NCBI GenBank assembly: GCA_028868695.1
Contig: JAGWTZ010000008.1
Location: forward strand, 1-64,000
Origin: Alphaproteobacteria bacterium
GTDB taxonomy: Bacteria; Pseudomonadota; Alphaproteobacteria; Rhizobiales; Aestuariivirgaceae
Length of the DNA stretch: 64,000 bases
Direction: 5' to 3'
The notes beneath the pieces were generated by a model. The model was given only the letters and a program-made list of their open reading frames with translations, ran no database searches and was not told where the DNA came from. Positions 1-64,000 of this stretch are shown in pieces. The position numbers and the translations under genes are program-made. Within the stretch, counting starts at the first letter, position 1. Each line of letters begins with the position of its first letter.

Positions 1-1
1 C

Positions 2-181
2 GCCCACATGGACCAGGCGCTGATGCCGGAAGAAGCCGGGCTCATTGTTGCCGACCAGTGGGGGGCGGAGATTTTGAGGGCCGCCTCCGAGCATGCCCTG
101 CATGCCTCGCGGCGCAAGGCTTTGACCCAGAGCTTTGCCCGCACGGCCGCCTTGCGCCTGCAAGCGCTGTGGGAAGTCTGA
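2..181 (+). CDS. mmcB: MmcB family DNA repair protein, C-terminal part (cut by window start)
   Basis: The open frame enters from the left edge and ends at a TGA at 179-181, giving 59 residues. The segment with Glu-Ala-Gly-Leu-Ile-Val-Ala-Asp, then Gly-Ala-Glu-Ile-Leu and a C-terminal Ala-Arg/Lys-rich helix resembles the end of the MmcB (DUF1052) family, PD-(D/E)XK-like proteins linked to DNA repair and mutagenesis in alphaproteobacteria. That family link is recalled rather than searched, and only the tail is visible. The neighbouring LexA box fits a DNA-damage setting but lies downstream of this gene. Confidence 0.6.
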   Translation, partial: AHMDQALMPEEAGLIVADQWGAEILRAASEHALHASRRKALTQSFARTAALRLQALWEV

Positions 182-187
182 CAATTT

Positions 188-202
188 GTTCTTTAAATGT
201 TC
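188..202 (+). promoter_or_regulatory. LexA (SOS) box upstream of comM
   Basis: The sequence reads GTTC-TTTAAAT-GTTC, an exact match to GTTC-N7-GTTC, the direct-repeat LexA operator of alphaproteobacteria. It sits 53 bp before the comM start codon and 6 bp after the mmcB stop, so it most likely controls comM. Repressor binding is inferred. Confidence 0.7.
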
Positions 203-255
203 TTGACCTGCTGCAACCCAAGCGCTAGCGTCGCTCCGAGTGTGGGGAGCGCAAA

Positions 256-1788
256 ATGACAGCGCGGGTTGCAACAGTGGCATTTCAGGGGGTGGAGGCG
301 GTGCCTGTGGATGTGCAGGCACAGTTCCTCTCCGGACAGGTGAATTTCAATATCGTGGGGTTGGCAGACAAGGCCATTTCCGAAAGCCGCGAACGGGTGC
401 GCGCCGCTCTCCATGCCATTGGGCTGGGGCTGCCAGGCAAGCGTCTGGTGGTCAATCTCTCGCCTGCCGATCTTCCCAAGGAAGGCAGCCATTATGACCT
501 GCCGATCGCCCTTGCCGTGCTTTCGGCGCTGGGGGTGATCCCCCCGGATTTTCTCTCCCGCTATGTGGTGCTTGGTGAATTGGCGCTGGATGGCAGCCTG
601 CTTCCTGTGGCCGGGGCCTTGCCGGCCGCCATGGCCGCCCATGCCCAGGACATGGGTGTGATCTGCCCCAAGCTTTCAGGGCGCGAGGCAGCCTGGGCTG
701 GCGAAGCGCTGGACATTCTTGCGCCTGACAATCTGGTGCAGCTGATCAACCATGTGAAGGGCGCGCAGGTTCTCTCCCGGCCGAGCCCGCATTTGGCCAT
801 TCTGGAAGAGGCCCTGCCTGACCTCGGTGAAATCAAGGGACAGGAAGCGGCAAAGCGGGCCTTGGAAGTTGCGGCCGCGGGCGGCCATCACCTGTTGATG
901 GTGGGGCCGCCGGGGGCCGGCAAATCCATGCTGGCGCAGCGCCTGCCCTCGATCCTGCCGCCGCTTGATCCGCGCGAGATGCTGGATGTGTCGATGATCG
1001 CCTCGCTGGGAGGCGAGCTGAAAGACGGGCAGTTGACCAAGCGCCGCCCTTTCCGCAGCCCGCACCATTCAGCCTCGATGGCGGCGTTGGTGGGTGGCGG
1101 CCTCAAACCCAAGCCCGGCGAGATGGCGCTGGCCCATCATGGCGTGCTGTTTCTGGATGAGCTGCCGGAATTCCAGCCGCGGGTTCTCGAAGCCCTGCGC
1201 CAGCCGATGGAAACCGGCGAGGCGCTGGTGGCCCGCGCGAACTACCATGTGACCTACCCGGCCCGCTTTCAGCTGGTGGCGGCGATGAACCCTTGCAAGT
1301 GCGGTATGGCCGGGGAGCCGGGCCATACATGCCGGCAGGGCCCACGCTGTGCCGCGGATTACCAGGGCCGCATTTCCGGCCCGCTGCTCGACCGCATCGA
1401 CATCCAGCTCGAGCTTTCAGCAGTGCGGGCGATGGACCTCTCGCTTCCCGCCCCAAAGGAGAAAAGCGTTGATGTGGCCGCACGGGTGAGTGCGGCCCGG
1501 CAGCGGCAGGCTTCGCGCTTTCAGGCGCTGGGGCTTGCCCAGCTGCGCATCAATGCGGAGGCCGACGGTGACGTGCTTGAAGCCATCGCGCCACTGGATG
1601 CCGCGGGCCTTGCCCTGCTGCGGGACGCTGCCGAGGTGATGAATCTTTCGGCGCGCGGCTATCACCGGGTGTTGCGGGTGGCGCGCAGCATTGCCGACCT
1701 TGCCGGCAGTGATCAGGTGCTGCGCGTGCACCTGGCCGAGGCCCTGAGCTACAGGCAAAAGCCCGCCGCCCTGCGGCAGGCTGCGTGA
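256..1788 (+). CDS. comM: ComM/YifB-type Mg-chelatase-like AAA+ ATPase
   Basis: A 510-residue protein of the usual family length. An N-terminal Lon-protease-like fold (about residues 1-170) precedes a magnesium-chelatase-type AAA+ module with Walker A GPPGAGKS near residue 218 and a Walker B-like LFLDELPEF near residue 299, followed by the C-terminal Mg-chelatase domain. A cysteine cluster (NPCKCG...HTC...GPRC) lies near residues 345-367. ComM is a hexameric helicase promoting branch migration when homologous DNA is integrated during natural transformation. The ATG has a GGGGAG element upstream, and the LexA box suggests DNA-damage induction. Confidence 0.93.
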   Translation: MTARVATVAFQGVEAVPVDVQAQFLSGQVNFNIVGLADKAISESRERVRAALHAIGLGLPGKRLVVNLSPADLPKEGSHYDLPIALAVLSALGVIPPDFLSRYVVLGELALDGSLLPVAGALPAAMAAHAQDMGVICPKLSGREAAWAGEALDILAPDNLVQLINHVKGAQVLSRPSPHLAILEEALPDLGEIKGQEAAKRALEVAAAGGHHLLMVGPPGAGKSMLAQRLPSILPPLDPREMLDVSMIASLGGELKDGQLTKRRPFRSPHHSASMAALVGGGLKPKPGEMALAHHGVLFLDELPEFQPRVLEALRQPMETGEALVARANYHVTYPARFQLVAAMNPCKCGMAGEPGHTCRQGPRCAADYQGRISGPLLDRIDIQLELSAVRAMDLSLPAPKEKSVDVAARVSAARQRQASRFQALGLAQLRINAEADGDVLEAIAPLDAAGLALLRDAAEVMNLSARGYHRVLRVARSIADLAGSDQVLRVHLAEALSYRQKPAALRQAA

Positions 1789-1975
1789 ACTGGCCGGAGT
1801 TGCGGGAGGGCCGCCGCAAACCCTGCAAATTGCGCGGCCACATCACCCTGGCCCGGGCCCTACCCTGATTGCCTAAAATTTTATTCAATCCATTCAGCAG
1901 GTGTTCACCGCAATTGCAGGCGGCCAAATTTCTGCACCGGTTTGATACCAACTTGGCGCTAGTGATTGGCGCTGC

Positions 1976-3811
1976 ATGAAACGGAAAAGCCAGAAAACAG
2001 CCACTTCAACGCTTGGCGCGGGCGAGCAAAGCCTGACGCTCACGGCGCTTCTGTTTGCAAGCTCTGCTGCGCTGTTTGCCTTTGCCGCGGCGGCGGCGGC
2101 TATTCTGTCGAACGGCAACGCCTTGCCGACTTACATCCTGATCTGCGCTTCGATTTTCCTGCTGGCGATCATGTATCAATTCCTGCGCCGCCAGCAAAAC
2201 CAGCGCGAGCACCGGCTTCTGACAGCCATGGTTGCCGCAGAAGCGGCCCGCGCCCAGGCTGAGGCGGCATCGCGCGAGAAATCCCGCATGCTGGCCACCA
2301 TGAGCCACGAAATCCGCACACCCCTCAACGGGGTGATCGGCATGCTGGCCCTGCTGGGTGAAACCACGCTTTCGGCGGAGCAGCACAATTATGTTGCCAC
2401 GGCGCATGGTTCGGGCCGCACGCTGCTGTCGATCATTGATGAAATTCTCGACACGGCAAAGCTGGAAAGCAAAAGCCACCGCGGGCAGACAAAGCTTGAT
2501 CCCCGTGCGCTCATCGAAAGCGTCACCGAGCTTCTCTCGCCGCGTGCCCATGCCAAGGGCATTGAGATTTCGGCGCATGTCGCTTCATCCGTGCCAGCCG
2601 AATTGAAGCTTGACGAATTGCGGCTGCGGCAGATCCTGTTCAACCTGGCGGGCAATGCCATAAAATTCACCGAGAAGGGCGGCATCTCCATTGAGGCCGC
2701 CATGCCTGAGCCTGGGCGGCTGATGGTGCGGGTGCGTGACACCGGCATTGGCATGACGCCAGAGGAAAGCGGCAAAATCTTCGCTGAGTTCGTTCAGGCC
2801 AATGATTCAACACAGGGTAAGTTTGGCGGAACCGGGCTTGGCCTGGCCATCAGCCGCAAGCTGGTGGAGGCCATGGGTGGCAGCATCGGCGTTGAGTCCG
2901 AGCCCGGCAAGGGTTCACGTTTCACATTCCACATTCCCGTGGAAGGCACTCCGGCGGCGGCACCTGACAAGCAGCCGCTGGCCAACCGCAGCTATGCGCT
3001 TGCCATTCCGCATGGCTTTGCGCGCGACCACCTCGCCCAAACGCTGCGGGAGCTGGGCGCGGATGTGACATTCATTGATGATGACAAAACGCTGGCGGCG
3101 CAATTGGATGAAGCTGCCCCCTCTCGCCATTTCATTTGCTCGGCAGTCTTTGCACCAGTGCTGCGCGGCTGGCTGAAGAGGCAATCAGCTGCCCCAGCCT
3201 CGCATGCGGCAGTCTGGGTTCTGCTCAAGGCTGAAGAGCGCAAGGATCACGTGGACCTGCTGCAGGCGCCCTTTGCGGGCTACCTGCTCACGCCGTTGCG
3301 GCGCTGTTCATTGCTGAGCCAGCTTGCCGCGCATGACAGCAAGGCGCTGAAGCAGGCACGGCAGCTGCTCGGCAAGGCCAGCGCCAAGCGCAAAACCAAG
3401 GCCGGTGCCCGGCCGCGATCTTCTCTGCACATCCTTCTGGCCGAAGACAACATGGTGAATGCGCTGCTGGCGCGCACCATTCTTGAGCGGGCGGGGCACC
3501 GCGTGAGCCTTGTCAGTGACGGCCAATCGGCGCTGGCCACACTTCAATCCGGCACGGATTTTGACATGGCCTTGCTGGATGTGGAGATGCCCCGGCTTTC
3601 CGGCCTTGAGGTGGCGCGGGCCATCCGTGGCGCCGAGGATCTTGCGCATGTGCGCAACCTGCCGCTGCTGGCGCTCACCGCCAATGCTGGCGCGGAAGAC
3701 CTTCGCGAATGCGCTGCCGCCGGCATGAACGATCACCTCGCCAAACCGTTTGACCGGCTCGACCTGCAGGAGAAGATCCAAGGCCTGATCAAGGGCCGCA
3801 ACGCCGCCTGA
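1976..3811 (+). CDS. Membrane-anchored hybrid sensor histidine kinase
   Basis: A 611-residue protein with two predicted membrane helices (about 22-44 and 52-70) and almost no periplasmic loop. A short coiled linker leads to a HisKA domain with the phosphoacceptor in SHEIRTP (His111), then an HATPase domain with the N box (NLAGNAIKF), DTGIGM and GTGLGLAIS motifs. Residues 325-460 look like a degenerate receiver without an obvious phosphorylatable Asp. The C-terminal true receiver has Asp535 (LLDVEM) and Lys590 (AKPF). No response regulator or phosphotransfer protein is adjacent, so it is an orphan. The input signal is unknown; the absence of a sensory loop suggests membrane or internal sensing. 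Confidence 0.88.
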   Translation: MKRKSQKTATSTLGAGEQSLTLTALLFASSAALFAFAAAAAAILSNGNALPTYILICASIFLLAIMYQFLRRQQNQREHRLLTAMVAAEAARAQAEAASREKSRMLATMSHEIRTPLNGVIGMLALLGETTLSAEQHNYVATAHGSGRTLLSIIDEILDTAKLESKSHRGQTKLDPRALIESVTELLSPRAHAKGIEISAHVASSVPAELKLDELRLRQILFNLAGNAIKFTEKGGISIEAAMPEPGRLMVRVRDTGIGMTPEESGKIFAEFVQANDSTQGKFGGTGLGLAISRKLVEAMGGSIGVESEPGKGSRFTFHIPVEGTPAAAPDKQPLANRSYALAIPHGFARDHLAQTLRELGADVTFIDDDKTLAAQLDEAAPSRHFICSAVFAPVLRGWLKRQSAAPASHAAVWVLLKAEERKDHVDLLQAPFAGYLLTPLRRCSLLSQLAAHDSKALKQARQLLGKASAKRKTKAGARPRSSLHILLAEDNMVNALLARTILERAGHRVSLVSDGQSALATLQSGTDFDMALLDVEMPRLSGLEVARAIRGAEDLAHVRNLPLLALTANAGAEDLRECAAAGMNDHLAKPFDRLDLQEKIQGLIKGRNAA

Positions 3812-3827
3812 GGCCAGGGGCCTGCCG

Positions 3828-3845
3828 CCGTCATCACCGCGTCAT
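3828..3845 (+). promoter_or_regulatory. Candidate Pho box upstream of olsB
   Basis: CCGTCAT-CACC-GCGTCAT is two 7-bp repeats spaced 11 bp apart, the layout of a PhoB site (CTGTCAT-N4-CTGTCAT). It carries the same GTCAT core as the repeats before pstS in this window. It ends 56 bp before the olsB start. Each repeat deviates from consensus in the first two positions, so this is probable rather than certain. Confidence 0.5.
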
Positions 3846-3901
3846 TGTTGAAACCGATTTCACTTGCCTGTGGAAATGCGTGAGGCTTTAAGCGGCAGAC
3901 C

Positions 3902-4699
3902 ATGATCATCAGGCTCGCCCAGTCTCCTGCCGAAGTGCAGGTTGCGCAGCGCTTGCGCTATCATGTGTTCCATGAGGAATTCGGGGCAAGGCTGGCGGGC
4001 GATGAAGGCCTGGATGCCGACCGCTATGACGCCGTTGCCCAGCACCTGCTGGTGATTGAACCGGCAAACACCGATGAGGGCGCACCCGCTTTTCGCCTGC
4101 CGGACGGCAATCTGGTGGGGACCTACCGGCTCATCACCCGGGCTGGGGCCGATCAGGCCGGCGGCTTCTACAGCGCGCAGGAGTTTGACCTTGCACCCCT
4201 GCTGGTGCGGCACCCAGGCCTGCGCTTTCTTGAGCTTGGGCGGTCTTGCGTTTTGAAGCGGGCACGCGCCTCGGCGGTGGTGGAACTGCTGTGGCAAGGC
4301 ATTTGGGATTTTGTGCGTGCCCAGAAAATCGACGTGATGCTGGGTTGCGCCAGCTTCGAGGGCCTCGACATTGCGAGGCACAGCGAAGCGCTAGGATTTC
4401 TGGCGCGGCACCGCCCGGCCCCTGTGGAATGGCAGGTGCGGCCCAAGGCGGAGCGGCACCACCCCCTGCCCAATGTGGCTTCCCCTGGCGCAGAGGCCGA
4501 CAAGCGCCTGCTGCACAGCCTGCCGCCGTTGATCAAGGGCTATTTGCGGCTGGGCTGCTATTTCGGGGAAGGTTGCGTGCTGGACCCGGAATTCAACTCC
4601 ATCGATGTGCTGGTGGTCCTGCCCGTGGCGCAGATCAACCCGCGCTACTTCGCCCGCTTTGGGGCGCCTGCCACGGAAAAGGCCGCAGCCGCGAACTAG
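3902..4699 (+). CDS. olsB: L-ornithine N(alpha)-acyltransferase (OlsB-like GNAT)
   Basis: A 265-residue GNAT-fold acyltransferase of the family once annotated as hemolysin-like. Recognisable stretches are LRYHVFHEEFGA near residue 20, GNLVGTYRLI near 70, FLELGRSCV near 109 and a C-terminal KGYLRLGC segment. OlsB transfers a 3-hydroxyacyl group from acyl carrier protein to ornithine, giving the lyso-ornithine lipid that OlsA completes; no olsA is visible here. Ornithine lipids replace phospholipids under phosphate starvation in rhizobia, which agrees with the Pho-box-like repeat upstream. A broader acyl-ACP acyltransferase role cannot be excluded. Confidence 0.82.
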   Translation: MIIRLAQSPAEVQVAQRLRYHVFHEEFGARLAGDEGLDADRYDAVAQHLLVIEPANTDEGAPAFRLPDGNLVGTYRLITRAGADQAGGFYSAQEFDLAPLLVRHPGLRFLELGRSCVLKRARASAVVELLWQGIWDFVRAQKIDVMLGCASFEGLDIARHSEALGFLARHRPAPVEWQVRPKAERHHPLPNVASPGAEADKRLLHSLPPLIKGYLRLGCYFGEGCVLDPEFNSIDVLVVLPVAQINPRYFARFGAPATEKAAAAN

Positions 4700-4712
4700 C
4701 CAGCGGGCTTTG

Positions 4713-4740
4713 TTGCTGTCCGCCCTGCCCTTTGTTATGG
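4713..4740 (+). promoter_or_regulatory. Candidate sigma-70 promoter giving a leaderless mutS mRNA
   Basis: A -35-like TTGCTG (4713-4718) and a -10-like TTATGG (4735-4740) are separated by 16 bp. The A of the ATG at 4748 lies 8 bp after the -10, where transcription would start, and no Shine-Dalgarno sequence precedes it. Inference from spacing only. Confidence 0.35.
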
Positions 4741-4747
4741 GATGGGC

Positions 4748-7441
4748 ATGGACGCCCCCCGCCCGCCGCATGAGCCTGAGGCCGATAGCCCGGCAACGCC
4801 CATGATGGCGCAATATCTCGAGATCAAGAAGCAGCACCCCGATGCGCTGCTTCTTTACCGCATGGGCGATTTCTATGAGCTGTTCTTTGACGACGCCGAG
4901 AAGGCATCGGCAACGCTGGGCATCGCTCTGACCAAGCGCGGAAAGCACAAAGGCCTCGACATTCCGATGTGCGGCGTTCCGGTGCATGCCCTGGACCAGT
5001 ATCTGCAAAAGCTGATCCGCCATGGCCACCGCGCCGCCATTGCCGAACAGGTGGAAGACCCGGCAGAAGCGCGCAAGCGCGGCTCCAAATCTGTTGTGGC
5101 GCGGGACATTGTGCGGCTGATCACGCCGGGCACACTGACGGAAGACGCGCTGCTCGACTCCTTCGCCAGCAATTTCCTGGCCTGCCTCACCGGCGTTGCC
5201 GCAACCGGCGAATTGGCCCTGGCCTTTGCCGACATTTCAACGGGCGAGCTTGCCGTGATGGCCAGCGATGGGGGACGCCTCGTGGCGGATTTGGCCCGGC
5301 TTTCGCCCTCGGAAATCCTGGTCAATGAATCCCTGCTGGCGCAAGGAAGCCTGCAGCAGATGCTTGACGCTTGCGGCGCTGCCGTCACTCCGCTGAGCCC
5401 CAGCCGGTTTGACAGCACCGCGGCGGACCATGTTCTCAAGGCCCAGTTCGAGGTTGAGGCGCTGGAAGTGTTCGGCACCTTCAGGCGCCTTGATCTTGCG
5501 GCACTTGGTGCACTCATCGATTATGTGAAGATCACCTCGGTGGGCCATATGCCGCATTTGCGGCCGCCACGGCTGGAACGGCCGGAGGCGGGGCTGCTCA
5601 TCGATGCGGCCACGCGCGGCAATCTCGAACTGCAGCGCACGCTTGGTGGCGACAGGCAGGGGAGCCTGCTGGCGGCGATGGACCAGACGGTAACGGCGGC
5701 GGGTGCGCGGCTGCTGGCCGAGCATTTGTCCCGCCCCCTTGCGTTGCCGGGGCCGATCAATGCCAGGCTCAACGTGGTGCAACACTTCTTCGAAGACGAG
5801 GGCCTGACAGAGCAAGTGCGGCTGGCCTTGCGCGGCATCCCGGACCTGGAGCGCGCGCTGGCGCGCATGAGCAGCGGGCGTGGCGGGCCACGTGACCTTG
5901 CTGCCATTGCCAATGCCCTGTTTGCCGCCAGGGACTTGCAGAGCCTGCTGCGCGGGCAGAACGGGCTTGCGGGCGTGCCGGAAATTCTGGCCGATGTTCT
6001 TGACCAGCTTAATGCCGCGCCCCACGCGCTGGGGCAGGAGCTGCGCGGCGCCTTGGGCGAAGAGCTGCCGCTGCTGGCGCGGGATGGCGGCTTCATCGCC
6101 AAGGGCCATTCAGCCGAGCTTGATGAACACCGCCAATTGCGTGACGATACAAGACAGGTGATCGCCAACCTGCAGGCTTCCTATGCCGTGGCCACGGGTG
6201 TCAAAGCCCTCAAGATCAAGCACAACAACATTCTGGGCTATTTCATTGAGGTGACCGCCCAGCAAGCCGAAAGTCTAAAGGCGTCTCCTGCTGCACAGTC
6301 CTTCATTCACAGGCAAAGCATTGCCAGCGCGGTGCGCTTCACCACGGTGGAACTGGGTGAGCTTGAACAAAAGATCGCCGTGGCTGGCGCGCGCGCGCTG
6401 GCGCTCGAACTGGAGTTCTTCCGCCGCTTTGGCGAAGCGGTGATGGCAGAACGGCGCGCCCTTTCGGCGGCGGCAGCGGCGCTTGCGGCAGTGGACCTTC
6501 ATTCATCCCTCGCGGTGCTGGCGCGCAAGCAGCGTTATGTGAAGCCGGTGGTGGATGACGGCCTTGCCTTTGAAATCAAGGCCGGGCGCCATCCCGTCGT
6601 CGAACAAGTGTTGCGGGCCCAGGGTGAGCGCGCCTTCGCCCCCAATGACAGCGACCTCAACGCCGGGCACAAGCGGCTGTGGCTGCTCACCGGCCCCAAC
6701 ATGGCGGGCAAATCCACCTATCTGCGCCAGAATGCGCTGATCGCCATCATGGCGCAGATGGGCAGTTTCGTGCCGGCTGCGGCGGCCCATATTGGCGTCT
6801 TGGACCGGTTGTTCAGCCGCGTGGGCGCTGCCGATGACTTGGCGCGCGGACGCTCCACCTTCATGGTCGAGATGATTGAGACAGCCACCATCCTCAACCA
6901 GGCCACGCCGCGCTCCCTGGTGATCCTCGATGAAATCGGGCGGGGCACCGCCACCTATGACGGGCTTTCGATCGCCTGGGCCACGCTTGAGCAGCTGCAT
7001 GACGTCAACCAATGCCGGGCGCTGTTTGCGACGCACTATCACGAACTGACAGCTCTTGCCGCCAGCCTGAAGCAAATGCATTGCGCCACGATGAAAGTGC
7101 GCGAATGGAAGGGCGACATCGTGTTCCTCCATGAAATCGTCACTGGAACCGCAGAGCGCAGCTATGGCATCCAGGTGGCTAGGCTCGCTGGCCTGCCGCC
7201 CGCCGTCATTCACCGCGCCGGCGAAATTCTCAAGCGGCTGGAACAGGGCAAGGGGCAGAGCCGCATTCCAGATATTGCCGCCGAGCTGCCGCTGTTTGCC
7301 GCCGCACCCAAACCAAAGCCCGAAGAGAAGCCAGACAGACTGCGCCAGAAGCTGCAAGCCCTGCTGCCTGATGAAGTTTCCCCGCGCGAGGCCTTGAGCC
7401 TGCTCTATGATCTCAAACTCCTGGCAAAGGATCACTCATGA
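4748..7441 (+). CDS. mutS: DNA mismatch repair protein MutS
   Basis: About 897 residues, normal for alphaproteobacterial MutS. The N-terminal mismatch-reading motif (Phe-Tyr-Glu in GDFYELF) lies near residue 36. Connector, core and clamp domains follow, then the ATPase with Walker A GPNMAGKSTY near residue 648, Walker B LVILDEIGRGT and the signature region DGLSIAW, and a C-terminal dimerisation tail. It recognises mismatches and recruits MutL, which is not in the window. An ATG at 4742 is in frame; I prefer 4748 because of promoter spacing. The stop overlaps the glnD start (ATGA), suggesting translational coupling. Confidence 0.97.
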   Translation: MDAPRPPHEPEADSPATPMMAQYLEIKKQHPDALLLYRMGDFYELFFDDAEKASATLGIALTKRGKHKGLDIPMCGVPVHALDQYLQKLIRHGHRAAIAEQVEDPAEARKRGSKSVVARDIVRLITPGTLTEDALLDSFASNFLACLTGVAATGELALAFADISTGELAVMASDGGRLVADLARLSPSEILVNESLLAQGSLQQMLDACGAAVTPLSPSRFDSTAADHVLKAQFEVEALEVFGTFRRLDLAALGALIDYVKITSVGHMPHLRPPRLERPEAGLLIDAATRGNLELQRTLGGDRQGSLLAAMDQTVTAAGARLLAEHLSRPLALPGPINARLNVVQHFFEDEGLTEQVRLALRGIPDLERALARMSSGRGGPRDLAAIANALFAARDLQSLLRGQNGLAGVPEILADVLDQLNAAPHALGQELRGALGEELPLLARDGGFIAKGHSAELDEHRQLRDDTRQVIANLQASYAVATGVKALKIKHNNILGYFIEVTAQQAESLKASPAAQSFIHRQSIASAVRFTTVELGELEQKIAVAGARALALELEFFRRFGEAVMAERRALSAAAAALAAVDLHSSLAVLARKQRYVKPVVDDGLAFEIKAGRHPVVEQVLRAQGERAFAPNDSDLNAGHKRLWLLTGPNMAGKSTYLRQNALIAIMAQMGSFVPAAAAHIGVLDRLFSRVGAADDLARGRSTFMVEMIETATILNQATPRSLVILDEIGRGTATYDGLSIAWATLEQLHDVNQCRALFATHYHELTALAASLKQMHCATMKVREWKGDIVFLHEIVTGTAERSYGIQVARLAGLPPAVIHRAGEILKRLEQGKGQSRIPDIAAELPLFAAAPKPKPEEKPDRLRQKLQALLPDEVSPREALSLLYDLKLLAKDHS

Positions 7442-10158
7442 TTGCCGCTGAAACCCAATTTGCCAAGTTGCTTGGCGAACTTCAGGCGCCAGATGTGCTC
7501 GCCTTGCGCAACAAGGCTTCGGGCCTTGTCCGTGATTGCCTGGCCAGCGCGCGCGAGACGGCTGAAGCGCAGCTCCTGAAAGATGGGCACGGCACGGCTT
7601 GCGCCGAATTCCTTTCGCAGACCGAGGATTTCATCATCCGCAACCTGTTCAGCTTTGCCTGCACGCGTCTTTCGGCCGGGGCCATTGAGCTTTCTGTGGT
7701 GGCGGTGGGCGGCTATGGCCGCGGCACGCTGGCGCCCGGCTCTGACATTGACCTCCTCTTCCTGCTGCCAGCGCAGGCCTCCGCGAAGGTGAACGAGGTT
7801 GTGGAGTTTCTGCTTTATGCCCTTTGGGACGCACGGCAGAAAGTGGGCCATGCCACGAGACAGGTGGATGAATGCCTGCGCCTGGCCAAGACCGACAACA
7901 CCATTCTCACATCCATCCTGGAGGCGCGCTACATCTGCGGCGCCAAGCCCCTGTTCACCCAGCTTTCGGAGCGCTTCAAGGCAGAGATCGTGGCCACCGG
8001 CGCCAAAAAGTTCGTGACCGAAAAACTGGCTGAGCGCGATGGCCGCCATGCCAAGTCCGGCGAGAGCCGCTATGCGGTGGAGCCTGACCTGAAGGACGGA
8101 AAGGGTGGCCTGCGCGATTTGCACACGCTGTTCTGGATCGCCAAGTTCATCTTCAACGCCAATTCGCCCGACGAACTGGCGGAAAAAGGCGCCTTCTCCA
8201 AGACCGAGCTGCACACCTTCCTCAAATGCGAGGATTTCCTCTGGGCGGTGCGCTGCCATTTGCACTTCATTGCCAAACGCGGCGAAGACCGCCTGAGTTT
8301 TGACCGGCAGGCCGAACTTGCCCAGCGCCTGCGCTACAAATCCCATGGCGGGCTGAAGGCCGTCGAGCGCTTCATGCGCCACTATTTCCTGATCGCCAAG
8401 GATGTGGGCGATCTCACCCGCATCTTCTGCGCCAGCCTGGAGCAGAAACATTTCAAGGAAGCGCCGCGGCTTTCCCGGCTGATCTCAAAGTTCCTGCCCA
8501 GCCGGGCGCGGGCGCGGGGCGTTCCCTCCGCCTTCAAGCTGGAGAACGGCCGCATCAGCGTGGTCAATGACCAGGTGTTTGCGCAAGATCCCGTCAACAT
8601 GCTGCGCATCTTCAAGCTGGCCAGCGAAGGGCTGACTGAAATCCACCCCGATGCCCTGAAGCTGATGCGCAAGTCCTTCCGCCTGATTGACGACAGGCTG
8701 CGCCAGAACAGGGAAGCCAATGGCATCTTCCTCGACATCCTGTGCAAGAGCGAGGCGCCGGAATCCCTCCTGCGGCTGATGAATGAGGCAGGCGTTCTGG
8801 GCCGTTTCATTCCGGAGTTCGGCAAGATCGTCGCGATGATGCAGTTCAACATGTATCACCACTATACTGTTGATGAGCATCTGATCCGGGCGGTTGGCGT
8901 GCTGAGCCAGATTGAAAACGGAACCTTCGCCAAGGACCATCCGCTCTCTGCCAAGATTTTCCCCACGCTCTCCTCGCGCCGGGCGCTTTATGTGGCCACG
9001 CTGCTGCATGACATCGCCAAGGGCCGCAAGGAAGACCATTCCGTTGCCGGCGAAAAAGTGGCGCTGGAGCTTTGCCCAAGGCTGGGGCTTTCACCGGAGG
9101 AGACCGACCTCGTGGCCTGGCTCATCCGCAACCATCTGCTGATGAGCGAAACCTCGCAGATGCGCGACCTCAACGACTTCAAAACCATCCTGGATTTCGT
9201 GCAAGTGGTACAAAGCCCGGAGCGGCTGAAGCTGCTCTTGATCCTCACGGTGGCTGACATCCGCGCCGTGGGGCCGGGTGTGTGGAATGGCTGGAAGGGC
9301 CAGCTGTTGCGCACGCTCTATCTTGAGGCGGAGCCGGTTGTTTCCGGTGGCCATTCGGCGACCAGCCGGGATGCCCGCGTGCATCTGGCGCAGGATGCGT
9401 TTTTCGCCAAGCTCGGCGTGGCCGATGAAGCGGCGCGCCAGAAGATCGCCAGCCGCCACTATGACGCCTATTGGCTCAATGTCGCCACCGAGCGGCAGCT
9501 TCGCCACCACCAGCTGATGGCCAAGGCGGTGAAAGGCGAGGTGCTGACTGACGTTGCCACTGATGGCTTCGCCGGCATCACTGAGATCACGGTTTTTGCG
9601 CCCGACCACCCGCGGCTTCTGGCGCTGATCACCGGGGCTTGCGCGGCGGCGGGCGGCAACATCATTGGCGCACATATCTTCACCACCACCGATGGCATGG
9701 CGCTGGACACCATCTTGCTCACCCGCGAATTCAAGGCCGAGGACGACGAGGCGCGGCGGGCGGCGCGCATCTGTGATTCCATCCGCCGCGTGCTGCATGG
9801 GCAAATCCGCCTGCGCGAAGAGCTGGCGCGGGTGCAGCAGATGCCGGACCGGGCGCGGGCCTTCACCGTTGTGCCGCGCGTGGTGGTGGACAACGCCTCC
9901 TCCAACAAGAACACCATCGTGGAAATCAACGGCATGGACCGGGTGGGCCTGCTGCACGCCCTTACCGAGGCGCTGTTCCACCTCAACCTCAACATCGCCT
10001 CGGCGCATATCACCACTTTTGGCGAAAAGGCGGTGGACGTGTTCTATGTGACGGATCTGACTGGCGCCAAGATCACCAGCCCTTCGCGCATCGGGCAGAT
10101 CGAGAAATCGCTGCATGCGGTGCTGGCGCCCGCGCCGGAGCAAATGGCGGCGGTTTGA
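7438..10158 (+). CDS. glnD: Bifunctional PII uridylyltransferase/uridylyl-removing enzyme GlnD
   Basis: A 906-residue protein with full family architecture: nucleotidyltransferase with GGYGRGTLAPGSDIDLL at about residues 91-107, a GlnE/GlnD linker domain, an HD domain with LLHDIAKG near residue 521, and two C-terminal ACT domains (about 715-785 and 825-900) that sense glutamine. It uridylylates PII at low nitrogen and removes UMP at high nitrogen. Its substrate, a PII protein with Tyr51, is encoded at 48149-48487. It overlaps mutS by 4 bp. Confidence 0.97.
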   Translation: MIAAETQFAKLLGELQAPDVLALRNKASGLVRDCLASARETAEAQLLKDGHGTACAEFLSQTEDFIIRNLFSFACTRLSAGAIELSVVAVGGYGRGTLAPGSDIDLLFLLPAQASAKVNEVVEFLLYALWDARQKVGHATRQVDECLRLAKTDNTILTSILEARYICGAKPLFTQLSERFKAEIVATGAKKFVTEKLAERDGRHAKSGESRYAVEPDLKDGKGGLRDLHTLFWIAKFIFNANSPDELAEKGAFSKTELHTFLKCEDFLWAVRCHLHFIAKRGEDRLSFDRQAELAQRLRYKSHGGLKAVERFMRHYFLIAKDVGDLTRIFCASLEQKHFKEAPRLSRLISKFLPSRARARGVPSAFKLENGRISVVNDQVFAQDPVNMLRIFKLASEGLTEIHPDALKLMRKSFRLIDDRLRQNREANGIFLDILCKSEAPESLLRLMNEAGVLGRFIPEFGKIVAMMQFNMYHHYTVDEHLIRAVGVLSQIENGTFAKDHPLSAKIFPTLSSRRALYVATLLHDIAKGRKEDHSVAGEKVALELCPRLGLSPEETDLVAWLIRNHLLMSETSQMRDLNDFKTILDFVQVVQSPERLKLLLILTVADIRAVGPGVWNGWKGQLLRTLYLEAEPVVSGGHSATSRDARVHLAQDAFFAKLGVADEAARQKIASRHYDAYWLNVATERQLRHHQLMAKAVKGEVLTDVATDGFAGITEITVFAPDHPRLLALITGACAAAGGNIIGAHIFTTTDGMALDTILLTREFKAEDDEARRAARICDSIRRVLHGQIRLREELARVQQMPDRARAFTVVPRVVVDNASSNKNTIVEINGMDRVGLLHALTEALFHLNLNIASAHITTFGEKAVDVFYVTDLTGAKITSPSRIGQIEKSLHAVLAPAPEQMAAV

Positions 10159-10224
10159 GTCTGTTAAGCATTTCGCAGTATTGCCTTTATTTTGTGTGAA
10201 CAGGCAAAGCCTTAGGTAATTTCC

Positions 10225-11784
10225 ATGTCGGTCATCAGATCCGCCGCGAAAGTTGGCGGGTTCACTTCCATAAGCCGTATCCTGGGCTTCATCCGCGACC
10301 AGTTGGTGGCGTTTTCACTTGGCACGGGCGGCGTGGCCGAGGCCTTCTTCGTGGCCCAGCGCTTCCCCAACCTGTTCCGCACCCTGTTTGCCGAAGGGGC
10401 CTTCAACTCGGCCTTCGTGCCGCTGTTCGCCCGCAAGGTGGAAGGCGAAGGAGAGGACGCCGCCTACGCCTTCGCCCATGAAGTGTTTTCGGCTTTGCTT
10501 GCCTGGATGCTGTTGTTCACGGTTCTCGCCATGGCCGCCATGCCCTGGCTGATCTATGTGATCGCGCCGGGCTTCAGCGGCTCGCCGCAAAAGGTGGCGC
10601 TGGCAACGGCACTCACGCAAATCTGCTTTCCCTATTTGCTGTTCATGTCGCTCACGGCCCTGCAGGGCGGGGTGTTGAACAGCCTCAACCGCTTCACTGC
10701 CGCCGCCGCCGCACCGATCCTGCTCAATGTGGTGATGATCCTTTCAAACGCCGTCGTTTGGGCCATCGGCTCCGGCAACAGCCCGCTCACCGGCTATATC
10801 TTCGCCTTTGGCGTGACGGTCTCGGGGCTTGCCCAATATGCGCTGCTGGCGGTGGCTTGCCGCCGGGCCGGCATGGGGCTGCTTCCCGCCTGGCCAAGGC
10901 TGACGCCGGATGTGCGGCTGGTGGTGAGGCGCTCGGTTCCGGGCATTGTCTCGGGCGGCATCATGCAGATCAATCTGGTGATCGGCACGATGATCGCCAC
11001 CGGCCTCGACCGCGCCGTGGCCTATCTTTATTACGCCGACCGGCTTTACCAGCTGCCGCTCGGCGTCATTGGCGTGGCGATCGGCGTGGTGTTGCTGCCG
11101 ACACTCTCGCGCAAGCTGCGGGCGGGAGATCATGCAGGCGCACTTGAAGCCAAGAACCGGGCCATCGAATTTTCGCTGTTCCTCACCCTGCCGGCCGCGG
11201 CTGCGCTGATGGTGATCGGCATTCCCATTCTCCACACGGTTTTCGAGCATGGCGCCTTCAAGGCGGCAGACACTTACGCCGTGGCGCCCGCGGTGGCGGC
11301 CTATGCGGCAGGCCTTCCGGCCTATTCGCTCACCAAGGTTTTCCAGCCCGCCTTCTATGCCCGCGAAGACACCCGCACGCCGATGAACTTCGCCATTGTC
11401 TCTGTCGTGGTGAATGTGGTGCTGAGCCTTGGGCTTTCCCTTGTGATGGGTCATGTGGGCATTGCGCTGGCCAGCACCGTGGCGGCCTGGGTGAACGCCG
11501 GGCAGCTCTATTTCCGCCTGAGGTCGCTCGGCCATTTCCAGTTTGATGACAGCGCGCGCTGGCGCATTCCGCTGATGCTGCTCACCACCGCCATCATGGC
11601 GGCGGCATTGTTCGACGTTTACCTGGTGCTGCATGACAATTTCCTGCCCGAGACGCATTTTGCCCATGCCTTGTGGAGTTTGACGGTTCTGGTTGCGGTG
11701 GGTCTCATCAGCTATTTCGGAGCATCACAACTGACTGGAGCTTGGACTTTTTCTGAGCTAAAGGCGGCCCTGAAAAGGACTTGA
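10225..11784 (+). CDS. murJ: Lipid II flippase MurJ
   Basis: A 519-residue polytopic protein with about 14 predicted membrane helices. Typical N-terminal features are the Ser-Arg-Ile-Leu-Gly-Phe-Ile-Arg-Asp stretch near residue 18 and the FPNLFRTLFAEGAFN motif near residue 49, with conserved Arg residues lining the cavity. MurJ flips lipid II across the inner membrane for peptidoglycan synthesis. trpS follows after 3 bp, so the two are probably co-transcribed. Upstream is a 66-bp gap after glnD with no clear terminator. Confidence 0.96.
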   Translation: MSVIRSAAKVGGFTSISRILGFIRDQLVAFSLGTGGVAEAFFVAQRFPNLFRTLFAEGAFNSAFVPLFARKVEGEGEDAAYAFAHEVFSALLAWMLLFTVLAMAAMPWLIYVIAPGFSGSPQKVALATALTQICFPYLLFMSLTALQGGVLNSLNRFTAAAAAPILLNVVMILSNAVVWAIGSGNSPLTGYIFAFGVTVSGLAQYALLAVACRRAGMGLLPAWPRLTPDVRLVVRRSVPGIVSGGIMQINLVIGTMIATGLDRAVAYLYYADRLYQLPLGVIGVAIGVVLLPTLSRKLRAGDHAGALEAKNRAIEFSLFLTLPAAAALMVIGIPILHTVFEHGAFKAADTYAVAPAVAAYAAGLPAYSLTKVFQPAFYAREDTRTPMNFAIVSVVVNVVLSLGLSLVMGHVGIALASTVAAWVNAGQLYFRLRSLGHFQFDDSARWRIPLMLLTTAIMAAALFDVYLVLHDNFLPETHFAHALWSLTVLVAVGLISYFGASQLTGAWTFSELKAALKRT

Positions 11785-11787
11785 GCG

Positions 11788-12846
11788 ATGACCACTGAGG
11801 CGAAAACCAGTTTCACCCCGCGCGTGCTTTCGGGCATGCAGCCCACCGGCAACCTGCATCTTGGCAACTATCTGGGCGCCATGGTGAACTGGGTGAAAAT
11901 GCAGGCCACGCATGAGACGCTCTATTGCGTTGTGGACCTGCATGCCATCACCCAGGCGATTTCTGTCTGGGGCGGGCCAAATGAACTGCGCCGCGCCATC
12001 CGCGATGTCACCGCCGCCTATCTCGCCTGCGGGCTGGACCCGAAGAAATCGGCAATCTTCAACCAATCGCAGATTGCCGAACACAGCGAGCTGGCCTGGG
12101 TGTTCAATTGCGTGGCCCGCATCGGCTGGCTGGACCGCATGACCCAGTTCAAGGAAAAGGCCGGCAAGGACAAGGAGAAGGCCTCGGTTGGCCTATATGA
12201 CTATCCCGTTCTGATGGCCGCCGACATCCTGATCTACAAGGCCACCTCGGTTCCGGTGGGCGATGACCAGAAGCAGCATCTTGAGCTGACGCGCGACATT
12301 GCCCAGAAGTTCAACATTGATTTTGCCGACTCGATCCGTGAGCAGGGTTTTGGCGATGCTTATTTCCCGCTTCCAGACCCGATGATCTCCGGCCCGGCGA
12401 CCCGCGTGATGAGCCTGCGCGACGGCACCAAGAAGATGTCGAAATCCGACCCCTCTGACCTCTCGCGCATCAACCTGACAGATTCAGCAGAAGACATCGC
12501 CAAGAAAATCCGCAAGGCCAAGACTGACGCTGAAGGCCTGCCCACCGAGGCCACGGGCCTCAAGGGGCGGCCCGAGGCCGAGAATCTCGTCGGCATCTAT
12601 GCGGCACTCGATGGCAACAGCGTTGAAGGCGTCTTGAAGCAATATGGCGGCGGACAGTTCTCCACCTTCAAGAATGCGCTCGCTGATCTGGCGGTGGCCA
12701 AGCTGGCGCCCATCGCCGGAGAGATGAACCGCTATATCGCCGACCCCGGCTATATCGAGGGCGTTCTGAAGGATGGCGCGAACCGGGCACGGGCCATTGC
12801 GGCGCCTGTGATGGCCGACGTGCGCAAGATCATGGGCTTTGTCTAA
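11788..12846 (+). CDS. trpS: Tryptophanyl-tRNA synthetase
   Basis: A 352-residue class I synthetase that charges tRNA-Trp. The HIGH-type signature is in [12 protein letters not shown] near residue 17 and the KMSKS loop is in [10 protein letters not shown] near residue 215. A start three bases after the murJ stop, with GAGCG before the ATG, indicates an operon with murJ. The alphaproteobacterial insertion rich in Lys ([10 protein letters not shown]) near residue 125 is present. Confidence 0.97.
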
Positions 12847-12870
12847 TCGCCCAAGCGGGGCGGCGGCGCA

Positions 12871-14955
12871 TCAATAGATTCCGGTGTTCTGCTGGGCCTG
12901 TGGCTTGTGCCTGCCGAACAGAAGGTCAAAGAGATTCTTGGGCTGGTCATCAACAGGCGGCGGTGCGGTCACCATGTCTGGCTGGTTGCCTTCGCCGTTC
13001 TGATCCAGCTTGGCTGTGATTGCGGCGGAAGGCGCTGCCGGTTGTTCCGGCGTTCCGGGCAAGGGCAGCCAGGCGAGGCCCAGATGGGCCGGTTCCATCA
13101 CATCGCGCCAGATGAGGGCTGGGAGTGAGCCGCCCGTCACCTGTTTGGTGGGCGTGTTGTCGTCATTGCCCAGCCAGACAGCGGCGGTGAGATAGGGCGT
13201 GAAGCCCACGAACCAGGCGTCGCGGTAATCCTGGCTGGTGCCGGTTTTGCCCCCAATGTCCCAATTGCCGAACTGGGCTTTGGTGCCAGTGCCTTGGCGC
13301 ACCACGGCGCGGAACAGCTGGTTCATTTCACCCAGTGCATCAGCGCCCACCACCTGGCCCAGGCCATCGCCCTTGCGCTCATAGAGAACTTTGCCGTCAC
13401 GCGTGGCAATGCGCTTGACCACATAGGGTGAAACGGCGTTGCCGCCATTGGCGAAGGGCACAAAGGCGGCGGCCATTTCGAGTGGGGTCACTTCCGATGT
13501 GCCCAGGGCCAGAGAAGCATCATGGCCCAAGGGCGAGGAGATGCCCAGGCGCTGGGCGGTTTCGGCTACCTGGGCTGGGCCGACATTCACCGCCAGCTTG
13601 GCGGCCACGGTGTTGATCGACTGGGCGAAGGCCTGTTCCAGCGTCACTTGGCCGAGATATTTGTGCTTGTAATTTTCCGGCGCCCAATTGCCGATTTTCA
13701 CCGGCTCATCCACCTCCACCGAGGAAGGCTTGAAACCATGCTCGAAAGCGGTGAGATAGACAAAGGCCTTGAAGGCGGAGCCGGGCTGGCGTTCGGCCTT
13801 GGTGGCGCGGTTGTATTGGCTTTTCTCATAGGACTTGCCGCCCAAGAGGCCAAGCACAGCGCCAGTGTTGTCGAGAACGACCATGGCGCCCTGCGAGACG
13901 CCGAGCTTCTTGCCATTCTGTTGCAGCCTTGTGCGCAGCGCCTTTTCGGCATTGGCCTGGATGGCGGGGTCGATGGTGGTTTCGATGACAATAGATTCAT
14001 CATAGTTCTTCACCAGCTGCGAAAGCTGCGTGTCGATCCAATCCACCGCATATTGCCGGGCGGGCAAGTGGTCTGCGGTGACGACGCTGGAAGGCTGGTC
14101 AATCGCATCGGCCGCATCTTCCGCGGTGATGAAGCCTTGCTCCTGCATCGCCGCCAACACCAGCTTGGCACGGGCCGTGCTTTCATCGGGGTGGGTGGCA
14201 GGGTCGTAGTTGCTGGGAGCTTTCAGGCAGGCCGCCAATCGCGCGGCTTCAATAATTGAAAGTTCAGCGGCGGATTTGTTGAAATAGGTGTGGGCCGCCT
14301 GCTCGATGCCATAGGCACCGGAACCGAAATAGACGCGGTTGAGATAAAGCTGGAGGATTTCATCCTTGGTGAATTTCGATTCCAGCCAGATGGCGAGGAC
14401 CGCTTCCTGCGCCTTGCGGGTGAGGGTTTTCTCCTGCGTCAAGAACAGGTTCTTCGCGAGCTGCTGGGTGAGGGTGGAACCGCCTTGCAGCAGATGGCCT
14501 GATGTCAGGTTCTTGGCCATGGCGCGGGCGAGGCCCACCGGGTCAATGCCGTGATGCTGGCGGAAGCGGTGGTCCTCAATGGCGATCACCGCATTGGGCA
14601 CATAGTCGGGCAGCTGGCTGATGCGCGCGGCGTCTCCAAAGAAGGAGCCTTCCTCTGCCAGCGGCGTGCCATCATTGGCGAGGATCATCACCCCCGGCTC
14701 GCGCTTGGGGATTTGCAGCAGGCCGCGCTGATCCAGCGAAAACCAGATATAGGTGAAGGCCAAGGCACCGGCCACAGCTGACCAAAAACCGGCAACGAGG
14801 AAAAAACCAGCCAGCCGCCAGAACCAAGACCGGCGCTTTTTGGCGGGCCGTCTTGCAGGGGAAGGCGCGTCTTCGCCTTCATCATCGAAAAGGCGCGGTT
14901 CGATCTTGCGGGACTTGCCCGTGCGTTTTGTCTTTTTCCTGCCGAACAGCCCCAT
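12871..14955 (-). CDS. Class A penicillin-binding protein 1A family (glycosyltransferase/transpeptidase)
   Basis: A 694-residue bifunctional murein synthase. A basic N-terminal cytoplasmic tail precedes one membrane helix (about residues 44-72). The GT51 domain carries EDHRFRQHHG and GGSTLTQQLAKN motifs. The transpeptidase domain has the active-site SxxK in PGSAFK (Ser393), SIN in AQSINT and KTG in GGKTGTSQ. The C-terminus is Pro/Gln-rich. It polymerises and cross-links peptidoglycan in the periplasm. It is convergent with trpS, with a 24-bp gap. The mrcA versus pbpC-like subfamily cannot be decided by eye. Confidence 0.93.
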   Translation of the reverse strand: MGLFGRKKTKRTGKSRKIEPRLFDDEGEDAPSPARRPAKKRRSWFWRLAGFFLVAGFWSAVAGALAFTYIWFSLDQRGLLQIPKREPGVMILANDGTPLAEEGSFFGDAARISQLPDYVPNAVIAIEDHRFRQHHGIDPVGLARAMAKNLTSGHLLQGGSTLTQQLAKNLFLTQEKTLTRKAQEAVLAIWLESKFTKDEILQLYLNRVYFGSGAYGIEQAAHTYFNKSAAELSIIEAARLAACLKAPSNYDPATHPDESTARAKLVLAAMQEQGFITAEDAADAIDQPSSVVTADHLPARQYAVDWIDTQLSQLVKNYDESIVIETTIDPAIQANAEKALRTRLQQNGKKLGVSQGAMVVLDNTGAVLGLLGGKSYEKSQYNRATKAERQPGSAFKAFVYLTAFEHGFKPSSVEVDEPVKIGNWAPENYKHKYLGQVTLEQAFAQSINTVAAKLAVNVGPAQVAETAQRLGISSPLGHDASLALGTSEVTPLEMAAAFVPFANGGNAVSPYVVKRIATRDGKVLYERKGDGLGQVVGADALGEMNQLFRAVVRQGTGTKAQFGNWDIGGKTGTSQDYRDAWFVGFTPYLTAAVWLGNDDNTPTKQVTGGSLPALIWRDVMEPAHLGLAWLPLPGTPEQPAAPSAAITAKLDQNGEGNQPDMVTAPPPVDDQPKNLFDLLFGRHKPQAQQNTGIY

Positions 14956-15043
14956 GGACCCAGATTTACCCTTTAAAACCTTGCCGTTTCATGAACCGCC
15001 AAGTTGGGCGAAAAAGGGTGGAATCATGGCGGGCCTGCGGCGG

Positions 15044-16576
15044 CTACATCACCGCGCCGATATACCAGGGCACATATTCATTCTCGCCGTAGCCCAGGGC
15101 TTCCGACTTGGTTTTGTGGCCCGAGGCTGTCTTGAGGATAAGGTCGAAAATCTGCTTGCCCTTGTCAGCCAAGGAAACACCTTCGATGACATCCCCGCAG
15201 TTGATGTCCATGTCCTCGATCATCTGGTTGTAGATCGGCGTGTTGGTGGCAAGCTTGATCGACGGGCACGGCTTGTTGCCATAGGCAGAGCCGCGGCCCG
15301 TGGTGAAGCACATCACATTGGCCCCGCCCGCCACTTGCCCCGTGGCGCCCACTGGGTCATATCCCGGCGTATCCATGAAGACGAAGCCCTTGGACGTGAC
15401 GGGCTCGGCATAGTTGTAGACCGCGCGCATGGTGGTGGTGCCGCCCTTCGCTGCAGCACCCAGCGATTTTTCCAAAATGGTGGTGAGGCCGCCCAGCTTG
15501 TTGCCAGGCGATGGGTTGTTGTTCATCTCCATGTTGTTGCGGCGGGTATAATCCTCCCACCACTTGATGATGCCCACCAGCTTCTCGCCCACTTCCCTTG
15601 TGGCGGCGCGGCGGGTGAGCAGATGTTCAGCGCCATAGATTTCCGGCGTTTCGGAAAGTATGGCGGTGCCGCCCTGCTCCACCAGCAAATCCACCGCTGC
15701 GCCCAGTGCCGGGTTGGCGGTGATGCCTGAATAACCATCGGAACCGCCGCATTGCAGGGCCACGACAAGGTCGGAGGCCAGGCAGGTTTCGCGCTTCACA
15801 TTGTTCACCGAAGCGAGCATCTCCTTCACATACTCAAGGCCCTTGTCCACCGTCTTGCGGGTGCCGCCGGTTTCCTGGATGGTCATGGTGCGGAAAAGGT
15901 CATTCTCTTCCACCTTGTAGGCCTCCTTGAAGCGCGGGATCTGGAAGCCTTCGCAGCCGAGGCCCACCATCATCACGCCGCCCATGTTGGGGTTGGTCGC
16001 ATAGCCCCAGGCGGTGCGCTTGAAGGTGTCAAAGATCACGCCGCGGTAGTCGATCACGCAGCCATTGTCCTGGGTGAGTGCAATCACGCCATCGATATTG
16101 GGATAGGGGTCGAGCAAGCCCTGCTTTTCGACCTCGCGGGCAATGTGTGCTGCCACAGTGGCCGAGCAGTTCACCGATGTCATGATGCCGATGTAGTTGC
16201 GCGTGCCCACCTTGCCATTGGCGCGGCGAAAACCCTGGAAAGTGGCGCGCTTGTCTTCGGGCAGCAGCAACTCCTGCTTCGCACCCTGGGCGAAGGCATA
16301 GTCATGCGCCAGTTCGCCCATTTCCACGTTGTGCTCATGCACCCAGTCTCCTGCGGCAATATCGGATTTTGCAAAGCCAATGATCTGGCCGAACTTGCGG
16401 ATGGGCTGACCCTTGGCGATGGCTGTTGCCGCCATCTTGTGGCCGCGCATGATGCGGGCATTGGTGACAACGCCTTCCACCTTCTCGCCCTTTTCAACGA
16501 TGCGGGTGGACACCACGACGTTGTCAGATGCGTGCAACCGCAGCATGGCCGGGGCTTGATGTGTCACAGCGCTCAT
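15044..16576 (-). CDS. UxaA-family altronate dehydratase-like sugar-acid dehydratase
   Basis: A 510-residue protein with an N-terminal SAF-type domain (about 1-100) joined to the catalytic UxaA/GarD domain. Conserved regions include GTRNYIGIMTSVNCSAT near residue 137, the TQDNGC motif near 186, and GGSDGYSGITANPA near 277. Relatives are iron-dependent dehydratases producing 2-keto-3-deoxy acids from altronate or galactarate. The exact substrate cannot be read. The divergent neighbour is a lactonase-like amidohydrolase, suggesting a two-step uptake-and-dehydration route for a sugar acid. No kinase, aldolase or transporter is adjacent. Confidence 0.85.
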   Translation of the reverse strand: MSAVTHQAPAMLRLHASDNVVVSTRIVEKGEKVEGVVTNARIMRGHKMAATAIAKGQPIRKFGQIIGFAKSDIAAGDWVHEHNVEMGELAHDYAFAQGAKQELLLPEDKRATFQGFRRANGKVGTRNYIGIMTSVNCSATVAAHIAREVEKQGLLDPYPNIDGVIALTQDNGCVIDYRGVIFDTFKRTAWGYATNPNMGGVMMVGLGCEGFQIPRFKEAYKVEENDLFRTMTIQETGGTRKTVDKGLEYVKEMLASVNNVKRETCLASDLVVALQCGGSDGYSGITANPALGAAVDLLVEQGGTAILSETPEIYGAEHLLTRRAATREVGEKLVGIIKWWEDYTRRNNMEMNNNPSPGNKLGGLTTILEKSLGAAAKGGTTTMRAVYNYAEPVTSKGFVFMDTPGYDPVGATGQVAGGANVMCFTTGRGSAYGNKPCPSIKLATNTPIYNQMIEDMDINCGDVIEGVSLADKGKQIFDLILKTASGHKTKSEALGYGENEYVPWYIGAVM

Positions 16577-16590
16577 GTATCAATCTCCAA

Positions 16591-16610
16591 ATGCTTTTGT
16601 ATGACATAAG
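16591..16610. promoter_or_regulatory. Possible operator in the divergent sugar-acid promoter
   Basis: The 67-bp gap between the two divergent genes contains TTTGTATGACATAAG, an imperfect dyad of the TTGTAT-A-type seen at some GntR/FadR-class operators. Symmetry is incomplete and no regulator gene is nearby. Confidence 0.25.
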
Positions 16611-16643
16611 AATAGCAGGCGCAGGCGCAGAGGAACACTTAAA

Positions 16644-17465
16644 ATGATCATCGACAGCCACCACCATTTCTGGAACCCGGCGCGCGGCGACTATTTCTGG
16701 ATGGTGGGCAAGGGCGTTGCACCCATTGCCAAGCGCATTGGCCCTGCGGAAATGGCGCCGCTTCTGAGGAAACATGGCGTGGGCAAGACTGTGCTGGTGC
16801 AGGCCGCACCCACAGTTGCGGAAACGGAATACATGCTCGGGCTTGCCGATGCCACGGACCATGTGGCCAAGGTTGTAGGCTGGGTGGATTTTGAAAGCCG
16901 CGATGAGGCGAAGCAGATGGCGCGGCTGGCGAAACATCCGAAGTTTTCAGGCGTCAGGCCGATGATCCAGGACTTGCCGGACCCCGCCTGGATGCACCGC
17001 AAGGATGTCCAGTGGGCCTACGAGGCGATCATTGACCATGACCTGACCTTTGATGCTTTGGGCTTTCCGGTTCACCTCGATCCCTTTTTGCGCCTGTTCA
17101 ACCGCTACCCCAAAATGCGGATGGTGATTGACCATTGCATGAAGCCGGTGATCCGCGAGGGACAGTTTGAGCCTTGGGCGGAGGGCATGGCGCGAATTGG
17201 GCGGGAGACCGCTGTCTATTGCAAGCTTTCGGGGCTGGCGACGGAGGCAGCGGCAGGCTGGAAGGTGGAGACGTTGCGGCCCTATGTGGAGCATGTGCTG
17301 GCCTGCTTTGGGCCCAAACGCGTGATGTGGGGCTCTGACTGGCCGGTGCTCAACCTCAATGGCAGCTATGACCGCTGGCTTGCGGCGGCGCAGAGACTTG
17401 TGCCTTCCAAACATCACGCCCAGGTTTTCAGCAAAACCGCCAAACTGTTTTATCGCATCAAGTGA
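16644..17465 (+). CDS. Amidohydrolase-family lactonase (L-fuconolactonase-like)
   Basis: A 273-residue TIM-barrel hydrolase of the amidohydrolase_2 type. It has the N-terminal metal-binding HHHFWNP motif at residues 6-12, VDFES near 79, a central His in IDHCMKP near 165, and the C-terminal WGSDWPV motif near 231. COG3618 members hydrolyse sugar lactones such as fuconolactone or related cyclic substrates. AGAGGAAC lies just ahead of the ATG. It is divergent from the UxaA-type dehydratase, so it probably opens the lactone whose acid is then dehydrated. The substrate is inferred only. Confidence 0.8.
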   Translation: MIIDSHHHFWNPARGDYFWMVGKGVAPIAKRIGPAEMAPLLRKHGVGKTVLVQAAPTVAETEYMLGLADATDHVAKVVGWVDFESRDEAKQMARLAKHPKFSGVRPMIQDLPDPAWMHRKDVQWAYEAIIDHDLTFDALGFPVHLDPFLRLFNRYPKMRMVIDHCMKPVIREGQFEPWAEGMARIGRETAVYCKLSGLATEAAAGWKVETLRPYVEHVLACFGPKRVMWGSDWPVLNLNGSYDRWLAAAQRLVPSKHHAQVFSKTAKLFYRIK

Positions 17466-17505
17466 GTTTACCACATCGCAAAATGATGTACGCACACAGC
17501 AATAT

Positions 17506-17531
17506 ATGATGTAAAACCATCTTTACATCAT
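17506..17531. promoter_or_regulatory. Inverted repeat operator candidate upstream of pckA
   Basis: ATGATGTAAA and TTTACATCAT form perfect 10-bp arms around a 6-bp spacer, and an extra half-site ATGATGTA lies at 17483-17490, 23 bp upstream. The element ends 43 bp before the pckA ATG. It looks like a transcription factor site; the factor is unknown. A PckR-type LacI regulator is known to control pckA in rhizobia, but I cannot match its motif here. Confidence 0.5.
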
Positions 17532-17574
17532 TCAATTTGTGTGGTGATGGTGGCTTCTGAAAAGGAGAAGCGCC

Positions 17575-19173
17575 ATGAACGCCATTGCCCCTGCCCCGCA
17601 TGTCGTCACTGCCAGTGATGAAGCCCGCGATTGCCTGATCCGCAGCGAGCTTTCGCGCTTCGGCCTTTCCTGGCTGGCCAAGATTTCATGGAATGAGGCC
17701 AACTGGCGGCTGGTACAAAAGTCGGTGGCCCGTGGCGAGGCCCAACTTTCGGCCACGGGTGCCCTGGTTGTTGAAACCGGCGCCCACACAGGCCGCAGCC
17801 CGAAGGACAAGTTCATTGTCCGGGACGAATCGACAGAAAGCCAAATCTGGTGGGACAACAACAAGCCCATGAGCCCGCGCCACTTCGAGGTGTTGAAGGC
17901 CGATATGCTGGCCTTCGCGCGGATGAAGGACATTTTCGTGCAGGACCTTGAGGCCTGTCCGGGTGCGGCGAAGAATCTGCCGGTGCGGCTGGTGGTTTCA
18001 GCCGCCTGGTCTGCGCTGTTCATGCGCCATCTCCTGAAGCCCACTGACGCCAAGGATGGTGAGTTCCGTCCTGAACTCACCATCATCTGCCTGCCCGGCT
18101 TCAAGGCTGATCCGGCGCGGCATGGCACTTCGTCTGAAACCGTGATCGCTCTCAATCTGGCGGAAGGCACGGTGCTGATCGGCGGCACGGCCTATGCCGG
18201 CGAGATGAAGAAAGCGGTGTTCACCGTCCTCAATCATTTGCTGCCGGCCCATGGCGTGCTGCCCATGCATTGCTCGGCCAATATCGGTGCCGACGGCCGT
18301 ACAGCCCTGTTCTTCGGCCTTTCCGGCACTGGCAAGACCACGCTTTCTGCAGACCCGGAGCGCGCGCTGATTGGTGACGATGAACATGGCTGGGGCGATG
18401 ACGGCATCTTCAACATCGAGAATGGCTGCTATGCCAAGGTGATCAACCTGAGCGCCGAGGCTGAACCCGCCATTCACAAGGCGGCGCATGAATTTGGCAC
18501 CGTGCTGGAAAATGTGGGCATGGATGCTGCCACAGGCGAAGTTGACCTCGCGGATGGGTCACGCACCGAAAACACCCGTGCCGCCTATGGGCTTTCCAAG
18601 ATTGCCAATGCCGTGCCCGGTGCCATGGGTGCGCACCCGGATGTTTTGGTGATGCTGACGGCGGATGCCTTCGGTGTCTTGCCGCCGGTTGCCAAGCTGA
18701 CGCCGGAGCAGGCGATGGAGCAATTCCTCATCGGCTACACCGCCAAGCTGGCGGGCACGGAGCGCGGCGTGAAAGAGCCTGAGGCCACTTTTTCCTCCTG
18801 CTTTGGTGCACCCTTCCTGCCGCTGCCGCCTCAAGCCTATGCCGATCTGCTGCGGGAAAAGATCAATGCACACGGCACGCGCTGCTATCTGCTCAATACC
18901 GGCTGGACAGGCGGGGCTTACGGCGTGGGCCACCGCATGAAGCTTTCAGCCACGCGCGCCATGCTGAAGAGCATTCTTGATGGCAGCGTGGAACAGGCAA
19001 AGACGCGAATCGATGCCAATTTCGGATTTGCAATTCCGGTTGAGCTTGCCGGAGTCGACTCGAAACTCCTTGATCCGCGTGAAGCTTGGCCCGACAAGGC
19101 GGCCTATGATGAAGCCGCCACTGCGCTGGCAGGGCGCTTCGCCAAGGCGCTGACCAAGGTACAGACCAACTAA
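17575..19173 (+). CDS. pckA: Phosphoenolpyruvate carboxykinase (ATP)
   Basis: A 532-residue enzyme that converts oxaloacetate and ATP to phosphoenolpyruvate, the gateway to gluconeogenesis from C4 acids. The P-loop is GLSGTGKTTLS near residue 245, with the Arg-rich HTGRSPKDKF substrate loop near 66 and the metal site in GDDEHGWGDDG near 266. A strong AAGGAG Shine-Dalgarno precedes the ATG. The gene ends in a shared hairpin terminator with ahcY. Confidence 0.97.
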   Translation: MNAIAPAPHVVTASDEARDCLIRSELSRFGLSWLAKISWNEANWRLVQKSVARGEAQLSATGALVVETGAHTGRSPKDKFIVRDESTESQIWWDNNKPMSPRHFEVLKADMLAFARMKDIFVQDLEACPGAAKNLPVRLVVSAAWSALFMRHLLKPTDAKDGEFRPELTIICLPGFKADPARHGTSSETVIALNLAEGTVLIGGTAYAGEMKKAVFTVLNHLLPAHGVLPMHCSANIGADGRTALFFGLSGTGKTTLSADPERALIGDDEHGWGDDGIFNIENGCYAKVINLSAEAEPAIHKAAHEFGTVLENVGMDAATGEVDLADGSRTENTRAAYGLSKIANAVPGAMGAHPDVLVMLTADAFGVLPPVAKLTPEQAMEQFLIGYTAKLAGTERGVKEPEATFSSCFGAPFLPLPPQAYADLLREKINAHGTRCYLLNTGWTGGAYGVGHRMKLSATRAMLKSILDGSVEQAKTRIDANFGFAIPVELAGVDSKLLDPREAWPDKAAYDEAATALAGRFAKALTKVQTN

Positions 19174-19191
19174 TCCCTCCCCCTGCAACAA

Positions 19192-19223
19192 AAAACCTCC
19201 CCGGTTTCGACCGGGGAGGTTTT
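19192..19223. terminator. Bidirectional hairpin terminator between pckA and ahcY
   Basis: A perfect 14-bp stem (AAAACCTCCCCGGT / ACCGGGGAGGTTTT) is closed by a TTCG tetraloop. The A/T tails at each end give a U-run to transcripts from both strands, so it can end both convergent genes, pckA and ahcY. Confidence 0.9.
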
Positions 19224-19244
19224 GCAGTTTCAGTAATGTCTAAC

Positions 19245-20651
19245 TCAATAGCGGTAATAGTCCGGCTTGAAGGGGCCGTTCTTGTCCACGCCGATATAGG
19301 TTGCCTGCGCGTCCTTCAAGGTGGTGAGCTTGGCGCCCAGTTTGGCGAGATGCAGGCTGGCCACCTTTTCATCGAGGTGCTTGGGCAGGACGTAAACTTC
19401 GTTCTTGTATTTGCCGGTCTTGGCATTGGTGAAGAGTTCGATCTGCGCCAGAGTCTGGTTGGTGAAGGAGGCGGACATCACGAAGCTGGGGTGGCCCGTG
19501 GCGTTGCCGAGATTGACCAGGCGGCCTTGAGACAGCAAGATCATGCGGTTGCCCTTGGGGAAGTGCACCAGGTCAACCTGCGGCTTCACGTTGGTCCACT
19601 TCAGGTTCCGCAGGCCAGCGACATCGATCTCATTGTCGAAATGGCCGATGTTGCAAACGATCGCCATGTCCTTCATCTCGCGCATGTCTTCTGCGGTGAT
19701 GACATCCTTGTTGCCGGTGGCGGTGACGAAAATGTCTGCCGTCTTCACCACGTCCTGCAGTGTCTGCACGTCATAGCCGTCCATGGCGGCCTGCAAGGCG
19801 CAGATCGGATCAACTTCGGTGACGACAACGCGCGCGCCAGCGCCACGGAGCGATGCGGCTGAGCCTTTGCCCACGTCGCCATAGCCCAGAACCACGGCCA
19901 CCTTGCCGGCCATCATCACGTCGGTGCCGCGGCGGATCGCATCCACCAGTGATTCACGGCAGCCATATTTGTTGTCGAACTTCGACTTGGTGACCGAATC
20001 GTTCACGTTGATCGCCGGGAAAGGCAGTTCGCCCTTCTTCTGCAATTCATAGAGGCGGTGAACGCCGGTGGTGGTTTCTTCCGATACGCCGATGATCGAT
20101 GCTTTCACCTTGTCGAACCAGCCTGGCTGATCCTTGATGCGCTTCTTGATCTGGGCATAGAGGCATTCTTCTTCCTCATTCGTCGGGTGGGCGATGAGGG
20201 TTGGGTCTTTTTCGGCCTTGGAGCCCAGGAGGATGTACATGGTGGCGTCGCCGCCATCATCGAGGATCATGTTGGAGAGCTGGCCGTTCGGCCAATCAAA
20301 GATCTTGGCGGTGTATTCCCAATACTCCTTGAGCGTTTCGCCCTTCACGGCGAACACCGGAATGCCCTTGGCGGCAATTGCGGCGGCGGCATGATCCTGC
20401 GTGGAGAAAATATTGCAGGAGGCCCAGCGCACTTCGGCACCCAGTTCCACCAGCGTTTCGATGAGCACGGCGGTCTGGACGGTCATGTGCAGGGAGCCTG
20501 AAATGCGTGCGCCGCGCAGGGGCTGCAGCGCCTTGAATTCGGCGCGGGTGGCCATCAGGCCCGGCATTTCAATTTCGGCCATGTCGAGCTCCAGCCGGCC
20601 CCATTCGGCCAGCTTGATATCGGCAACGTGATAGTCATGGGACTTGGACAT
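19245..20651 (-). CDS. ahcY: S-adenosyl-L-homocysteine hydrolase
   Basis: A 468-residue NAD-dependent enzyme that splits S-adenosylhomocysteine into adenosine and homocysteine, clearing the product inhibitor of methyltransferases. The NAD-binding [10 protein letters not shown] motif and the C-terminal KPDYYRY signature are present, as is the long alphaproteobacterial insertion near residues 150-190. The start is set at MSKSHDYHV because AGAGGTG lies before this ATG; an in-frame upstream codon would add only a non-conserved tail. A 20-bp palindrome lies 66 bp upstream. Confidence 0.97.
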
Positions 20652-20717
20652 GGGCACACCTCTGAACAAATGGGGATTGCGCGCGGATAGCATGGCGGGC
20701 GGGACTCGGCAAGAGCT

Positions 20718-20737
20718 ATATAAAGATATCTTTATAT
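20718..20737. promoter_or_regulatory. 20-bp perfect palindrome upstream of ahcY
   Basis: ATATAAAGATATCTTTATAT is its own reverse complement. It lies between the xre stop codon and the ahcY start, in the expected position for an operator. Its AT-rich form resembles ArsR-family operators, such as those of the S-adenosylhomocysteine-responsive SahR. That regulator assignment is inference. Confidence 0.6.
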
Positions 20738-20739
20738 GC

Positions 20740-21105
20740 TCAGGGCTGGCTGCGGCGTGGTTTCACGCGCTGCAGGATTTCAGCCAGCGTCTTGTCATCC
20801 AGCTTGCCAATGCTGAGGGCCAATTCATTGGCCAGTTCAGTGGCGGCCGGCGAGAGGCCGCTGGTGTCGATGGTGACCTTGGGGTGGGAAAGGCGCGAAA
20901 GGCGGATCAGATCCTCGGCTTCATCCCAGATGATGTTGAGGTGAGCGATCACGGATTGGATGAGATGCCAGGAGGGGCGGCCACGCTTGCCGTGTTCCAG
21001 CGCCGAGAGATAGGCTGGGGAAACCTGGATGGCCCTGGCCATCTGGGATTGGGTGATGCCACGTTCCTCACGCAACTTGCGCAGCCTGGCGCCAAAGGGT
21101 GTCAT
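20740..21105 (-). CDS. XRE-family helix-turn-helix protein
   Basis: A 121-residue protein with an N-terminal helix-turn-helix of Cro/C1 type (about residues 5-60; [18 protein letters not shown] then [14 protein letters not shown]) and a C-terminal helical region that may dimerise or bind a ligand. The start at 21105 overlaps the smr stop by 4 bp (ATGA), which supports this start over longer frames. It is the last gene of the tim44-like/mltA/smr/xre operon. Targets are unknown; the palindrome just downstream belongs to the next promoter. Confidence 0.85.
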
Positions 21106-21695
21106 GCGCCCTCGCCCCCATGCTTGCGCAGGCGGACATAGAAAGCGCCGCCGCCGCCATGGCGCGGGTGGGCCGGCTGGAAGCCCACCACATGGATGCG
21201 GAATTGCGCTTCTTCCAGCCACATCGGCACCTCGCGGCGAATCTTTCCTTCGCGTTCAGGCGTGTGGAAATGCTTGTGGCCATGCAGCGTGTGCCGGGCA
21301 AAGGGCGAAGCGCCCTTGCCGGTAATCACCAGCACGAGGCGATAGCCTTGCATGCGGCGGGACGACAGGAAATGCAGCAAGGCGAAGCGGGCATTCTCAA
21401 TTGTCTCGCCATGCAGGTCGATGCGGGCTTCCGGCTCCATCTGGCCGCGGCCCAGCTTTTGAGTGGTGCGGCGGTCAAAACTGGCAAGAGCAGGCGGGCC
21501 AGAGGGTTTGGGCCCGCGTGGCGGCACTGGCATCTCCGCGGCAATCGTCTTGATATGGGCCAAGGCCAGCGGAAGTGCGGCTGACTTAGGTGCGGGATGC
21601 GCCTTGCTGCGGCGCGCGGCCTTGATCGGGGCCACGGAGGTTTTCACCTCATCCCACAGTTTCTGGTCCGGCACCTCGAAGGGTTTCTTGCTCAT
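21102..21695 (-). CDS. Smr/MutS2-domain protein
   Basis: A 197-residue protein. The N-terminal half is basic and Pro/Ala-rich; the C-terminal Smr domain (about 110-190) has the ARIDLHGET motif, the VITGKG motif and the HPRHGGGGAFYVRL end typical of the fold. Smr domains are usually nucleases acting on DNA or RNA; stand-alone versions like this have no settled role. It overlaps mltA and xre by 4 bp each, so translation is probably coupled. Confidence 0.88.
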   Translation of the reverse strand: MSKKPFEVPDQKLWDEVKTSVAPIKAARRSKAHPAPKSAALPLALAHIKTIAAEMPVPPRGPKPSGPPALASFDRRTTQKLGRGQMEPEARIDLHGETIENARFALLHFLSSRRMQGYRLVLVITGKGASPFARHTLHGHKHFHTPEREGKIRREVPMWLEEAQFRIHVVGFQPAHPRHGGGGAFYVRLRKHGGEGA

Positions 21696-22783
21696 GGCAG
21701 CAAGCCTTTTGCCACGGCCTTGGGCAACAGCGCCACCATGCTGCCCGGGGATTTCATGTGGCCTGCATTAAGCGCCGCATTTTTGCCCCAGCCCCAATAG
21801 ACATCACCGCGCACCAGCCCGCGAATGGCCGTGCCGGTATCCTGGGCAATCATCAGGTGGCGGAAGGGTCTTGCGCCGCCGTGGGCCTCCGGCGGTTCAT
21901 GCGTGCCAACAAAAAGGGGCGTGCCAAACATCCAATAGGTGCGGTCCACCGCCAGCGACCGCAGCGGCGTCAGATTGACCTTGGCCGCGCCAATGGCGCC
22001 GAGGGCGGAGTCACTGATTTCAGTTGGCCGGAAGAACACAAAGGACTCGTTGCACCACAGCAGCTGGCGCATTTCCTCCGGGTGATCCTGCATCCACTGC
22101 CGCAACAGCTGCATGGACATGGTTTGCCGTGTGCCCACGCCGCGCGCCAGCAAAACCGAGCCGATGCCGGTGTAGGGCCGGCCATTCTTGGCGGCATAGG
22201 AGAGGCGGATGATCTGGCCATCCGGCAGGCGCACACGGCCATTGCCTTGCACCTGAATGAAAAAGGCATCCACCCAGCTTTTCAGGAAGCAAATCTCAAG
22301 CCCCCGGCCCGCCAGAGCGCCGCCTTCAATTTCGCGTCGGGTGAAATAGGGCATTGGCTGGCCATTGACGCGGCGGCCGTAGCCCAAGCCTGTGGCCTTT
22401 GCTTCATCTTCGGCAAACGCCACCAGATCATCCGGCCTGGCATAGATGGGCACGGGGAAATCGGCGCTCGGCGCAAGGGCGCCTTCGGCTTCCGGCTCAT
22501 AATAGCCGGTGAACAAGCCTTCGGGCCGCTCCGTGTCGCTCACTTCAAGGGCCTGAAACTGCGATTCGAAGAAGGTGCGGGGATCACTTGCCTTGAGCGC
22601 GAGATCACAGACCATCAGCCACTCTTCTTTCAAGCCGCCAAAGTGGGCCGGACGCTTGAAGCCGTGGCCGGTTTGCAGAATCTCGATGGCAGAGCGCTGG
22701 AAAGCGGCAAGGGCCGGGGCCAGATCATCTTCCCGCCAGCCCGGAATTTCAGCTGGCGTGATGGCGCGCAGCCGTTCAGGCAT
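21692..22783 (-). CDS. mltA: Membrane-bound lytic murein transglycosylase A (MltA family)
   Basis: About 363 residues. It carries the MltA domain (GYYEPEAEGAL near residue 94, then FLKSWVDAFFIQVQGNGRV) and the C-terminal 3D domain with IAQDTGTAIRGLVRGDVYWG, which includes the catalytic Asp region. It cleaves glycan strands to 1,6-anhydro products. No lipobox or clear signal peptide is visible at this start, which is unusual for an outer-membrane enzyme. The ATG at 22783 overlaps the upstream gene by 8 bp; a TTG at 22801 is an alternative start. Confidence 0.9.
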   Translation of the reverse strand: MPERLRAITPAEIPGWREDDLAPALAAFQRSAIEILQTGHGFKRPAHFGGLKEEWLMVCDLALKASDPRTFFESQFQALEVSDTERPEGLFTGYYEPEAEGALAPSADFPVPIYARPDDLVAFAEDEAKATGLGYGRRVNGQPMPYFTRREIEGGALAGRGLEICFLKSWVDAFFIQVQGNGRVRLPDGQIIRLSYAAKNGRPYTGIGSVLLARGVGTRQTMSMQLLRQWMQDHPEEMRQLLWCNESFVFFRPTEISDSALGAIGAAKVNLTPLRSLAVDRTYWMFGTPLFVGTHEPPEAHGGARPFRHLMIAQDTGTAIRGLVRGDVYWGWGKNAALNAGHMKSPGSMVALLPKAVAKGLLP

Positions 22784-23462
22784 CGTCTTGGGTTTCCGCA
22801 AGCAGCCAGGCCCGGTCCGGCAAGCTCAAATCCCGCGCGAAGGTCCACAACTCCCTGACAGTGACCACGCGCTTTTCATCACCACTGAGCGTTTCGCCGG
22901 ATTTGCCCTTGAGGGCGGAAACCACGTCGCTGGCAAAGGCAATGTCCAGCTCCGCGAGATTGCCGGAGCACCGCGCCTGGCGCAGCCCGGCTGACTTGAT
23001 GCCGACAAAATTGAAGCTGGCGCTTTCACCAGCTGCGGTGCGTCGGGCGATTTCGGTTTCAAAAGTTTTCAGCGTGGCAGGCGTGAGCAAAGGGCGCAGG
23101 CTTGCCAGATCGCCACGGGCAAAGGCTTCAAGAATGCGCTCATGCGCCAGCTTGGCACCGGCCACAACCTCATCGGTGTTGAAGGCCGAATCCCGCGCGG
23201 CGATGGCAAGGAGGGCCAGGGCCAAGTCTGAGCCTTCCGGTGCATAGCCTTGCCAGACGGGTTTGACAGGCTGAGACTCCAAAACCAGATCGGAAGGCTT
23301 TGGCTCAATGCGAACGGGCCCGGCCTCATCCGGCTGGGGCGGCGGCGGAGGCTCATCGCCAGGCAAACGCCCCAAGACCTGCCAGAGCTTGAAGGCGGCG
23401 ATGGCCGCAACGGCAAATATCATGATGTTCAGCGGGTCTGCGAAAATGGCCATGAACATCAT
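22776..23462 (-). CDS. Tim44-like domain protein (TimA type)
   Basis: A 228-residue protein with an N-terminal membrane helix (about residues 6-24, NIMIFAVAAIAAFKLW), a Pro-rich linker (about 30-50) and a C-terminal Tim44/TIM44-like NTF2-fold domain (about 85-220). Alphaproteobacterial homologues resemble mitochondrial Tim44 and are thought to act at the inner membrane, possibly with translocation or protein quality control. It heads an overlapping operon with mltA and is divergent from secB, another export factor. The start is the first of a cluster of in-frame ATG codons (23462, 23459, 23453). Confidence 0.85.
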   Translation of the reverse strand: MMFMAIFADPLNIMIFAVAAIAAFKLWQVLGRLPGDEPPPPPQPDEAGPVRIEPKPSDLVLESQPVKPVWQGYAPEGSDLALALLAIAARDSAFNTDEVVAGAKLAHERILEAFARGDLASLRPLLTPATLKTFETEIARRTAAGESASFNFVGIKSAGLRQARCSGNLAELDIAFASDVVSALKGKSGETLSGDEKRVVTVRELWTFARDLSLPDRAWLLAETQDDA

Positions 23463-23555
23463 TTGGCATTTCGATGGCAGGATTTCAATTGAGGCGCTTC
23501 CCTTGCGGCTCAGTGGCCTTTCTGATAGCTGCTGACCGGAAATCAAGAGGCAGAC

Positions 23556-24143
23556 ATGGCAAAGGCGATCAAGACGGCACCGCGCAAGGCTCAACCCAAA
23601 TCCGGCAACGGCAGCAGCGAGAAGCAGGCCGCCGCCGCGCGTCCCGCCGTGGCCCCCGCCGCGCAAGCAGCACCCGTGCAACTTTCAGCGCCTGAACCGC
23701 AGCCGGGCACCCAGCCGTCGATGCGCATCCTTGGCCAGTATCTCAAGGATTTCAGCTTCGAGAACCCAAATGCGCCGCTGTCGCTGGGCCCGCAGGCCAA
23801 GCAGCCGGACATCAACATTTCCGTCAACGTCAACGCCCGCAACCTTGGCCCTTCCGATTTCGAGGTGGAACTGCATCTCGACGCCAAGGCCACCGGCGAA
23901 GGCAAGGTGATTTTTGCCGCCGAGATTCTTTATGCCGGCATGTTCCGCATGGAGAACTTTCCGGCAGCACTGCTGCAGGCCGCGGTTCTCATCGAATGCC
24001 CGCGCATGCTGTTCCCCTTTGCGCGGCAAATCCTGGCTGACGCCACGCGCAATGGCGGCTTCCCGCCGCTGATGCTGGACCCGATTGATTTTGCCGGCAT
24101 GTACCAAAAGCGCATGCAGGCCCAGGCGCAGGGCCAGGCCTGA
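23556..24143 (+). CDS. secB: Protein-export chaperone SecB
   Basis: A 195-residue SecB. The conserved domain starts near residue 55 (MRILGQYLKDFSFENPNAP) and includes EGKVIFAAEILYAGMF and the ECPRMLFPFAR helix. About 50 residues of Lys/Ala/Pro-rich extension precede it. SecB holds preproteins unfolded and hands them to SecA. AAGAGGCAG precedes the ATG. Its stop TGA directly abuts the convergent dnaQ stop, leaving no spacer. Confidence 0.95.
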   Translation: MAKAIKTAPRKAQPKSGNGSSEKQAAAARPAVAPAAQAAPVQLSAPEPQPGTQPSMRILGQYLKDFSFENPNAPLSLGPQAKQPDINISVNVNARNLGPSDFEVELHLDAKATGEGKVIFAAEILYAGMFRMENFPAALLQAAVLIECPRMLFPFARQILADATRNGGFPPLMLDPIDFAGMYQKRMQAQAQGQA

Positions 24144-24830
24144 TCACTGTTTCCAGAGGGCGGCCTCACCAAGGCCTGAAATCCAGCTTTCGTGAGCCTT
24201 GAGCTCATCCTCGCTGAGCCGCGGTGGCAGGGCATTGGGCCTTCCGCCGATGGATCGCTGTTCAAAGCTGGCGACAGCACTGATCTTGGTCACTGATCCC
24301 ACCAGGCCAAAGCTTGTCTGCTTGCCGCCGATCATCTCAAGATAGACATCAGCCAACAGCTCGGCATCGAGCAAGGCGCCGTGTTTGGTGCGCCTTGAGT
24401 TGTCGACGCCATAACGCTTGCACAGGGCATCGAGGCTGTTGGGGCCCATGGGATGGGTGCGCCTCGCCATGGCCAGCGTATCCACCACCTGGGACATCGG
24501 GATGGCAACCTTGTTGGTATACCCCAGCTCAGCATTGATGAAATTCATGTCAAAGCCGGCGTTGTGAATGATCAGCGTGGCATCGCTGACGAAGGCAAGG
24601 AATTCCTCCACCTGGGCTGAGAAGACCGGCTTGTCCTTCAGGAAGGCCGCACTCAGGCCATGCACAGCCTCGGCCTCCTTGGGCATGTCGCGCTCCGGGT
24701 TCAGATAGACATGATAGGTGCGGCCGGTGGGCAGGTGGTTGAGCAATTCCACGGCGCCTATTTCCACAATGCGGTGGCCTTGCGCCGGGTCGAGCCCGGT
24801 TGTTTCAGTGTCCAGAACGATCTCACGCAT
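24144..24830 (-). CDS. dnaQ: DNA polymerase III epsilon subunit (3'-5' proofreading exonuclease)
   Basis: A 228-residue DEDDh exonuclease with Exo I DTETTGLD at residues 7-14, Exo II (HNAGFDMNF near 92) and Exo III containing HGALLDAELLADVY. A C-terminal extension can contact the alpha subunit. It removes misincorporated nucleotides in the replicase. It overlaps coaE by 8 bp within the coaE-dnaQ, aroE, maf minus-strand set that runs away from the origin. Confidence 0.95.
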   Translation of the reverse strand: MREIVLDTETTGLDPAQGHRIVEIGAVELLNHLPTGRTYHVYLNPERDMPKEAEAVHGLSAAFLKDKPVFSAQVEEFLAFVSDATLIIHNAGFDMNFINAELGYTNKVAIPMSQVVDTLAMARRTHPMGPNSLDALCKRYGVDNSRRTKHGALLDAELLADVYLEMIGGKQTSFGLVGSVTKISAVASFEQRSIGGRPNALPPRLSEDELKAHESWISGLGEAALWKQ

Positions 24831-25419
24831 GGGGAAGAGCCTTCCAATCCTGCAAAACCTTAAAGAGAGAGTTCTTCATTTCAGCAAGTGTTGAATTGTT
24901 TTCGATCACCGCATCGGCCTTCAGGCGCTTTTGGGCATCGGGCATCTGGCGGGCGAGAATCATGGCCAGGCGTTCCTCGGTCATGCCCGGCCGGCTGAGG
25001 GCGCGGGCGCGCTGTAGCTCGGGCCGCGCAGAAATGACGATTACCTTGCCGACAGTCTTTTCGCCGCCGGTTTCGAACAGCAGCGGCACATCCAGGATAG
25101 CTGCCCGGTGACCTGCCTTGCGCGCCTCATCCAAGAAGATTTCGCGCCTCCGGCGGATTTCGGCGTGCACCTTTGTTTCCAGCCGGGAGAGGAGCGTGGA
25201 ATCCTTGAGTACTGCTTCAGTCACAATTTTCCGGTCCACCCTGCCGGATTGAGTCGCCTCCGGAACGAATGGAGCAATGAGGGCCGCACCTTCCGGGCTG
25301 TCATAGAGACGGTGCACCTCGGCATCAGCATCGAAAACCGGCAGGCCCCACTCCCGGCACATTTTCACGGCCTCGGATTTTCCCATGGCAATGGAGCCAG
25401 TCAGACCAATGACCAGCAT
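24823..25419 (-). CDS. coaE: Dephospho-CoA kinase
   Basis: A 198-residue P-loop kinase that phosphorylates dephospho-CoA in the last step of coenzyme A synthesis. The P-loop near the N-terminus reads GLTGSIAMGKS rather than the more common GGIGSGKS, a form also seen in rhizobial enzymes. VFDADAEVH and LDVPLLFETG motifs follow. The start overlaps the aroE stop (TAATG), typical of tight coupling. Confidence 0.95.
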   Translation of the reverse strand: MLVIGLTGSIAMGKSEAVKMCREWGLPVFDADAEVHRLYDSPEGAALIAPFVPEATQSGRVDRKIVTEAVLKDSTLLSRLETKVHAEIRRRREIFLDEARKAGHRAAILDVPLLFETGGEKTVGKVIVISARPELQRARALSRPGMTEERLAMILARQMPDAQKRLKADAVIENNSTLAEMKNSLFKVLQDWKALPHA

Positions 25420-26255
25420 TACCGGAACTCCGGATCAACATCGCGGGCCACCAGGCGGTAGAGCTCTTCCGTCACGGCTGGTTTCTGGCCAAACCATTTC
25501 TCAAAACCCACCACGGCCTGATGCAGCAGCATGCCGAGGCCGCCGAGAGTGGCCAGGCCCCGGGCTTCAGCCCTCCTGAGCAGTTCGGTCTTGAGCGGCA
25601 CATAGACAATGTCGGCCACGATCGCTGAAGACGGCAGACTGGAGAGCTCTACATCTGGCCCAGGCTGCCCGGCCATACCTTGCGATGTGGTGTTGACCAG
25701 CAGTGTTGCTGTTTTCGATTCGCTGTCGAAATGATCCGGATCTACAGAGCGTACGGCAGGGCCGAACAGTCCCGCCAGCTCTTCCGCGCGGGCGACAGTT
25801 CGGTTGACGATGGCAATTTCAGCCATACCAGCCCGGAGGAGCCGTTCGATGATGGCACGGGCCGAGCCACCGGCGCCAAGAATAATGGCTTTCTGGGCTT
25901 TGGCGTCAAAGCGCGGGTAAGCCGACAGGAGATTTTGGTAGAAGCCTTCTCCATCCGTGGACGTGGCGCTCAGCTTGCCGCCATCGAAATATACCGTGTT
26001 GAGCGAGCCGGTCTTGCGCACTACGGCATCGAGATTGGGAATGAGCCGAAGCGCCGCTTCCTTGTGGGGAATGGTGACATTGCAGCCCTCATAGCCTTCC
26101 TCTCGCAGGTGGCTGAGAAAATGGGCTAGCTGCTCTGGGCGCACTTCACGCTTTTCATAGAGGCCAGCAATCCCCAGTCTCTTGAGCCAATAATTGTGAA
26201 TCAAAGGCGAGCGGGAATGGGAAATGGGAAATCCGATGACGCAGGCTTTTTTCAT
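25419..26255 (-). CDS. aroE: Shikimate dehydrogenase (NADP+)
   Basis: A 278-residue enzyme that reduces 3-dehydroshikimate to shikimate. The substrate site SHSRSPLIHNYW lies near residue 13, the catalytic Lys is in NVTIPHKEAA near 66, and the NADP-binding loop is LGAGGSARAI near 125. It overlaps maf by 4 bp (ATGA) and coaE by one base, so the minus-strand genes from maf to dnaQ are probably one operon. Confidence 0.96.
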   Translation of the reverse strand: MKKACVIGFPISHSRSPLIHNYWLKRLGIAGLYEKREVRPEQLAHFLSHLREEGYEGCNVTIPHKEAALRLIPNLDAVVRKTGSLNTVYFDGGKLSATSTDGEGFYQNLLSAYPRFDAKAQKAIILGAGGSARAIIERLLRAGMAEIAIVNRTVARAEELAGLFGPAVRSVDPDHFDSESKTATLLVNTTSQGMAGQPGPDVELSSLPSSAIVADIVYVPLKTELLRRAEARGLATLGGLGMLLHQAVVGFEKWFGQKPAVTEELYRLVARDVDPEFR

Positions 26256-26854
26256 GAGAGGATTATAGACTGTTGGCGCAGGAAGGCGAGAAGGGGCAAG
26301 AGCGGAAGGCCCAGGATTGTGAAAACATCGCCTTCGACGGTTTCGAACAGCTGGATGCCGGGGCCTTCGTAAAAATAGCAGCCAACTGCCGAGAGCGCCT
26401 CCGCGCCTGACTGAGCCAGGTAGTCCTCAAGGAAGGCATCGCTGAACTGCCGCATGGTGAGTGTTGCCGTTGAAACATGGGAGAACATGATCTGGCCATC
26501 CCGGGCCATGGCCAAGGCTGAATGAAGCTGGTGGGTGCGGCCGCGGAGTGCGCGCAATTTTTCCCGGGCCTCGCTGGTATTGCGCGCCTTGTGCAGAACA
26601 CTTCCATCGAGATCGAGACTTTGATCGGCACCCAATATCAGCCTTCCGGGCTGGGTGCCAGAAATGGAAAGGGCCTTGGCCTTGGCAAGTTCAATAGCCA
26701 AGCTGCGTGGCAGCAGGTGTTGCCACTGGTCTTGCAGGGCGGCTTCATCCGCACTTGGCTTGAGCACTTCGGCGGCAATCCCGGCTTTTGTCAGAACAGA
26801 CAGGCGGGTCTTGCTGGCAGAGGCCAAAATGAGGGGGGAGTTGTTCACCGCCAT
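26252..26854 (-). CDS. maf: Maf-family nucleotide pyrophosphatase
   Basis: A 200-residue protein with the N-terminal ILASASKTR signature and the ILGADQSLDLDG active-site region near residue 70. Maf proteins hydrolyse canonical or modified nucleoside triphosphates and have been linked to septum control. The start at MAVNNSPLIL is chosen because the family begins there; an upstream in-frame ATG at 26938 would run across a DnaA box. It is the first gene left of the origin. Confidence 0.92.
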   Translation of the reverse strand: MAVNNSPLILASASKTRLSVLTKAGIAAEVLKPSADEAALQDQWQHLLPRSLAIELAKAKALSISGTQPGRLILGADQSLDLDGSVLHKARNTSEAREKLRALRGRTHQLHSALAMARDGQIMFSHVSTATLTMRQFSDAFLEDYLAQSGAEALSAVGCYFYEGPGIQLFETVEGDVFTILGLPLLPLLAFLRQQSIILS

Positions 26855-26925
26855 GTGGGGAATGCCTGTTGAAAAATCGGGCTTGGCCAGCCTATGGCAT
26901 GGAGTGCCAAGGCTTCTCAACAAAG

Positions 26926-26934
26926 TTTTCCACA
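26926..26934 (+). promoter_or_regulatory. DnaA box (TTTTCCACA)
   Basis: Matches the relaxed DnaA consensus TTWTNCACA and differs from the strict TTATCCACA at one base. It lies inside the putative origin, about 70 bp upstream of the maf start, in the same orientation as the second box. Confidence 0.5.
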
Positions 26935-27000
26935 TCACCTGCCCAAATTGGCTGGCAAACCGAAAGCTGTGGAGGGTTTTCGTTTGCGGTTGGCGTTTAG

Positions 27001-27013
27001 TAATTTGTTGATT
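27001..27013 (-). promoter_or_regulatory. IHF binding site in the putative origin
   Basis: On the minus strand the sequence is AATCAACAAATTA, an exact WATCAA-N4-TTR match. It lies between the two DnaA boxes, as expected for origin bending by IHF. A GATTC methylation site overlaps its end. Confidence 0.55.
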
Positions 27014-27054
27014 CTCTAGGAGTTCTTTTCCCGGCGCGGAGAGCCTTCAGGGCT

Positions 27055-27063
27055 TTATCCACA
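27055..27063 (+). promoter_or_regulatory. DnaA box (TTATCCACA, strict consensus)
   Basis: Exact match to TTATCCACA, about 50 bp from the AT-rich block that precedes hemE and could serve as the unwinding element. Confidence 0.7.
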
Positions 27064-27164
27064 TGTTGTCAGGGGTGCCGGTTGGCATTCCACGATTTTC
27101 ATCCAAATCACGGGCCAACAATAGTATCACTTAAGATTATCTCTTCTTTATTTAGGGGACGTGT

Positions 27165-28187
27165 TTGAAACCCATTCTCGACGTGTTGAACGGACGCAAG
27201 CCAGAGCGGCGGCCAATGTGGATCATGAGGCAGGCAGGCCGCTATCTTCCGGAATACAGGGAGTTGCGGGCCAAGGCCGGGTCATTCCTGAATCTTTGCT
27301 ACCATCCCGAATGGGCTTGTGAAGTGACGTTGCAGCCACTGCGCCGCTTTGATTTTGATGCGGCGATCCTGTTCTCGGATATTCTTGTGGTTCCCCATGC
27401 CATGGGGCTGGCGCTTGATTTCAAAGAGGGCGAGGGCCCTGTGCTCGAGACAGTCAAAGATTTGATGGGCGTGAATGCATTGAGCGATGGCCGAAGCAGT
27501 GAACAGTTCAGCCGGGTTTATGAAACGGTTTCGCTGGTCAAGAACGGCCTTTCGGCGAAGCAGACGCTGATCGGCTTTTGTGGCGCGCCATGGACAGTGG
27601 CCAGCTACATGATTGAGGGCGGCAGTTCGAAGCGGCAGAAGGCTTTGGCCGTGGCCACGGAAAACCCGGCGTGGTTTTCGCGGCTGATTGACAGGCTGGT
27701 GGAGACCTCGACTGCGTATCTGCTGGGCCAGATTGCGGCGGGGGCGGAGACGGTGCAGGTGTTTGACAGCTGGGCGGGCGATGTGCCGGCAGAAGCGCTG
27801 CAGCGGGTGGTGGTTGAGCCCATTGCGCGTATTGTTGCGGGCATCAGGGCGGCTCATCCAGGGTTTCCGGTGATTGTGTTTGCACGGGGCGTGGGCAATG
27901 CGCATGCTGAAGTGGCCGTTGGCACGGGCGCCAATTGTGTCGGGCTCGAGGAAGATGCCGAGATTGGGGCGGTGCTGCGGTCTTTGCCGAAGCATGTTGG
28001 CGTTCAGGGCAATCTCTCAAATGAGTTGTTGCTGGGGCCGGAGGCAGCAATGGTTGCCGAGGCGCGGAAAATATTGGCGGCGGTTCCGGCTGACCGGCAC
28101 ATTTTCAACCTTGGCCACGGCATTCAGCAGCAGACTGAAATCAGGATGGTGGAACGGCTGGTGGCTGAGGTGAGGGCTTCGGGCTGA
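27165..28187 (+). CDS. hemE: Uroporphyrinogen decarboxylase
   Basis: A 340-residue enzyme that decarboxylates uroporphyrinogen III to coproporphyrinogen III in haem synthesis. The RQAGRYLPEYR signature is near residue 22, with GFCGAPWTVASYM and VFDSWAG further on. The only suitable start is a TTG preceded by AGGGGA with 5-bp spacing, so translation probably uses a rare start codon. It stands at the right edge of the putative origin, and its stop overlaps hemJ by one base. Confidence 0.96.
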   Translation: MKPILDVLNGRKPERRPMWIMRQAGRYLPEYRELRAKAGSFLNLCYHPEWACEVTLQPLRRFDFDAAILFSDILVVPHAMGLALDFKEGEGPVLETVKDLMGVNALSDGRSSEQFSRVYETVSLVKNGLSAKQTLIGFCGAPWTVASYMIEGGSSKRQKALAVATENPAWFSRLIDRLVETSTAYLLGQIAAGAETVQVFDSWAGDVPAEALQRVVVEPIARIVAGIRAAHPGFPVIVFARGVGNAHAEVAVGTGANCVGLEEDAEIGAVLRSLPKHVGVQGNLSNELLLGPEAAMVAEARKILAAVPADRHIFNLGHGIQQQTEIRMVERLVAEVRASG

Positions 28188-28618
28188 TGGCATATCTTTG
28201 GCTCAAGGCCTTGCATGTGGTTGCCGTCATCGCCTGGATGGCCGGGCTGTTTTATTTGCCGCGGCTGTTTGTCTATCACACAAGGCAGGCCGTGGGCTCG
28301 GAAGGGGACGTGCTGTTCAAAATGATGGAGCGGCGCCTGATGAAAGCCATCATGCGGCCGGCGGGCATTGTGGCCATTCTGGCAGGCGTTGCGACGGTTT
28401 GGGCCGCAGGCTTTTCCTGGGCGAGCATGTGGCTTTCGCTCAAGCTGTTGGGGGTGGCTGGGATGGTTGGCTATCATCTGATTCTGGAAAGGCACCTAGC
28501 GGAATTCGCCCGAGGTGAACGCGTCAAGGGCGAACGCTATTTCCGGATCATCAATGAGATCCCCACAGTGCTGCTGATCTGGATTGTGATTTTCGTGGTG
28601 GTGAAGCCCTTCTCATAA
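28187..28618 (+). CDS. hemJ: Protoporphyrinogen IX oxidase HemJ
   Basis: A 143-residue membrane protein with four predicted helices, of the HemJ (CopD-like, TIGR00701) family. Conserved His in LKALHVVAVIAWMAGLFYLPRLF near residue 10, and Lys/Arg in the central loop. It oxidises protoporphyrinogen IX to protoporphyrin IX, the next-to-last haem step, in bacteria lacking HemG and HemY. TGATG overlap with hemE indicates coupled translation within a haem operon. Confidence 0.93.
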   Translation: MAYLWLKALHVVAVIAWMAGLFYLPRLFVYHTRQAVGSEGDVLFKMMERRLMKAIMRPAGIVAILAGVATVWAAGFSWASMWLSLKLLGVAGMVGYHLILERHLAEFARGERVKGERYFRIINEIPTVLLIWIVIFVVVKPFS

Positions 28619-28720
28619 ATTCGTTTTGTGGCGGGCAGAAGTGTGCTATGGCTCGCCACGCAGCCCGTCCGGGCCATGGCTGAGCCGATGCTCGCCGCCT
28701 TTTCCTGAAGTAGATGTGAA

Positions 28721-30004
28721 ATGACTGACACGACTGAAATCAAGGAGATGAAACTCTCCGAACTCAAACGCAAAACCCCGGCGGAGCTTCTGGCGTTGGC
28801 CGAACAGCTGGAGGTGGAAGCGGCCTCGACCTTACGCAAGCAGGAGCTGATGTTTGCGATCCTCAAGGCCTATGCCAACCGCAATATCGAGATCATTGGC
28901 GAGGGCGTCATTGAGGTTTTGCAAGACGGCTTTGGCTTCCTGCGCTCGGCTGACGCCAACTATCTGGCAGGGCCAGACGACATCTATGTTTCACCAAGCC
29001 AGATCCGCAAATATTCGCTGCGCACCGGTGACACGGTTGAAGGCCAGATTCGCGGGCCAAAGGATGGCGAGCGCTACTTCGCCCTGATCAAGGCCAATAC
29101 CGTCAACTTCGAAGATCCTGAGAAGGCGCGGCACAAGGTCAATTTCGACAACCTCACGCCGCTCTATCCTGACGAACGGCTGGAGATGGAAATCAATGAC
29201 CCGACCCGGAAGGACGCTTCCGCGCGCGTCATCGATATTGTGGCGCCGATCGGCAAGGGCCAGCGTGGCCTGATCGTGGCCCCGCCGCGCACCGGCAAGA
29301 CCGTGTTGCTGCAGAACATTGCCCATTCGATCACCACCAACCATCCGGAATGTTATTTGATCGTTCTACTCATTGACGAGCGGCCGGAAGAAGTGACTGA
29401 CATGCAACGCTCGGTGAAGGGCGAAGTGATTTCGTCAACCTTTGACGAACCGGCAACGCGCCATGTTCAGGTGGCGGAAATGGTGATCGAAAAGGCCAAG
29501 CGCCTTGTTGAGCATGGCCGCGATGTGGTGATCCTCCTTGACTCGATCACCCGCTTGGGCCGGGCCTACAACACGGTGGTGCCCTCTTCCGGCAAGGTTC
29601 TGACAGGTGGCGTGGACGCCAACGCGCTGCAACGGCCGAAGCGGTTCTTTGGTGCCGCCCGCAACATCGAACAGGGCGGCTCGCTCACCATCATCGCCAC
29701 GGCGCTGATTGATACCGGCAGCCGCATGGACGAAGTGATTTTCGAAGAGTTCAAAGGCACTGGCAATTCGGAAATCATCCTGGACCGCAAGGTGGCCGAC
29801 AAGCGCGTGTTCCCGGCGTTGGATATCCTGCGTTCCGGCACGCGCAAGGAAGAGCTGCTGGTCAAGGCGGATGTGCTCAAGAAGACCTATGTGCTGCGCC
29901 GCATCCTCAATCCGATGGGCACGGTGGATGCCATTGAGTTCCTGCTGGACAAGCTGCGCCAGACCAAGACCAATGGCGATTTCTTCGACAGCATGAACGC
30001 CTGA
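28721..30004 (+). CDS. rho: Transcription termination factor Rho
   Basis: A 427-residue hexameric RNA helicase. The N-terminal helical domain begins [18 protein letters not shown], the cold-shock-like RNA-binding domain has DGFGFLRS near residue 69, Walker A is [12 protein letters not shown] near 187 and Walker B is [11 protein letters not shown] near 267. The 102-bp leader holds TTGTGG and TATGGC spaced 15 bp apart, a possible promoter, overlapping an imperfect 9-bp hairpin (28628-28659). Rho commonly regulates itself in the leader; that is not shown here. Confidence 0.97.
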
Positions 30005-30035
30005 CGATGGCCGGCGGTTTCGATTCGAATCCGGA

Positions 30036-31358
30036 ATGACCGCCGCCCTCCCCACCACGATCTTCGCATTGAGCTCTGGCCAAGGCAGGGCCGGGGTGGC
30101 TGTGTTGCGGGTTTCCGGGCCACAGGCAGGCAAAGTGGTGGAGATTTTGGCCGCCCCTATTCCCAAGCCACGCAAGGCAGCCTTGCGGAAGATTCGCCAC
30201 CCCAATGGCGAGATCATCGATGAAGGCTTGGTGCTGTGGTTTCCCGCGCCAGGCTCCGCCACTGGTGAAGACCTTGCCGAATTTCATGTGCATGGCGCGC
30301 CGGCGGTTGTCCGGCTGCTGATCGAAGTGCTTTCGGCGCAGGAGGGTTTGCGGCTGGCTGAGCCTGGCGAGTTTTCGCGGCGCGCTTTTGCCAATGGCAA
30401 GCTTGACCTTGTTGAGGTTGAGGGTCTGGCTGATTTGCTTAACGCGCAGGGTGAGGCGCAGCGCCGGCTGGCCATGCGCCAGTTTCTGGGTGAGGCCAGC
30501 GCGGTCTATGAGCGGTGGCGCGGTGATGTGATCACAGCACTTGGCCTGCATGAGGCAGCCATTGATTTCTCCGACGAAGATGACGTGGCGGCCAAGGCCT
30601 TGGAGGCAGCGCGGCCCGTGATTGGCGGGCTGGTGGCCGAACTGCGGAATGCGCTCGAGAAGTCTTCACAAAATGCGGCCATCCGTTCGGGCCTCCGGCT
30701 GGTGATTGCCGGGCCGCCCAATGCTGGGAAGTCGTCACTGCTCAATGCGCTGGCTGGGCGGGAAGCGGCGATTGTTTCGCCCATTGCGGGCACCACGCGC
30801 GATGTGGTGGAAGCGCAGATCATGTTCGAGGGCCTGCCGTTGACCTTGGCGGACACGGCGGGTTTGCGTGAAGGCTCTGGCGATGTGATTGAGCAGATGG
30901 GCATGGCGCGCGCGCAGAGCGAGGCGCGGGATGCCGACATACTGATTTGGGTTTCGGCGCCCGACGCTGCGGAAAAGGTAGGGCCGCCGAGAAAGCCTGA
31001 CCTGCTCGTTGAAAACAAGGCGGACCTCGACTCGATTCGCAGCCGCAATGATTCCGCCTTGCTCGTCTCGACCAAAACCGGGTTTGGCCTGAATCGCTTG
31101 CGTGAGGTTTTGAAGAATCTGATTCATGTGAAACTGGCTGGTGCTGAAGATGCCATTGTAGTGCGGCAGCGGCATGTGCTGGCGGTGGAAGAGTCGATTC
31201 GGCTGCTCAACAAATGCCTTGGGGAGTCCGGCCGTGCGGCCGAACTAGTGGCCGAGGATTTGCGCGGCGCGGCGCGTGCACTGGGTTCGATCACCGGGCA
31301 TGTTGACGTTGAAGATTTGCTCGGCAAGATCTTCAGCGAGTTCTGCATCGGCAAATAG
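30036..31358 (+). CDS. mnmE: tRNA uridine-5-carboxymethylaminomethyl synthesis GTPase MnmE
   Basis: A 440-residue protein with an N-terminal folate-binding dimerisation domain (about 1-118), a helical domain, and an inserted G domain with G1 GPPNAGKSSLLN near residue 226, G3 DTAG near 272 and G4-like ENKAD near 327. It ends in the conserved FCIGK, whose Cys is needed for activity. With MnmG it modifies U34 of several tRNAs. The next base after its stop begins a parS site. Confidence 0.97.
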   Translation: MTAALPTTIFALSSGQGRAGVAVLRVSGPQAGKVVEILAAPIPKPRKAALRKIRHPNGEIIDEGLVLWFPAPGSATGEDLAEFHVHGAPAVVRLLIEVLSAQEGLRLAEPGEFSRRAFANGKLDLVEVEGLADLLNAQGEAQRRLAMRQFLGEASAVYERWRGDVITALGLHEAAIDFSDEDDVAAKALEAARPVIGGLVAELRNALEKSSQNAAIRSGLRLVIAGPPNAGKSSLLNALAGREAAIVSPIAGTTRDVVEAQIMFEGLPLTLADTAGLREGSGDVIEQMGMARAQSEARDADILIWVSAPDAAEKVGPPRKPDLLVENKADLDSIRSRNDSALLVSTKTGFGLNRLREVLKNLIHVKLAGAEDAIVVRQRHVLAVEESIRLLNKCLGESGRAAELVAEDLRGAARALGSITGHVDVEDLLGKIFSEFCIGK

Positions 31359-31374
31359 TGTTTCACGTGAAACT
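31359..31374. other. parS site 1 (centromere-like ParB target)
   Basis: TGTTTCACGTGAAACT matches the parS consensus TGTTTCACGTGAAACA at 15 of 16 positions, with the TTTCACGTGAAA core intact. It starts at the base after the mnmE stop codon, 4.3 kb from the putative origin and 2.6 kb before parA. Confidence 0.9.
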
Positions 31375-31410
31375 GGCGCGGGCGTTGGCATGCTCCGTGC
31401 ACAGAGGATT

Positions 31411-31425
31411 TTAACCCTTCATTAA
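31411..31425 (+). promoter_or_regulatory. CtrA box upstream of mnmG
   Basis: TTAACCCTTCATTAA fits TTAA-N7-TTAA exactly, the full consensus of the cell-cycle regulator CtrA. It lies 54 bp ahead of the mnmG start and 36 bp after parS site 1. CtrA binding is inferred. Confidence 0.5.
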
Positions 31426-31478
31426 GCATTGCGGCGGAGGACTCGCCAATTCTGCCGAATTGGAGTAGTGGCGCGGCC

Positions 31479-33344
31479 ATGAACGGGAACTTCGATGTGA
31501 TCGTGGTGGGCGGCGGCCATGCCGGCTGTGAAGCAGCGGCGGCGGCGGCGCGCCTTGGCGCGGCCACGGCGCTGCTCACGCACAAGCGGGCCACCATTGG
31601 TGAGATGTCGTGCAACCCGGCGATCGGTGGCTTGGGCAAGGGCCATCTCGTGCGGGAGATTGATGCGCTGGATGGTGTAATGGGCCGCGTGGCGGATGCG
31701 GCGGGAATTCAGTTCCGGCTGCTCAACCGCTCCAAGGGCCCTGCGGTGCGGGGGCCAAGGGCACAAGCCGACCGTAAGCTCTACCGCGAGGCCATGCAGG
31801 CCGCCCTTGCTGCGCAGCCTGACCTAGAAATTGTTGAAGGCGCTGCCACGGCTTTGATCATTGAGAATGGCGCCGTTTCCGGAATCAAGATAAGCGATGG
31901 GCGCGAGTTGCGGGCCAAGGCTGTGGTGCTCACCACCGGCACCTTCCTCAATGGCCTTATCCACATTGGAGAGAAGCAAATCCCGGCCGGACGGGTGGGG
32001 GAAGCCCCTGCCCTTGGCCTTTCCGGCCAGCTTGCTGCCGCAGGCTTGCAGCTTGGCCGCCTCAAGACTGGCACGCCGGCGCGGCTGGATGGCAAGACCA
32101 TCAATTGGTCTATTCTCGAAGAGCAGAAAGGCGACGACCCGCCGGTGCCCTTCTCATTCCTCACCACCCGTATCACAACGCCGCAGATTGCTTGCTTCAT
32201 CACCAGCACGACCGCGCGAACCCATGAGATCATCGCCGCCAATATCGGGCGCTCGCCGCTTTATTCTGGGCAGATCAGCGGCACCGGGCCGCGCTATTGC
32301 CCTTCGATCGAAGACAAGATCCACCGCTTCAAGGACAAGACCTCCCACCAGATCTTCCTGGAGCCGGAAGGGCTGGATGATGACACGGTCTATCCGAACG
32401 GTATATCCACCTCCCTGCCGGAGGATGTGCAGGAAGCCTTCATCCATTCCATGCCGGGGCTGGAGCAGGTGCGCATCATCCGCCCGGGCTATGCCATCGA
32501 GTATGACTATGTGGACCCGCGCGAGCTGGGGCATGACCTGCAGGTGAAGAAACTGCCGGGGCTCTACCTCGCCGGCCAGATCAACGGCACCACAGGCTAT
32601 GAGGAAGCGGGCGCCCAGGGCCTCTTGGCGGGCATCAATGCGGCGCGTTCCGCGGGCGGTTCCGGCCCTGCCTTGTTTGACCGCGCCGATGGCTATCTTG
32701 GCGTGATGGTCGATGACCTGGTGATGCGGGGCGTTTCAGAGCCCTACCGGATGTTCACCTCGCGAGCTGAATACCGCTTGGCACTGCGGGCGGATAATGC
32801 CGATCAGCGGCTGACCCCCAAGGGCATTGCGCTCGGTGTGGTCGGCCCTGCCCGCGCCAAGGCCTTTGCAGCGCGGATGGAGGCGATCGCCGCGGCGCGG
32901 AATGTTGCACGTGAATCACTGATGACATCCTCGGCGCTGGCCAAGCTGGGCGTTAGGGTCAACCAGGATGGTCGCAGCCGCAACGCGATGGAACTCATCG
33001 CGATGCCGGACGTGGGCTTGGAACGGGTTGAACAGCTTTGGCCCGCCCTTGCCGCCCTGCCCAGCTTCGCCAAGGAAGCGCTGGAGGCCGATGCGCTCTA
33101 TTCCGGCTACATGGACCGGCAGGAGGCCGAGATCGCCGCGCTGCGCAAGGATGAGGGCATCGCCATCCCCACTGGCCTCGACTATTTCGCCATTCCCAGC
33201 CTGTCGATGGAGCTGCGCCAGAAATTGTCCCGGGCCCAGCCCGGCACCCTGGCGCAAGCCGCACGGGTGGAAGGCATGACGCCGGCGGGTCTGGCCTGCC
33301 TGCTTGGCCATATCAAGAAGCCGCGGGCCAAACAGGTCGCGTGA
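31479..33344 (+). CDS. mnmG: tRNA uridine-5-carboxymethylaminomethyl modification enzyme MnmG (GidA)
   Basis: A 621-residue FAD protein. The dinucleotide-binding [10 protein letters not shown] is at residues 9-18, CNPAIGG with a conserved Cys near 46, and [10 protein letters not shown] plus the GidA signature GTTGYEEA near 370. The helical C-terminus docks MnmE. It partners MnmE in tRNA U34 modification. A second parS-like site is embedded in its coding sequence near 32903. Confidence 0.97.
32903..32918. other. parS-like site 2 inside mnmG
   Basis: TGTTGCACGTGAATCA matches the parS consensus at 14 of 16 positions, keeping the central CACGTGAA. It lies within mnmG codons, which explains imperfect conservation. 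ParB affinity may be reduced. Confidence 0.5.
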
Positions 33345-33383
33345 GTTCTTGCTGGGCCCGCGCCCAGGCCCTATGGGGAGGCC

Positions 33384-34016
33384 ATGAATTCCATTCCGCA
33401 AGAGACTTGGGACAGGCTTGGTGTTTCACGTGAATCCGTGGCGCGGCTGGAAGTGCTGGCGGGCACCCTCGGGGCATGGCAGCAACGCATCAACCTCGTC
33501 GCGCCCTCGACGGTAGATGACCTCTGGCACCGCCACATCCTTGATGCCGCCCAGCTCTTGCCGCTGCTGCCCCGGGGCACCAGGGCCATCGCTGATCTCG
33601 GTTCCGGGGGCGGCTTTCCGGCCCTGGTTCTGGCGGCCATACAGCCGGCCACCGTGCACATGTTTGAAGCCAATGCCAAGAAGGCGGCCTTCCTGCAGGA
33701 AGCGCTGCGGCAGATGAAGGTGCAGGGCCATGTGCACCGCCAAAGGCTGGAACAGGGCGTTGCCCCCAAGGGGATGCCAATCGTCCAAGTGGTCACCGCC
33801 CGGGCCTTTGCGCCGCTGGAGGAGCTTTTGGGTTATGCCGAGCCGTTCTTCAGGGCGGGAGCCATAGGTCTTTTCCACAAGGGCCAAGATGTTGATGCAG
33901 AATTGACGCAAGCTGCTAAATCTTGGAAAATTTCGGCTCAGAAACATTCCAGCCTTACTGATTCGAAGGCGGTGATCCTGGACGTGAAGGAGATTTCCCA
34001 TGTTGATGGAAACTAG
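33384..34016 (+). CDS. rsmG: 16S rRNA (guanine527-N7)-methyltransferase RsmG (GidB)
   Basis: A 210-residue Rossmann-fold methyltransferase that methylates G527 of 16S rRNA using S-adenosylmethionine. The SAM-binding loop is IADLGSGGGFPAL near residue 71, and VTARAFAPL lies near 135. The early codons contain a parS-like site. The last 17 bp overlap parA, so rsmG and parA are co-transcribed. Confidence 0.95.
   Translation: MNSIPQETWDRLGVSRESVARLEVLAGTLGAWQQRINLVAPSTVDDLWHRHILDAAQLLPLLPRGTRAIADLGSGGGFPALVLAAIQPATVHMFEANAKKAAFLQEALRQMKVQGHVHRQRLEQGVAPKGMPIVQVVTARAFAPLEELLGYAEPFFRAGAIGLFHKGQDVDAELTQAAKSWKISAQKHSSLTDSKAVILDVKEISHVDGN
33422..33437. other. parS-like site 3 inside rsmG
   Basis: TGTTTCACGTGAATCC matches the consensus at 14 of 16 positions, with the first 13 bases perfect. 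It lies 38 bp into rsmG and about 580 bp before parA. Confidence 0.7.
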
Positions 34017-34815
34017 CGCAAAACGCCCGCGCATCCTGGCTGTGGCCAACCAGAAGGGCGGCGTGGGCAAAACCACCACCGCCATCAACCTCGGCACGGC
34101 GCTGGCCGCCGTGGGAGAAACCGTGCTGGTGATTGACCTTGACCCGCAGGGCAACGCTTCGACGGGCCTTGGCATTACCCGCCGCGCCCAGCAGAAATCG
34201 TCCTACCACGTGCTGATCGGTGAGGCCGACCTTGATCAGGTGATCGTCGAATCAGCCATACCGCGCCTGCACTGCGCGCCAGCTACCATTGACCTTCTGG
34301 GCGCCGAGCTTGAGCTGGCCGACATGGCGCGCAAGACCCACCGGCTGGCTGATGCCATCCAGCTGATGATGGCCATGCCGAACCGGAACTACTCCTACAT
34401 TCTGGTGGATTGCCCGCCATCACTGAACTTGCTGACCATCAACTCCCTCACTGCGGCTGACGCCATTCTGGTGCCGCTGCAATGCGAGTTCTTCGCACTC
34501 GAAGGCTTGAGCCAGCTTCTGAAAACGGTTGAGCGGGTGCGCACCACGCTGAACCCCAAGCTGATGATCCAGGGCGTTGTGCTCACCATGTTCGACAAGC
34601 GCAACTCGCTTTCTGACCAGGTGGCGCAAGACGTGCGCGAAGTGCTGGGCGACAAGGTTTATGAAACGGTGATTCCGCGCAACGTGCGCATTTCCGAAGC
34701 GCCGTCCCATGGCAAGCCGGTTCTGCTTTATGACCACGCTTGCGTGGGCTCGCAAGCCTATATCCGGCTGGCCTCGGAAGTGATCCGGCGCGAACGCGAT
34801 TTGCGCGCCGCCTGA
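34000..34815 (+). CDS. parA: Chromosome partitioning ATPase ParA (Soj)
   Basis: A 271-residue deviant Walker ATPase with KGGVGKTTT at residues 19-27, VIDLDPQGNAS near 47 and the switch region VDCPPSLNLL near 137. It drives segregation of ParB-parS complexes. AAGGAG lies 7 bp before the ATG at 34000; a second in-frame ATG follows at 34006. It overlaps rsmG and is followed by parB after 35 bp. Confidence 0.96.
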   Translation: MLMETSAKRPRILAVANQKGGVGKTTTAINLGTALAAVGETVLVIDLDPQGNASTGLGITRRAQQKSSYHVLIGEADLDQVIVESAIPRLHCAPATIDLLGAELELADMARKTHRLADAIQLMMAMPNRNYSYILVDCPPSLNLLTINSLTAADAILVPLQCEFFALEGLSQLLKTVERVRTTLNPKLMIQGVVLTMFDKRNSLSDQVAQDVREVLGDKVYETVIPRNVRISEAPSHGKPVLLYDHACVGSQAYIRLASEVIRRERDLRAA

Positions 34816-34850
34816 AGCCATAGCACAAAAACAAGAAAAGGTATTTATTC

Positions 34851-35720
34851 ATGACACAGGCACAAAAGCGCAGACTGGGACGGGGCCTTGCCGCGCTGAT
34901 CGGCGATGACACATCCGAAGAATCGGTTGTCCAAGATATCCGTGCCTTGCGTCATGTGCCCATTGAGCTGTTGCGGCCCAACCCGCACAATCCGCGCAAG
35001 CATTTTGCCGAAGATGACCTGAACACGCTGGCGCAATCGCTGCGCGACAAGGGGTTGCTGCAGCCGCTTGTGGTGCGGCCCAAGGCGGATGGCACTTTTG
35101 AAATCGTCGCAGGCGAGCGGCGCTGGCGCGCCAGCCAGCGCGCCGGGCTGCATGACTTGCCGGTTCTCGTTCGCGAGCTTGATGACAAGGAAACGCTTGA
35201 GATCGCGCTTATCGAAAACATCCAGCGCAGCGATCTCAACGCCATTGAAGAGGCCCGCGCCTACCGCCAGCTTCTTGAGCAATATGAATACACCCAGCAG
35301 CAGCTGGCCGACGCCATCGGCAAAAGCCGCAGCCACATTGCCAACACCATGCGCCTGCTCAACCTGCCTGATGCCACGCAGAAACAGATTGAAGACGGCA
35401 GCCTGACAGCCGGGCATGCGCGCGCGCTGATCGCCACCGAAACACCGGAAGAGCTCGCTGACAAGATCATCAAGCTGAACCTCACGGTGCGGCAGGCGGA
35501 AGACCTGGCGCGCGAAACCACGCCAACGGCGAAGCGCAAGGCAACGCCCGCCGAGAAAGATGCCGATACCCGCGCGCTTGAAAAACAATTGAGCGAAGTG
35601 ATGGGCCTGGCCGTTGCAATCAAACACAAGGACAAGCTGGGCGGCCAGGTGGTGATTTCCTACAAGACGCTGGACCAGCTTGACGACGTCATCAAGAAAC
35701 TGGGCGGGCAGATCAGCTAG
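34851..35720 (+). CDS. parB: Chromosome partitioning protein ParB (Spo0J)
   Basis: A 289-residue parS-binding CTPase. The N-terminal RRLGRGLAALIG motif contacts ParA. The CTP-binding GERRWRA lies at residues 88-94 and ENIQRSDL near 123. A helix-turn-helix (about 145-175; QQLADAIGKSRSHIANTMRLL) and a C-terminal dimerisation domain follow. The last 8 bp overlap the convergent holA end. Three parS-like sites within 3.5 kb upstream are its likely targets. Confidence 0.96.
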   Translation: MTQAQKRRLGRGLAALIGDDTSEESVVQDIRALRHVPIELLRPNPHNPRKHFAEDDLNTLAQSLRDKGLLQPLVVRPKADGTFEIVAGERRWRASQRAGLHDLPVLVRELDDKETLEIALIENIQRSDLNAIEEARAYRQLLEQYEYTQQQLADAIGKSRSHIANTMRLLNLPDATQKQIEDGSLTAGHARALIATETPEELADKIIKLNLTVRQAEDLARETTPTAKRKATPAEKDADTRALEKQLSEVMGLAVAIKHKDKLGGQVVISYKTLDQLDDVIKKLGGQIS

Positions 35721-36723
35721 CCACCTGGCGAGAGCGGCAAAGCCTGGCCAATGACAACAGGGCCCGGCTGTTGATGGCGGGCGCCAAATCCGCAAACTTG
35801 CGGGCCTGCAAGCTCACCGCCTGAATCGAGCTTTGGATTTCCATCAGATCCTGCAGGCCCAGCGCGCGCAACTGATTTATCATCGCGCCCTTGCGCTTGA
35901 AGAAGATGGGCGGCTTGGCATTGCGGATCGCCGTGTCGGCGTTCATGCCGCGGTCCATCTCCATGCGCAGGGCCTGCAGCTTCGAGACGTGAATTTGCAG
36001 CAGCGCAAAGAAGCTGCGGGTGTCGGCGCCAAGGCTGGTGGCGGCCCGGTCAGCCAGTTCGAGATCGCCACCCAGCACTGCGTCAATCAACTCGTCAGCG
36101 CCAAATTCAGCCGTATCTCCACACACTGCCGCGACATCGGCCGCCGAAATCTCGCTCTGGCCCAATGCATAGAGCGCCAGCTTTTCCAACTCCTGCGTGG
36201 CAATCGTGCGGTCATCGCCCACCACGGCAAAGAATTCTTCCTCGGCCCCATCGCCCCATTTCAATCCTTGCGCGGCCAGCAACTTGCCAAGCCTCGCGCG
36301 CAGCTTCGCCTCATCTTCCTCATACAGGGCCAAAGACTGAAACAGCGCGGCACTTTCCACAGCGCCGCGCAGCTTTGATGCCTTGCCCAGCGCATCAGCC
36401 TGCAACAAAACGAAATTGGCCGGCTTGTCTGCGGCCAGAAGAGGCTCAAGGAATTTCAGGCAAGCATCATCAGCCGGATCAACGACAAGAAGCTGCCGGC
36501 CACCGAGCAACGAGAGAGAAAAGAAATCATCGGCAAAGAGGCCTGGAGAGGCCTTGCAGGCGGCAATATCCACACGCTGCGATTCCCCGCCAAGCTGGGC
36601 CGCCACCTGACGCGCCAACATGGCCACAGCCGCCTGATCCACGCCATGGATGAGAAGGCCATTGCTGGCAGAAAGCCGCCGCTTCACAAAACCTTCAAAC
36701 TCCTCCTCGCGCAGAAGGCCCAC
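35713..36723 (-). CDS. holA: DNA polymerase III delta subunit (clamp loader)
   Basis: A 336-residue protein of the HolA family. An N-terminal AAA+-like fold without a working P-loop, the middle AAA+ lid, and a C-terminal helical domain that interacts with the clamp. It opens the beta ring during clamp loading. The start is a GTG just 3 bp after the lptE stop. Order leuS-lptE-holA is widespread among proteobacteria. Confidence 0.92.
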   Translation of the reverse strand: MGLLREEEFEGFVKRRLSASNGLLIHGVDQAAVAMLARQVAAQLGGESQRVDIAACKASPGLFADDFFSLSLLGGRQLLVVDPADDACLKFLEPLLAADKPANFVLLQADALGKASKLRGAVESAALFQSLALYEEDEAKLRARLGKLLAAQGLKWGDGAEEEFFAVVGDDRTIATQELEKLALYALGQSEISAADVAAVCGDTAEFGADELIDAVLGGDLELADRAATSLGADTRSFFALLQIHVSKLQALRMEMDRGMNADTAIRNAKPPIFFKRKGAMINQLRALGLQDLMEIQSSIQAVSLQARKFADLAPAINSRALLSLARLCRSRQVAS

Positions 36724-36726
36724 GCC

Positions 36727-37227
36727 TCAGCCCTTTTGGGTGGAGAGAAACGCGGCGAGGCGCAGCTTGATGTCCTGGCCCAGTTCCTTCGCCGCGCGTG
36801 AGCGGGCGTTGTCAGCCGCCGTCAAGTCTGAGACAGGGATATTCAATGTGTCAAACTCGACATTGGAAAAGCTTTCGCCGCTGGTCACCATCTTGCCCGC
36901 CCTGGTGTCGGTCAATTCATAATGGGCCGAAAGATTGTAACGCTTGCGCGTGGCGCTTGAGGAAGAGAGGCTTGCCACATCCATGGTGCGTTCGCTCACC
37001 ACCAGCTTCAATGCATAGCGCGCCTGGCCGGTGCCTGCGCCATCGAGCAATTCGTTACGCAACAGCTGCCCGGCCCGGCTGTGCTGCTCCTCAACCGAAA
37101 GGCCAGCGAGGCTGCCCGCCACGCTTAGGCCGTCCGGCCCCTTGCCATAGAGCGGACGGTAAGTGCCGCAAGCCGAGAGAGACAGCGCGACAAGGCCCAG
37201 CGTGATGAGGCGCAGCAGGCTCAGCAT
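36727..37227 (-). CDS. lptE: LPS-assembly lipoprotein LptE
   Basis: A 166-residue lipoprotein with a signal peptide ending in lipobox LSAC (Cys at residue 20). LptE plugs the LptD barrel that inserts lipopolysaccharide into the outer membrane. Sequence similarity is low across the family, so the call rests on the lipobox, length, predicted beta structure and the leuS-lptE-holA order. It overlaps leuS by 7 bp. Confidence 0.85.
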
Positions 37228-39803
37228 ACGATGTTCACAATCCTGTCTGGCACGACGATGACCTTCCTTGGCGGCTTGCCTTCCATGGCGCGCTGCACGT
37301 TTTCACGGGCCAATGCTTGCGCTTCCGCCGCCTTTTGATCAAGCCCCTTGGCCACCGTCATCTCATCACGGCGCTTGCCATTGACCTGGATGGCGATGGT
37401 GACCTCGTCAACAGCCACCAAGTCCGGCAGCGCCTTAGGCCAGGCCGTATCCACGACTGGCGTTGCGTGGCCGAGGACATGCCAGCACTCCTCCGCCAGA
37501 TGCGGCATCATCGGCGCCATCAGCAAGGTGAGGAATTCGGCAGCCTCGCGCAGCGCGCCCTGGATGCTCGCCGACTTCTGGGCATCGCCCAGGCCAGCGC
37601 TGAGCGCGTTGGTCAGCTTGTAGAGATTGGAGATGGCCACGTTGAAATTCAGGCCATTCAAATTCTCGGTGATGGCCGCTGCGTTCTGGTGACTGGCGCG
37701 GCGCAGCGCGAGACCATCGGCCCCCATGTCTGCCGCAGCCTTGGGCAAAACGGCGACGTCATTCACCAGGCGCCAGACGCGCTGGGTGAAACGCCACGAG
37801 GCTTCAGCACCAGCTTCCGTCCATTCCAAGTCACGCTCGGGCGGTGTATCCGAGAGCATGAACCAGCGGGCAGTGTCTGCGCCATAGGCGGCAATGATGG
37901 TGTCGGGGTCCACGACATTCTTCTTGGACTTGGACATCTTCTCGATGGAGCCCACTTCGAGGTTCTCACCCGTTGTGGCGTGAACCCAATGACCATCCTT
38001 CTGCAGGGCCTCGGACGGCAAGACCCATTCGCCCTTCTCGGTGCGGTAGGTGGCGTGCGTCACCATGCCTTGCGTGAAGAGCGAGGCAAAAGGCTCGGCC
38101 ACATTGGGCTGGCCCACTTTCAACATGGCGCGGGCATAGAAGCGTGAATACAGAAGGTGAAGGATCGCGTGTTCCACGCCGCCGATATATTGATCAACGG
38201 GCAGCCAATATTTGCCGGCTACCGCGTTGACGGGGTTGGCATCCTGCGGGCTGGTAAAACGCGCGTAGTACCAGCTTGAATCGATGAAGGTGTCGAAGGT
38301 GTCAGTCTCGCGCTCGGCGGGCTGGTTGCAGTTGGGGCAATGGGTGTGCCGCCAGGTGGGGTGATGCAGCAGCGGGTTGCCCGGCTTGTCGAACTTCGCA
38401 TCTTCCGGCAGCGTCACCGGCAACTGCTCCTTTGGCACCGGAACGATGCCGCAGGTCTTGCAGTGAACCACGGGAATGGGGCAGCCCCAATAGCGCTGGC
38501 GCGACACGCCCCAATCACGCAGGCGGAAGTTCACCACACGCTTGGCACCGGATGTTGCTTCCATGCGCATGGCCATTTCAGACTTGGCGGCTTCAACGCT
38601 CATGCCATTCAGGAATTCCGAGTTGATCAGCTTGGCTTCCTCGCCATCCTTCTCAAGATAGGGGCCCTTGGACACATCAACGGCTGCGCCATCCTTGGGG
38701 CCGACAACGGGGATGATGGGCAGCTGGTATTTGGTGGCGAAGTCCCAGTCGCGCTGGTCATGCGCCGGGCAGCCGAAGATCGCGCCTTCGCCATAGCCCA
38801 TGAGCACGAAGTTGGCGGCATAGACAGGCAGCTTGCGCGTCTTGTCGAAAGGATGAAGTGCATAGAGCCCGAGGGGGTAACCCTTCTTCTCGGCGCGCTC
38901 GATGTTTTCCTCCGAAGTGCCAAGGGCCGCCACTTCCTTGCGGAAGGCATCGAGGCCCTTGTCGGATTCGGAAAGCTTCTTGCTCAGCGGATGATCGACG
39001 GAAACGGCGCAGAAGCTGGCGCCGAACAGCGTGTCATGCCGCGTGGTGTAGACCGTGAGGCCGCCCTCAACAGGCTTGCCCGCGCCATCCACCAGATCAA
39101 AGGTAAAGCGCAAGCCTTCCGAACGCCCGATCCAGTTCTTCTGCATCAGGCGGACTTTTTCCGGCCAATCCTTTAGCGTGTCGAGCGCCTCCAGCAGTTC
39201 CTGTGCGTAGTCGGTGATCTTGAGGAACCACTGCGCCAACTCGCGCTTTTCGACAGGCGCGCCAGAGCGCCAGCCCTTGCCGTCGATCACCTGCTCATTG
39301 GCCAGCACCGTCTGGTCGACAGGGTCCCAGTTCACTTGCGAAACGCGGCGTTCAACAAGACCGGCCTTCATGAAATCCACGAACATGGCTTGCTCATGCT
39401 GGTAGTAGCTAGGGTCGCAGGTGGCGAATTCGCGGCTCCAATCCAGCGACAGGCCCATGGACTTGAGCTGGCCCTTCATGGTTTTGATGTTGTCGTAGGT
39501 CCAGCCCTTGGGGTGCACGCCGCGCTCAATGGCGGCGTTTTCGGCAGGCATGCCGAAGGCATCCCAGCCCATCGGGTGAAGCACGTTGTAGCCACAGGCG
39601 CGGCGGAAGCGGGCGATCACGTCACCCATGGTGTAGTTCCGCACATGGCCCATGTGGATGCGGCCAGAGGGATAAGGGAACATTTCGAGGACGTAATATT
39701 TTGGCCGGGAAGCATCTTCCTTGGCTTCAAAGCTCTTGGCCTGGGCCCAATGGGCCTGCCATTTCGGTTCAGCCTCGCGGTGATTGTAACGTTCTACAGC
39801 CAA
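37221..39803 (-). CDS. leuS: Leucyl-tRNA synthetase
   Basis: An 860-residue class I synthetase with the HIGH-type [13 protein letters not shown] near residue 47, a zinc-binding segment (CKTCG...CPNC), the CP1 editing domain, and KMSKSKKN near 620. It charges and proofreads tRNA-Leu. The start is TTG, preceded by GAGGACTGAAGAAA; an in-frame TGA lies just upstream, so no longer start exists, and the N-terminus already begins at the family start (ERYNHRE). Confidence 0.97.
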
Positions 39804-39880
39804 TTTCTTCAGTCCTCAGATCATTCAGACGTTCCATAACCGTCCTTGAAATGGCCCGCAAGCTTGCTCATAGAGGGGCC

Positions 39881-40528
39881 ATGACTGATGCAGTTTCACG
39901 GCTGGCCGCCATTCAGGCCAGGATTGCCGGCAGGGCCGCGCTGGTGGCGGTTTCCAAGACTTTCAGCGCGGGCGAGATCGAGCCGGTGCTGCAGGCGGGC
40001 CAGCGGCTTTTTGGCGAAAACCGGGTGCAGGAGGCAGCGGCCAAATGGCCGGGCCTGCGGGTGAAATTCGGCGGCGTTGAACTGCATCTCATCGGCCCCC
40101 TGCAAAGCAACAAGGCGGCGGAAGCAGTGGCGCTGTTCGATGTGATCCAGACGATCGACCGGCCCAAGATCGCCGAGGCCGTGGCCAAGGAAATGAAAAA
40201 GGCTGGCAAGAGGCTGCGCTGCCTCATTCAAGTCAACACCGGGCACGAGCCGCAGAAGGCTGGCATCGCGCCTGAGGCGCTGGATGGTTTTCTCAGGCAA
40301 TGCCGGGAGGACTACGCTCTTCCGGTTTCTGGCCTGATGTGCATTCCCCCGGTGGAGGGGGACCCTCGCCCGCATTTCAAGGCGCTGGCGGAGATGGCGA
40401 AACGGCATGGGCTCAAGGAACTTTCGATGGGCATGAGCGGGGATTTTGAAACGGCAATTGAAGAGGGCGCCACGCTTGTGCGCGTGGGCTCCGCCATCTT
40501 CGGGTCACGCCCTCAAATCACCAGATAG
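39881..40528 (+). CDS. YggS-family pyridoxal phosphate homeostasis protein
   Basis: A 215-residue PLP-binding barrel of the YggS/PROSC family. The PLP Lys is in ALVAVSKTF near residue 24, with [10 protein letters not shown] near 49 and [10 protein letters not shown] near 76, and the C-terminal [28 protein letters not shown] block that binds phosphate. It buffers PLP and affects amino acid balance. AGAGGGG precedes the chosen ATG; an ATG at 39851 is in frame. The stop overlaps the convergent L,D-transpeptidase by 16 bp. Confidence 0.93.
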
Positions 40529-41028
40529 GTTTCGCCACGGCAAAGGGCGAGCACTTTGCGGAAATCCGCGGCCTTGAGGGCCACGCAGCCTTCGGTGCCC
40601 GTTGCCCCTTCACGCCAGAGATGGAAGAAGATGGCGCTGCCCAGGCCCCGCAGGCGCGGGCGCTGGTTGTGGTCTGTCACAAAAACCAGATCATAGGCCT
40701 CATCCTGCCGCCACATCGCTTCGTGGCTTCCTAAAAAGGGCAGCTTGACGGCGCGGTTGTATTGCCCGTGATTTCGATCATCGCACCAGCCGAAGGACTC
40801 AGTGACCGCCTTGCCACCGCGTGGGTGTCTCACCTTGTCCGGCCGATAAAAGAGCTGCACCAGCCGCCAGCGGCCCACCGGGCTCTTGCCATCGCCCTCA
40901 CGCTTGAAATGGGTGCGGCCGCGCTTTCCAAGCAGACAGGCAAACCGCAATCCGTTAACCTCAAGGGCGCCACGCGGCGATGACGGATTGATCGCGCGAA
41001 TGTGAAGATATGTTATGGTTTTGCTCAC
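40513..41028 (-). CDS. YkuD-type L,D-transpeptidase
   Basis: A compact protein of about 171 residues with a YkuD catalytic domain: His in FFHLWREGATGTEGCVALK with the nucleophilic Cys 14 residues later, preceded by the Gly-Lys-Ser-Pro-Val-Gly stretch. Such enzymes make 3-3 cross-links or attach outer-membrane proteins to peptidoglycan. I see no signal peptide or membrane helix in either the GTG-started form (41028) or the longer frame up to 41100, which would overlap the divergent regulator's start. Export route is unclear. Confidence 0.82.
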   Translation of the reverse strand: MSKTITYLHIRAINPSSPRGALEVNGLRFACLLGKRGRTHFKREGDGKSPVGRWRLVQLFYRPDKVRHPRGGKAVTESFGWCDDRNHGQYNRAVKLPFLGSHEAMWRQDEAYDLVFVTDHNQRPRLRGLGSAIFFHLWREGATGTEGCVALKAADFRKVLALCRGETYLVI

Positions 41029-41093
41029 GGTCAGTTGTGTTGCCTTGCGCCTTCGCTGGCGGCACAGTGAAAACGTGAAAGAAACGGAAGCCC

Positions 41094-41780
41094 ATGTCAA
41101 ACGCCAAAAAGCTGCTGCTTGTCGATGATGATGACGCCCTGCGCGAAACGCTCAAGGAACAATTTTCGCTGCATGATGAATTTGTGGTGCAGGATGCCGC
41201 CACCGCCACCGTGGGCGTGAAGGCCCTGAAGGCCGAGCACGCCGACCTTGTGGTGCTGGATGTGAACCTGCCGGACATGGATGGGCGCGAGGCCTGCAAG
41301 ATCATGCGGCGCAACGGCTACAAGGGTCCGATTGTGATGCTCACCGCGCAAAGCTCGGATTCTGACACGATCCTCGGCCTTGATTCCGGCGCCAATGACT
41401 ATGTGACCAAACCGTTCCGCTTTGCGGTTCTGCTGGCGCGCATCCGTTCGCATCTCCGGCAGCATGAACAAAGCGAAGACGCGATTTTCCAGGTGGGGCC
41501 TTACGCATTCAAGCCCGCGGCCAAGGTTCTGGTGCGCGATGACAACAAGAAGATCCGCCTCACCGAGAAGGAAACCTCGATCATCAAGTTCCTGTACCGG
41601 GCGGGTGAACAGCCCGTGAGCCGCGAAACCCTGTTGCAGGATGTCTGGGGCTATAATGCCGGGGTTTCGACGCACACGCTGGAAACCCACATTTACCGGT
41701 TGCGCCAGAAGATTGAGCGCGACCCGGCGCATGCCGAAATCCTGGTGACCGAAGGCGGCGGCTACAAATTGATCCCTTGA
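41094..41780 (+). CDS. cenR: OmpR-family response regulator (CenR/OtpR-like)
   Basis: A 228-residue regulator. The receiver has DDDD at residues 11-14, phospho-acceptor Asp56 (VVLDVNLP), Thr and Lys of LTAQ and TKPF, and is followed by a winged-helix DNA-binding domain (about 130-226). Length and the partner gene (a cyclic-nucleotide-binding protein) match the CenR/OtpR line, essential envelope and division regulators in Caulobacter and Brucella. No kinase is next to it. The symbol rests on recalled synteny. Confidence 0.7.
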   Translation: MSNAKKLLLVDDDDALRETLKEQFSLHDEFVVQDAATATVGVKALKAEHADLVVLDVNLPDMDGREACKIMRRNGYKGPIVMLTAQSSDSDTILGLDSGANDYVTKPFRFAVLLARIRSHLRQHEQSEDAIFQVGPYAFKPAAKVLVRDDNKKIRLTEKETSIIKFLYRAGEQPVSRETLLQDVWGYNAGVSTHTLETHIYRLRQKIERDPAHAEILVTEGGGYKLIP

Positions 41781-41849
41781 TCTTCGCCGCATTGGCGGTC
41801 AAAACCGGGGCATGGGGCTGGACAGGCAAATTCCGCGGGCGCGCCGGGC

Positions 41850-42317
41850 ATGAGTGTGCGCGCCGACTCACAAACGCTGCAGCAGATTCCGCTGTTCCGG
41901 GATTGTGACCCCGTGGCCTTGCAGATTCTCGCCTTTGCGGCCGAGCGCCAGGAATTTGCCAGTGGCGAAGACATCATCACCAAAGGCAAGAAGGCCCGCG
42001 CCGCGTTTCTCATTCTCAATGGGCAGGCGAAGCTGCGTGATGAAGGCGAGGACTTGGGCCTCGCAGAGCCTGGCTCCATGCTGGGAGAGGTGGCCATGCT
42101 GCGGGCCGGCACCTATGCCATCACGGCAACGGCCTCGGGCCCGGTTGAGACCGTGCGCCTCTCTCATGAGCTGTTCATCCGCGTTGCCAAGGAATATCCT
42201 GATTTCGGCCGGGCGGTGATGCGCAACCTCGGCGACAAGCTGGCCGGGCATTTGCGAGAGCTGGACGCCATCCGCCTGATGCTCAACAAGTCACGCAACT
42301 TTTCAGATTTGGGCTAG
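41850..42317 (+). CDS. Cyclic-nucleotide-binding domain protein
   Basis: A 155-residue protein that is nearly all one CRP-type cNMP-binding beta-barrel (about 10-125), with the phosphate-binding cassette represented by LAEPGSMLGEVAMLRAGTY. It lacks a DNA-binding helix-turn-helix, so it acts as a stand-alone sensor rather than a Crp factor. It follows the CenR-like gene on the same strand with a 69-bp gap, as in Brucella OtpR loci as I recall them. It meets xth tail to tail with 4 bp overlap. Confidence 0.85.
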   Translation: MSVRADSQTLQQIPLFRDCDPVALQILAFAAERQEFASGEDIITKGKKARAAFLILNGQAKLRDEGEDLGLAEPGSMLGEVAMLRAGTYAITATASGPVETVRLSHELFIRVAKEYPDFGRAVMRNLGDKLAGHLRELDAIRLMLNKSRNFSDLG

Positions 42318-43117
42318 GCGAAGTCCACGATCACCGGCACATGGTCGGATGTCTGTGTCCAGCCACGTGTTTCCTTCACCACGGTGGTGGATTTGGCGCG
42401 CGACGCAATGCCGGGCGTGGCCAGCACATGGTCCAGCCGGCGGCCGCGGTTCGAGGCCTCCCAATCCTTGGCGCGGTAGCTCCACCAGGTATAAAGCTTT
42501 TCAGAGGGAGGGATGTGGCCGCGCATCACGTCCACCCAGTTGCCTGCCTTCATGATCTTGTCAAAGCGCCCGGTTTCAGCCGGGGTGTGGCAAACGATCT
42601 TCAACAGCTCCTTGTGGTTCCAAACGTCATGCTCCAAGGGGGCGACGTTCAGGTCACCCACGATGATGGCATCACCGCCCTTCGGGAAGGCATGGGCCCT
42701 GGACCAGCCTTCCATTTCTTCGAGGAAGGCCAGCTTGTGGGCAAACTTGTCGTTGGTCTCGGGGTCCGGCTCATCACCACCGGCCGGGACATAGAGATTG
42801 TGCAAGGTGAAGGGTGAGGCGCCATCGAAGCGCACGCTGACGTGGCGGCAATCGCCCTTCTTGCAGAAATCGCGCGAGTGTTGTTCGGCAAAGGGCAGGC
42901 GCGAGACAATGGCCACGCCGTGATAGCCCTTCTGGCCAAATTCGGCGATGTGGGAATAGCCCAGCTCATGCAGCGATTTGGACGGAAACTGCCCCTGCGG
43001 GCATTTGGTTTCCTGAAGGCAGAGAATATCGGGCTGGTGTTCTTTCAGCAGCCGCTCGACCAAGCCGATGCGGAGCCGGACGGAATTGATGTTCCAGGTT
43101 GCAAGTTTGAAGGCCAT
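42314..43117 (-). CDS. xth: Exodeoxyribonuclease III (AP endonuclease)
   Basis: A 267-residue member of the endonuclease/exonuclease/phosphatase family. It has the N-terminal FKLATWNINSVR motif, ETKC with the metal-binding Glu near residue 35, GDLNVAP near 153 and the C-terminal RLDHVLA and SDHVPVIV with catalytic Asp/His. It cuts at abasic sites and removes 3' blocks in base excision repair. The start at MAFKLAT is preferred over one five codons upstream because the family starts there. Confidence 0.95.
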   Translation of the reverse strand: MAFKLATWNINSVRLRIGLVERLLKEHQPDILCLQETKCPQGQFPSKSLHELGYSHIAEFGQKGYHGVAIVSRLPFAEQHSRDFCKKGDCRHVSVRFDGASPFTLHNLYVPAGGDEPDPETNDKFAHKLAFLEEMEGWSRAHAFPKGGDAIIVGDLNVAPLEHDVWNHKELLKIVCHTPAETGRFDKIMKAGNWVDVMRGHIPPSEKLYTWWSYRAKDWEASNRGRRLDHVLATPGIASRAKSTTVVKETRGWTQTSDHVPVIVDFA

Positions 43118-43156
43118 GCCCTGTTGTGACATGGCCTTTTAAGGCCTGCAAGCCTT

Positions 43157-43798
43157 CTAATTCTTCTTGGCTTCGCGGTTGATTTCACCAATGAAGAGCT
43201 TGGGGTCGAACTTGCCGCCGAACTCGATGTTGGAGAGCTGAACCGTGGTGCGGCGGTCCTTGCCATCCACCACCACCCATTGCTGCAGCTGCTTCAGCTG
43301 CTCGTCAAAAATCAGGGTGATGTAGCCACCGAGGCTGTCCTTCTTGTCTTGCAGCGAAACGCTGGTCAGGCCGTCATGACTGTCAAAGGCGATGACATCG
43401 GTTTCGGCCAGCAGGTCAACCTGTGGTGCAACGACGAGGCGCAGTGGCGTTGAGGAAAGCGGGAACTGGTCGCCGCGCTCATGGGCGCGGTCCTTGATGG
43501 TGAGCCAGCGGCCATCCGAAACAATGAGCAGCGGGTTGTTGGCATAGTCAAAGCGCAGCTTGCCGGGCTTGGAGATATAGAGCGTGCCGCTGGTCAATGT
43601 GCCCTTGGCGCTTACCTGATTGAAGGTGCATTTCATCGACTGGAAGCTGTTGATGAAATCATTGATGCGGCGCACCGACTGCTGCTGCTCGGCATTGAGC
43701 GCAATCGGCGGAATCTTTGCGGCGGCGCTGGCCGGGGCGGCCATGAAGCCCAGGGCCACCAGCGCGGTGAGGAGGGCAACCTGAAGATATTTCAACAT
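43157..43798 (-). CDS. lolA: Outer-membrane lipoprotein carrier LolA-like protein
   Basis: A 213-residue periplasmic protein. The signal peptide (about 1-24, ending Ala-Ser-Ala) has a start preceded by GGAAGG. The mature part has the LolA fold signature of repeated beta strands, including GTLYISKPGKLRFDY. LolA ferries lipoproteins from the inner membrane LolCDE to the outer membrane; in alphaproteobacteria it is usually next to ftsK, as here. It lies 93 bp after ftsK on the same strand. Confidence 0.88.
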   Translation of the reverse strand: MLKYLQVALLTALVALGFMAAPASAAAKIPPIALNAEQQQSVRRINDFINSFQSMKCTFNQVSAKGTLTSGTLYISKPGKLRFDYANNPLLIVSDGRWLTIKDRAHERGDQFPLSSTPLRLVVAPQVDLLAETDVIAFDSHDGLTSVSLQDKKDSLGGYITLIFDEQLKQLQQWVVVDGKDRRTTVQLSNIEFGGKFDPKLFIGEINREAKKN

Positions 43799-43891
43799 TC
43801 CAACCTTCCGAATCTCTTGTTTCAGTGGCCTATTATCATGAATGTTTGCGCACAAGCAGGCCAAAATGGGGCGGCAATATGAAGCCCGGTG

Positions 43892-46411
43892 TCAGCCCCG
43901 GGCGCTGTCTCCTGGCACCAGGATCTCGCGTTTGCCCTGGCCATTGGGTGCTGAAATGACACCTTCCTGCTCCATGCGCTCAATCAGCGTGGCGGCCTTG
44001 TTGTAACCGACGCCAAGGCGGCGCTGGACATAGGAGGTGGAGACCTTCTTGTCGCGCAGCACAACCTGCACGGCCTGGTCATAGAGATCATCGCCGGAGC
44101 CTCCTTCGCCGCCCGGCAAGGGGCCGCCCTCGCCGCCGCCTTCATCCTCTTCCTCGGTGACGGCCTCGACATATTCGGGCACGCCCTGGGTGCGCAGATG
44201 GTTGGTGATCTTCTCGACCTCGGTGTCGGAGACGAAGGGGCCATGCAGGCGGGTGATGCGGCCGCCGCCGGCCATGTAGAGCATGTCGCCCTGGCCAAGC
44301 AGCTGCTCGGCGCCCTGCTCGCCCAGAATGGTGCGGCTGTCGATCTTGGAGGTGACCTGGAAGGAAATGCGGGTCGGGAAGTTGGCCTTGATGGTGCCGG
44401 TGATCACATCCACCGAGGGGCGCTGGGTTGCCATCACCACATGGATGCCGGCAGCGCGGGCCTTTTGCGCCAGGCTTTGCACCGAGCCTTCAATGTCCTT
44501 GCCTGCGACCAGCATCAGGTCTGCCATCTCGTCGATGACAACGACGATATAAGGCATGTGGGTGAGCTCCACCTGCTGCTCTTCAAAGATCGGCTCGCCG
44601 GTCTCAGCATTGAAGCCGGTCTGGATGGTGCGGTTCATCAAACCGCCCTTGGCCTGCATTTCCGCCACCTTGGCGTTATAGCCGTCGATGTTGCGCACAT
44701 TGCATTTCGACATCTTGGCATAGCGCTCGTTCATTTCACGCACCGCCCATTTGAGGGCGACGACCGCCTTGCGCGGATCGGTGACCACCGGGGCCAGGAG
44801 ATGCGGGATGCCTTCATAGATCGAAAGCTCCAGCATCTTGGGGTCAATCATGATGAGTTTGCACTTGTCGGGTGGCAGGCGGTAGAGCAGCGACAAGATC
44901 AGCGTGTTGATGCCGACCGATTTGCCGGAGCCCGTGGTGCCGGCGATCAGCACATGCGGCATCTTGGCGAGATCGGCAAAGACCGGTTCGCCGCCAATGT
45001 TCTTGCCCAGCGCCACGGTGAGGCCCGTGTGGTTCTTGATGAAGCTGTCAACCGTGAACATCTCGCGCACATAGACGGTTTCGCGCTTGGAGTTCGGCAG
45101 CTCAATGCCGATCACGTTGCGGCCAGCCACCACCGCGACGCGCGCTGAAATGGCGCTCATCGAGCGGGCGATGTCGTCGGCAAGGCTGATGACCCGTGAG
45201 GACTTGATGCCGGGCGCAGGCTCCAGCTCATAGAGGGTCACGACCGGGCCGGGGCGCACATTGATGATCTGGCCGCGCACGCCGAAATCCTCGAGCACGC
45301 TTTCAAGGCGCCTGGCGTTTTCCTCAAGGAACTCCTTCGAGAGCTCGGGCAGCTTGCCGACCTTCTTGGGCTCTGACAGCATGTCCAGATCCGGCAACTC
45401 AAACTTTTTCCTGGCAGGTTTTGCCTTTGGCCTCGGCTGAGGCCTTGCCGGTGCCTTGGTGGCCACGGGTTCATCAAGCTCAGAGTCATCCCCGGCGAAA
45501 TCATCCTCTTCGAAGGCGGCATCCTCCGTGTCATCGGCCGCATCGTCCGTCCACGGAGCATCTTCCTCCGGCTGGTCTTCGATCTCCTCGGGCTGGAGAT
45601 CGCGCTTGCGCAGGCTGAGAGGCGCAAAGCGGCTGAGCACATCTTCGCCCTGATCCTCCATCTGTGGGGTGCGGCGGGTGGCGGGTTTTTGCGGCTTGCG
45701 CTTTGGCCAAAGGCCCGCCAGCCAGGCACCAAAGCCCTGAGACGGCTTGGCGGCCCTTGCCCTTGCTCCCTTTGCTGGCTTGGCGCTGCGGTTCAGCAGG
45801 GTGCCGAACAGGTTGCGCGCCCCGCCATGCAGCGCCGCAGCTTCAACGCCAAGGGCAGGTGGCAGCGACCAGAGACAAAGGGCGAGAAAGGCACAGAACA
45901 GCAGGGCCTGCGCCACCAGGCCCTTAATGCCTACCGAGAGGACTGACAGCAGTGCCGCAGTGATGATTTCGCCCAGGCTGCCGCCGAGCCCGCTGGCCAG
46001 CGGCCAGCTTGCGGGAACAGGCAGCAGCGCGAAAAGGGCCGAGAGGGCAAGGCTTGTGCACAGCCAGAACAGGGTGCGGTTGCGCAAGCTTTCCACGGCT
46101 TCATGCTGGAAGAGCTTTGCTGCCAAGGTGAGCGGAATGAAGACAAAGGCCAGGACGCCGAGCCCCAGCAGCTGGATCAATTCATCCGAGACAATGGCGC
46201 CGGGGCTGCCCAGCCAATTCTCCGGCCGGGTGCCCGTGGCATGGTTGATCGAAGGATCGTTGACCGACCATGAGGCCAGGGACAGGGCGATGGCGATCAC
46301 CAGCGCGCTCAGGGCAAAGCCGGCAAGTTCCATCATCCGCCGCGCCAGAAAACGTTGCAGGGCGGGCGGGATCGCTGATTCGTCAGTATCGTAAGTGTCG
46401 TGCGCAGCCAT
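43892..46411 (-). CDS. ftsK: DNA translocase FtsK
   Basis: An 839-residue protein with four predicted membrane helices in the first 200 residues, an acidic/Pro-rich linker (about 250-360), and a RecA-like motor with Walker [11 protein letters not shown] near residue 493 and Walker [12 protein letters not shown]. The C-terminal gamma winged helix reads KOPS-like polarity sites. It pumps chromosome termini during division. A near-consensus CtrA site (TTAACCCGCCGTAAA, one mismatch) lies about 75 bp upstream. The start at 46411 is ATG; a TTG at 46456 is the alternative. Confidence 0.96.
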
Positions 46412-46506
46412 GGCCTTCTCCACCCGGCGGGAGGTGCTTGGCCTCCCCGGGTTCAAATTGGTTAATGCCAGTTTGGGGCCAGAGGGTTAACCCGCCGTAA
46501 ATGGAC

Positions 46507-46541
46507 AAAAAAACACCCCCAGCCTTGTGGGCCGGAGGTGT
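46507..46541 (-). terminator. Rho-independent terminator of the glnK-amt operon
   Basis: Read on the minus strand, a 12-bp stem (ACACCTCCGGCC with GGCTGGGGGTGT, two G-U pairs) has a 5-nt loop and is followed by seven Ts. It lies 20 bp downstream of the amt stop. Confidence 0.88.
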
Positions 46542-46561
46542 GCAGTTTCGCTGGGAGGAAT

Positions 46562-48106
46562 TTAGTTGTAGGCGCGCTCGCCGTGTTCGGCGATGTCGAG
46601 GCCTTCGCGTTCGCTCTGCTCGTCAACCCGCAGGCCGACAGTATATTTGCAGATCGTCAGGGCGATGAAGCTGACCACGCCAGAAAGAACAATGGCAGTG
46701 AGCACATCCTGGGCCTGAATCCACAGCTGGGCCGAGGTGGCATAGTCAGCCGCCGAGGTCGAGCCATCTACCGCCAGGTAGTTGGTGAGGCCAACGCCGC
46801 CCAGAGCCGGGTTCACGAAGATGCCGGTGAGGAGCGAGCCCAGCATGCCGCCGATGCCGTGAACGCCGAAGACGTCCAGGGCGTCGTCATAGCCGAACAT
46901 CGGCTTCAGCATGGTGACAGCGGCAAGGCACACGAAACCTGCCGCAAGGCCGACAACAATGGCACCCATGGGGCCCACGAAGCCGCAGGCAGGGGTGATG
47001 GCCACGAGACCAGCAACCGCACCCGAAGCCGCACCCAGCAGCGAGGCGTGCTTGCGCGTCACCCATTCACCCGCGGTCCAGGCCAGGGCAGCGCCCGCCG
47101 TGCCGAGGATGGTGTTGAGGAAGGCAAGGGCCGCACCGCCATTGGCTTCAAGGTTGGAGCCGGCGTTGAAGCCGAACCAGCCCACGAAGAGCAGGCCGGT
47201 GCCCAGCAGCGTCACAACCAGGTTGTGGGGGGCCATGGGTTCCTTGTTCAGGCCAACGCGCTTGCCGACCATGAGGGCGGCCACAAGTCCGGCCACACCG
47301 GCATTGATGTGCACGACAGAGCCACCGGCAAAGTCAAGCGCACCCTTGTTGAAGAGCGAGCCATTGGTTGCGGCAACCATGTCACTGTAGGAGGACAGGG
47401 CAGCGGCGATCTTGTCCTTGTCGGCACCAGCGGCAGCGAGCGCATCAAGGGCTGTCTTGGCATTGGCGTCGCCCACGCAAGACTTCACCATGTCGGCAGC
47501 AGCGGCCGAGAGCGTGTAGCAATCCGGGCCAGCCCACCACCAGACCATGTGGGCCATGGGCAGGTAGGAGAAGCAGAACCAGATGAACATGAAGATCAGC
47601 ACGGCCGAGAACTTCATGCGCTCGGCATAGGCGCCGATGATCAGGGCCGGCGTGATGCAGGCAAAGGTCATCTGGAAGATCACATAGACATATTCAGGCA
47701 GGTAAACGCCCTTGGAGAAGGTGGCCGCCAAGGTGCTGGGGTTCACGCCAGCGAGGAAGGCCTTGGAGAAGCCGCCGACATAGGGGGCAAGGGCGCCGGT
47801 GCCATTGGTGAAGGCCACGGAATAACCGAACAGCACCCAGAGGATGGCCACCATGCAGAAGACGGTGGTGGTTTGCATCAGGATGGAAAGCACGTTCTTT
47901 GAACGCACAAGGCCGCCATAGAACAGGGCAAGGCCCGGATAGGTCATCATCACCACAAGGGCCGTGGCGACGAGCATCCAGGCGGTGTCGCCCTTGTTGG
48001 GCACGGGGGCATCGGCGAAAGCCTGGGTCGCGCCTGCCAAGGTGAGGCCCACGGCGCCCAGCAGGGGCGGGATGATCCGCCTTCCGGCTTTTTCGAGTCT
48101 TATCAT
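46562..48106 (-). CDS. amt: Ammonium transporter Amt
   Basis: About 514 residues with a signal sequence (ending near Ala-Phe-Ala-Asp) and 11 predicted helices. Amt motifs include DTAWMLVATALV, the conserved FYGGLVR, and GGSVVHINAGVAGLV. An insertion rich in Ala/Asp near residues 160-215 sits between helices. It imports ammonium and is blocked by unmodified GlnK. An AAAGG element 7 bp before the ATG at 48106 favours this start over one at 48124. It lies downstream of glnK in the usual glnK-amt pair. Confidence 0.95.
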   Translation of the reverse strand: MIRLEKAGRRIIPPLLGAVGLTLAGATQAFADAPVPNKGDTAWMLVATALVVMMTYPGLALFYGGLVRSKNVLSILMQTTTVFCMVAILWVLFGYSVAFTNGTGALAPYVGGFSKAFLAGVNPSTLAATFSKGVYLPEYVYVIFQMTFACITPALIIGAYAERMKFSAVLIFMFIWFCFSYLPMAHMVWWWAGPDCYTLSAAAADMVKSCVGDANAKTALDALAAAGADKDKIAAALSSYSDMVAATNGSLFNKGALDFAGGSVVHINAGVAGLVAALMVGKRVGLNKEPMAPHNLVVTLLGTGLLFVGWFGFNAGSNLEANGGAALAFLNTILGTAGAALAWTAGEWVTRKHASLLGAASGAVAGLVAITPACGFVGPMGAIVVGLAAGFVCLAAVTMLKPMFGYDDALDVFGVHGIGGMLGSLLTGIFVNPALGGVGLTNYLAVDGSTSAADYATSAQLWIQAQDVLTAIVLSGVVSFIALTICKYTVGLRVDEQSEREGLDIAEHGERAYN

Positions 48107-48148
48107 TGTTTTACCTTTCATCATTTTTGCAATGTTTGAAATGAGGGA

Positions 48149-48502
<354 letters not shown>

Positions 48503-48521
48503 CTAATCCGGGGGGAAGGCA

Positions 48522-48537
48522 CTCAAGCGCCATGCCA
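48522..48537 (-). promoter_or_regulatory. Weak sigma-54-like promoter upstream of glnK
   Basis: On the minus strand TGGCATGGCGCTTGAG resembles TGGCAC-N5-TTGCA, with GG and TTG at the right spacing. The invariant C of the -12 element is replaced by A. Nitrogen-regulated glnK genes commonly use sigma-54; this copy is only suggestive and no clear NtrC site was found. Confidence 0.3.
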
Positions 48538-48732
48538 GTTCGGCAAGAATCTTATCGCATTGATTTTGCAACGCTTTATCGTAGCGAAGGAAATCTGCCC
48601 AAAAATGTTTGCCTGATATTTGGTCATAGATTAACGCCTGCATATATTTTAATCAGATCGGGGCTGCCCTGCGACCTTGAGGAGCGCAAGTGCCGTTTCC
48701 CCGGTTTGCCGATGTGGAGTAACCTTGCGCGC

Positions 48733-49959
48733 ATGATCCGGTTTGACGTTTTGATTGTGGGTGGCGGGCTCAATGGCCTGGCCATGGCGCTGGCCCTGGG
48801 TGGCAAGGCCTGCCGGCGGCCACTCAAGGTTGGCGTGGTTGAGAAGGGTGATCCGCGCTGGTTTGCAGATCCGGCTCATGACTCCCGCGCCACGGCCCTC
48901 ACCGCCGCCTCCATTGCCATGCTGCAGGCGATGGGAGCGTGGCCTGCGATGGCAGGGCTGACGCAGCCGATGCGCAAGGTGATTGTTACCGATGGCAAAA
49001 GCCCGGAGGCACGGCCGCCGCTGCTTTCATTCCTCAACGAGGGCGAAATGGCACCCGCCGTGTTCTTTGAGAATCACGTGATCTTCAAGGCGCTGCTCGA
49101 ACAGATTGAGGCAAGCCCGTCAATCAGCATCCTGACTGGTCAGGCGGTGGCGCGTTTTTCTTTTGGGCCGGGTTTGGCGAGCCTGGTGCTTGAGAATGGC
49201 CAAGAGCTAAAGGCCGCGTTGATCATCGGGTCTGATGGCCGGGGCTCTCCTGCCCGGCAAGCTGCGGGCATTGGCTTGGACCGCTGGCCCTATGAGCAAT
49301 CGGCCATCACTCTGACAGTCGGCCATGAATTGCCGCATGACGGCTGTGCTGAAGAGCATTTCAATCCCGATGGCGTGTTTGCCATCCTGCCGCTTTCGGG
49401 AAACCGCTCCTCACTGGTTTGGACCGAACCACATGAAAAGGCCAAGGCACTTTGCGCCCTGCCGGATGCGGAATTTCTTGGCGAACTCTCCAGCCGCTTT
49501 GGCAGCCATCGCGGCAGGCTTAGCCTGCTTACGCCGCACCATGCCTATCCGCTGGCGATGCAGCTGGCCAAAAGCTTTACCGCCCCGCGCCTGGCGCTGA
49601 TCGGCGATGCCGCGCATGTGGTGCACCCGCTGGCCGGGCTGGGGCTCAATCTCGGGTTCAAGGATTCAGCGGCCTTGGCTGATTGCGTGATGGAAGCCAG
49701 CGCCCTGGGCCAGGACATCGGCGGCGGCGCGGTGCTGGAGGCCTATGAGCGCTGGCGGCGCTTTGACACGCTCACCACCGCGGCGATGATGCATGGGTTG
49801 CACGGGCTGTTCGCCAACAACAATGAAAGCTTGCGCCTGTTGCGCGATGCCGGCCTGCGCATGGTGGACAAGATCGCGCCACTGAAGCGCCTGTTCCAGC
49901 AGGAAGCCTCGGGACTTGGCGGGGCATTGCCGCGGCTGATGCGCGGGCTTGCTGCCTAG
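48733..49959 (+). CDS. UbiH/UbiF/Coq6-type FAD-dependent hydroxylase
   Basis: A 408-residue flavin monooxygenase. The N-terminal FAD motif is VLIVGGGLNGLAMALAL near residue 5, DSRATAL near 47 is the Ubi-specific segment, and the second FAD motif is ALIGDAAHVVHPLAGLGLNLGF near 290. It probably hydroxylates the ubiquinone ring, but the position cannot be told by eye. The start is set at MIRFDVLIVG because upstream in-frame codons give a non-homologous tail in the glnK promoter region. Confidence 0.88.
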   Translation: MIRFDVLIVGGGLNGLAMALALGGKACRRPLKVGVVEKGDPRWFADPAHDSRATALTAASIAMLQAMGAWPAMAGLTQPMRKVIVTDGKSPEARPPLLSFLNEGEMAPAVFFENHVIFKALLEQIEASPSISILTGQAVARFSFGPGLASLVLENGQELKAALIIGSDGRGSPARQAAGIGLDRWPYEQSAITLTVGHELPHDGCAEEHFNPDGVFAILPLSGNRSSLVWTEPHEKAKALCALPDAEFLGELSSRFGSHRGRLSLLTPHHAYPLAMQLAKSFTAPRLALIGDAAHVVHPLAGLGLNLGFKDSAALADCVMEASALGQDIGGGAVLEAYERWRRFDTLTTAAMMHGLHGLFANNNESLRLLRDAGLRMVDKIAPLKRLFQQEASGLGGALPRLMRGLAA

Positions 49960-49971
49960 GCCGACAGGGCC

Positions 49972-50331
49972 TCAAGGATCGCGGCTGCGGCCCTCAGCCT
50001 TGAGCTTGCCAAGATAGGCCTGCCAGATGGTTTCCTTTTCGCGGCCCAGCTTGGCCAGATAGGCCCAGGTGTAGATGCCGGTGGAATGGCCATCGCTGAA
50101 CAGCAGGCGCGCGGCATAGGTGCCCACCGGTTCGACGCCGGTGATCGTAACCAGGCGCTTGCCGAAGACCAGTTGCTCCTGGCCAGGCCCATGGCCCTTC
50201 ACTTCAGCACTTGGGCTTTCGACGCGCAGCAATTCTGCCGGCAACGCGTGGAGGGTGCCATCATCAAAACTGACACTCAGCAAGCGGCCGCCATCGCCAA
50301 GCCTGATTTCGGTGGGCCAGGCTTCAGTCAC
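49972..50331 (-). CDS. DUF971 (gamma-butyrobetaine hydroxylase N-terminal-like) protein
   Basis: A 119-residue protein of the small DUF971 family, with the [17 protein letters not shown] and [12 protein letters not shown] motifs. Homologues occur fused to or beside iron-sulfur and P-loop proteins, without a settled biochemical role. The start is a GTG that overlaps the trm112-like gene by 8 bp. It is the last gene of a minus-strand chain starting near 52073. Confidence 0.8.
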
Positions 50332-50515
50332 GCGACAGCTCGCGCGCTTCACCCGGCAGCATGATCGGAATGCCATCGCGGATCGGATAGGCAAGGCCGG
50401 AGACGGGAGACACAAGCTCCTGCCGCTCGGCATCATAGGTCAGGGCTGTCTTGGTCACCGGGCAGACGAGAACTTCTAGAAGCTTTGGGTCAGTCTGGCG
50501 TTGCTGGGCCATCAT
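50324..50515 (-). CDS. Trm112-like small protein
   Basis: A 63-residue protein with the [11 protein letters not shown] motif near residue 12 and the C-terminal [17 protein letters not shown] typical of Trm112/YcaR-like proteins. Only one Cys remains, so it cannot bind zinc in the usual four-Cys way. Related proteins help methyltransferases fold or appear with peptidoglycan and lipid genes. The ATG overlaps the Lon-domain gene by 4 bp (ATGA). Confidence 0.85.
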
Positions 50516-51171
50516 TGCATCCTTGTGGAATTGCCACCGAGGGATTTCTTGAGCGCCAGCTCGGTGAGGGCCACCAGAACCTCGGCGCGGGATTTCAAAT
50601 CCGGCGCTTCCAGCAGCGCCTGTTTCTCGCGCGGCGGATAAGGTGCGAGAAGTGAAAGCGTGTTGACCAGCACCTCGGTGGTGACGCTGTTCACCTCTTC
50701 CCAATTGGTGGTCATGTTGTTGGCTTCAAGATATTGCCGGAAGGCCTCGATCAACTGTTCCCGGTTGACACTGGGCGCGCCGGTGCCGGAGACGAGATCA
50801 ACCGCGAAGGGCTTGTAATCCACCACGGCCTGGCGGAACGGTGTTGCCACGCGCGGCTCGCGCTTCACCACAAACCGGCAGATGCCCGTCAAGGTGATGA
50901 GCAAGCGGCCATCATCACTCTCGGAATAGGAGGTGATGCGCCCCGCACAGCCGATTTTCTCCAGCTTGGGCTTTTCGGCCTTGCTGTCCGGCAGCGGCTG
51001 GATAATGCCGATGATGCGTTCAGAAGCCATGGCGGCTTCCACCATGGCGAGATAACGCGGTTCAAAAATGTTCAAGGGCAGGTCTGTGCGCGGCAGCAGC
51101 AAGGCGCCGGACAGGGGGAACAGGGCAATCTGCCCCGGAAGATCAGCAGGCTTTTGGTAGCGTCCAGTCAT
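50512..51171 (-). CDS. Lon N-terminal substrate-binding domain protein
   Basis: A 219-residue stand-alone Lon-N (LON_substr_bdg) protein, with [26 protein letters not shown] near residue 15. It lacks the Lon ATPase and protease, so a role in substrate recognition is only a guess. It starts at the thioredoxin-like stop (TAATG) and continues into trm112, so all four genes are probably translated in a coupled fashion. Confidence 0.88.
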
Positions 51172-52073
51172 TATGAAAAGAGCACGGATGAAAGCTTGCG
51201 GCGGCCCGCCAGCGTGGCTTCATCCTTGGGGCCCCACTGTTCAAAATAGGTGACAAGCTGCTTGCGCGCGCCATCGTCCTTGAAGGTGCGGTCCTTTTTG
51301 ATGACATAAACCAGCTGGTCAATGGCTTCGAGGCGCTTGCCAGTTCCGTTCAGGAGATTGGCGAGTTCGAGGCGCGCCTTATGGTCATTGGGGTTGGCGG
51401 CAATGGCGGCCTCCAGCTTGCTGATGCCGGACGTGTCGACAGGGTTCAACAGCAACTCCAGCGCGGCCTTGGCGGTGACGATGTTGGCATCGCCGGCCTT
51501 GTCGGCGGGACAGGCGGCAAGGGTTGCCTTGGCGGCCTCAAGCTGCTGCAGTTCCATCTCCGCCCTGGCCTTCAGGGCATAGGCCTCGGTGGCGGTGGGT
51601 TCGGCCTCCAGGATCTGGCTGGTGATATCAAGCACCGCCTCAAAATCACCAGCGGCGAAACCGTCGCGGGCCATCTGCAGTGCGGCTTCAATCTGCGCGG
51701 CGCGGCCACCCATGGTGCCAAGCCGGCCAATGAACTGGCGCACCTGCGATTCAGGCACAGCACCCATGAAGCCATCCACCGGGCGGCCATCGACAAAGGC
51801 AAAGACTGCCGGAATGGATTGCACACGCATCTGGCTGGCGATCTCGGGGTTCTGGTCAATGTCCACCTTGACCAGCTTCACCTTGCCCTTGGCTTCGCGC
51901 ACCAGCTTTTCCAGCGTGGGGCCAAGGGTTTTGCAAGGGCCGCACCAAGGCGCCCAGAAATCAACAATCACCGGCACGGATTTCGAGGCTTCGACCACAT
52001 CTGCCATGAAGGTCTTGGTGGTGGAATCCTTGATCAGGTTCTGGTCGGGGGCGTTGGCGGCAAGCATGTTCAT
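51171..52073 (-). CDS. Thioredoxin-TPR protein (CnoX/YbbN-like)
   Basis: A 300-residue protein. The N-terminal thioredoxin domain carries the active-site WCGPC at residues 43-47, and the C-terminal half (about 130-300) is a TPR-like helical region. E. coli CnoX has a degenerate SXXC site, whereas this protein keeps the redox-active CXXC, so it may act as both chaperone and oxidoreductase. It leads the overlapping operon with the Lon-N, Trm112-like and DUF971 genes. Confidence 0.9.
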   Translation of the reverse strand: MNMLAANAPDQNLIKDSTTKTFMADVVEASKSVPVIVDFWAPWCGPCKTLGPTLEKLVREAKGKVKLVKVDIDQNPEIASQMRVQSIPAVFAFVDGRPVDGFMGAVPESQVRQFIGRLGTMGGRAAQIEAALQMARDGFAAGDFEAVLDITSQILEAEPTATEAYALKARAEMELQQLEAAKATLAACPADKAGDANIVTAKAALELLLNPVDTSGISKLEAAIAANPNDHKARLELANLLNGTGKRLEAIDQLVYVIKKDRTFKDDGARKQLVTYFEQWGPKDEATLAGRRKLSSVLFS

Positions 52074-52084
52074 GATCTTAAATC

Positions 52085-52585
52085 TCAGGCGGGTTCACTG
52101 ACGGCCACGACGCGCGGCTGATGGCCGGTGGCGCGGATGAAGGTTTGGAGATCCCCTGCGGAAATGGTCGTCGTTGCGTCATTCTTCAAGGGGTGGAAGT
52201 TGAGCATGGCGTGGCGCATCATTGCCTCATCAAGGATGACATTGGTGCGGGCTTCCTTGTCATTGATCAGGCCGAAGGGGGTGACGGAGCCCGGCTCCAC
52301 GCCCAGGATCTCCATCAGCAGCTCCGGCTTGCCGAAGGTCAGGCGCTTGGAGCCAATCCGGTCCTTGGCGGCCTTCAGATCAATGCGCGCATCCTCCAGC
52401 GCCACGATCAGCCACAGCGCGCCCTTCTCGTCCTTGCAGAACAGGTTCTTGCAATGTCCACCGGGAATTGCATCATGGACCTTCCTGGCTTCCTCGACGG
52501 TGAAGACGGGAATATGCTCAGTGGTTGTGGTGGCGATGCCCAGTTTTTCAAACAGGGCATAGAGGTCTTGGCGGCTGGCTGGCAT
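52085..52585 (-). CDS. ProX/YbaK-type prolyl-tRNA editing deacylase
   Basis: A 166-residue protein of the INS superfamily related to YbaK and ProX. It has the GHCKNLFCKDEKG motif with the conserved Lys near residue 46, and the SVTPFGLINDKEA segment near 102. It hydrolyses Ala mischarged on tRNA-Pro in trans. It stands 11 bp from the thioredoxin-like gene start on the same strand, so it could be the first gene of that operon. Confidence 0.88.
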   Translation of the reverse strand: MPASRQDLYALFEKLGIATTTTEHIPVFTVEEARKVHDAIPGGHCKNLFCKDEKGALWLIVALEDARIDLKAAKDRIGSKRLTFGKPELLMEILGVEPGSVTPFGLINDKEARTNVILDEAMMRHAMLNFHPLKNDATTTISAGDLQTFIRATGHQPRVVAVSEPA

Positions 52586-52704
52586 GGGGTTTTTGGCTGT
52601 TCAGGGGCGGTTTACTGGATTTGAAATCTCGCTATTGCATTTATGCGGCGCTTGGGCAATAAGGCACCCGTTCGGCCCGGACTTCATGTGGGCGGAACCG
52701 CTTA

Positions 52705-52779
52705 GCGGGCGTAGCTCAGGGGTAGAGCATAACCTTGCCAAGGTTAGGGTCGCGCGTTCGATTCGCGTCGCCCGCTCCA
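52705..52779 (+). tRNA. tRNA-Gly (anticodon GCC)
   Basis: A 75-base cloverleaf including an encoded CCA: acceptor GCGGGCG paired with CGCCCGC, D arm GCTC...GAGC, anticodon arm CCTTGCCAAGG with GCC, and T arm GCGCGTTCGATTCGCG. Discriminator T. Its 3' end is about 30 bp from the phoR start. Confidence 0.95.
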
Positions 52780-52810
52780 ATTTTCCAAATTGGTTTCCGG
52801 TCAGGGACAG

Positions 52811-53821
52811 ATGATGATGGCGACGGCAGAACTCATTGCAGCTTTGCCGGATGCTGCCTTGGTCATCGGCGCCGATGGCGTGGTTTCCGCAGCCAATGCG
52901 CCAGCACAGGAAGCGCTGCAAATTCCTCCCCAGGGACTGATCGCCACCACCCTCATCCGCCATTCCGGCTTTGTGAACGCGCTTGGCGAGGCGCGGCAGG
53001 CGGGGCAGCCCGTCACCACCGACATTGAAATTCAAGGCCGGCCGCCCAGGCAATTTAGCGCCCATCTTGCCCCTATCGGCAAGGGGCCGGAGATTCTTGT
53101 GGTGCTGCGCGATCTCACGCGTGAACAGCGCATTGAGCGCATGCGTTCAGACTTTGTGGCCAATGCAAGCCATGAGATGCGCACGCCGCTGGCCGCCATC
53201 ATTGGCACCATCGAAACGCTGCAGGGCCCAGCGAGGAATGACGCCAAGGCGCGCGAGACCTTCCTTGAAACCATGCTGCTTCAGGCCCGCCGCATGAAGC
53301 GCCTGATTGACGACCTTTTGACGCTGAGCCGCATTGAACTCAATGAACACGTGCGCCCCAATGCGCGGGTTGATTTGCTCGACGTGGTGCGCCAGGCCAA
53401 GAGCAACCTGATGGCACTGGCCAAGGAAAGCAATGTCGACTTGAAGACCGAAGCTTCACGCTCGACGCTGGTGGCCGGTGACGCCGATGAACTGCTGCAG
53501 GTGACACAGAACCTGATTGAGAATGCCATCAAATATGGCGGTGGCGGCGGCGCGGTTGAAATCACCTGCCTTGAGCAGAAGGGCTCTGGCGTGCTGCGCG
53601 TGCAGGACTTTGGCCGCGGCATTGCCGAAGACCATATCCCACGGCTGACCGAGCGTTTTTACCGCGTTTCCACCCAGGAAAGCCGGGCGCGCGGTGGCAC
53701 CGGGCTGGGGCTTGCCATCGTCAAGCACATCATCTCCCGGCACCGCGGGAAACTTGAGATCAGCTCCCAATTGGGCAAGGGCAGCACCTTCTCAGTGCAT
53801 ATTCCCCGTTATGTTTCATAA
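52811..53821 (+). CDS. phoR: PhoR-type phosphate sensor histidine kinase lacking a membrane anchor
   Basis: About 336 residues: an N-terminal PAS-like domain (about 1-100), HisKA with His121 in NASHEMRTPL, and HATPase with NLIENAIKYG, DFGRGI and GTGLGLAI. Phosphate control is shown by the pstSCAB-phoU-phoB genes downstream. Typical PhoR proteins carry one or two N-terminal membrane helices; none is seen here, and the tRNA gene just upstream leaves no room. CAGGGA precedes a cluster of ATG codons at 52811, 52814 and 52817; a TTG at 52790 is also in frame. Confidence 0.85.
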   Translation: MMMATAELIAALPDAALVIGADGVVSAANAPAQEALQIPPQGLIATTLIRHSGFVNALGEARQAGQPVTTDIEIQGRPPRQFSAHLAPIGKGPEILVVLRDLTREQRIERMRSDFVANASHEMRTPLAAIIGTIETLQGPARNDAKARETFLETMLLQARRMKRLIDDLLTLSRIELNEHVRPNARVDLLDVVRQAKSNLMALAKESNVDLKTEASRSTLVAGDADELLQVTQNLIENAIKYGGGGGAVEITCLEQKGSGVLRVQDFGRGIAEDHIPRLTERFYRVSTQESRARGGTGLGLAIVKHIISRHRGKLEISSQLGKGSTFSVHIPRYVS

Positions 53822-53828
53822 TCTTACA

Positions 53829-53868
53829 TTGTCATTTCATCGTCATCTCGCTGTCGCATAAGTCTCAC
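53829..53868 (+). promoter_or_regulatory. Pho box array upstream of pstS
   Basis: Four degenerate 7-bp repeats, TTGTCAT, TCGTCAT, CTGTCGC and GTCTCAC, start at 53829, 53840, 53851 and 53862, exactly 11 bp apart, the layout of tandem PhoB sites (CTGTCAT-N4-CTGTCAT). They lie 48-87 bp before the pstS start. Confidence 0.75.
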
Positions 53869-53915
53869 GCAACAGCCCTAAGCCCGGCTGGGTCAAACGA
53901 CATGGAGATTTTGAT

Positions 53916-54953
53916 ATGACACGTTTCCTCATCGCCGCTTCGGCCCTGGCCATTGCTGCATCCGCTGCCCAGGCTGGCGACCAGATCCGCATCACGGGCT
54001 CGGGCACTGTTTATCCGTTCACTGCTGCTGTTGCTGAAGCCTTCGGCAAGGCCACTGGCAAGAAGACCCCGGTTGTGGAAGCCACGGGTTCGGGCCCGGG
54101 CATCAAGCTGTTCTGCGCCGGTGCCGGCGACGACACCGTTGATTTCGCCGACGCTTCGCGCGCCATGAAGAAGGACGAGCTCGACACCTGCACCAAGAAT
54201 GGCGTGAAGGAAGTTGTGCAGCTCACCATCGGCTATGATGGCATCGCGCTTGCCAACGCCAAGGCCGGCCCGGCGGTCGCCGTCACCAAGCAGCAGCTGT
54301 TCCTGGCCATGGCCAAGCAGGTTCCGGACAAGGACGGCAAGCTTGTCGACAACCCCTACAAGATGTGGAGCGACATTGACGCTTCCCTGCCCAAGGCCAA
54401 CATCGTGATCCTCAGCCACCCGGCCACCTCGGGCACCCGCTCTTCGATCGAAGACCAGATCCTGAAGCCGGGCGCTGAATCCATCGCCTCGCTGAAGGAC
54501 CTTGAGGGCAAGGACGCCAAGGCGTTCGAAGTTGAATTCAAGACCCTGCGTTCGGACGGCGCCTTCGTGGAAGCCGGCGAAAACGACAACGCCATCGTGC
54601 AGAAGCTCGAGGCCGATCCCAACAGCTTCGCGCTGTTCGGCTTCTCGAACGTGGCCCTGAACGGCTCCAAGATCAAGGCTGCCAAGATCGAAGGCGAAGC
54701 TCCCACCATGGAGAGCGTGGCTTCGGGCAAGTACAAGGTTTCGCGCCCGCTGTTCGTCTATGCCAAGAAGGACCACCTGGCCTCGACGCCGGACATGGCC
54801 GCCTTCATCGCCGAATACATGTCTGCCAAGGCCATTGGCCCGGAAGGCTATCTGGTTGACAAGGGCCTGATCCCCCTGCCGGCTGACAAGCTGAAGGCCG
54901 AAATCGAAAACGCCAAGGCCATGAAGGCCTTGACCGCTGATCAACTGAAGTAA
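53916..54953 (+). CDS. pstS: Phosphate ABC transporter substrate-binding protein PstS
   Basis: A 345-residue periplasmic binding protein with a signal peptide (about 1-20, ending Ala-Gln-Ala). It has the phosphate-binding GSGTVYPFTAAV segment near residue 29, SGTRSS near 169 and a mature fold typical of PstS. Codon usage is strongly biased (mostly C- or G-ending codons), fitting high expression. It delivers phosphate to PstCAB and is preceded by Pho boxes. Confidence 0.97.
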   Translation: MTRFLIAASALAIAASAAQAGDQIRITGSGTVYPFTAAVAEAFGKATGKKTPVVEATGSGPGIKLFCAGAGDDTVDFADASRAMKKDELDTCTKNGVKEVVQLTIGYDGIALANAKAGPAVAVTKQQLFLAMAKQVPDKDGKLVDNPYKMWSDIDASLPKANIVILSHPATSGTRSSIEDQILKPGAESIASLKDLEGKDAKAFEVEFKTLRSDGAFVEAGENDNAIVQKLEADPNSFALFGFSNVALNGSKIKAAKIEGEAPTMESVASGKYKVSRPLFVYAKKDHLASTPDMAAFIAEYMSAKAIGPEGYLVDKGLIPLPADKLKAEIENAKAMKALTADQLK

Positions 54954-54966
54954 ACGGTTGTTCGAA

Positions 54967-55006
54967 GCAGGGGTGGGTTCGCGGATGTACCGGACTCCAC
55001 CCCTGC
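54967..55006 (+). terminator. Attenuator-like hairpin between pstS and pstC
   Basis: GCAGGGGTGG and CCACCCCTGC form a perfect 10-bp stem around a 20-nt loop, followed by a weak T-rich run (TTCTTTT). It may reduce expression of the permease genes relative to pstS, as in other pst operons. Confidence 0.55.
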
Positions 55007-55033
55007 CAGCTTCTTTTGGTGTTTGAAGGCAGC

Positions 55034-56194
55034 ATGGTTTCACTGGTCATCATCGTCGCGCTCAGCGTTCTGGCATACTTTGCCAGCCAGATGCGCGCTG
55101 CCGCGCTGGCCGCGGGCGGGGCGACGCTGCGGGCGCGCCCGACCTTCCATGGCTACCTGGCCTTTGTTGTGGCTCTGCTTGCCGGGCTTGTGGCGCTGGC
55201 CCTTGCCGGCCTGACGCCAGCCTTACCCGCCTTGATCGCCGCGCCGGCTGCGGCTGCGGCTGGTGGCATTGCTGTCTTCCTCGCTGTCTCGCCCGTTCTC
55301 CGGGCCCGCGTGATCTTTGAAAAGATTGTGCTCGCGGTGCTGATCCTCGCTTCGGCGATTGCGATCTTCACGACCATCGGCATTGTTGCCTCGGTGGCGG
55401 TTGAATCCCTGCACTTCTTCCAGCAGGTTCCCATGCAATCCTTCCTGTTTGGCACGGATTGGTCTCCCACCGCGCCCGTTCCAAGCTTCGGCTTTGTGCC
55501 GCTGCTGACTGGCACGCTGCTGATCACGGTGATCGCGCTGACCGTTGCGGCGCCGCTGGGCCTGTTGTCGGCCATCTATCTGGCTGAATATGCCGACCTC
55601 AAGACCCGCGCCATCGCCAAACCGCTGCTTGAACTTCTGGCTGGCGTGCCAACCGTGGTTCTCGGCTTCTTTGCGGCCCTTACGGTTGCTCCCTTCATCA
55701 AGACGGCAGGCGCGGCCATGGGCTTTTCCATCGCTTCGGAATCGGCCATGGCGGCCGGCCTTGTAATGGGCATGATGATTGTGCCGCTGATCTCTTCGCT
55801 TTCGGATGACGTGATCAACGCCGTGCCGCAAGCCATGCGCGACGGCTCCTATGCCATGGGGGCCACCAAGTCTGAAACCATCCGCAAGGTGGTGTTCCCT
55901 GCAGCACTGCCCGGCATTGTCTCGGCATTCATCCTTGCCATCTCCCGCGCCATTGGCGAGACCATGATTGTGGTGATGGCAGCGGGCCTCGCACCGAACC
56001 TCACCTTCAACCCCTTTGCCGCCGTGACCACGGTGACGGTGCAGATTTCAGCCATGCTTGTGGGCGACCAGGAATTTGATTCCGCCAAGACACTTTCAGC
56101 CTTTGCCCTGGGCCTCACCCTGTTCCTCATCACCCTTGCGCTCAACATCTATGCCCTGCGCGTGGTCCGCAAATACAAGGAACACTATGCCTGA
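55034..56194 (+). CDS. pstC: Phosphate ABC transporter permease PstC
   Basis: About 386 residues with an N-terminal extension containing three or four helices before the canonical six-helix permease domain. The family signature near residue 265 (QAMRDGSYAMGATKSETIRKV) and the EAA-like loop are present. It forms the membrane channel with PstA. I start at the ATG at 55034; a TTG at 55016 is also in frame. It overlaps pstA by 8 bp. Confidence 0.94.
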   Translation: MVSLVIIVALSVLAYFASQMRAAALAAGGATLRARPTFHGYLAFVVALLAGLVALALAGLTPALPALIAAPAAAAAGGIAVFLAVSPVLRARVIFEKIVLAVLILASAIAIFTTIGIVASVAVESLHFFQQVPMQSFLFGTDWSPTAPVPSFGFVPLLTGTLLITVIALTVAAPLGLLSAIYLAEYADLKTRAIAKPLLELLAGVPTVVLGFFAALTVAPFIKTAGAAMGFSIASESAMAAGLVMGMMIVPLISSLSDDVINAVPQAMRDGSYAMGATKSETIRKVVFPAALPGIVSAFILAISRAIGETMIVVMAAGLAPNLTFNPFAAVTTVTVQISAMLVGDQEFDSAKTLSAFALGLTLFLITLALNIYALRVVRKYKEHYA

Positions 56195-57674
56195 CATTGT
56201 TCTGACGGCCCAACAGCAGCGGACCCGCAAACGCAATCTCACCGAAAAGCGCTTCCGCCGGCTGTGCTTTGCGGCGATTGCGGTGACGGCGGTGTTTCTG
56301 GCCTTCCTGGTGATGAACCTTGGCATCAAGGCAGTGCCTGCCTTCACCAGCAGCGCCATGCCGCTGACCATCAATGTTGAACCCGACAAGGTTGACAGCA
56401 CGGCCATTGCCTCCGGTGATTTCCCGGGCATGGTGAAGGACGCGATTGCCAAGCTGATGCCGAAAGTGGAATCGCGGGCTGACAGGAAGAAGCTCTACCA
56501 GCTGCTGTCGGGCTCCGTGGCCGATGAAGTGCAGCACCGGGTGATGGCCGATCCCTCGCTGGTGGGCAAGGATGTCACGCTGCAGGCCACACTGTCGGCC
56601 GATGCCGACATGTTCCTCAAGGGCCAACAGACTTCGACCACCAAATTTGCGGGCACGGCACCACTGTCGCTCGCGGCGGATGGCGAGGCCTTCAAGATCA
56701 GCGCGCAGGGCCATGGTTTCAAGGCCGGTGAAATTGTGCTAACGCCGACCGGGGCGCTGCGCGTCACTGAAACATCAGCGGAAGGCGCCAAGGCCGAAGC
56801 TTTGGTTGCGCCTGATGAAACCGGGGCGGTGGCCGCTGGCCAATGGCAGAGCCTGCAATTCTCGGACGGCGAAGACAGCCGCCGCACCAGCGACCTTGAG
56901 GCCGTCTGGCTGCAGCGCTTCACCGACCAAGGCAAGATCCAGAGCATGTTTGACAAGGCCTTGTTCACCAACGGCGATTCACGCGCGCCGGAACAGGCGG
57001 GCTTGCGCGGTGCGTTCATCGGATCGCTTTTCACCATCCTCGTCACCTTGCTGACAGCCCTGCCGCTTGGCGTTGCGGCCGCGCTTTATCTTGAGGAATT
57101 TGCGCCGAAGAACCGCTTCACCGATCTCATTGAAGTGAACATCAACAATCTTGCCGCTGTGCCCTCGATCATTTTCGGTCTGCTAGGCCTTGCGATGTTC
57201 CTGAATTTCTTTGGCCTGCCGCGGTCCTCATCGCTGGTTGGCGGCCTGGTTCTGGCGCTTCTGGTTCTGCCAACCATCATCATTGCCTCTCGCGCGGCAT
57301 TGCGCTCGGTTCCACCCTCGATCAAGGAGGCGGCGCTGGGGGTTGGCGCCTCGCACCAGCAGGCGGTGTTCCATCACGTCATGCCGCTGGCGGTGCCGGG
57401 CATCCTTACAGGCACCATTCTCGGCATTGCCCGTGCGCTTGGTGAAACAGCACCGCTTCTGATGATCGGCATGATCGCCTTCATTGCCGATGTGCCCGGC
57501 CGCATCACTGATGCTGCCACGGTGCTTCCGGTTCAGGTCTATCTCTGGTCCACCTTGCCGGAGGCGGCATTCCGTTCGCGCACATCCGCCGCCATCATCA
57601 TCCTGATGATTGTTCTTCTGTGCTTCAATGCCCTGGCCATTTTCCTGCGCAACAAGTTTGAGCGCCGCTGGTGA
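56187..57674 (+). CDS. pstA: Phosphate ABC transporter permease PstA
   Basis: A 495-residue permease. One N-terminal helix (about 27-48) is followed by a roughly 220-residue periplasmic region (DUF3333-like, as known in alphaproteobacterial PstA) and then a normal five-helix permease domain with [21 protein letters not shown] near residue 372. It partners PstC. It overlaps pstC at its start, and its stop overlaps the GTG at 57671, one possible pstB start. Confidence 0.93.
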
Positions 57675-57679
57675 GTTCC

Positions 57680-58498
57680 ATGAATGACATGACTTTCAAA
57701 ACCGTCTTTACCCCGCCGCAGCCGAAAATCCTGGCCACCAATCCGGCCAAGATCATCGCCGAGGGCGTCGACGTCTATTATGGCGAAAAGCACGCCATCA
57801 AGAACCTCTCGCTGACCATTCCGGACAAGGCGGTCTCTGCCTTCATTGGGCCGTCGGGTTGCGGCAAATCGACTTTCCTGCGGTCGATCAACCGCATGAA
57901 TGACACCATTCCGGGCTGCCGCGTCACCGGCGTGATCAATGTGGACGGCCAGGCGATTTATGATCCCTCCATCGACGTCGTGGACTTGAGGGCGCGCATT
58001 GGCATGGTGTTCCAGAAACCCAATCCGTTCCCGAAATCGATCTTTGAAAATGTCGCCTATGGGCCGCGCATCCATGGCCTGGCCAAGGACAAGACGGCGC
58101 TTGAGCAGATTGTCACTGAAAGCCTGAAGCGCGCCAGCCTGTGGGATGAGGTGAAGGACCGGTTGCACCAGCCGGGCACGGGCCTATCTGGCGGCCAGCA
58201 GCAGCGCCTGTGCATTGCGCGTGCCATAGCCGTGAACCCGGAAGTGATCCTGATGGACGAGCCTTGTTCAGCTCTGGACCCCATCGCCACGGCGCGCATT
58301 GAGGAACTGATCACCGAACTCAAGGAAAAGTTCTGCATCGTGATCGTCACCCATTCCATGCAACAGGCGGCGCGCGTCTCCGACCTCACGGCATTTTTCC
58401 ATCTTGGCATTCTCGTCGAGGCCGGCGACACGGACGAGGTCTTTACCTCGCCGCAGGAAAAGCGCACCCATGATTACATCACTGGCCGGTTCGGCTGA
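57680..58498 (+). CDS. pstB: Phosphate ABC transporter ATP-binding protein PstB
   Basis: A 272-residue ATPase: Walker [20 protein letters not shown] near residue 57, the Q-loop, signature LSGGQQQRL near 172, Walker [14 protein letters not shown] near 190, and the H-loop THSM. It powers phosphate uptake and also signals to PhoR through PhoU. The ATG at 57680 has GGTGAG upstream; a GTG at 57671 overlapping the pstA stop is the alternative. 11 bp separate it from phoU. Confidence 0.96.
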
Positions 58499-58509
58499 GG
58501 AGCACTGCA

Positions 58510-59223
58510 ATGTCTGACCACATTCTCAAAGCCTATGACGATGACCTGGCACAGCTCAAGGCCATGCTGTCTGAAATGGGCGGCCTTGCCGAAGAGCAAC
58601 TGAACCACAGCATGGAAGCACTGGTGCGCCGGGACACGCGGCTGGCGGGCCAGGTGATCCAGGCAGATGAAAAAATCGACGCCATGGAAATTGCTGTTGA
58701 GGAAAAGGCGGTTCTGACCATCGCCAAGCGCCAGCCCCTGGCGCGCGATTTGCGCAACATCATGGTGGCGATCCGCATTGCCTCTGATCTGGAGCGCATT
58801 GGCGATCTTGCCAAGAATGTCGCCAAGCGCTCGCACGCCATCAATGACACGCTGCCGCGCCGGCTTTCTGCGGGCCTTGAGCGCATGGGCCAGCTTTCGC
58901 AGGCCCAGCTCAAGATGGTGCTTGATGCCTTTGCCGCGGATGACGCCGAGAAGGCCATGGAAGTGTGGCGGCACGACGAGGACATCGACGCGCTGTACAA
59001 TTCGATCTTCCGCGAACTTCTCACCTACATGATGGAAGATCCGCGGATGATCAGCGCCTGCACGCATCTGTTGTTTGCCACCAAGAACATCGAGCGCATC
59101 GGCGACCATGCCACGAACATCGCCGAAAACATCTATTATCTCGTGCATGGCAAGCCGTTGCGTGAAGAGCGCCCGAAGAAGGACAAGACCAGCATCACCC
59201 CTTTTGAGCTGAAGCAAGATTGA
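58510..59223 (+). CDS. phoU: Phosphate signalling adaptor PhoU
   Basis: A 237-residue protein of two repeated three-helix PhoU domains. The repeated motifs (DLARDLRNIMVAIRIASDLERIGDLAKNVA type near residue 78 and the matching NIERIGDHATNIAENI near 197) carry the metal-binding Glu/Asp residues. PhoU links PstB to PhoR and keeps the kinase off in high phosphate. Between pstB and phoB in the usual order. Confidence 0.96.
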   Translation: MSDHILKAYDDDLAQLKAMLSEMGGLAEEQLNHSMEALVRRDTRLAGQVIQADEKIDAMEIAVEEKAVLTIAKRQPLARDLRNIMVAIRIASDLERIGDLAKNVAKRSHAINDTLPRRLSAGLERMGQLSQAQLKMVLDAFAADDAEKAMEVWRHDEDIDALYNSIFRELLTYMMEDPRMISACTHLLFATKNIERIGDHATNIAENIYYLVHGKPLREERPKKDKTSITPFELKQD

Positions 59224-59236
59224 AGCGAGCCTGCCC

Positions 59237-59935
59237 ATGAGCGCGTCCATCCTGATTGTTGAAGACGAGGCGGCGATCCACCAGCTGCTGGCCTATAACC
59301 TGCAGGCGGAAGGCTTCCGCACCCGTGTCGTGGAGACCGGTGAGGAAGTGTATCCCGCCATCGTCGAGGAAATGCCGGACCTGCTGCTGCTGGATTGGAT
59401 GTTGCCGGGCCTTTCGGGCATCGACGTGTGCCGGATGATCCGCGCGCGGCCTGAAACCCAGAAGCTGCCAATCCTCATGCTGACGGCGCGCGGCGAGGAA
59501 AGCGAGCGCATCCGCGGCCTGGCCACCGGGGCGGATGACTATGTGATCAAGCCGTTTTCGGTGCCGGAGGTGATGGCGCGCATCCGTTCCATCTTGCGCC
59601 GGGTGAAGCCGGAGGCGGTGGCTGAAACACTTGGCTTTGGCGACATCACGCTGGACCGCGTGAAGAAGCGGGTGACGCGCTCCACGCGGGACGTGACACT
59701 TTCCCCGACGGAGTTCCGCCTGCTGGAATATCTCATGCAGTCGCCCGGGCGGGTTTATTCGCGCGCCCAGTTGCTCGACCGGGTGTGGGGCAATGACAAC
59801 TTTGTTGATGAGCGGACGGTGGACGTTCACGTCGGCCGGCTGCGCAAGAACCTCTCGCGCGGGCGCGAGGTTGATCCGATCCGCACGGTGCGCGGCTCCG
59901 GCTATGCCTTTGATGAGCGCTTCGGCAAGGCTTGA
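59237..59935 (+). CDS. phoB: Phosphate regulon response regulator PhoB
   Basis: A 232-residue OmpR-type regulator: receiver with ED at residues 9-10, phospho-acceptor Asp53 (LLDWMLPG), LTARGEE with Thr near 83 and IKPFS with Lys near 105, then a winged-helix domain (about 130-230). Phosphorylated by PhoR, it binds Pho boxes such as those before pstS and olsB in this window. It closes the pst-pho operon, 13 bp after phoU. Confidence 0.97.
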   Translation: MSASILIVEDEAAIHQLLAYNLQAEGFRTRVVETGEEVYPAIVEEMPDLLLLDWMLPGLSGIDVCRMIRARPETQKLPILMLTARGEESERIRGLATGADDYVIKPFSVPEVMARIRSILRRVKPEAVAETLGFGDITLDRVKKRVTRSTRDVTLSPTEFRLLEYLMQSPGRVYSRAQLLDRVWGNDNFVDERTVDVHVGRLRKNLSRGREVDPIRTVRGSGYAFDERFGKA

Positions 59936-59956
59936 GTCCGGCCGGCCGCGCCTGTT

Positions 59957-60415
59957 TCAAGGGTCAAGGTGATCAAGGCGCGGCGTGAAGGCCAGGTCGT
60001 CCACCAGCGGCTTGGTGGGCAGGGTGGATTGGTCCTCATCGGAAATGAACACCGTGTCCTTGTGGTCCAGCTCCTTGCCGCCAGCATCAACAAGCCGGAT
60101 GGTGACCTTGTATTGCCCGCCCTTGGTGATGTTGAACAGCTTGTCTGACTGCAAGCGGTAGGTGAGTTTGCCCTCCATTGAGGGCAGCGTGACGCTTTGG
60201 CGTGTGGTGGTGCCGGGCACGTCGAACAGCGCCTCAACGCTGCTGCCCGCAGGCAAGGGGTAAGTCTGCTGGGCGATCACCACCATAGACGCTTCGGAAA
60301 CGCGGTAGTTGAATTGGATGCCGCCGCCGGCGATTTTCAGATAGCTGGGCGGGCTGTCATCACCACAGCCGGCAAGCAGCAGCGCGGCGGAGAGGGTTGC
60401 GAATTTCAGTTTCAT
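59957..60415 (-). CDS. Small lipoprotein of unknown function
   Basis: A 152-residue protein with a signal peptide and lipobox LLAGC (Cys17). The mature part is rich in beta-strand-like segments with a Lys/Asp-rich tail, compatible with an Ig-like or beta-sandwich fold, and no named domain is recognised. It overlaps the LivH-type permease by 4 bp (ATGA), so it is translated with it. It lies 21 bp from the convergent phoB stop. Confidence 0.75.
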   Translation of the reverse strand: MKLKFATLSAALLLAGCGDDSPPSYLKIAGGGIQFNYRVSEASMVVIAQQTYPLPAGSSVEALFDVPGTTTRQSVTLPSMEGKLTYRLQSDKLFNITKGGQYKVTIRLVDAGGKELDHKDTVFISDEDQSTLPTKPLVDDLAFTPRLDHLDP

Positions 60416-61341
60416 GTTTCGCTCTCCCGGTAGGAAGCCAGGCCGGAAAGGCCTTCGGGCTTCAGCAGCAGCACCAAGGTGATGACCATGAACACGCCGA
60501 CATCACGGTAGGCCGTTCCAAAGCTGGCCGACCATAGCACTTCCATGGCGCTGAGAAAAATGGCACCGGCCACCGCGCCCCTGACATTGCCGAAACCACC
60601 GGCCACGGCGGCAAACATCGCCTTGAAGCCCATCATGGTGCCGCTGGAAAAACTGGTGCCGCCATAGATCAGTGCGGCCGTCCAGCCTGACACGGCGGAA
60701 AGGGCGGCCCCCACAACAAAGCATTGCGTGATGACACGCTCGGTTCTCACGCCGCAAAGCCTGGCGAGGCCAGGGTTCTGGGAGCAGGCCTGCCAATTGC
60801 GGCCAAAACCTGTGAAGCGCAACAGCGCCCAGAGGGCTGCGATTGCCGCGCAGGCGACAGCGACAGACATGGCATTGGCGACAGGCAGGCGCACAGGAAA
60901 GGCGCCAGACACCAGGTTGATGAATTGGCCCTGAAACAGTGGTGGAATCCAGATATCTCGGCTTTCGGTGGCGAGGCGCATCAATTCCTCGATGGCGATG
61001 GAGGCGCCGATGCTGGCGATCATGAAGGCCAGGGCCGATGCCTTGAGCAGGGGCATGAAAACCTGTCTTGCGGCGGCATGGCCCAAGGCGCCCGCGCAAG
61101 CCAGCGCGGCCACGAGGCCAAAGGCTGCTGAGGCAAGATCAGAATTGCCGCGCAGCAGGGCGCCGAAGCACACATAGACTGCGCCGAAGGAACCAAACAT
61201 CGCGAAATCACCAAAGGATAGGAACACCCGCCCGGTGATGGCGTGGATCACCGCAAAGGCCACGGCCAGCGGCGCATAGAAGCTGGCCAGAAGTGCCGTG
61301 TTGAGCAGCTGCTGCAGGGCATAGGCCAGATCAGGCGGCAC
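60412..61341 (-). CDS. LivH-type branched-chain amino acid ABC permease
   Basis: About 309 residues with eight or more predicted membrane helices. It resembles LivH, including the QQLLNTALLASFYAPLAVAF start, the LRFTGFGRNWQACSQNP loop and the C-terminal AAVAGGFGNVRGAVAGA segment. LivH permeases pair with LivM, LivF, LivG and a binding protein, none of which is here. The start is a GTG with AAGGGAG eight bases upstream; no ATG fits. It heads a two-gene operon with the lipoprotein and is divergent from a CGNR regulator. Confidence 0.82.
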   Translation of the reverse strand: MPPDLAYALQQLLNTALLASFYAPLAVAFAVIHAITGRVFLSFGDFAMFGSFGAVYVCFGALLRGNSDLASAAFGLVAALACAGALGHAAARQVFMPLLKASALAFMIASIGASIAIEELMRLATESRDIWIPPLFQGQFINLVSGAFPVRLPVANAMSVAVACAAIAALWALLRFTGFGRNWQACSQNPGLARLCGVRTERVITQCFVVGAALSAVSGWTAALIYGGTSFSSGTMMGFKAMFAAVAGGFGNVRGAVAGAIFLSAMEVLWSASFGTAYRDVGVFMVITLVLLLKPEGLSGLASYRESET

Positions 61342-61424
61342 GGCTGCGGCTCCCTTCACATCTGATGGCGGCGCCAGAATGCTCCGGCATTGTGGATTGT
61401 TCCTTCCCTGGGCTGGCAATCCTT

Positions 61425-61446
61425 TGTAACCTATTATAAGGTTACA
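61425..61446. promoter_or_regulatory. Palindromic operator between the LivH-type gene and the CGNR regulator
   Basis: TGTAACCT and AGGTTACA form perfect 8-bp arms around ATTATA. The centre reads TATAAT on the minus strand, so the operator may overlap a -10 of the permease operon. It lies 28 bp before the CGNR start and 84 bp from the permease start. Confidence 0.55.
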
Positions 61447-61473
61447 GCGATCTGAAGGTTCGGGCAAGCGATT

Positions 61474-62094
61474 ATGAAAGCCTATTATTCCGGTCTTGGC
61501 CGCCTGCGCATGCTGGCGGGGCATGCGGCGCTGGATTTGGCCAACACGACGCACTGGCGCGATGGCCGGATCATTGATTTCATTCCAGACTACGGCGCGC
61601 TGCGCGGATGGTCAGTTCCTGCCGGGATCTTGACGCCGGAAGAAAGCGAAGTGCTCGCCGGGCTGGAAAAGGGACCCGAGGCCGTGTCGGTCCATCATCG
61701 CTGGCTTGAGATGCGGCGCTTGTTCCGTGGCCATCTGGAGGAATTGACTGCGGCACCGGAATCACCGCCGCCGCCCAATGGCCTTGCCTTGGCACTTGCG
61801 GAGGTTGTTGGCCCGATTGCCTTGCAGGATGTTGCCGGATCATTTGGTGGCCCGGCTGTCCAGATTTCCGCCAACCTGCCCCTGGCGCGCAGCTTTTGCG
61901 CAATCATGAACCTGATGCTTTTCACCGAGCCAGCATCGATCCGGCAATGTGAAGGCCAGCCTTGCGGCGGCTTCTTCCTCAACACCAGCCGCTCAAAGCC
62001 GCGGCGCTGGTGCGCGATGGATGCCTGCGGCAACCGCGCCAAGGTGCACCGCCACCGCGAGGCCCATGGCGCGGCAGAGGGTCACCATCACTGA
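61474..62094 (+). CDS. CGNR zinc-finger transcription factor (ABATE domain)
   Basis: A 206-residue protein. The N-terminal ABATE (DUF1470) domain (about 1-140) is a predicted ligand-binding region; the C-terminal CGNR zinc finger (C-x4-C ... WC-x4-CGNR) lies at about residues 152-190 and ends in an Arg/His-rich tail. Such proteins are thought to be stress-responsive regulators. It is divergent from the permease operon with a shared palindrome, which suggests autoregulation and control of the permease. Confidence 0.85.
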   Translation: MKAYYSGLGRLRMLAGHAALDLANTTHWRDGRIIDFIPDYGALRGWSVPAGILTPEESEVLAGLEKGPEAVSVHHRWLEMRRLFRGHLEELTAAPESPPPPNGLALALAEVVGPIALQDVAGSFGGPAVQISANLPLARSFCAIMNLMLFTEPASIRQCEGQPCGGFFLNTSRSKPRRWCAMDACGNRAKVHRHREAHGAAEGHHH

Positions 62095-62097
62095 TGT

Positions 62098-63678
62098 CTA
62101 GTGCCGGAAGTGGCGGTGGCCGGTGAAGACCATGGCGAGGCCGCGCTCATCTGCGGCGGCAATCACATCCTGGTCTTTCAAAGCTCCACCGGGCTGGATG
62201 ATGGCAGTGGCGCCTGCCTCGGCCGCGGCGATGAGGCCATCGGGAAAGGGGAAGAAGGCATCAGACGCCAGCACCGCGCCCTTGACCAGCGCCTGCGGCA
62301 AACCCAGAACCTGGGCTGCGTCTTCGGCCTTGCGCACGGCGATGCGGGTTGAATCAATGCGTGACATCTGCCCCGCGCCAATGCCCACCGTGGCGCCATT
62401 GCGGGCGAACACGATGGCGTTGGATTTCACATGCTTGGCCACGCGGAAAGCGAACTTGAGGTCTGCCAGCTCCTGTGCCGTGGGCTGGCGCTTGGTAACA
62501 ACCTTTAGGTCAAACTGGTCAACGGAAGCCGCATCCGGCGTTTGCACCAGCAAGCCGCCGGCAATCGATTTCACCATGGGCAACAGTGCTGGCTTGGCTG
62601 CCATGTCCTTCAACAGAAGCAGGCGCAGGTTTTTCTTGGCGGCGAGAATTGCCTTGGCTTCGGCGCTGGCCGCCGGCGCGATGATCACTTCGGTGAAAAT
62701 CTGGGAGATGGCATCGGCGGTCTTGGCGTCGAGCTCCTGGTTGAGCGCGATGATTCCGCCAAAGGCGCTGGTCTGGTCACAGATCAGTGCCTGATGATAG
62801 GCTTCGGCAAGCGATGCCGCCACGGCCACGCCGCAGGGGTTGGCGTGCTTGACGATCACGCAGGCGGGCTGGCCGGCGGGAAATTCGCGCAAGGCCTCCA
62901 CGGCAGCATCAGCGTCGTTGAAATTGTTGTAGGACAGTTCCTTGCCCTGCAGCTGCATGGCATCAATCAACCCGGTGCGCTGGTCACCCGTGCGGTAGAC
63001 GCTGGCCTTCTGGTGGGGGTTTTCACCATAGCGCAGGCTTTGCTGCAGCTTGCCACCAATGGCGAAAAAGCTCGGGCTTTCGATTGAATTGGTGCGGTTG
63101 AACCAGTTGGCGATGGCGGCATCATAGCTCGCGGTGCGGGCGAAGGCCTTGGCGGCAAGGCGCTTGCGCGTGGCAAGGCCGGTGTTGCCGCCGGCGGTGA
63201 TTTCCTGAAGCACAGTTGCATAATCTTCCGGTTCGACAACCACCGTCACTGCCGCATGGTTCTTGGCGGCGGCGCGAATCATCGCCGGGCCGCCCACATC
63301 AATGTTCTCGATCATCTCGTCTTCGGCGGCGCCTTTGGCCAGGGCTTGTTCGAAGGGATAGAGATTCACCACCAGGAGGTCGATATTGCTGATGCCGTTT
63401 TCGGCCTTGGCCTGGTCATGGACAGGGTTGCCGCGCATGGCGAGAAGCCCGCCATGGATCTTGGGATGCAGGGTTTTCACCCGGCCATCCATGATCTCGG
63501 GAAAACCGGTGATGGCCGAAACATCGGTGACGGGAATTCCCGCCGCCTTCAAGGCTGCCGAGGTGCCCCCGGTTGAAATCAAATCAATGCCATGCGCTGC
63601 CAGTGCCTTGGCGAAATCAATCAGCCCGGACTTGTCGGAAACGGACAGCAGCGCCCGCTTGATTGCTGGTTGTGGCAT
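62098..63678 (-). CDS. purH: Bifunctional AICAR transformylase/IMP cyclohydrolase PurH
   Basis: A 526-residue enzyme that performs the last two steps of de novo IMP synthesis. The N-terminal MGS-like IMP cyclohydrolase domain (about 1-200) begins [19 protein letters not shown], and the C-terminal AICARFT domain contains [11 protein letters not shown] with the catalytic Lys-His near residue 276. It ends 3 bp from the convergent CGNR gene. Confidence 0.97.
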
Positions 63679-63744
63679 CTCATTCTCCTTTGCGGAAACC
63701 CTGCATTTGGCCGCTGCATAACGCCATTTGCCGCGCCGTCAAAC

Positions 63745-63772
63745 TTGGATTTTCCGCGGCCTGTGCTAGGCT
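63745..63772 (+). promoter_or_regulatory. Candidate promoter giving a leaderless DUF1674 mRNA
   Basis: TTGGAT (63745-63750) and TAGGCT (63767-63772) are 16 bp apart. The next base in phase for initiation is the A of the ATG at 63779, with no Shine-Dalgarno sequence before it. Confidence 0.4.
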
Positions 63773-63778
63773 TCCGGC

Positions 63779-63949
63779 ATGACTGAGAAAACCCTTCCCG
63801 AAGCGGCCCGGCGGGCGCTTGCCGAAGCCGAGGAACGGCGCAAGAAAGCTGCCGCCAAACCGCTGCCGCCGGAACAGGGCGGCCCCAATGGGCCGGAGCC
63901 CACGCGCTTTGGCGATTGGGAGCGCAAGGGCATCGCCTCCGATTTCTAG
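63779..63949 (+). CDS. DUF1674 protein (succinate dehydrogenase assembly factor 4-like)
   Basis: A 56-residue basic helix followed by the conserved tail GGPNGPEPTRFGDWERKGIASDF, split here by position (about 34-56). DUF1674 matches the C-terminal motif of SDHAF4, which helps assemble succinate dehydrogenase. Too short for many gene finders. Promoter spacing implies a leaderless transcript. Its stop overlaps the end of a convergent minus-strand gene. Confidence 0.85.
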   Translation: MTEKTLPEAARRALAEAEERRKKAAAKPLPPEQGGPNGPEPTRFGDWERKGIASDF

Positions 63950-64000
63950 AAGCCCAGCTGCGCCCTGATGCGGGCCGGGGTAAAGCCTTCGGCGCGCAGC
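63946..64000 (-). CDS. C-terminal end of an unidentified minus-strand gene (cut by window end)
   Basis: On the minus strand an open frame enters from the right edge and ends at a TAG (63946-63948), giving the visible tail LRAEGFTPARIRAQLGF. Only 17 codons are available, too few to identify the family. The convergent stop overlap with the DUF1674 gene and absence of other signals are the only support. Confidence 0.35.
   Translation of the reverse strand, partial: LRAEGFTPARIRAQLGF

Follow-up and report, generated by a model that had tools for sequence, protein, structure and literature searches.

The origin of Escherichia coli, oriC, displays a T-rich strand beside a DnaA box and lies apart from dnaA; in Bacillus subtilis, the DnaA box of the basal unwinding system (BUS) has a defined orientation, and the DnaA-trio was reportedly introduced in a 2016 paper. 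The B. subtilis BUS is described as a box, a G/C spacer and triplets, the latter on the strand that runs from the box towards its own 5' end (PMC8287927; PMC10721633), and in the trio 3'-GAT-5' the central adenine is contacted by Asn187 of DnaA and the guanine by Arg202 and Glu228 (PMC10721633). Unwinding through a BUS was reported to be broadly conserved, with 15% of the surveyed origins having no detected trios; that 2021 survey required the pattern 3'-NAN-5', and its authors suspected the existence of deviant trios without the central adenine (PMC8287927). Regarding Alphaproteobacteria, the origins of Caulobacter crescentus (Cori) and Rickettsia prowazekii are adjacent to hemE, in a gap of a few hundred bases with DnaA boxes, an IHF site and AT-rich DNA, and the boundary gene is reported to vary in the published origins of Wolbachia and Ehrlichia as well (PMC1914354), so that a boundary gene of the COG1806/DUF299 type does not define the hemE-adjacent kind. 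The DnaA boxes of Cori have been described as few and weak, and CtrA sites as a feature of the Caulobacter origin which, according to that account, was unseen in other origins (PMC4468827).

In this work, we analysed a window of 64,000 nucleotides (the whole stretch of DNA under study), corresponding to positions 1-64000 of a contig of 76,779 bases (C38) from a genome of 3.09 Mb, which is distributed in 101 contigs and estimated to be 99.67% complete. The named relatives closest to it belong to the uncultured Hyphomicrobiales, for example palsa_927 (hemE identity of 76%), with Aestuariivirga and Taklimakanibacter being more distant. The relevant features of the window are the following:

26252-26854, minus strand: maf
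26855-27164, no strand: conserved noncoding gap of 310 bp between maf and hemE, very probably oriC (homologous gaps in relatives, and a skew turn at the equivalent place in genome G004)
26926-26934, plus strand: DnaA box TTTTCCACA, one mismatch
27001-27013, minus strand: match to the IHF consensus, AATCAACAAATTA
27010-27014, no strand: GANTC (CcrM-type) site
27055-27063, plus strand: DnaA box TTATCCACA, exact
27104-27112, plus strand: degenerate DnaA-box-like site next to the array, CAAATCACG, with 5 mismatches relative to TTATCCACA
27113-27115, no strand: G/C spacer GGC
27116-27130, no strand: triplet array CAA CAA TAG TAT CAC (as read on the plus strand), putative variant DnaA-trios, phase taken from the motif
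27131-27154, no strand: AT-rich stretch adjoining the array, candidate DNA unwinding element
27165-28187, plus strand: hemE
31359-31374, plus strand: parS-like site, one mismatch
32903 and 33422: further parS-like sites, two mismatches each
34000-34815 and 34851-35720, plus strand: parA and parB

A first-pass annotation made from the sequence had proposed a probable origin between maf and hemE, given that the flanking genes point away from the gap, that parS and parAB follow within 9 kb, and that the gap contains a strict and a relaxed DnaA box, an exact IHF consensus, a GANTC site and an AT-rich block. All of these features were recovered. The genes maf and hemE are divergent, with maf, aroE, coaE and a dnaQ-like exonuclease gene found leftward of the gap, and hemE, a UPF0093 gene (presumably hemJ), rho, mnmE, mnmG, rsmG, parA and parB rightward. 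Three parS-like sites are present within 31359-33437, far above chance (0.00 expected), and parB ends at 35720. With up to one mismatch, DnaA boxes numbered 8 in the whole window, a total which is not unusual given the 4.5 expected; conversely, the gap alone held 2 against 0.08 expected (p of 0.003, the floor of 300 shuffles). The hemE end of the gap (27125-27154) is 80% AT. The match to the IHF consensus WATCAANNNNTTR is the only exact one in the 64 kb, where 0.81 are expected by chance, and exact matches also occur in 3 of 28 other gaps; GANTC occurs once in the gap and 103 times in the window. Since about 0.8 IHF matches per window are expected by chance and GANTC is common, these two sites add little on their own.

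In being adjacent to hemE, spanning a few hundred bases, and combining DnaA boxes above chance with an IHF site and AT-rich DNA, the gap resembles Cori and the R. prowazekii origin, and its location and composition are those of an ordinary hemE-type alphaproteobacterial oriC. Two differences from Cori were found: the other boundary is maf instead of a COG1806/DUF299-type gene, and a full-site pattern search for the CtrA-type TTAAN7TTAA returned none in the gap. The only TTAAN7TTAA of the window is the CtrA-like TTAACCCTTCATTAA at 31411-31425, beside the best parS-like site and between mnmE and mnmG.

Place and size of the gap are conserved among 29 homologous gaps (28 relatives and the window; 281-602 bp), a set from which locus L036 was left out as it had no maf match. 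Together they contained 66 DnaA boxes with up to one mismatch, against 3.1 expected and a maximum of 12 in 300 shuffles. In 11 of the 29, maf is separated from the gap by an additional gene, whose end was placed by estimated length; two such genes were examined by Pfam, and both corresponded to PF03618 (kinase/pyrophosphorylase), which we take to be the COG1806 type that bounds the Caulobacter origin. PF03618 had no match in the window's own genome.

GC skew further points to this place. In G004, a genome of the same genus sampled in 20-kb stretches, the skew was negative in 7 of 9 stretches left of hemE and positive in all 10 from hemE rightward, the first of these ten including the gap and hemE. 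The cumulative minimum was located at 320,000 (1-kb steps inside 280-360 kb), and hemE starts at 321,733; hence, the turn lies about 2 kb or less from hemE. No lasting sign change was observed around dnaA of this genome (95,389, same contig as hemE). The skew of G036, from the same order, stepped in the same direction from 0.005-0.020 to 0.047-0.071 with the sign unchanged, and the change in G018, from the same genus, was very weak. Because the skew of G004 turns at hemE, at least one close relative very probably initiates replication in this gap. As the assembly of the window's genome is split into 101 contigs, and the window's own 77-kb contig yields no usable skew (0.018 over the 27 kb to the left and 0.037 over the 27 kb to the right, with the cumulative minimum at 12,000), we infer origin function in the window's species by homology. 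The conserved gap, the box enrichment, the published synteny, parS/parAB and the G004 skew all agree with the initial proposal, and 26855-27164 is very probably the chromosomal replication origin of this species. The neighbourhood of dnaA (L007, 3.5 kb) contains one DnaA box, with a mismatch. Another site of the same genome, a pair of exact DnaA boxes at a distance of 55 bp (at 9392 and 9447 of L001, spanning 9392-9455; C87:29391-29454), was considered as an origin and set aside; it lies where a 153-aa ORF with no Pfam match begins, and may be a DnaA-regulated promoter or a titration site.

According to an alignment of close relatives, the best-conserved part of the gap is its hemE side, 27104-27154, which was absent from the first-pass annotation. 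The window's motif copy (27104-27144) reads CAAATCACG GGC CAA CAA TAG TAT CAC TTAAGATTATCTCT, and several relatives carry TTATCCAC(A/G) at the position of CAAATCACG. Motif discovery on 75 non-redundant hemE-upstream regions (those left of 111, including two belonging to the window, after filtering on shared 10-mers, length and N) returned tatCCACngnC-CAA-CAg-AAA-CAa-CAa followed by AT-rich DNA, with a log-likelihood of 595, the highest value from 20 dinucleotide-shuffled sets being 156; the EM seeds were picked after the motif was known, and from ten random seeds one recovered the whole motif (572 vs 595) and two its box-side half. The posterior exceeded 0.5 in 72 of the 75 regions, which are the very regions on which the motif columns were fitted. 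The motif starts 45 to 242 bases from hemE. The pattern TCACNGNCCAACA is not unique in the genome, with 2 exact and 53 one-mismatch places vs 29 for the reversed control. Within the 40 bp starting 20 bases into the motif, GANTC was found in 46 of 69 copies, compared with 27% of 40-bp stretches drawn at random from these regions; the corresponding 40 bp of the window lack the site.

The order of this element, namely DnaA box, G/C spacer, triplet array and AT-rich DNA, is that of the B. subtilis BUS, and the first trio base is likewise mostly G (C on the plus strand in 235/375 triplets). Unlike the B. subtilis BUS, the central base of the presumed trio strand is mostly T rather than A, both in the window's array and across the motif set (plus-strand A in 289/375 triplets), and 46 of 69 arrays display three consecutive central A on the plus strand. 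A canonical run of at least three 3'-NAN-5' trios, the pattern by which a BUS is recognized (plus-strand central T), was present in 1 of 69 arrays when read in the motif-set phase. A BUS is also expected to have a DnaA box within 16 bp of the triplets; at this position the window's site is degenerate, with its 5 mismatches, and boxes with up to 2 mismatches precede 12 of 68 arrays (2/68 in random stretches), 41 of the 68 copies having 4 or more mismatches, so that the box is weak in most copies. This candidate unwinding array is unusual, in that its layout resembles that of a BUS, whereas its central base departs from what defines a BUS.

The DnaA of the window's genome, aligned to the B. subtilis structure 8BTG, differs from B. 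subtilis DnaA in having Tyr instead of Asn at position 187 and Lys instead of Arg at 202. To cover the class, 143 genomes were searched, with a hemE match in 120, and 69 upstream regions besides the window's own were used (29 best-matching and 40 hand-picked for spread), DnaA being obtained for 59 of them. The 75-region motif, when applied to these 69 regions, gave no clear excess over their own shuffles in most. Residue 187 was Tyr in 48, Phe in 4, Asn in 2 and other in 6 of the 60 proteins (59 and the window's own). A further 30 DnaAs were added deliberately, 15 from near relatives and 15 from relatives of the two Asn187 genomes, and the resulting counts (Tyr 61, Phe 5, Asn 17, other 7 of 90) do not represent a random sample, as these 30 were chosen on purpose; residues 202 and 228 were Lys and Glu, respectively, in 90/90. 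The Asn187 families f66 and f109 carry, at the same place, arrays like GGCT-CTA-CTA-CTG-CTA-CTA and GGCC-CTA-CTA-CTT.

For the comparison of both DnaA classes, arrays were located by their box, first-base C and downstream AT, an anchor that ignores the central base; an earlier blind anchor without the downstream AT misplaced several arrays, at a stage when the Asn187 class comprised two genomes, and was dropped. Among arrays above their shuffles, the plus-strand central base was T in 55 of 61 triplets of Asn187 genomes (13/17 genomes), and A in 76, T in 42, C in 41 and G in 7 of the 166 triplets of Tyr/Phe187 genomes (39/64 genomes); no array rose above shuffles in the remaining 4/17 and 25/64 regions, respectively, nor did the window's own array with this anchor. 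The unfiltered counts of central T were 58/77 (Asn187) vs 61/258 (Tyr/Phe187). Per genome, arrays were mostly of central T, i.e., canonical, in 10/12 Asn187 vs 6/40 Tyr/Phe187 genomes, numbers that differ slightly from the triplet-count set because new shuffles were used. Exceptions occurred both ways: G076, G125, G164, G111, G077 and G022 (one triplet) for Tyr/Phe187, and G088 and G183 for Asn187. On a quick DnaA tree (columns 183-196 omitted; several long branches), Asn187 corresponds to two changes, one of which is forced by well-supported branches; thus, per-genome p-values overstate the evidence, and the association rests on very few independent events. Taken with these exceptions, the data are suggestive of covariation between residue 187 and the central base of the trio.

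We favour, with moderate confidence, a reading in which the gap is the origin and is opened by a BUS of variant trios, with Tyr187 altering the base preference. DnaA would bind the two good boxes (26926 and 27055), and IHF, as suggested by its site, may bend the DNA between them. The DnaA filament would then be led across the degenerate proximal box (27104-27112) and the G/C spacer to a single strand of the triplet array (27116-27130), and the AT-rich DNA on the hemE side would open and receive the helicase. The array engaged by DnaA would consist of trios whose first base is mostly G and whose central base is mostly T here, and A, T or G among the remaining alphaproteobacteria with Tyr/Phe187; Tyr in place of Asn at residue 187 would cause the changed preference with which DnaA presumably reads this array.

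A simpler explanation is a plain hemE-adjacent oriC, in which the conserved element is an AT-rich unwinding element plus a weak box, opened by DnaA through binding of a T-rich single strand in the manner of E. coli and with no trio-type strand recognition. The presumed trio strand is indeed T-rich (5'-TTGTTG..), resembling the E. coli single-strand motifs, it stands beside a box in an origin away from dnaA as in oriC, and most copies have a weak proximal box; however, the window's element has few boxes, a spacer and a triplet periodicity as in the BUS, the latter recurring at a fixed place past the box and the G/C spacer, and the Asn187 clades hold canonical arrays at that same place, which makes this explanation unlikely, although it is the strongest of those competing with the variant-trio BUS. 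The array might otherwise consist of canonical trios on the other strand, since the plus strand read 3'-5' follows (G/A)A(C/A), with DnaA moving towards the box. This would agree with the prevalence of central A on the plus strand, but boxes in reverse orientation with up to 3 mismatches did not exceed the random level on the hemE side of the array (9/68 vs 7/68 in random stretches, compared with 27/68 for the box in front), none of 68 copies had one with up to 2 mismatches beyond the array, and the canonical trios of the Asn187 clades lie on the opposite strand with the same layout; in addition, flipping the box orientation is reported to inactivate the B. subtilis element (PMC6669920). After the Asn187 clades and the reversed-box counts, the canonical plus-strand array was set aside as improbable. 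Still less credible is a hemE promoter or leader outside any origin: the element is upstream of hemE in all the regions used, themselves chosen by hemE, yet its distance to the gene varies widely, DnaA-box-like sites precede it, and the G004 skew turns here.

Extending the variant-trio BUS beyond this group, it is possible, although somewhat less likely than not, that most Alphaproteobacteria open their chromosome origin with a re-coded BUS with Tyr for Asn and the central adenine replaced by thymine or left free, that Asn and adenine trios were jointly regained in two clades, and that initiator and origin have co-evolved a single-strand code. Among the matches listed in the open-licence literature, no deviant alphaproteobacterial trio was found. 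The element constitutes a specific deviant-trio candidate for a large bacterial class, located beside hemE, and its link to a single DnaA residue (187) renders the model of base recognition directly testable.

Among the sampled genomes, G043 and G176 (L235, L266) encode very divergent DnaA proteins, with Arg and Ser at 187, respectively, and their hemE-upstream regions have no array above shuffles. In G088, a relative whose genome is a single contig, hemE matches as two overlapping pieces in different frames (L280, L281), as if frameshifted.
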